Source: a virus. From it: a DNA stretch of 23,082 nucleotides. The notes beneath the pieces are model-generated. The model was not told where the DNA came from, ran no database searches, and worked only from the letters and a program-made list of their open reading frames with translations. Numbering within the stretch: position 1 is the stretch's first letter; every line of letters starts with the position of its first letter. Shown here piece after piece: positions 1-23,082 of this stretch. A program made the translations under genes and the position numbers. The DNA lies in IMG/VR virus record IMGVR_UViG_3300025093_000131, positions 1 through 23,082 of that record; one strand, written 5' to 3'.

Positions 1-53
1 CTAATTTTTTTTATAATATTTTTATAATCTTCTGAATTTAAGTAATACCACAT
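1..53 (-). CDS. N-terminus of an unknown leftward gene (cut by window edge)
   Basis: An ATG at 51-53 on the minus strand opens a frame that stays open to the left edge, giving 17 visible codons beginning M-W-Y-Y-L-N-S-E-D-Y. The start is supported by a well-formed promoter at 69-100 and an A/T-rich leader without a Shine-Dalgarno sequence, as for the rightward genes in this window. Too little is visible to assign a function. Confidence 0.55.
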   Translation of the reverse strand, partial: MWYYLNSEDYKNIIKKI

Positions 54-68
54 AATAATTTATTTATA

Positions 69-100
69 CAAATATACAACTTTTTTTTTAAATATACAAG
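69..100 (-). promoter_or_regulatory. Bacteroidota-type promoter for the leftward partial gene
   Basis: On the minus strand CTTG (97-100) is followed, after exactly 20 bases, by TATATTTG (69-76), a perfect match to the TAnnTTTG box described for Bacteroidota sigma factors. The start codon lies 16 bases past the box. The 20-base spacer is the same as in the five rightward promoters of this window. Confidence 0.7.
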
Positions 101-293
101 CTTTTTCTTAAAAAGTTTTCAACCTCGATTTATCAGTTTATTTTTACTCACCCCTGCGGGGCTCGTAAAGTAATTTTTTTTAAGTTTTAACAAAAAGATA
201 ATTTACCTGTTCCAATAGGAGTGATTACCTAAAGTTTAGAAGCGTTTAAACTCATAGCTTCACCTCAGAGTATATTATGTATTGGTTTAAAGT
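101..293. other. AT-rich non-coding stretch with short inverted repeats
   Basis: I see no convincing reading frame here. It contains a small GC hairpin (CCCC 151-154, GGGG 158-161, loop TGC), followed about 12 bases later on the plus strand by a run of T. Two mutually exclusive stems lie at 233-252 (AGTTTA with TAAACT) and 239-261 (GAAGC with GCTTC). It may be the left part of the structured region that continues to 469, or simply intergenic sequence. Confidence 0.35.
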
Positions 294-469
294 TTACTAT
301 CGTTGTTATATATAAATATAAAGTTTTTTAGAAAACATAAAGAATATATGAAAAAAAAATACCCGGCACTAAATGAAAGGTCATTAACGATAGTAAGGCC
401 GGGTATTGAGTATAATTGAAGTGGTAAGGAAAGGTGAAATAGCAACAAAACACCCTGTAAACCACTTTG
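294..469. ncRNA. Candidate structured RNA with pseudoknot-forming repeats
   Basis: Several perfect inverted repeats interlock. TTACTATCGTT (294-304) is complementary to 386-396, AATACCCGGC (358-367) is complementary to 398-407, AATGA (372-376) pairs with TCATT (381-385), AAGTGGT (419-425) pairs with ACCACTT (461-467), and GGTG (433-436) pairs with CACC (451-454). The first two pairings cross, so they would form an H-type pseudoknot with the short hairpin in its loop. No protein frame covers the stretch. No known RNA family was recognised and the transcribed strand is uncertain. Part of it also works as a leftward terminator (351-407), which is the simpler explanation for that stem. Confidence 0.3.
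351..407 (-). terminator. Terminator downstream of the nucleotidyltransferase-like gene
   Basis: On the minus strand a 10-base-pair stem (398-407 with 358-367) is followed directly by seven more T (351-357). The 30-base loop is large but holds its own 5-base-pair hairpin (372-385). It lies about 80 bases past the stop codon of the leftward gene at 490. The stem plus U-tract fits an intrinsic terminator. The long loop lowers confidence. Confidence 0.5.
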
Positions 470-489
470 TATATATTATAACAAGTCAA

Positions 490-987
490 TTAGAATTTGT
501 CTAATTTGACACCCTTAAAAGTATAACCACGATTTAATCCCTTATAATAATTCTCGTGTGGTTCATACCAATCGTATCTCCATAGTTGTTCTCCAATCTG
601 TTCTATCTTATCTGCTTTGTATATAGAATGATAGACACCACCATTCCATTCTTTATAAAACTGATTATCAGGTCTTATCTTATAGAAAGGTTTAAATGGT
701 TTAGAATACCATTCACTAATAAATGCTATATCAATCAGTAAGTTGTGCTCAAATCCCTTTGTAATACACTCTGTAAAGAGTTCTGTGAGGGTTTCTAATG
801 GTGGTTGATGTTTATATACCATTACATCTACATCCCAAGTAGGAGAGTGTTTTTCAACACAATTACCAACAATGTATAATTGTGTATCAGTATTAAGAGA
901 ATCGTACCATCTTCTTATTTTTATATCAGTAGGTCTTTCCCACGCTTGATGTGTAGATATTCCACCCCACTTGCAAAAAAACTTCAT
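490..987 (-). CDS. Small nucleotidyltransferase-like protein
   Basis: The 165-residue product carries the hallmark of the polymerase-beta-like nucleotidyltransferase fold. A Gly-Asn (residues 41-42) in the glycine-turn position is followed by an Asp-Val-Asp-Val pair of metal-binding aspartates (about 52-55) and, after a helix-length gap, a third candidate aspartate in Leu-Leu-Ile-Asp-Ile (about 84-88). Such proteins transfer nucleotides to proteins, RNA or small molecules; the substrate here cannot be told. It stands alone, facing left, divergent from the early genes. The aromatic-rich C-terminal half (many Trp and Tyr) is not recognised. The A-rich start region has no Shine-Dalgarno sequence. 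The assignment rests on motif spacing only. Confidence 0.6.
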   Translation of the reverse strand: MKFFCKWGGISTHQAWERPTDIKIRRWYDSLNTDTQLYIVGNCVEKHSPTWDVDVMVYKHQPPLETLTELFTECITKGFEHNLLIDIAFISEWYSKPFKPFYKIRPDNQFYKEWNGGVYHSIYKADKIEQIGEQLWRYDWYEPHENYYKGLNRGYTFKGVKLDKF

Positions 988-993
988 AAATTA

Positions 994-1025
994 TTTGGAT
1001 TTCTCAATTATATTTCGTATATTAG
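994..1025 (+). promoter_or_regulatory. Rightward promoter P1
   Basis: TTTG (994-997), 20-base spacer, then TATATTAG (1018-1025). The predicted start point would fall near 1032, almost on an ATG at 1034 that opens only a 28-codon frame. It may add transcripts to the next gene or be a leftover copy of the cassette found at 1415-1446. Confidence 0.6.
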
Positions 1026-1034
1026 TATAACAAA
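1005..1034 (-). promoter_or_regulatory. Possible leftward promoter for the nucleotidyltransferase-like gene
   Basis: On the minus strand TTTG (1031-1034) and TATAATTG (1005-1012) are 18 bases apart, overlapping P1 on the other strand. The second box has one mismatch to TAnnTTTG and the spacing differs from the 20 bases used elsewhere. This is a weak candidate, listed because the gene needs a promoter in this short gap. Confidence 0.25.
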
Positions 1035-1080
1035 TGAGTAAAAAATATATGAAAAAAAGTGAAAAAAAAGTGTTAAAATA

Positions 1081-1112
1081 TTTGGAAATGTCAATTTTTT
1101 TTCGTATATTTA
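1081..1112 (+). promoter_or_regulatory. Rightward promoter P2
   Basis: TTTG (1081-1084), exactly 20 bases, TATATTTA (1105-1112). The A-rich leader to the ATG at 1149 has no Shine-Dalgarno sequence. The spacer shares its TTTCG end with the other rightward copies. Confidence 0.7.
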
Positions 1113-1148
1113 CATTGTAAATAAGTTAAAACATTAAAAATTAAAATT

Positions 1149-1433
1149 ATGACACATTTAGAACCTTATCAAATTATTAATTATTTGCATAATCGTGATG
1201 ATTATTATTATCATGGTATGTACAAAAAAGGAACTTGTTTCTTTTTTAAAAAAAATGATACTTGGTATGAATTGGCTATTAATATGAGAAACAACCAGTT
1301 TATATCTGCTAGTATTGAAACTTGTGGAGATATGGTCACACCATCTAAAATTATATCTACTACAAAATCTTATAGTAGATTACTAAAATTATTTGAAAAA
1401 AACTTCATAAATAATTTGGATATATCAAAATAA
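1149..1433 (+). CDS. Unknown 94-residue protein, first of the rightward module
   Basis: No family was recognised. The product is rich in Tyr, Asn and Lys, with an aromatic N-terminal third (Asp-Asp-Tyr-Tyr-Tyr-His) and two widely separated Cys; no membrane segment or signal peptide is apparent. The start is set by promoter P2 and the A-rich leader. The last dozen codons (from Lys-Asn-Phe-Ile onward) are built from the upstream part of the next promoter cassette: bases 1396-1448 nearly repeat 975-1027. The natural C-terminus may therefore have been replaced or extended when that cassette was copied in. Confidence 0.65.
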   Translation: MTHLEPYQIINYLHNRDDYYYHGMYKKGTCFFFKKNDTWYELAINMRNNQFISASIETCGDMVTPSKIISTTKSYSRLLKLFEKNFINNLDISK

Positions 1434-1446
1434 TTTCGTATATTAG
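1415..1446 (+). promoter_or_regulatory. Rightward promoter P3
   Basis: TTTG (1415-1418), 20-base spacer, TATATTAG (1439-1446), followed by an A/T-rich leader to the ATG at 1481. The upstream box lies inside the end of the preceding gene. With 27 bases of upstream flank it nearly repeats P1 (about 6 differences over 53 bases). Confidence 0.75.
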
Positions 1447-1480
1447 TAGTATAATAATTAAAACAATAAAAATTAAAACT

Positions 1481-2014
1481 ATGAGAAAAGAAATATCAGA
1501 ACAATTAGAAGAAATAACAAAGAACTATCCCAACCTAACCGAATTACAAGTGAAGGTAAATGAGGTGATAAAGTTGAATTTTGAAGATTGGGGTAATAAT
1601 AACCATAATAATGGTTTTAGAATACAACAACATATTGATGATATCCATTGGGGAGTAACCTTTGGAATGTTGGAAAACATTGGAAGAATAAGAGAATTAA
1701 ATAGAGAGCAAAACCACCCTCAAACAACCCTTCTGTTGAATCCATATTTAATGTGTGAAATAAGCAATGATGGGGAACACTACAACTTCATCTTATTCCC
1801 CATGAAGAATAATAGTTCTGAATCCTACTCTCCTATAAACTATTACAAACATCCAATTTCAGAGGGAAAACTTACCGAAGAAAAATTTGAGATGATTGTT
1901 AAAGAAATGGGAGTTGGAGTATTACAGAGAGATTATGGATATAACATGATGATACTTGAACGATTTGGAATTGTGGAGAGTGAAACAAAAGAATTAGAAA
2001 CAAGTGAAAATTAA
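1481..2014 (+). CDS. Unknown 177-residue protein
   Basis: No family was recognised. The product is acidic, begins with a predicted helix (Glu-rich, residues 3-30), has an Asn/His-rich turn (about 39-44) and ends in a Glu-rich tail. It looks soluble and globular, with no signal peptide or membrane segment. It follows promoter P3 and an A-rich leader, and is separated by five bases from the next small basic gene, so the two are probably co-transcribed. Confidence 0.7.
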   Translation: MRKEISEQLEEITKNYPNLTELQVKVNEVIKLNFEDWGNNNHNNGFRIQQHIDDIHWGVTFGMLENIGRIRELNREQNHPQTTLLLNPYLMCEISNDGEHYNFILFPMKNNSSESYSPINYYKHPISEGKLTEEKFEMIVKEMGVGVLQRDYGYNMMILERFGIVESETKELETSEN

Positions 2015-2019
2015 GAGAT

Positions 2020-2250
2020 ATGAAAAAACAAATTATTAAATCAATTAAAAAAAACTACAAATTATTAAAACCTGAATCGTTCAAATATGTTAGAACTGTA
2101 AGCACATGGTTATACATTGGAGGGCTTATAAAAGGACAAACTCCCTTTAGAAAAATTCAGCCATTAAAAGAGTGGTCAATAAAAGCACTACTTGATTTAT
2201 GGGTACGAATAATGTGGATTAAAACATTTAACAGAGGATTATATCTGTAA
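2020..2250 (+). CDS. Unknown 76-residue basic protein
   Basis: The product is strongly basic, with a Lys-rich N-terminus (Met-Lys-Lys-Gln, then Lys-Ser-Ile-Lys-Lys) and a Trp-rich C-terminal half that could form an amphipathic helix (about residues 50-68). It lies five bases after the preceding stop, so it is likely translated from the same message. The function is unknown; nucleic-acid or membrane-surface binding would fit the charge but is only a guess. Confidence 0.6.
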   Translation: MKKQIIKSIKKNYKLLKPESFKYVRTVSTWLYIGGLIKGQTPFRKIQPLKEWSIKALLDLWVRIMWIKTFNRGLYL

Positions 2251-2279
2251 AATAATTAAATAAATAAAAAATAAAACAA
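2251..2279 (+). promoter_or_regulatory. A/T-rich translation leader without its own promoter
   Basis: The stretch between the two genes repeats the AATTAAATAAATAAAA leader found after P4 and P5 and, less exactly, after P3, but here no promoter boxes precede it. This suggests that the leader itself has a role, probably ribosome loading in a host that does not rely on Shine-Dalgarno pairing. Confidence 0.45.
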
Positions 2280-2519
2280 ATGAGTAATACAATAGATAAA
2301 AAATTATTAGAACATATTCTTATAGATAGAATTACATCTTATATGAAAATGAACAGAGATTTACATAGAGATGATTATGAATACCAAAAGATATATGGAG
2401 AAAGAATTAGTGCAATGTATCATGTAATTGAAATTTTAAATGATACTGACAGATGGATAAGAAATATGGGTGATGCTAAATTAGAAAAGTTAGGATTAAA
2501 CATTGAAGATTATGAGTAA
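2280..2519 (+). CDS. Unknown 79-residue protein
   Basis: The small acidic, probably helical protein begins Met-Ser-Asn-Thr-Ile-Asp. No family was recognised. Its stop overlaps the start of the next gene by eight bases, indicating translational coupling. The next protein begins Met-Ser-Lys-Thr-Ile-Glu, almost the same, which may reflect copying of the start region. Confidence 0.65.
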   Translation: MSNTIDKKLLEHILIDRITSYMKMNRDLHRDDYEYQKIYGERISAMYHVIEILNDTDRWIRNMGDAKLEKLGLNIEDYE

Positions 2520-2835
2520 AACAATAGAACAACGAGTATTAGATTTAGAAAGAAGATTTTATCCTATTGAAACTTGCTTATACAAAAGTATGAAAGATGA
2601 GATAGAACAAGAAAAGAAAAAAGATATTGATGAGAATGGTATAGAATATCATACACAATTCACAATAGAAACTGATAAGGGTATTCATTCACCTAAAACC
2701 TTTTCAGTTAAAGCATATTCAACTGTACAAGCAATGTATTTTGCTAACAGAGATATTGTTTACCCTAATATGAATAAACTAAAACAAGAGGGTAAAATTA
2801 GATGGTGGAAAATAAATGAAAAAAAATGTGTATAA
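2512..2835 (+). CDS. Unknown 107-residue protein, coupled to the gene before it
   Basis: I place the start at the ATG at 2512 rather than at the TTG at 2503: an ATG is available, and the short ATGAGTAA overlap with the upstream stop is a typical coupling arrangement. The product has a charged helical N-terminal third, then an alternating pattern (residues about 45-85) suggesting a small beta sheet with one helix. No catalytic motif or family was recognised. Confidence 0.65.
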   Translation: MSKTIEQRVLDLERRFYPIETCLYKSMKDEIEQEKKKDIDENGIEYHTQFTIETDKGIHSPKTFSVKAYSTVQAMYFANRDIVYPNMNKLKQEGKIRWWKINEKKCV

Positions 2836-2837
2836 AA

Positions 2838-2869
2838 TTTGGAATTCTCATTTTTTTTTCGTATATTAG
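2838..2869 (+). promoter_or_regulatory. Rightward promoter P4
   Basis: TTTG (2838-2841), 20-base spacer containing a run of nine T, TATATTAG (2862-2869), followed by the A/T-rich leader before the ATG at 2903. The sequence after the second box is nearly identical to P5 through the first five codons of the downstream gene. Confidence 0.75.
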
Positions 2870-2902
2870 TAGTATAATAATTAAATAAATAAAATATAAA
2901 AA

Positions 2903-3166
2903 ATGGCAAACTTAAAATTAACATCAAAATTAACATTCAACGAAACAACTTACGAACTATGGAATTTCGGTCCTAATAAGTATCATCTTTTCATAGATGG
3001 TAATCCAACAACTTGGTATTTAGATTTCGATAATAAACACGAGTTTAATTTCTTTAAATTAGTTGATAGATTTAAGACTGAATATTCTTTACCATCATTC
3101 AATGGTGAAATAACTTTAACACTATTCAACCATATTATAACTAAAATCAATAGCACCAAAAGATAA
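2903..3166 (+). CDS. Unknown 87-residue protein
   Basis: The sequence begins Met-Ala-Asn-Leu-Lys and continues with alternating hydrophobic and polar residues rich in Thr, Phe and Trp, suggesting a small all-beta or mixed fold. No family was recognised. It has its own promoter (P4) and is followed by another promoter, so it is a single-gene unit. The first five codons match those of the next gene although the rest of the two proteins does not look related. Confidence 0.6.
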   Translation: MANLKLTSKLTFNETTYELWNFGPNKYHLFIDGNPTTWYLDFDNKHEFNFFKLVDRFKTEYSLPSFNGEITLTLFNHIITKINSTKR

Positions 3167-3183
3167 AAATAATTACGAAAATG

Positions 3184-3215
3184 CTTGGATATATCAAATA
3201 TTTTTCGTATATTAG
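3184..3215 (+). promoter_or_regulatory. Rightward promoter P5
   Basis: CTTG (3184-3187), 20-base spacer, TATATTAG (3208-3215), followed by the same leader as P4 and the ATG at 3242. Confidence 0.75.
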
Positions 3216-3241
3216 TAGTATAATAATTAAATAAATAAAAA

Positions 3242-3580
3242 ATGGCAAACTTAAAAACAAAATTACCTAATCCAAACAACCCAACTGCAATACAAGATTA
3301 TAGTGCATATTTTAAAAGATTGTGGAGAGATGAGTTTCACTTCGGTCAATCTAAACAAGAGTTAAGAGATAATGCAGATTCACTTTTAGAAGAGTATTTA
3401 AAATCTCACAAAGCTAATGCAAACTTTATGAACCAAGTAAATCATTTAGTGATAGCATTACAACGAGGTATAGATTTATTACAAACATATCAAGAACTTG
3501 ATAAGAAAACTATCAGTAAGGAATTAGATGGAATGCAAACAATATTAGATTATACTAAAAAAAATATTGTATGTGTATAA
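3242..3580 (+). CDS. Unknown 112-residue helical protein, last of the rightward module
   Basis: After the shared Met-Ala-Asn-Leu-Lys start, the protein is mostly predicted helix: a charged stretch (residues 20-60), then a Leu/Ile-rich helix (about 62-105) that could form a coiled coil or helical bundle. No membrane segment is seen. Two terminators follow within 110 bases. No family was recognised. Confidence 0.65.
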   Translation: MANLKTKLPNPNNPTAIQDYSAYFKRLWRDEFHFGQSKQELRDNADSLLEEYLKSHKANANFMNQVNHLVIALQRGIDLLQTYQELDKKTISKELDGMQTILDYTKKNIVCV

Positions 3581-3622
3581 AAAATAGGTTGAACTCAGCC
3601 CTTAATTGAGTTATTTAGTGAT

Positions 3623-3650
3623 GTCAGCAAAAGCTGGCGGTTTATTTTTT
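3623..3650 (+). terminator. Terminator of the rightward module (first)
   Basis: GTCAGC (3623-3628), loop AAAA, GCTGGC (3633-3638), six base pairs including one G-U, then a T-rich stretch (3641-3650). A weaker hairpin lies just before it (AACTCA 3592-3597 with TGAGTT 3607-3612). Confidence 0.75.
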
Positions 3651-3654
3651 GATT

Positions 3655-3691
3655 ACCCTCATCGTTTCGTACTATTCTCGGTGGGGGTTTT
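3655..3691 (+). terminator. Terminator of the rightward module (second)
   Basis: ACCCTCATCG (3655-3664) pairs over ten positions with CGGTGGGGGT (3679-3688), using two G-U pairs, and is followed by TTTT. The G-U pairs exist only in the rightward RNA; the leftward RNA would have A-C mismatches, so this stem favours stopping rightward transcription. No equally clear terminator is seen for the leftward late module, which ends at 3693. Confidence 0.55.
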
Positions 3692-3692
3692 C

Positions 3693-3983
3693 TTATTCTT
3701 CTGGTACACAATTAGGAACCATTCTACCACCCTTTGGCTTTAGTCCTATTGCAATATATCCTGATTGACAAGGGTTAGGTGATATAAGTTCTTCTTTGTT
3801 GCTTATATCCTTTAATTTTTGATTTACGATTGATTGTGTTGATTTGTTCATATTTCTATTCTCCCATATAGAGTAACAGATTGCAGTAGCTTGTTCTTCT
3901 CCTTTACCAGCTCCTATTTCAATAGGAATACATCTACCGATAAACTCTTGTTCTGTTTCTCCTCTTTTAATATTGATTGGCAT
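3693..3983 (-). CDS. Small protein made of two phage Cys-motif modules
   Basis: The 96 residues carry two short motifs that I recognise as recurrent appendages in tailed-phage head proteins. The first is a Glu-Phe-Ile-x-Arg-Cys segment with a following Ala-Ile-Cys-Tyr-Ser-Ile-Trp (Cys18 and Cys36). The second is Asn-Pro-Cys-x-x-Gly-Tyr with Gly-Leu-Lys-Pro-Lys and Val-Pro-Asn-Cys-Val-Pro (Cys72 and Cys92). Their biochemical role is not established as far as I know. Here they form a free-standing gene at the end of the late module, two bases after the previous stop, close to the prohead protease with which such motifs are often fused. A function in head maturation or capsid contacts is inference. 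Confidence 0.6.
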   Translation of the reverse strand: MPINIKRGETEQEFIGRCIPIEIGAGKGEEQATAICYSIWENRNMNKSTQSIVNQKLKDISNKEELISPNPCQSGYIAIGLKPKGGRMVPNCVPEE

Positions 3984-3985
3984 AA

Positions 3986-4339
3986 TTACTTAACTCTATA
4001 AAATTGTTGTCCTATCTTTACTTTATCTACTGTTCTTAAACGAATAGTTCTCCAATCACTATTTGTTTCACTCCATACCACCCACATATTTTGTCTAGCA
4101 AGTGTTCTCCTTCTCTTAACTACACCAGGTGATGAGTTAGGTAGTTTATCTCTTGTTTGTTCCATACGCCTCATCCTAGCACCATTTAACTTGGTAGACC
4201 AAACTCTCATAGATGTAAATTTAGTATTCTTAATCAATTTAATCATCTCACTACGAGTTAATTCAATTGCTGGTAATGCAAAGTGATAGGTAGTATCAAC
4301 TACCTTATTCATTACTTTTCTTACTAAATTATCTAACAT
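3986..4339 (-). CDS. Unknown 117-residue basic protein
   Basis: The product is highly basic, especially residues 45-85, where Arg and Lys cluster (Arg-Met-Arg-Arg, then Lys-Arg-Arg-Arg). The last third looks like a small beta unit ending Gln-Phe-Tyr-Arg-Val-Lys. No family was recognised. It sits in the tail of the late module between the small membrane protein and the Cys-motif protein. Nucleic-acid binding or a DNA-contacting head role is possible from charge alone. Confidence 0.6.
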   Translation of the reverse strand: MLDNLVRKVMNKVVDTTYHFALPAIELTRSEMIKLIKNTKFTSMRVWSTKLNGARMRRMEQTRDKLPNSSPGVVKRRRTLARQNMWVVWSETNSDWRTIRLRTVDKVKIGQQFYRVK

Positions 4340-4349
4340 CTCTCCTATC

Positions 4350-4520
4350 CTATTTTTGACCGAACCACCCTAATTTTTTAATAATCCATCTACCAACTAA
4401 ACCACCGATACCACCGACTATTCCTAAAAGAAAAGCCAATCCTATCTCATACAAAGTCATTGTCCAAATTGATGTGAGTGTAAACCCACTTATAAAAGAT
4501 ATTTTATTGTCCATATTCAT
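4350..4520 (-). CDS. 56-residue membrane protein, holin candidate
   Basis: The ATG at 4518-4520 overlaps the stop of the prohead protease gene by one base (TAATG); the frame ends with TAG at 4350. The product starts with a short charged stretch, has a mildly hydrophobic segment (about residues 8-22), then a glycine-rich hydrophobic segment (about 24-42, with repeated Gly-Gly and small residues). It ends with basic and aromatic residues (Arg, Lys-Lys, Trp). That topology fits a small one- or two-span membrane protein. Holin is one option, but no endolysin is visible beside it; a membrane contact in head or tail assembly is another. Confidence 0.6.
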   Translation of the reverse strand: MNMDNKISFISGFTLTSIWTMTLYEIGLAFLLGIVGGIGGLVGRWIIKKLGWFGQK

Positions 4521-5677
4521 TATTCTGGATGAGTTTCACAAGGCATATAGTATGTATCCCCTGTATCTATTTTATGTGCGTGAGAACCACTACAACCAAT
4601 CATCTCTGCAACTTCTTCTGCCATATCTTTTGTAGGAAATAAAATCTTTCTTGCATCTTCCATATTTGTAGAACCTGATATTGGAACACCTGCTTCACCA
4701 GGATATGTAGAATCTATTTGAGGTTCTTGGTTTTCTTCTAACTCTCCTAACTCTTTCAGTTTGTTTCTACTCCACGATAAAGCCGCTAAACCACCCCATA
4801 ATAAATACGAGATATTACCACACGCTTTACTGTCGTTTTGTTTTTGTCTATACACCCTCTCTGCTCTTGATAAGTAGGAGTACATGCGTTTTATCGTAGC
4901 TAATGAAATCGGTCTACCTTGTGCCAATTGTTGTGCTCTTACTTTGCCAACAGGTGTTGCACATTTATTACCACTCTTTTCGTTTAACTCAATACCCTTC
5001 TTTGCGTTGTTCTTAACACCAGAACCATAATCAGAGTATGATTCCATTTCTACTCTTTTATTATCTTTATATCTTTTATCTTCTTTTACAACTCTTCTTA
5101 TTTCGTTTAGTAGGTATTCTGCTTCTGCTTCAAGGATTTCTTCTACCTCTGGGTCTTTACTTGCGTGAACTAAATCGTGTGTGAATAGACCTTCTATACT
5201 AAATCCTTTTGTTTCACCTGATTTAACATAATCATTCCATACTTTATCATTATCAATCTTAAACATACCAACCCAAGTACCAACAGGTAAATTAAGACCG
5301 TAGGAGTTAGATTTATCTAATTTGGATGTCTTTATCCAACTCTCTACTAAAGTTACACCAGACACTTTCTTATCGTGTTCTAATGTAGAACTGGCTTGAT
5401 ATCCTTTCTTCAAATATCCTTGTGCTAACTTCTCTATTGTTTCAGGTTTAAAAAATACTTCATAAGGTTGTCCTTCACCATCTATACGAAGAATCTTTTT
5501 ATTAGGTATAAGAACTGGTCCTACTACTAATCTTTTTTCATTATCTATTCTTGAGAATTGTATTTTTTCTTTATCAAACCATACAAAATTACTTTCAATT
5601 GCAGGCTCCTCTACTAAAGATATAGCAAATACCTCATCTAAAAAATCATCATCTATGGTTAATTCAAATAGTTTCAT
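4520..5677 (-). CDS. Prohead protease of the XkdF type with C-terminal add-on domains
   Basis: Residues 1-170 match what is known of the XkdF-like serine protease family: an N-terminal Ile-Ser-Leu-Val-Glu-Glu-Pro-Ala-Ile, then Glu-His-Asp with candidate catalytic His101, and Gly-Phe-Ser-Ile-Glu-Gly with candidate Ser160. These proteases cut scaffold and capsid proteins during head maturation. After a charged linker (about 175-232) come two extra modules. Residues about 236-310 carry Ala-Thr-Pro-Val-Gly-x-x-Arg-Ala, a Met-Tyr-Ser-Tyr-Leu helix and Leu-Leu-Trp-Gly-Gly-x-Ala-Ala-x-Ser-Trp. The C-terminus (about 341-385) has Gly-Cys-Ser-Gly-x-His and Tyr-Tyr-Met-Pro-Cys. Both recur in phage head proteins. 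The position at the far end of the module, after the tape measure and about 13 kb from the capsid gene, is unusual. Confidence 0.85.
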   Translation of the reverse strand: MKLFELTIDDDFLDEVFAISLVEEPAIESNFVWFDKEKIQFSRIDNEKRLVVGPVLIPNKKILRIDGEGQPYEVFFKPETIEKLAQGYLKKGYQASSTLEHDKKVSGVTLVESWIKTSKLDKSNSYGLNLPVGTWVGMFKIDNDKVWNDYVKSGETKGFSIEGLFTHDLVHASKDPEVEEILEAEAEYLLNEIRRVVKEDKRYKDNKRVEMESYSDYGSGVKNNAKKGIELNEKSGNKCATPVGKVRAQQLAQGRPISLATIKRMYSYLSRAERVYRQKQNDSKACGNISYLLWGGLAALSWSRNKLKELGELEENQEPQIDSTYPGEAGVPISGSTNMEDARKILFPTKDMAEEVAEMIGCSGSHAHKIDTGDTYYMPCETHPE

Positions 5678-5710
5678 ATTATTTTAACAATTTTGTTTTA
5701 ATTTATACTA

Positions 5711-7270
5711 CTACCCAAAGGTTGCAGCTGAGTTAGTTCTTCTATCTAATGCTTGTGTAGAACTTACTTCTGTACTAACTACATATGCTTGTATTGGTCT
5801 TTGTGTAGATTCTGCTATTGATTGTGCAATCTGTGTTCCTGTATCACCACCAACCGCTTGTGCAGTTTGTATTTGAGGTACTGGTGTTGATGGTATAGAT
5901 GCTGATGCTCCACTACCTCCACTACCTTTTAGATTAGTACCTGGTGGTTTAGGAACTTTTGTACTAACAATCTTTTTAACATTTAATAAACCTGCTGCTA
6001 TTACCACACCTGCTGCGATTGCACCGAATGGTGGTGGATAAGTTGCTAATGCAAGAGTAGCACCTTGATATGTGTTTATAATTGCTTGTGATATAGCTAG
6101 AGCTTTACCAGCAACTGTATTCTCACCAACTGCTTGTGCAACTGCACCAAGAGCATCACCGATAACTTGAAGTTTAGCTTGTTCAGCTTGTAACTTCATC
6201 TGTGCATCGGTTTCGTTTGCATCTTTTTTAATCTTTAATTCTTTACGAAGATTTAAATCAGTAATCTTTAAACCTTCATCACCAGCCATCTTCTTAGCCT
6301 TGATTGTAGATACTATTTCATTATTATCAAACCTTTGTTTAATTGCTAATAAATCACCATAGTATTCCTCTTCTAAGGCTGTTAAATCTGTATATCCAGC
6401 TTGTTTAAGAATCTTTTGTTCTTCTAAGAACCTCATTTCTCTTTCTTTAAGCAATCTATCTTTTTCCGATAGTAAAGAAAGTTCTGCTTCTAATTGTATT
6501 GCTGCGGCTTGTTGTCTTATTCTTGCAATCTCATCAGCTTCTCTTTGAGCGGCATCTATTCTTTTCTGTGCTTCTTCTTCTGCAGTTTTAGTTAATTCTT
6601 CTTGTCTTGCAGTTTCTTCATCGTATGCAGTTTGTAATACATCTGATGAGTTTCTACTTGCTTCTTCTATCTTATCTGATGATATACCCAAGAACTTAGC
6701 AAATTTATTAAATCCTCTACCAACTAATTCTAATAAATCAGCAAACTTCTCAAAGATAGGTAGAGCTACTTTTTCTATTACTGCAAATACAGGTCCTAAT
6801 ATTTTACCAAATGCTGCTGATATTCTATTAAGAGTTTCTTGACCTTCAGCAGTTTTAGTCAAAGATTCTCTCATCGTAATAAATGCACCAGCAATTGCAG
6901 TTACTACTGCAATGATTGGGTTTGCCATAAATACTTTAAGTGTTCCTCTTAAACCATCAATAGAACCACCAACTAATCCAATAATACCTGGTTGTTCTGC
7001 AAGAGCTTCGGTAAATCTACGAGATGCAATCTCAACATCTTCTTGTCTATCTCGTAATTCTTTTATTTCTTTTTGTAGTACTTTAAATTTCTTTGCATCT
7101 TTGACAGGGTCTAACTTACCTAACGCATCTTCTGTTTCACCAATTGCTTGGTTAAGTGTATCAAAGTTACCAACAGATGTTTGTACTGCTCTATTAAGAA
7201 CATCTACATCTTGGACACCTCTTGTATCTACATCAATTACTGCGTTATATGTTACTGTATTTTGTGCCAT
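5711..7270 (-). CDS. Tail tape measure protein (short)
   Basis: The layout is typical of tape measures: an N-terminal coiled-coil region (about residues 40-90), a hydrophobic segment rich in Ala, Ile and Gly (about 94-133), a long charged coiled coil (about 210-320, Glu/Gln/Ala/Arg-rich), a second hydrophobic segment (about 389-430), and a low-complexity Gly/Ser/Pro tail. Such proteins set tail length and are thought to enter the cell envelope during DNA injection. At 519 residues it is short for the family, so a short tail is expected by the usual length rule. The ATG overlaps the stop of a 44-codon gene (TAATG). No frameshifted pair of tail chaperone genes, normally found just upstream, is visible. 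Confidence 0.85.
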   Translation of the reverse strand: MAQNTVTYNAVIDVDTRGVQDVDVLNRAVQTSVGNFDTLNQAIGETEDALGKLDPVKDAKKFKVLQKEIKELRDRQEDVEIASRRFTEALAEQPGIIGLVGGSIDGLRGTLKVFMANPIIAVVTAIAGAFITMRESLTKTAEGQETLNRISAAFGKILGPVFAVIEKVALPIFEKFADLLELVGRGFNKFAKFLGISSDKIEEASRNSSDVLQTAYDEETARQEELTKTAEEEAQKRIDAAQREADEIARIRQQAAAIQLEAELSLLSEKDRLLKEREMRFLEEQKILKQAGYTDLTALEEEYYGDLLAIKQRFDNNEIVSTIKAKKMAGDEGLKITDLNLRKELKIKKDANETDAQMKLQAEQAKLQVIGDALGAVAQAVGENTVAGKALAISQAIINTYQGATLALATYPPPFGAIAAGVVIAAGLLNVKKIVSTKVPKPPGTNLKGSGGSGASASIPSTPVPQIQTAQAVGGDTGTQIAQSIAESTQRPIQAYVVSTEVSSTQALDRRTNSAATFG

Positions 7271-7404
7271 TACATTCTCTTAAACATATTTTTTACTGAT
7301 TTCCAAGTTCTTGGTAATTCATATTTACCTTTTGCAATATCTACTTCCTTGGAAACTTTGTAAAATTTCTCTTGTCTTAATAAATCTATTATACCTGTTA
7401 TCAT
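7270..7404 (-). CDS. 44-residue protein coupled to the tape measure
   Basis: The minus-strand ATG at 7402-7404 opens a 44-codon frame whose TAA overlaps the tape measure ATG by one base. The product is basic (pI clearly high from the Lys/Arg count), with a helical start (Ile-Ile-Asp-Leu-Leu-Arg) and a Lys-rich end. It fills the only gap between two late genes and the TAATG overlap suggests real translation. It occupies the place where a tail assembly chaperone usually sits, but is far shorter than those. The function is unknown. Confidence 0.6.
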   Translation of the reverse strand: MITGIIDLLRQEKFYKVSKEVDIAKGKYELPRTWKSVKNMFKRM

Positions 7405-7429
7405 ACTACTATAACAATTTTACTATTAT

Positions 7430-7951
7430 CTATTGGTTATCAAGTGAGTCATCAATAATTGGCCCTAACAATTGTAATTGACATTCACCTGTTTTTAAAT
7501 TATATTGATTGATTGCTCGTAAATGATAGTGGTTACCTCTAAAGAAAACTATATCATTTAATTCCATATTTACATAATCTGCAAATGGTATAATCGCAGA
7601 TGCTTCAATCAATCTTGTTTTAGGGTCATACAACAAACTTACATACTTACTCCAATATGTTGTATATATACTTTCTGATGGAATACTACCAAGTGAAGCA
7701 CCTTCGTTAAAAAACAAAAGAGAATCAGAATCAGATGCAGGAACTACCTCACCACTACCTGTTGAATAATGGTCAAAATAAGGAAAGGAACTTGCAGCAC
7801 CTATTAAGGTACTAAATGAACTTTGTTTTCCTCTTAATGAATATTCTGTTGTTCCTAATTTACCATTATAAAACAATATACGAGGTTTTACTTGTGCAGG
7901 TTGAAACTCTGCATTAGCAATATGGGTTGGTATATATAATTTATTACTCAT
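7430..7951 (-). CDS. Tail-tip protein, probable partner of the 697-residue protein
   Basis: The 173-residue product has no recognised catalytic motif. Its C-terminal part (about 100-170) has the alternating pattern Arg-Leu-Ile-Glu-Ala, Asn-Asp-Ile-Val-Phe-Phe, Tyr-His-Leu-Arg-Ala-Ile and Gly-Glu-Cys-Gln-Leu-Gln-Leu-Leu. I associate this pattern with the C-terminal domain of baseplate-like tail proteins in Bacteroidota phages and prophages. It lies six bases after the 697-residue tail protein, whose N-terminus resembles the other end of such proteins, so the two may be a split version of one protein. Confidence 0.55.
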   Translation of the reverse strand: MSNKLYIPTHIANAEFQPAQVKPRILFYNGKLGTTEYSLRGKQSSFSTLIGAASSFPYFDHYSTGSGEVVPASDSDSLLFFNEGASLGSIPSESIYTTYWSKYVSLLYDPKTRLIEASAIIPFADYVNMELNDIVFFRGNHYHLRAINQYNLKTGECQLQLLGPIIDDSLDNQ

Positions 7952-7957
7952 AATATC

Positions 7958-10051
7958 TTAACTTGTAGGTCCTCCTCCACCCGCACAACTACCTGGTTGT
8001 GATAATAAAGTTCCATTAGCACCTATCTCATAATAATCAGGTGATGGGTCATTAATAAAATATGTAAATCCTGTTAAAGGATTGTTTCCATTTACATCAG
8101 TATAAATAGTATCACCAATACCAGGATACGAACCTGTACCATCGTGATAGTAAGTAGACATTGATAAACTACAAAGTGATAATATACCATTTGATGCTGC
8201 TCCTAAGAATGTTGTTAATCTTGTTACTGCTTGTCCTTCAAGACCACTACCCGCTACATATCGTAGAGGTGATACACCAAATCCTGTTGTTACTTCAAAT
8301 TTACCTTGTGAAAAAAAGTTTTGTGTATCTCTAAAATAAGATTTACCAAACTCTCTATTATTTTCTTTATTAAAGTTTTGAGCAAGAAAATCTAAATCTA
8401 ATGTATCTCCAAACTCTACTTCTCTTACACCTAAGTTGTTTGCTGGTGTTACTGATATTGTTCTGTTTAAATCTACATAATCATCAAAGTTTTTTACCTG
8501 ACCTTGTTTATACCAATTGTTAAATGTTTCAATAATAAAATGTCTTGGTTTAGTTTTACTTGGATAAATCTGTAAATTAAATTTCTTTTGTACTGATGTT
8601 AAAAAATCTAATAGGGTTATACCATTTGTACCAAAAGGCATATTATCTGAAATATTGATAGTAGATAATTCACCTAATTGTTTTAAACTTTTTACTTTAA
8701 TTCTACTTTCTTCATTACCACCTGGTCCTATTACAACTGTTCCTGTGCCTGTATATCCTATCTTAAATGTATAAGACCTACCATTGTAAACAATTACATC
8801 AGTAATACCAGGTGAATAAACATCTTGTGTTAATGTATATTCTCTATCACCACCACTATTCACATAATCTCTTTTTATGTAATCGTTAATATATTTTAGA
8901 GGATATATACTTGGTTGACCACCAGCATTATTTTGCATATATAAAGTTAATTCAGGTGCAGATGATGGACCAGAAGAACCTGTAATTTTAAAGTTTAGTG
9001 TTATTTCCATATCAGCAACCGATGTACCAACTGCTGCAGTACCAAAGAAAGGTGTATAAGTTCCATTTGCATCACTAATTGAAAATGATGGGTCATCATA
9101 TACATTTGTAAACAAAAGAGAAGAAGTTACACCAGCAGATAATGTATTCTCTACACCACTACCACTAATAGGTCCTACTTCTACTTGTCCATATGTTTCT
9201 AAATCTACACCATCAATTATAGGATATTTTAAACCTCTATCTAATAAAATATAAGTGTTATCAAATCTTGATTCTGATAAGAATGTAGATTCGTAAGTAT
9301 ATTCTGTTTCATCAAAGATTGCATCAATAACTTTATCTAATCTCATTGCAGGTTTAAAATCTTGTGGTACTACATCACCACCATCAAAACCATTACCAGT
9401 TTGTCTAGCAAAATTAATACCTCTCATATTATTACCTAACACAGATTGATAAGCGAGTTGTTTTCCACTATCAGTTAAACAATAAACTATTTCACCACCT
9501 AAGTTGTGACCATCTATTGATGATGTAAATATAGAATTAGCAAAATTTGGATTTGGTTGACCTCCATAAGAAGAACCACTCAAAGAGTTTAAGATACAAC
9601 CCATACTAAACATATGATTGTATTTATCAAACTCTCCTACCTCGTTAAGTGTAAGTGATTGTAAATCTCTTTTAAATGAAGATAATAAACCAAATACAGA
9701 AACCTCATATGATTCTATATATTTGTTTTCTTTTAGATTTACTTTCTCTAATTGCATATATCCTTGTGATACATAAAATCCATCAAAGTCAAATTGTGCA
9801 ATTACTTTTTCGTTTGTTTTAAATAAGTAAGGTTCATCAATACTAATATCATATACATGCTGAAAGAACTCGTTGTTCTTCTTTGTACCTGGCAATGTAA
9901 TCTGTCTGGTAAAATCACTTGGTAATTTACCTATATCAAATAAACCTGTTACATTATTGGAAAGAAATATTGTTTCATCTTGAAATAAATCTAATTCTGT
10001 TCCTCTTGCAATAAGTTTAAATACCTTATCTCTTCCACTTGTAATAGCCAT
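7958..10051 (-). CDS. Large tail-tip or baseplate-like protein
   Basis: The 697-residue product begins with a segment (residues about 1-110) of the type Phe-Thr-Arg-Gln-Ile-Thr-Leu-Pro-Gly-Thr-Lys-Lys-Asn, which I associate with tail proteins of Bacteroidota phages. The middle is beta-rich, with many Ser/Gly turns. The last 70 residues form a separate unit bounded by Cys627 and Cys689 (Tyr-Tyr-His-Asp-Gly, then Gly-Asp-Thr-Ile-Tyr-Thr-Asp), ending in a Gly-rich tail. A similar unit opens the 608-residue adhesin at 11705-13531. The position between the tape measure and the gp10-like neck gene fits the tail tip, but the exact role (hub, distal tail) is inferred. Confidence 0.6.
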   Translation of the reverse strand: MAITSGRDKVFKLIARGTELDLFQDETIFLSNNVTGLFDIGKLPSDFTRQITLPGTKKNNEFFQHVYDISIDEPYLFKTNEKVIAQFDFDGFYVSQGYMQLEKVNLKENKYIESYEVSVFGLLSSFKRDLQSLTLNEVGEFDKYNHMFSMGCILNSLSGSSYGGQPNPNFANSIFTSSIDGHNLGGEIVYCLTDSGKQLAYQSVLGNNMRGINFARQTGNGFDGGDVVPQDFKPAMRLDKVIDAIFDETEYTYESTFLSESRFDNTYILLDRGLKYPIIDGVDLETYGQVEVGPISGSGVENTLSAGVTSSLLFTNVYDDPSFSISDANGTYTPFFGTAAVGTSVADMEITLNFKITGSSGPSSAPELTLYMQNNAGGQPSIYPLKYINDYIKRDYVNSGGDREYTLTQDVYSPGITDVIVYNGRSYTFKIGYTGTGTVVIGPGGNEESRIKVKSLKQLGELSTINISDNMPFGTNGITLLDFLTSVQKKFNLQIYPSKTKPRHFIIETFNNWYKQGQVKNFDDYVDLNRTISVTPANNLGVREVEFGDTLDLDFLAQNFNKENNREFGKSYFRDTQNFFSQGKFEVTTGFGVSPLRYVAGSGLEGQAVTRLTTFLGAASNGILSLCSLSMSTYYHDGTGSYPGIGDTIYTDVNGNNPLTGFTYFINDPSPDYYEIGANGTLLSQPGSCAGGGGPTS

Positions 10052-10052
10052 A

Positions 10053-11243
10053 TTAGAATATTAGTTTGTATCCTTGTCCTTGTGTAAAGTCAAAAGAATA
10101 TTGAATTAACTTATCAACAACATGAGTTTTTATATTGAATGTAGATGTATCTAACGCTAAAGGTCTTACATAATCATTTGCTTCATCATATACCCAATAA
10201 ATCTCTTCACTTGACATTAGTTGTTTAAATATATCATTGTAATCTTCAGATATGTAATCTGTATTAACTGATAATTTTAATGTAGAATCTGTAATATAAT
10301 TTTGTATTGATGATTCGTACTTTTGATATGATAATGAATTACCACTCCACGAACCAATTTGAGGTTGGTATCTGCTCCTTTGAGTGTTAAATGACTCTCT
10401 ACTAACTAAATTAAAATTAAAGTAATCAAATTGACCGTATCGGTTTTTCCATTTAATTCTTATGTTAGGATATTTCTTTGTACATTCTTTTGTAATTGTA
10501 ATATTATCAGTTACTCTTGCATTTATATCGTTTTGATTACTACCACTAATTAAAAATATTGTGTATGAATCTTCTGTTGCAGATATTGGAAAATCTGGCT
10601 CTGTTGGTAACCAAGGTATGGTTACAACTGAACCTGATGAGTTAGATGTTGCAGAAGGTAATGCTACTGATTGGTCCTCACCTACATTTGATGATGAATA
10701 AATTGCATAAGTTGCATTCTCATCTGCTCCTCTCCATACCGATAATCTACCATAGTTTCCATCAAAGAATGATTGTGAAGCAGGTCCATCGGTCATAAAA
10801 GGCCAGAATGTAGAATTATCTGATGGTTGTGATGCAACTGTTTCTTGGAATATCTTATATCCATCTATTGCTTGATAAGTTGCTGACCTTACATGAGAAC
10901 CTGTAATGAACGAACCTGTTGGGTTGTTTTTATATTGTACATATGCATCAATAGCAAAATGTTTTACCGAAGAACTATCCTCTGCTCTTAAATCTGTAAA
11001 TGTACTTGCTAATACTCGTGATACATCAAATATACCTCTACCATTTGGGTTAGGGTATTTTTGTAATGTATAGTTAGCAGTAGAACCACTTTCGGTTAAT
11101 GAACCTGTCCAATAATACAATTCAGCAACATACTGAAATGAAGATGATGCTCTCAATGCATCAGTACTCTCATACTGTGTAAATACAGTAGGAGATTGTG
11201 CTAAATTGATTTGAGCAGGATTTTGTGTTATTGATAATGCCAT
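10053..11243 (-). CDS. Tail structural protein, possible distal tail component
   Basis: The 396-residue product is rich in Ser, Thr, Tyr and Asn, with many Ser-Gly-Ser and Thr-Gly-Ser turns, predicted mainly beta. It begins Met-Ala-Leu-Ser-Ile-Thr-Gln-Asn-Pro. Its C-terminal half contains a basic aromatic stretch (Ile-Arg-Ile-Lys-Trp-Lys-Asn-Arg-Tyr-Gly) followed by Phe-Asp-Tyr-Phe-Asn-Phe. It ends one base before the 697-residue tail-tip gene. The neighbourhood supports a virion tail role; no specific family was recognised. Confidence 0.55.
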   Translation of the reverse strand: MALSITQNPAQINLAQSPTVFTQYESTDALRASSSFQYVAELYYWTGSLTESGSTANYTLQKYPNPNGRGIFDVSRVLASTFTDLRAEDSSSVKHFAIDAYVQYKNNPTGSFITGSHVRSATYQAIDGYKIFQETVASQPSDNSTFWPFMTDGPASQSFFDGNYGRLSVWRGADENATYAIYSSSNVGEDQSVALPSATSNSSGSVVTIPWLPTEPDFPISATEDSYTIFLISGSNQNDINARVTDNITITKECTKKYPNIRIKWKNRYGQFDYFNFNLVSRESFNTQRSRYQPQIGSWSGNSLSYQKYESSIQNYITDSTLKLSVNTDYISEDYNDIFKQLMSSEEIYWVYDEANDYVRPLALDTSTFNIKTHVVDKLIQYSFDFTQGQGYKLIF

Positions 11244-11291
11244 CTAATCTTTTAGTAATATAACAATAAAAGAAATAAGTATATTGGAGTG

Positions 11292-11705
11292 TTAGGATAC
11301 TGATAGATTATCACCACCAGCTTTCCATATTTTATCTAAATCTTCAAAGATGTCATCTAATACCTCTGCTGACTTCTCATTCATTACTTCATCTTTGATT
11401 TTTATGAACTCTGGCGATTGTGCTGCAAGTTGTGCAAATGGTCTTGCTTTCATTTTCTTTGTACCAAAATGTACATACTTTGCATAATCAGGTAATTGGA
11501 AATTTAATTTAAAAGTTATGTTACCTCGTTTATCTTCGGTAACCATAGTTTGTATTCTATTTCTACTTGCTACCTCTTTGTATAATTTACCACTCTTATA
11601 TGCTTTAGATGAACCTGTCTTATATCCTTTGAATGGCACACCAGGATTGATGGCCTTGAGAGCCTGGTCTTTATATACTTTCGCTACATCTTTTAATGTT
11701 TTCAT
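11292..11705 (-). CDS. HK97 gp10-like neck or tail completion protein
   Basis: The 137 residues end with a Tyr-Val-His-Phe-Gly-Thr-Lys-x-Met-x-Ala-Arg-Pro-Phe motif (about residues 77-90), the signature of the HK97-gp10-like family that joins head and tail. A helix full of acidic residues follows. The N-terminal half is basic (Lys-rich, residues 1-50). The ATG overlaps the stop of the 608-residue gene upstream by one base. The length is normal for the family. Its place next to fibre and tail-tip genes instead of the connector genes is unusual. Confidence 0.75.
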   Translation of the reverse strand: MKTLKDVAKVYKDQALKAINPGVPFKGYKTGSSKAYKSGKLYKEVASRNRIQTMVTEDKRGNITFKLNFQLPDYAKYVHFGTKKMKARPFAQLAAQSPEFIKIKDEVMNEKSAEVLDDIFEDLDKIWKAGGDNLSVS

Positions 11706-13531
11706 TATAATCCGTATCTGTTATATTGTGTAAATAAAGTATCCATACTTGATGTAGTTCTTGCTTCTAATGTAACATCAAGAACTGCAAAGTGTGAACC
11801 ATTTGACATTTTACTATCAGGATTTCCACCATCATCATTATAATTCCATTGAATTTTATCTATTTCAGCACCCGCTCCAACATCTGCTAAGAAGGAACCA
11901 CTTACACTGCCATTAATATTATAATTTACTCTATATCTTGAACCATCTGGAAAATATGAATATTGGAATATATTCCAACCAGGATTATTTAATGGAGAAG
12001 GAGAAGATAGAACTTGATTATTTTGACCACCATGAATTGTTAATGAACTGTTTTTTGCTGTAATTCCATACACATCATTACCTGGATTACCTGTTATATC
12101 GCCAACAATATATTGTGTTGAAGATGGTGAAATACTCCAAATAGGATTACCATTAAAATAAAACGCAGATAAGAAAGATATAGAACCAGTTGGACTTGTT
12201 ACTACTGGAACATTATAAGTAATTTCAGCCGAGCCACTATCATCTGTTTGATTAACAACTTCAAGTGTTTGTTGAGAACTTTGTGTAGAACTTGTTAAGA
12301 ATACTGCAGAATTAGTAACTGCCTTGGTTGAACCTGATGAAGGTGCAACTCTTTGTATAGATGGTTGTAAAATAGAACCACTTTCTATATCATATATAGT
12401 ATTTTGTATCTGTGATGTATTACCAGGTGCATCAACTGGTAAGGTTGCATTACTAGCTGAAGAAAATGAAGGTTGATAATCTGATTCCAACACAGAAGCA
12501 ATACTTTGTATTGTTGTTAAATCTAATGAAGAACTATCGTAATAAACAAACTTTTTAAAATATCCAAAGTTTTGTGCTAATTTATTAAATCTTGTAGAAC
12601 CTAATAAACTACCAGTCATATAATACTTTGTAACATAATTATCGTGCCAAGTTCTTAAATACATAGATGTCCTACTATCACTTGAAGGTCCTTCCATTTG
12701 CCAACACAATACTTTATAATCATCTTGCCATCCTGTAAATTGTGAACCTGTAAAATCAATTGGTAAAATAGAATCAAAATTAACACCACCATCATAAGTA
12801 AATGTTGTTCTTTCACTTGGTTGGTCATCACCATCATATATTGAACCACGAGATATTACATTTATACCTTCTCTACCACTAGCATCTCCTTGATTGTTCC
12901 AAAAAGAATAAGCATATCCATCTTCATATCCTGTTGGAGACCCATCTCTACTTTTTACTAACATAAACATAGATTGTGTTCCTTCAGGAAACTCATATGC
13001 TGGGCCAGGTGGGTCAGGTGTTAAATTACTACCACTAAGATATAATGCACCATTTACTGTTGAACCAGCAAATGAACCTGTAAGTGCTATACTTTCTTCT
13101 GCAACAATATCTACACCATTACCAACTCTCCAAGTATCACTTTCACTACCACTTGTTTGTGGTAAAATGTTATATAATTTACCACTTCCTGTTGTATATG
13201 AGCCTGTGTTTGTTGTATCTATCCATATATTAACTCCTTGTGTTTGATATGTACATGGATTTTGTTTATCAACAATTAGACCTGTTGTATCTATTTCATA
13301 AATAAAATAATTTATATCTCTATAATATCCTGTATCTGTATATGGTTGTGATAAACAAGCATCTTTATATATTCGTGTTCCTAAATCAAGTGTTGTTCCT
13401 TCACCATGATACCAATCACCTAATGTTGTTTCTGCACAAGCATCTGATGGTGTGTTTCTTGATGTTATTGAACCACTATTCCTTAAGGATTTACATTCAC
13501 CTACTTGAAAAAAAACCGAAGGTATATACAT
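11705..13531 (-). CDS. Tail adhesin with Cys-bounded N-terminal unit and LamG-like domains
   Basis: Of 608 residues, 32-93 form a unit bounded by Cys32 and Cys93 (Trp-Tyr-His-Gly-Glu-Gly, then Gly-Thr-Arg-Ile-Tyr-Lys-Asp), similar to the end of the 697-residue tail protein. Residues about 110-360 resemble a concanavalin-like LamG jelly roll, closing with Phe-Gly-Tyr-Phe-Lys-Lys-Phe-Val-Tyr-Tyr-Asp and a helix. A second domain of that type seems to fill 430-608, again ending with a strand plus helix (Phe-Ala-Val-Leu-Asp-Val-Thr-Leu-Glu). Such folds bind carbohydrates in many phage tails, so surface recognition is the likely job. The gene follows the coiled-coil fibre by one base. Confidence 0.6.
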   Translation of the reverse strand: MYIPSVFFQVGECKSLRNSGSITSRNTPSDACAETTLGDWYHGEGTTLDLGTRIYKDACLSQPYTDTGYYRDINYFIYEIDTTGLIVDKQNPCTYQTQGVNIWIDTTNTGSYTTGSGKLYNILPQTSGSESDTWRVGNGVDIVAEESIALTGSFAGSTVNGALYLSGSNLTPDPPGPAYEFPEGTQSMFMLVKSRDGSPTGYEDGYAYSFWNNQGDASGREGINVISRGSIYDGDDQPSERTTFTYDGGVNFDSILPIDFTGSQFTGWQDDYKVLCWQMEGPSSDSRTSMYLRTWHDNYVTKYYMTGSLLGSTRFNKLAQNFGYFKKFVYYDSSSLDLTTIQSIASVLESDYQPSFSSASNATLPVDAPGNTSQIQNTIYDIESGSILQPSIQRVAPSSGSTKAVTNSAVFLTSSTQSSQQTLEVVNQTDDSGSAEITYNVPVVTSPTGSISFLSAFYFNGNPIWSISPSSTQYIVGDITGNPGNDVYGITAKNSSLTIHGGQNNQVLSSPSPLNNPGWNIFQYSYFPDGSRYRVNYNINGSVSGSFLADVGAGAEIDKIQWNYNDDGGNPDSKMSNGSHFAVLDVTLEARTTSSMDTLFTQYNRYGL

Positions 13532-13532
13532 A

Positions 13533-15002
13533 TTATACTAAATTATTTACCGATACAGCAAATATATTTGTTGTATCATAAGTTACCATACTAATTACAT
13601 CTGTAAGATTTGAACCAAGAGATGCAGTATAAGGTGATGCTAATGGAAACTTAAATTCACTATTAAAACTAACAGTTCCTGAACCAACTCCTGGTTGTTT
13701 TACTTTTAAACTTATAGTTTGACCAGCTTGTATGTTTGAACCTACTATGTGAGTATTAGAAGAATTAACAGCATTTAATACAAAGAAATTACCTTGCGAT
13801 AAATCCATACTTGCGGTTTGTGATGTAATTGTAAGTGTAATTACTTCTCCGTTTACTGAACCACTAAATGTATTATTCGTATCTGTTCTTGCATAAGAAC
13901 CAGTAGATGCAATCAAACTATTTACTTCATTTTGTAATGAACCTGTTTTTATTTCTATTTGATTTAATCTATTATCTGTTGATTGAGTATATGAATTAAA
14001 AGAACCTGTATCAACAAAGGATTGTTCTAAAGAAGAACTAAAGTTTTCTAATGCGGTTATTCTTGTATCAGCTGATTGTGTGAATGAATTGTATCCACTA
14101 TTAATTGTAAGTTGTGATGATGTAAATGCATTTAACGAAGAGGTTACACTACCTATCGTAGTAAATTTAGAATCAGCAGATTGTGTGAATGCATTGATAG
14201 AAGTTAATGAACTATCAGTAGATGAAGTAAATGAATTAATTGCGTTTAACGAACTATCTGTTGAAGATGTAAAACTATTAATACTTGCAAGAGAACTATC
14301 AACAGAACTCGTGTAAGTACCCAATACAGAGTTCCTAGCTTGTTGTGATGTTTCAAATGTTTCTAAACTATCTAATCTTGAATCTACTGATGTACTAAAT
14401 GGTCCTTCTAATTGGTCTAATCTACTATCTACCGATGCAGAATATGTTGTTACATTACCAATACCATTTACAGTTGATGAACTAATTTCACCACTTACAT
14501 CTAAATTACCTGTATTAGTTTGATTACCTGTTATACCTAATGAACCACTAATTGTAGTTTGACCTACAATAGTTTGTACATCAGTTATATCATCACCAAT
14601 AACATTACTACCACTTGAGAATATTACTGATGCAGATTCTTCGGTTACATGAAGTAATCTTGTATTGACTGTATCAAAGGTTGCAATCTCTGCGTTTATA
14701 TTACCATCAATTACTACATTACCTTTTATATCAATTGAACCTGAATGAACAAACGAACCACTAACATCTAAATTACCATTTAAATCTGTGTTTCCATTTA
14801 CTGTTAAATCCTTTTGTACTAATAATTTATTATCAATAGTTACATCATTACTTGTTGCATTAATCTTTACACCAACATTATTACCCATACCATCTTGTAG
14901 ATTTACATCTCCACTTTGTGATATTAGAGGTTGTGTTGAGTCTGCAAGGTTTATTAATCCCTTGTATGAACCTGATATATGTAAGTTACTTAAATTACTC
15001 AT
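13533..15002 (-). CDS. Coiled-coil tail fibre protein
   Basis: Of 489 residues, 1-185 are beta-rich with Gly turns (Val-Asn-Gly-Asn-Thr-Asp-Leu, Val-Ser-Gly-Ser), as in trimeric beta-helical fibres. Residues about 187-365 are built of heptads with repeating Ser-x-Asp-Ser-x-Leu-x-x-Ile, including four 14-residue copies at 231-286, predicted as a trimeric coiled coil. The last 100 residues form a compact beta domain closely resembling the end of the fibre protein at the right edge. Fibres of this type bind the host or connect other fibres. The gene starts nine bases after the tail-terminator-like gene. Confidence 0.65.
   Translation of the reverse strand: MSNLSNLHISGSYKGLINLADSTQPLISQSGDVNLQDGMGNNVGVKINATSNDVTIDNKLLVQKDLTVNGNTDLNGNLDVSGSFVHSGSIDIKGNVVIDGNINAEIATFDTVNTRLLHVTEESASVIFSSGSNVIGDDITDVQTIVGQTTISGSLGITGNQTNTGNLDVSGEISSSTVNGIGNVTTYSASVDSRLDQLEGPFSTSVDSRLDSLETFETSQQARNSVLGTYTSSVDSSLASINSFTSSTDSSLNAINSFTSSTDSSLTSINAFTQSADSKFTTIGSVTSSLNAFTSSQLTINSGYNSFTQSADTRITALENFSSSLEQSFVDTGSFNSYTQSTDNRLNQIEIKTGSLQNEVNSLIASTGSYARTDTNNTFSGSVNGEVITLTITSQTASMDLSQGNFFVLNAVNSSNTHIVGSNIQAGQTISLKVKQPGVGSGTVSFNSEFKFPLASPYTASLGSNLTDVISMVTYDTTNIFAVSVNNLV
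14145..14312 (-). repeat. Four 42-base repeats coding 14-residue coiled-coil units
   Basis: Residues 231-244, 245-258, 259-272 and 273-286 of the fibre protein follow the pattern Thr-Ser-Ser-x-Asp-Ser-Ser-Leu-x-x-Ile-Asn-x-Phe, the last copy being diverged. Looser copies occur on both sides. Two heptads per unit means the repeat can change length without breaking the coiled coil or the frame. Confidence 0.75.
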
Positions 15003-15011
15003 AGTTTTTTC

Positions 15012-15917
15012 TTATGTATATTGCCACTTTCTTATAGCTTCATCTATTGTTCCATTATTCCATCTCTCTGGTGTTGTATTCCAAATCTTTGGACTAGTCC
15101 ACAACTCACAAAGAGCACAATCACCAAAATCTTCATATGGGATTGCTAATACTGGTAAATTATAAAAATCATAATCATCTCTATCATTTACCTCTTTTAA
15201 TATTTCAAAACACCTAATGTTTTCGTATGATTCTAAATAACCATTAGGTCTTGTATCAGGTATATAGTTAGTAGCAAATATCTGCCCTATACTACCTGTT
15301 GTTTCTAATACTGCGTTATACAATTCATTTGTTTCACAATCCTTGACTTGGAAATATTGCCCGTCAGGAATTATCAAAAAAAAAAGGCAACGATTTTTAT
15401 CGTTGTGAACTGTGAGAGTAAATTCAGCACTCCAACCACAGAGCCCATTGTTAAATCTATCTGCAAATGGAGTACAAGCTATATCTGAGTTTATCTCCAT
15501 TCCATAGTTAGATTTTTGTGTATATGCAGTTAAATCGTTTAAGATACTCAATGTGTTAGCATGAATATCAACCACATCACTAGTCCCATCAAAAGGAACC
15601 ACTTGTTTATTTTCTCTTTCATTATTAGAAACATCATCTCTCATTATTTTTTGTTTATCAGCTACTATTAACTGAACTTGGTAATCAGTTGTTTTCATAC
15701 CAAAGTTAGCGTTTGTAATTAACACATTACCGATTGGGTATTGTGGAAATTCAGTAGCATCAAAATTAAATATATCACCTTGAGTTACCTTTGCAATACT
15801 TGGATGGTTCTTCATTATTGTTTTGAAGTAATTTAAAGTATTGTAATATAAAGAAAAGTTCTCTGCACTATTCTTTACAATCTGGCTTCTTGCTGGTGTT
15901 TGTGATGGTGTACTCAT
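15012..15917 (-). CDS. Tail-terminator-like protein with an extra C-terminal domain
   Basis: Residues 1-177 look like a tail terminator or tail completion protein: an N-terminal helix (Tyr-Tyr-Asn-Thr-Leu-Asn-Tyr-Phe-Lys-Thr-Ile), then Gly-Asp-Ile-Phe-Asn-Phe-Asp, Gly-Asn-Val-Leu-Ile, a core strand (Tyr-Gln-Val-Gln-Leu-Ile-Val) and a long helix (Asn-Thr-Leu-Ser-Ile-Leu-Asn-Asp-Leu). It closes with Ala-Glu-Phe-Thr-Leu-Thr-Val, where I would expect such proteins to stop. Instead the frame runs through a hairpin and ten T (15376-15405) into residues 181-301. This second domain has four Cys (194, 236, 267, 270), no internal Met and no recognised family. It is either a true fusion, a product controlled by slippage, or two genes joined by a homopolymer error. 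The start lies three bases after the connector gene. Confidence 0.6.
   Translation of the reverse strand: MSTPSQTPARSQIVKNSAENFSLYYNTLNYFKTIMKNHPSIAKVTQGDIFNFDATEFPQYPIGNVLITNANFGMKTTDYQVQLIVADKQKIMRDDVSNNERENKQVVPFDGTSDVVDIHANTLSILNDLTAYTQKSNYGMEINSDIACTPFADRFNNGLCGWSAEFTLTVHNDKNRCLFFLIIPDGQYFQVKDCETNELYNAVLETTGSIGQIFATNYIPDTRPNGYLESYENIRCFEILKEVNDRDDYDFYNLPVLAIPYEDFGDCALCELWTSPKIWNTTPERWNNGTIDEAIRKWQYT
15376..15405 (-). promoter_or_regulatory. Intragenic hairpin plus T10 slippery run
   Basis: On the minus strand CAACGAT (15399-15405), loop AAAA, ATCGTTG (15388-15394), then CC and ten T (15376-15385). This has the form of an intrinsic terminator, but it lies within codons 171-181 of the tail-terminator-like gene. 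Losing one T gives TGA at once (180-residue product); gaining one T gives TGA four codons after the run (184 residues). It may cause transcript slippage, partial termination, or both. Confidence 0.6.
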
Positions 15918-15920
15918 ATC

Positions 15921-16433
15921 TTATAATTGTATTCCTCCAAAGTATTGATTAGATTGGTCAGGGTAAATCATTGTAGAATCACCTGTACTTTCGTTGTATT
16001 CAGGTACATTCGTATTGTTTGCAATTAACCAATCTTGCATTCTTGTTGAATAATAGTCTGCGTTGTTCAATGCTTTGTTTAATAAATAATCAACTTCATT
16101 TTTTGTAGGAGCAACACCAGTTTCACTCTGTTGTTTTACTGCTCCATTTGATTTAAATTGTACCGAGCTAAATGGAAGATATTCTACACACGCATACCAA
16201 ATAAGGGTAGGTTTCACATATTCCTCTACAAGTGTTTGATAATAACCTGTAAAAGCAGTTTGTGATTCTACATCATCTTGTAATTTGTTGTAAAGAACTG
16301 TTCCTAATAAATTCAGTATGTATTTTTCTTGTGCTGTTCTAATAAATGGTAGAAGAGCATCTGCATCAATCGCTCCACCTAATGGTGTGTTCTTGATGAT
16401 ATCGTTTCGTGTAATTAATAATCCAAATGCCAT
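15921..16433 (-). CDS. Head-tail connector (adaptor) candidate
   Basis: The 170-residue product is helical in its N-terminal two thirds. It begins with a segment (Asp-Ala-Asp-Ala-Leu-Leu-Pro-Phe-Ile-Arg-Thr-Ala-Gln) followed by Tyr-Ile-Leu-Asn-Leu-Leu-Gly, a pattern I know from small adaptor-like proteins next to portal genes in Bacteroidota phages. The C-terminus is Asn/Tyr-rich and extended. It starts six bases after the portal gene and precedes the tail-terminator-like gene, the normal place for a connector. No motif proves the role. Confidence 0.6.
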   Translation of the reverse strand: MAFGLLITRNDIIKNTPLGGAIDADALLPFIRTAQEKYILNLLGTVLYNKLQDDVESQTAFTGYYQTLVEEYVKPTLIWYACVEYLPFSSVQFKSNGAVKQQSETGVAPTKNEVDYLLNKALNNADYYSTRMQDWLIANNTNVPEYNESTGDSTMIYPDQSNQYFGGIQL

Positions 16434-16439
16434 AATATT

Positions 16440-17702
16440 TTATTCATCTTTGTAGTATGACTCAAAACCAAAATCAGTTGGTCTTATAGGTTCATACTCT
16501 TCGTTAAACTCTTCTGTTTCTTCTCCTTCTCCACCTTGTAAATTGTCATCAATTGTTTCTTGTACTTCTTCTACTGTTTCATCAGTTTCATCTGCAGTTG
16601 TAGAAAGGATTACAAGAGGTGTAAGTTGCTCAAAATACAATTCTGATATATCAATACCACCAACTCTAAATAAGTTGTATAAACAGTTTATAATCAAGTT
16701 TTGGAAAGGGAATATTGTCATTGTTTGCATAATAGAATATGCAGTTTTCATTTCTTCCGATTGAGATGAGAACCCATTATTCGCAGTCCTAATACCAAAT
16801 AAAAGTGGTGATACTATTCTATGAGCTACGAGAATTCTATCTTGTGAGTATTCAGCAACATACTGATATTTCTCATGCAAGTTCTCCATCGGTAAGGTAT
16901 CAATCGTAGGTTTGTTTATTGCATCATCATTAAACGATACCATAAATCTACCTGCGTTTCTTGTACCTGTAAATTTCTGTTCTAATAAACTTTCTATTGT
17001 TTGTCTTTCTTCAGGTGCAGGAACTCCATTATTGAAATTAACCATTGCAACTGGTAAGAAACCATTTTCAATATTGTTTAAGTGTAAGTTAGATAATTCA
17101 GCTTCACTAAATGAGAATTGTAATGCAGAAATCCAATCAGGTAAAGAATAATAATATCTGTTAGGTTCATATTCTTTAACATAGTATATTTCTATCTCTT
17201 CATTAGATGAACCGAAAGCAGGTATAAACTTTTTATCTTTTTGTTTTCTTGTATCACTCCAATCAACACAATAGTAATATCCTTCTACTTTACCTAAATC
17301 GTGTATCTTCTTTGCTCTAAGATTTTGTACTGGTGTGTGATATAGTTTCTCAATCTTTGTATGTGATTCATTCCATATTACTTGGAATGCAGCATTACCA
17401 TATAATTTTAAATCAAAAGATACTTTCCTTAAATCTTCTGGTGGAATAATCTTATCTAATGATTGTTGTTTTAATTCTTCTTTCGTAAATAAACCTTTAC
17501 CATAAACTAAATCAGCAACTCCATCTACACAAGCTGCATTAGTTGTTGAAGTGTTATATGCTTCTGTTAATAAACCAAAATAATCATCTTGGTCTAATAT
17601 ACCAACTGGCACCCATTGATATCTTGTTTTAATATCTTCGTGAACAATAGGAACTTCTTGTCTTGAAAAGTTTACTACATTAAATTTCTGTTCGTTTTTC
17701 AT
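16440..17702 (-). CDS. Portal protein
   Basis: The 420 residues have the portal layout. There is an N-terminal clip-like region with Asn-Ala-Ala-Cys-Val-Asp-Gly-Val-Ala-Asp, a Leu-Lys-Leu-Tyr-Gly-Asn-Ala-Ala-Phe core (about 100-110), and His-Thr-Pro-Val-Gln-Asn-Leu-Arg. A wing follows with Asp-Trp-Ile-Ser-Ala-Leu. Then come Arg-Ile-Val-Ser-Pro-Leu-Leu-Phe-Gly and the long helix near 330-355. It ends in an acidic tail (Glu/Asp-rich, about 385-420). A ring of twelve forms the DNA gate of the capsid. The length is near the lower end for portals. The A-rich start has AAAAGAAAC before the ATG and no clear Shine-Dalgarno sequence. Unusually, it lies downstream of the capsid gene. Confidence 0.85.
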   Translation of the reverse strand: MKNEQKFNVVNFSRQEVPIVHEDIKTRYQWVPVGILDQDDYFGLLTEAYNTSTTNAACVDGVADLVYGKGLFTKEELKQQSLDKIIPPEDLRKVSFDLKLYGNAAFQVIWNESHTKIEKLYHTPVQNLRAKKIHDLGKVEGYYYCVDWSDTRKQKDKKFIPAFGSSNEEIEIYYVKEYEPNRYYYSLPDWISALQFSFSEAELSNLHLNNIENGFLPVAMVNFNNGVPAPEERQTIESLLEQKFTGTRNAGRFMVSFNDDAINKPTIDTLPMENLHEKYQYVAEYSQDRILVAHRIVSPLLFGIRTANNGFSSQSEEMKTAYSIMQTMTIFPFQNLIINCLYNLFRVGGIDISELYFEQLTPLVILSTTADETDETVEEVQETIDDNLQGGEGEETEEFNEEYEPIRPTDFGFESYYKDE

Positions 17703-17710
17703 AGTTTCTT

Positions 17711-18073
17711 TTAAATTACAATATACTCGTTATTCGTTACATTAGATACAAACTTATCATTCTGTGTTGTATAGTTTGGTTTATCTATACTCTGTGATGA
17801 GAATACTTGCATACTACCATAATAAATTGAGCCACTATTACTACCACTAATCTCTACTAAAAACTCTTGACCTGTTTCTACACTACCCTCTAATGATTGT
17901 GAGAATGTAAATATATTCTCATAAGGGTTAAATGTAAATGAACCACTTAACGCATAAGAAGATGTTTGATAGGTCATCATATCTTCTAACTTTAATGTAA
18001 ATACATCATTAGAACCAGTATTACGAGTTCTAACAACGAATTCATTACTCTGTGAGATGTAGTATGATAGCAT
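17711..18073 (-). CDS. Small beta-rich structural protein
   Basis: The 120 residues are rich in Ser, Thr, Asn and aromatic residues, with alternating polar and hydrophobic positions and Ser-Gly-Ser turns (for example Ile-Ser-Gly-Ser-Asn-Ser-Gly-Ser). It looks like a compact beta sandwich. It is the first gene after the internal terminator at 18140-18164 and lies eight bases before the portal gene. It could be a decoration or tail-associated protein. No family was recognised. Confidence 0.5.
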   Translation of the reverse strand: MLSYYISQSNEFVVRTRNTGSNDVFTLKLEDMMTYQTSSYALSGSFTFNPYENIFTFSQSLEGSVETGQEFLVEISGSNSGSIYYGSMQVFSSQSIDKPNYTTQNDKFVSNVTNNEYIVI

Positions 18074-18139
18074 AATTATCTAAACTTTATACTATAACAA
18101 CCAAGCATTAACTTATAATTAAAAGGATATAAGCACAAA

Positions 18140-18164
18140 AAAACCCTACACGAAGTAGGGTTTT
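18140..18164 (-). terminator. Strong terminator inside the late module, active form on both strands
   Basis: AAAACCCTAC (18140-18149) and GTAGGGTTTT (18155-18164) form a ten-base-pair stem with a five-base loop. On the minus strand the stem is followed by further T (complement of the A run reaching back to 18137), on the plus strand by TTTTCTTATTTT. It follows the tail-tube candidate, so it would cut back transcription after the capsid and tube genes, giving them more message than the portal and later genes. Confidence 0.85.
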
Positions 18165-18198
18165 CTTATTTTATGCTCTTAGGTTTCTACTAATTATC

Positions 18199-18735
18199 TT
18201 ATGAATAGACAATTGTAGGTTGACCACTTAGATTAGCAAATGGGTCAGTTGTAGTTGAACCTGATAAGAATGCTGCTGGTAATTTCTCTTCAGCTGTCAT
18301 TGTGATAGAATAACCATAAAGGTCTCCTAACGCTCCACCTGTTTGAATTGTACCTGCAGTTAAATCTGAACCATGTTCTTCACCAACTAACAATGCATCA
18401 CCTGAGTTTGTCCAAACGATTATTTGAGGTCTACCATAAGCTAATAATTTTAACTGAGTTGTCATTTCATTAGTCAACTTCTTTAAGTTTAAAGTAGTTT
18501 CTTGTGAGAAGAATGTAGTTCCATTCTCTCTTGATGAATTAACAGTTTCAGTATAAGCAGAAGTTCCTTTGAGTTCATAGTAATAGACAGTTTGACCTGT
18601 TAAATCAGTTATCTCACCGCTACCATTTTTAGTAAATGAACCAGATTGGAAATTGATGAAGTAAACTCCTTGCAATCCTCCTACTGAATCTTTACATACT
18701 TCTTGCCTTCCGGCTGATAAGTTACAAGTACTCAT
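18199..18735 (-). CDS. Tail-tube (major tail) protein candidate
   Basis: The 178-residue beta-rich product has a single long helix (about residues 80-100, Leu-Asn-Leu-Lys-Lys-Leu-Thr-Asn-Glu-Met). It also has a late Gly-Asp-Leu-Tyr-Gly-Tyr-Ser-Ile-Thr-Met-Thr-Ala-Glu-Glu segment (about 137-150), a pattern I associate with major tail proteins. It is between the capsid gene and a strong terminator and has the best Shine-Dalgarno sequence in the window, both signs of a highly made virion protein. A capsid decoration protein is the alternative. Confidence 0.55.
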   Translation of the reverse strand: MSTCNLSAGRQEVCKDSVGGLQGVYFINFQSGSFTKNGSGEITDLTGQTVYYYELKGTSAYTETVNSSRENGTTFFSQETTLNLKKLTNEMTTQLKLLAYGRPQIIVWTNSGDALLVGEEHGSDLTAGTIQTGGALGDLYGYSITMTAEEKLPAAFLSGSTTTDPFANLSGQPTIVYS

Positions 18736-18741
18736 AGTATT

Positions 18742-18749
18742 CTCCTTTT
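18742..18749 (-). promoter_or_regulatory. Unusual strong Shine-Dalgarno sequence
   Basis: On the minus strand AAAAGGAG ends six bases before the ATG of the tail-tube candidate. Most other late genes I examined have only A-rich sequence before the start, so this is an exception in the window. Confidence 0.7.
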
Positions 18750-18764
18750 AATTATTAGTTAATA

Positions 18765-19745
18765 TTAGTATGCCCCATAATAAACGATATCTTTACCGAT
18801 ACCAAATTGTGTACCAGCTGTATATCTCATGATGATTCTATAATTTTGCGAACCGTCTAAATTAGCCATGTCTAAAACTCTCACCTCGTTGTGGTCTGAT
18901 AATAGTCCAGTACCGAAGAATAAGTTAGATTTTTGAGCTGCAACAATCTTGTCATCACTCATACCAGGACATAGAACGATTTCAATACCTTGGAAGTTTG
19001 ATGGCTTCTCACCAACATTTAATTGGTTGTTGTAAGAATTATTTGATAATGTTGAATTACCAGATAATGCTGATTGGTAAGCTCTTGCTACTTTAGGACC
19101 AACATAGATTACTAAATCTTCTTTACCATATACAGTAGAAGGGATAGTATCATAAACTGCTGATAGTTTAGTTAATACATTCGCAGATGTTACAGAACCA
19201 GAAATGATAGCACCATCTCCATTTGTTCTAGCAGCTTGTACTTCAGTAGTTAAACCAGTTGCAGCTGATGCTGATAATGCTGATTCAAATCCACCGAATT
19301 CACCGTTGTTAGTAGAAACACCTTGCCAGATGTCTTGTTCTGTTTTTTCAGCAACTTTTCCACCTACATATGAAACTAAGAAATCATTAAAATTTCTTGG
19401 GATTTCATCAAATGCAGAGTATCCAAGTTGTAAAGCATTCCATGAATCTACGAATTCTGATTTACATAGTTCAAGGTTTACTTGTAGTTCTTTTGGCTCA
19501 AGAATTCTTTCAGATACAGTTACAGTACCACCAGATACGAAGTTACAGGAAGCGTCAGCAACGATAGATGCAACATCTACCTTTTGAATTACTTCTTTGA
19601 ACTTGATATTTGGTTTGATAGTAACTAACTGATTGTCAAGAGTTCTAGCCGATAACAATGCTGCCGCAATATAATCAGCAGCCGCTTCTCCAGCATATGT
19701 ACTCGTAATTTGAGGCTGGAAAGCTAAGTCTTGTTTTTTTCTCAT
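18765..19745 (-). CDS. Major capsid protein
   Basis: The 326-residue product resembles capsid proteins of Bacteroidota phages: a Glu-Leu-Gln-Val-Asn-Leu-Glu-Leu-Cys-Lys segment (about 87-96), then Phe-Val-Asp-Ser-Trp-Asn-Ala-Leu-Gln, and Val-Gly-Gly-Lys-Val-Ala-Glu-Lys-Thr-Glu-Gln-Asp-Ile-Trp-Gln-Gly (about 125-140, the spine-helix region). There is a later Ala-domain core with Ile-Tyr-Val-Gly-Pro. The order acidic scaffold-like gene, then capsid, agrees. The fold is presumably HK97-like, forming the icosahedral shell. The start is preceded by a purine-rich GAGAGAG stretch that may aid ribosome binding. Confidence 0.8.
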   Translation of the reverse strand: MRKKQDLAFQPQITSTYAGEAAADYIAAALLSARTLDNQLVTIKPNIKFKEVIQKVDVASIVADASCNFVSGGTVTVSERILEPKELQVNLELCKSEFVDSWNALQLGYSAFDEIPRNFNDFLVSYVGGKVAEKTEQDIWQGVSTNNGEFGGFESALSASAATGLTTEVQAARTNGDGAIISGSVTSANVLTKLSAVYDTIPSTVYGKEDLVIYVGPKVARAYQSALSGNSTLSNNSYNNQLNVGEKPSNFQGIEIVLCPGMSDDKIVAAQKSNLFFGTGLLSDHNEVRVLDMANLDGSQNYRIIMRYTAGTQFGIGKDIVYYGAY

Positions 19746-19773
19746 TTTTTTTCTCTCTCGTGTTAAGTTAAAT

Positions 19774-20493
19774 TTATCTATACATTTTAGAAAGGACAGA
19801 GCTTCTATAATCTCCTACTTTCCAATTGTTTTTCTTTTTTGAAAAGAATGTTCCTTTTTCAGTAGGTGCTCCATCTAATCTCTTAGATTCTAGCTCCTCT
19901 TCTTTTTTCTCATCCTCTTCCATTTCTTCTTCTTCTTTTTTGATTTCCTCGAAATACTTTACAAGTTCTTCGATTCTTTCTTTCATCTCTTCAATCTTTT
20001 CCTCGTGCTCTTCTAATTTAGTGGTTAAGTTTACAATCTCTGCATCCTTGTCAACCACCTCCTCATCTACTGATACACCAGGTTCAGTTTCAAGAGTTAC
20101 TTGTTCAGAAGTCTCTTCAATTTCACCAGTTTCAGGTAGTTTTTCTACTGCTTCTGTTGAAACATCTGCTAATTCTTCCTCTTTGTCCTCGTGCTCCTCA
20201 GCTTCAATCTCAACATTTTCTCTTTCCTTGATGATACCACCTTCAGTAAAGATTTTAATTCTGTTGATATTTCCACTTTCATCTTTTAATTCTAATAGGT
20301 GTTCTCCATCAGGAGCTGGTGATTTAGTGCCATCTTCCGATATTACTTCAACCGTTTCACCTACATCAAAAGTTGGAGACTCGACTAGAGTTCCATCAGC
20401 TAATCTTGCTACGGTAAGGTTCTCCTCTTTCTTATCTTCTTTTTCTAAAGATAAAAGAGTCATAATCTTACCTAATACTGTGTTTGAATTCAT
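19774..20493 (-). CDS. Acidic scaffold-like protein
   Basis: The 239 residues are dominated by Glu and Lys. An N-terminal part (about 25-80) has a small beta pattern (Leu-Ala-Asp-Gly-Thr-Leu-Val-Glu-Ser, then Asp-Val-Gly-Glu-Thr-Val-Glu-Val, then Pro-Ala-Pro-Asp-Gly-Glu-His). A long Glu-rich region follows, with a probable coiled coil (about 150-205). The C-terminus is basic (Lys-Lys-Asn-Asn-Trp-Lys). An acidic coiled-coil protein just before the capsid gene fits an internal scaffold removed by the protease. A permanent inner head protein is possible. The start is preceded by a GAGAGAG purine stretch, as for the capsid gene. Confidence 0.65.
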   Translation of the reverse strand: MNSNTVLGKIMTLLSLEKEDKKEENLTVARLADGTLVESPTFDVGETVEVISEDGTKSPAPDGEHLLELKDESGNINRIKIFTEGGIIKERENVEIEAEEHEDKEEELADVSTEAVEKLPETGEIEETSEQVTLETEPGVSVDEEVVDKDAEIVNLTTKLEEHEEKIEEMKERIEELVKYFEEIKKEEEEMEEDEKKEEELESKRLDGAPTEKGTFFSKKKNNWKVGDYRSSVLSKMYR

Positions 20494-20540
20494 AGTTTTC
20501 TCTCTCTTTTTTTAGGTTATATTAATTAATATACATATAT

Positions 20541-20558
20541 AACAATCTTTTGATTGTT
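20541..20558. other. Small hairpin between late genes
   Basis: AACAATC (20541-20547) and GATTGTT (20552-20558) flank a four-base loop in the 77-base gap before the scaffold-like gene. No T run follows on the minus strand, so it is not a good terminator in the direction of transcription. It may be a processing or attenuation site, or chance in AT-rich sequence. Confidence 0.3.
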
Positions 20559-20570
20559 TATAGTAATTTT

Positions 20571-20708
20571 TTATGCGTTATGTTCTCGTGCTCTTCGTAA
20601 TCTTTCTTCAAGATTAGGAACTGTGTGCAGACAATGTCCATCACATTTATTGTTATCATCACAACTTAAATTGCAATCTTCTATACAATCAAATCTATTA
20701 TCACTCAT
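20571..20708 (-). CDS. 45-residue Cys-rich protein, possible metal binder
   Basis: The minus-strand ATG at 20706-20708 opens a 45-codon frame ending in TAA at 20571. It starts four bases after the stop of the LamG-like gene, so it fits the spacing of the late module. It has five Cys (8, 12, 16, 22, 27), spaced C-x3-C-x3-C-x5-C-x4-C, with His26 and His29 nearby, then an Arg-rich helix (Leu-Glu-Glu-Arg-Leu-Arg-Arg-Ala-Arg-Glu-His). The layout suggests a zinc-stabilised knuckle with a basic helix; Asp residues also alternate with Cys. No family was recognised. Confidence 0.65.
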   Translation of the reverse strand: MSDNRFDCIEDCNLSCDDNNKCDGHCLHTVPNLEERLRRAREHNA

Positions 20709-20712
20709 AATT

Positions 20713-21744
20713 TTATGGTCTTGGTTGATATTCGTATGCTTGTGTATTCATTACCGAACCACTATCTAAACTACTTAAAGCAGTATCAGATATTACACTT
20801 TGTATTTGTGATATATCACTACCACCTTGTGTTCCTAATTGTGGGAATGCCTTATTTATTGAGTTAGGTACAGAACCTGCTGAAGAAGCTTCTTTTAATT
20901 CTTCTCTCATTCTATAAAGCATTGTGGGTTGTGTATCTAATATATTAGTTGGTTGTCCATATGGTTGATTGGTTACTAATTTCATTTCATCCATTGTAAG
21001 TAAAGTATCATAAAATGAAACCTCACCAAAAGAACCTGATAATGCGTTTCTTGTTGAAAACAAAGTAGAATAACCACAAGCAATATTTAAATTTCGTGTA
21101 TTAATATCAGGGTCTGTACTATCTGCTTTTACTATATCAGTAAAAAATCTTGCTGTATTAATTGGAGGAGATGTTTTATTGTTTCTGTTTTCAAATACAA
21201 CAGAACCACTTTCTCCATTCACTGCACAAACAAATTCATCAGCTCCATGATTAAATCCTAATGCTATTGTAATAGGTTGTGGGTCACTCCAATCGTAAAT
21301 AGAACCACTATTAATTAATGCAATCCAATCTCTATCCGTAGTATTACTTGGGCTACCAGGTCTACATCTACAATTGATTGCAAGTTGTCCTTTCTTAATA
21401 CCATCACTTCCTAATAAAGTTGGATAATTACTTGCAGGACCTGGTTCTGTGTTGTTATCTGTTGGACAAGTAAGCATCCACCAAGTACTACCAAAATTAG
21501 AATTAGTACCAGTCCAAAATATCCAATTATGGTCATCACCACCTGCAGTTGCTGCATCGTAATCAGAGTTAGGCCAAGCTTGTACTACAATCGTACAATC
21601 ACTACCTGAATTTGCTAATAAATAAGGATTTGTTGCTACACCATATCCTAATTGTTTAGCAGATGTAGATGCAGTGTAACCACTATTGTTCATTCTATCT
21701 ACTTGGATAGCTGCATTCTTTTGAAATGTTAATGGTGTAAACAT
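20713..21744 (-). CDS. LamG-like (concanavalin fold) virion protein
   Basis: The 343 residues begin Met-Phe-Thr-Pro-Leu, followed by a beta-rich domain with many Trp, Asn and Gly. Its closing strand and helix read Phe-Gly-Glu-Val-Ser-Phe-Tyr-Asp-Thr-Leu-Leu-Thr-Met-Asp-Glu-Met (about 241-256), the usual end of a LamG-like jelly roll (strand, then Leu-Thr-x-x-Glu helix). Several Cys lie in the core (Cys-Arg-Cys-Arg). Such domains bind sugars, so a host-surface role is likely. It starts one base after the fibre protein upstream and may assemble with it. Confidence 0.6.
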   Translation of the reverse strand: MFTPLTFQKNAAIQVDRMNNSGYTASTSAKQLGYGVATNPYLLANSGSDCTIVVQAWPNSDYDAATAGGDDHNWIFWTGTNSNFGSTWWMLTCPTDNNTEPGPASNYPTLLGSDGIKKGQLAINCRCRPGSPSNTTDRDWIALINSGSIYDWSDPQPITIALGFNHGADEFVCAVNGESGSVVFENRNNKTSPPINTARFFTDIVKADSTDPDINTRNLNIACGYSTLFSTRNALSGSFGEVSFYDTLLTMDEMKLVTNQPYGQPTNILDTQPTMLYRMREELKEASSAGSVPNSINKAFPQLGTQGGSDISQIQSVISDTALSSLDSGSVMNTQAYEYQPRP

Positions 21745-21745
21745 A

Positions 21746-23082
21746 TTAACTAAAGTTGTTTATAAATGTTCCGTATAAATGATTACCAAATCTTGTAAAT
21801 GAGATTATATCTTCTGCGTTCAATGCTGTTGTTGGTAGGAACTCTGCTCCTTGTCCAAACTTAAAGTCAGGTGAGAATGATATAGAACCTGTATTACCAC
21901 TACTTGGTTGTTTTACTAATACATTAACTGATTGTGCATCTCCACCAAATGTTGATACATCTAAATGAGTATCAGCTGAATCTACTAAAGTTACAGTAAA
22001 TGTGTTTGATGTTGTTAAATCTATTGATGCAGTATTAGCAGATATTGTTAAATCACTATTCTTACCTGCAATTGCTTTACTTACATCAAACGAACCTGTT
22101 ACTTGTAAATCATTTGTAGTTGCTTGGAACGAACCAGTTGCCTTAAATATACCTGCATCTATTCCTGTTAATTGTGAACCATTACCAACGAATGCTGATG
22201 CTGATATTGCATTTGATGAACTAATTAAACCTGTTGGATTAACATTACCATTTATAGTAGTTGTATAACCACTTGCAAAAGTAAAGTTACCAACAATATT
22301 ACCAGTAGTTGAACTCCTACCGATATTAATAGAATTATTACCACCTGCCGAACCAAGGTTAATTGTATTACCTCTAATATCTGCAGTTGTTGTTCCATCA
22401 TTATTATCTTGTGTTCTAAATCTTGCTCCGTTAAATGCATTAGAACCAGATGCTATTGTAAGTTGGGTTGTGATTACACCATTCATTGAAATCTCACTAC
22501 CAAAGTTATATCCTGTTGAGTCATAATACTCAAACGCAAAATAATCTTTGTATGCATCACCGAATGAAGGATAATCTGCAAATCCTTGGAATACTCTATT
22601 ATAAGCAACACCATTAATGTTAGCACTCTTAACATCAAATAATTTTTTCTCTTGATTTGAACCAGGTATATCAAATGTTTGTGTTAAAAATCCAGATGAA
22701 CCACTAATTTGTTGTGGGCCAGCTGTAAATGTATTTGCTTGATTTAATATTGCAAATGAACCACTATCAAATCCTTTATATGTTCCTGATACTGATAAAT
22801 CACCTGTAATAGAAACTGTTGAACCATCATCAGTAATGTTAGAATCATTTAAGTGATGTCCTCCATCTGATTTAGGAATTGTATTGTTTGTATTATATGT
22901 TGGTGAACCGATTGTATTATATTCTGGTCCGAATAATACTATACCGAAGTTATCAGGGTCACCTGATGCAGTATATTCGTAGAACCAATCGTTTGTTTGT
23001 CCATCAAATTGTAATGAAGCAGTTGCGCCTGTTGAACCACTATCTATTACTTTGATACCTGCGTATCTTTCAGTTGGTGTAT
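21746..23082 (-). CDS. Tail fibre protein, 5' end beyond the window
   Basis: The frame is open without a stop from 21746 to the right edge, giving about 445 visible residues. An internal Met at 22484-22486 is not the start, because the reading frame and composition continue unchanged upstream. The visible part is a Gly/Ser/Asn-rich beta structure, with fibre-like turns (Leu-Ser-Val-Ser-Gly-Thr-Tyr-Lys-Gly). It includes an Asn-Gly-Asn-Val-Asn-Pro-Thr-Gly-Leu stretch and a final 100-residue domain resembling the end of the fibre at 13533-15002. An Ala-Phe-Val-Gly-Asn-Gly-Ser-Gln-Leu-Thr-Gly-Ile motif, common in phage fibres with an attached C-terminal domain, lies before it. Confidence 0.7.
   Translation of the reverse strand, partial: TPTERYAGIKVIDSGSTGATASLQFDGQTNDWFYEYTASGDPDNFGIVLFGPEYNTIGSPTYNTNNTIPKSDGGHHLNDSNITDDGSTVSITGDLSVSGTYKGFDSGSFAILNQANTFTAGPQQISGSSGFLTQTFDIPGSNQEKKLFDVKSANINGVAYNRVFQGFADYPSFGDAYKDYFAFEYYDSTGYNFGSEISMNGVITTQLTIASGSNAFNGARFRTQDNNDGTTTADIRGNTINLGSAGGNNSINIGRSSTTGNIVGNFTFASGYTTTINGNVNPTGLISSSNAISASAFVGNGSQLTGIDAGIFKATGSFQATTNDLQVTGSFDVSKAIAGKNSDLTISANTASIDLTTSNTFTVTLVDSADTHLDVSTFGGDAQSVNVLVKQPSSGNTGSISFSPDFKFGQGAEFLPTTALNAEDIISFTRFGNHLYGTFINNFS

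Follow-up and report, generated by a model that had tools for sequence, protein, structure and literature searches.

A few bacterial genes, IS elements and RNA viruses are already known to use programmed transcriptional slippage. In the dnaX gene of Thermus thermophilus (tau/gamma), a homopolymer lies in one open frame and unslipped mRNA gives the long product, while slipped mRNA meets nearby stops in both other frames and gives the short product (PMC5009743, PMC1088944). No adjacent 5' hairpin is described for dnaX in the literature examined (PMC5009743, PMC1088944). In Roseiflexus IS630, an RNA hairpin resembling an intrinsic terminator is located directly 5' of the slippage motif (PMC5009743), and slippage on T5C5, for which a GC-rich stem is required, restores the transposase frame. 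A third related case is provided by the extended major tail proteins of SPP1 and the lactococcal 936 phages, where one gene encodes a virion ring protein with or without an adhesin-like C-terminal extension (PMC6669499).

The phage gene described here shares with dnaX a homopolymer in a single open frame flanked by stops in both other frames. However, dnaX is a cellular replication gene with A9 on the sense strand, whereas the phage site lies in a virion gene and has T10 on the sense strand and a 5' hairpin. The hairpin is placed as in IS630, but the phage run is a plain T10, the stem is weaker, and slippage would truncate the protein. Unlike SPP1 and 936, in which a ribosomal frameshift extends the tail tube protein, the long phage form is read in the zero frame and is terminator-like, and slippage would shorten it. 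Our literature search retrieved no report of programmed transcriptional slippage in a virion gene of a tailed phage.

Gene neighbourhood and domains of the long protein

The window analysed is a viral contig of 23,082 bases, in which the gene of interest is located between a probable head-tail adaptor gene and a fibre-like gene (Table 1). The 301-residue protein had no match in Pfam, PHROGs or INPHARED, and a search of bacterial genomes found no relative. The sole cultured relatives of the portal protein are those of the Nonlabens phages P12024S/L (36% identity), in which no copy of the slippery tail gene could be detected in the region near the portal. The relatedness of the portals suggests flavobacterial hosts. 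As a separate observation, a scan of the plus strand identified a 10-bp stem followed by T-rich sequence at positions 18140-18164, which is intergenic and represents the best ordinary terminator-like site in the scanned region.

Table 1. Coordinates of the features discussed in the text
Feature	Position	Strand	Remarks
Long gene, 301 aa: tail-terminator-like domain, linker and C-terminal module	15012..15917	(-)	Zero frame
N-terminal tail-terminator-like domain, residues 1-172	15402..15917	(-)	Foldseek matches; stand-alone gene in relatives
C-terminal module, residues 188-301, four near-invariant Cys	15015..15356	(-)	
Slippery run T10, codons CTT TTT TTT TTG (L178-F179-F180-L181)	15376..15385	(-)	Precisely ten T in 197 distinct long relatives
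Hairpin CAACGAT-AAAA-ATCGTTG (7 bp), two bases 5' of the run	15388..15405	(-)	Folding and codon-level selection
TGA reached directly behind the run upon loss of one T	15374..15376	(-)	Would give a 180-residue product
TGA if one T is gained	15364..15366	(-)	Would give a 184-residue product
Fibre-like gene, 489 aa, directly downstream	13533..15002	(-)	Conserved N-terminus MSNLSNLHISGSY
DUF6712 (PF20459) protein, probable head-tail adaptor, directly upstream	15921..16433	(-)	
Portal protein	16440..17702	(-)	

An AlphaFold model based on a 96-row alignment predicts two domains and, between them at residues 174-184, a linker of low confidence that contains the run. Foldseek matched the N-terminal domain to the tail terminators of Mu (E 3e-5), lambda gpU (probability 1.0), T5 p142 and others, with moderate TM-scores and for a model of medium confidence. 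The domain is thus predicted to have the tail-terminator fold, with the likeness to lambda gpU-type terminators covering residues 24-171; a hexameric ring and a position at the neck are inferred. The classical terminators of the lambda gpU type that were matched are not known to contain a slippage site or such a C-terminal module. The C-terminal module contains four near-invariant cysteines (194, 236, 267 and 270), which may perhaps form a zinc or other metal site, although this is inferred only.

A preliminary description of the locus had reported the hairpin, the ten-T run, reading frames giving 301, 180 and 184 residues, and an extension with four cysteines and no methionine, and all of these claims and numbers were confirmed. 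It had also guessed that the gene encodes a tail-terminator-like domain, which the fold match supports, and that both shifts cut the protein at the end of this domain, which is consistent with the break falling in the linker between the two predicted domains.

Conservation of the ten-T run and of the stops behind it

On the minus strand, the order of the elements is CAACGAT-AAAA-ATCGTTG-CC-TTTTTTTTTT-GATAAT, and the sequence that follows the run (15385-15376) is GATAATTCCTGA. With nine T, the product would end in NRCLFF, and with eleven T in LFFFDNS, immediately before the stop in both cases. Peptide-pattern scans of the viral collection yielded 454 loci with 266 distinct family genes. These relatives are viral contigs that show 45-90% amino-acid identity, and it should be kept in mind that they are metagenome sequences from one family and not independent of each other.

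Among the distinct long genes, 197 have T10, two have T9 (L055 and L161), one has T11 (L058) and seven have no run. A codon-neutral DNA scan for the motif ND[K/R]NRC-x-FF, covering at least 90 distinct sites, identified T10 at 89 of 90 and T11 at the remaining one. By the codon usage of the same genes, LFFL would be expected to be written as T10 in only about 6% of the cases; the leucine codon of the run is CTT in 100% of the genes, as compared to 14% elsewhere. No synonymous base change was inferred inside the run on a tree that totals 15 substitutions per site. On the same tree, nearby codons, except at constrained hairpin positions, change 18-35 times at their third bases. Finally, T10 is present at the site in 170 of 170 T10-class loci, and the rest of their 1.37 Mb contains only two T10 and one A10, which argues against chance. 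Selection on the run and on its exact length is thus shown, and the site satisfies our criterion for slippage, namely an A/T homopolymer of at least nine bases in an open frame that is conserved beyond the need of the protein.

Two rival explanations concern the run itself. Homopolymers are error-prone, and the ten T could result from an assembly error or from chance, with two separate genes as the true state. This can be dismissed with near certainty, since 197 distinct genes, drawn from many metagenomes, have the identical length and are without exception in frame, and the length error that the preliminary description had wished to exclude is ruled out by the same relatives. Alternatively, the run could be a phase-variable contingency locus, in which replication slippage toggles the extension on (T10) and off (T9 or T11) between phage genomes. 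In favor of this, both T9 contigs have T10 relatives that are identical across 468 nt ending just upstream of the run, and a T11 contig also exists. However, these three genes are single-base outliers among about 200 distinct genes, differences are confined to 5 of 150 near-identical pairs and all involve L055 or L161, and the alternative in-frame "on" states T7 and T13 never occur. The run length does not vary among close genomes as would be required of a phase-variable locus, and the codon bias of the hairpin (see below) would be left unexplained. We consider phase variation very improbable.

The stops behind the run are constrained in both shifted frames. If one T is removed, a stop follows immediately in 193 of 196 genes and one codon later in the other three, while the rate of an immediate stop after TTA or TTG codons elsewhere is 65%. 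By parsimony, some 30 changes have occurred at the two bases behind the run, and yet an A follows TTG in every case (70/70). With one T more, a stop is reached within six codons in all 196 genes, as compared to 59% elsewhere. Nearby stops in both shifted frames, as in dnaX, are thereby shown. By analogy with Thermus dnaX, the constraint on both frames would fit bidirectional slippage (PMC5009743, PMC1088944).

The most serious rival is programmed ribosomal frameshifting on CUU UUU UUU UUR, by which the short form would be made without any slippage of the RNA polymerase. U-rich heptamers are slippery for ribosomes and would give identical products, and frameshifting is common in phage structural genes with two products, such as lambda G/GT and the tail proteins of SPP1 and the 936 phages (PMC6669499). 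However, a -1 site needs fewer than ten uninterrupted T, and yet none has ever been lost. The hairpin is located upstream, where it would already have been unwound by the ribosome, and its position is the one from which nascent hairpins act on RNA polymerase. Furthermore, a directional site needs only one stop, while stops are kept in both shifted frames. Nor does the site behave as in a -1 frameshift of the lambda G/GT type, where the shifted frame opens an extension, as both frames stop immediately or within six codons. Ribosomal frameshifting is for these reasons unlikely, and slippage that is transcriptional and stimulated by the hairpin remains the most likely reading, although it is inferred and unproven.

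Selection on the upstream hairpin

The hairpin in the window has seven pairs with a free energy of -7.1 kcal/mol (z -2.5), and a search against Rfam gave no match. Among 100 conserved columns in the relatives, the three largest codon excesses are found at an arginine of the stem, at the leucine of the run and at a histidine of the stem. The stem arginine is encoded by CGT in 94% of the genes, as compared to 2% elsewhere, and the stem histidine by CAC in 98%, as compared to 29% elsewhere. The minimum free energy of the stem is -5.0 kcal/mol, as compared to -0.2 in synonymous recodings, which makes it more stable by 4.8 kcal/mol. A search among the relatives revealed no compensatory base changes, because the protein sequence is fixed here, and the support for the hairpin therefore rests on codon choice. 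At this level, selection on the stem beyond protein coding is shown, and the stem-loop is adjacent to the 5' side of the slippage motif, as required for a site of the IS630 type. Relatives with the same fusion but without the run or the hairpin had been named in the preliminary description as a refutation. This test did not refute the idea: where relatives share the extension, the run is retained, the hairpin is so in nearly all cases, and the conservation of both extends to synonymous codons.

The link between the hairpin and the slippery site needs to be amended in one respect. The hairpin is fully kept in the short paralogues of 38 tandem loci, none of which has a T run, and it must therefore have another role, at least there, which the slippage model does not explain. 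In the seven long genes that lack the run, the hairpin has mostly decayed (mean MFE -0.3 kcal/mol). In L033/L117, the stem arginine codon, which is CGA in close relatives, is replaced by an in-frame TGA just before T10, representing either a real nonsense mutation or a sequencing error.

The combination of a hairpin and a T tract also matches the consensus of intrinsic terminators, and features common to slippage and termination are on record (Penno et al. 2015, title cited in PMC5009743). The element could thus be a partial terminator that lowers the expression of the downstream fibre gene and does nothing else. However, the site is inside a translated gene of 301 codons with a conserved downstream half and not at the end of a transcription unit, where an intrinsic terminator should be placed. 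A terminator can work with an interrupted T tract and has no need of immediate stops in the shifted frames. The run is also absent from phages that have only the short gene, even though one lineage of these (L375/L377) keeps the fibre gene. A role as terminator alone is very doubtful, and the partial termination before the fibre genes that had been suggested earlier is not needed, because the short-only phages lack the T run. It is possible that some transcripts terminate at the hairpin and T10 as a side effect.

Short forms, fibres and the proposed mechanism

The short form is shown to exist as a gene of its own in relatives, and that the truncated protein is functional is inferred from sequence alone. 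A separate short gene lies immediately before the long gene at 38 loci. Such tandem duplications, with the short copy first, are seen in L069, L076, L081, L192, L210, L221 and 32 other loci. The tandem short genes have no T run and end in NRCLFELY(PN) or NRCLFELM, 2-5 codons past the slippage point. Other phages have only the short form (16 distinct genes), again without a T run and with the same end residue, and a search of these short-only phages for a stand-alone gene for the C-terminal module found none. Four module-bearing genes lack T10, namely L403, L401 and L408, each accompanied by a separate short gene, and L389, which has none. A separate short gene is thus associated with 3 of 4 module-bearing genes without T10 as compared to 35 of 193 genes with T10 (p=0.02, uncorrected for kinship). 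The idea that a separate short gene replaces slippage as a general rule was rejected, as 35 of the 38 phages with such a gene retain T10. In L358, L441 and L442, a short-type terminator gene is fused without a T run to a different, Thr-rich extension.

The presence of the module is linked to fibres or adhesins. Among the T10 loci with readable downstream sequence, 178 are followed by a fibre gene whose N-terminus is conserved, while the next gene encodes a gp10-like neck protein in 12 of 14 short-only phages, the exception being the single fibre lineage mentioned above. Six T10 phages have longer extensions of 314-1092 residues with Lcl_C, glycine-rich, LamG-like or Thr-rich parts; the Lcl_C matches are below the Pfam cut-off, and the LamG-like part is what we take it to be from reading the sequence. 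The adhesin-like continuations through the T10 site are those of L302, L305, L378, L231, L269 and L296, the longest reaching 1092 aa. Their T9 and T11 products would remain at 168-172 residues, and in five of the six a gp10-like gene follows directly and there is no fibre gene (classifiable loci). Since a fibre gene or an adhesin fusion accompanies the module, the module may serve to display fibres or adhesins at the neck, a possibility inferred from sequence alone. The co-variation between the module and the fibre N-terminus beyond that of the N-terminal domain was weak (distance correlation, partial r 0.10), and docking therefore stays an inference.

Taken as a sequence-level argument, programmed slippage at T10 is strongly supported, as the preliminary description had proposed, while slippage of the RNA itself is inferred without RNA data. 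In the mechanism that we propose, the host RNA polymerase would copy the ten T with the nascent hairpin forming two bases behind, and slippage would create mRNAs of mixed run length, with ten U, fewer or more. The mRNA with ten U would be translated into the 301-residue protein with the terminator domain and the C-terminal module, and mRNAs with a frame-breaking number of U into the bare terminator domain, of about 180-184 residues here and about 170 in relatives. The terminator ring at the head-tail joint would incorporate both forms. There, the long form would use its module to bind the fibre that the next gene encodes; in some relatives, the module itself continues into adhesin modules. That the run serves to make bare and module-bearing terminator subunits, probably through hairpin-assisted slippage of the RNA polymerase, is in our judgement likely, with the mechanism inferred in the absence of RNA or protein data; the ratio of the products and the mixed ring are likewise inferred. 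In a bolder reading, which we find as easy to doubt as to believe, a large group of uncultivated tailed phages would share a fixed device for hairpin-assisted slippage of the RNA polymerase. This device would set the fraction of terminator subunits that bear a fibre-docking or adhesin module, giving a mixed neck ring from a single gene.

Annotation pipelines give only the long protein for these genes. If the proposed mechanism is true, the family would provide about 200 natural slippage cassettes, losses and duplications included, on which the effects of hairpins on RNA polymerase could be tested. A DNA phage would then have a new means of tuning the stoichiometry of a symmetric ring, through slippage in place of the ribosomal frameshifting seen in lambda and SPP1.
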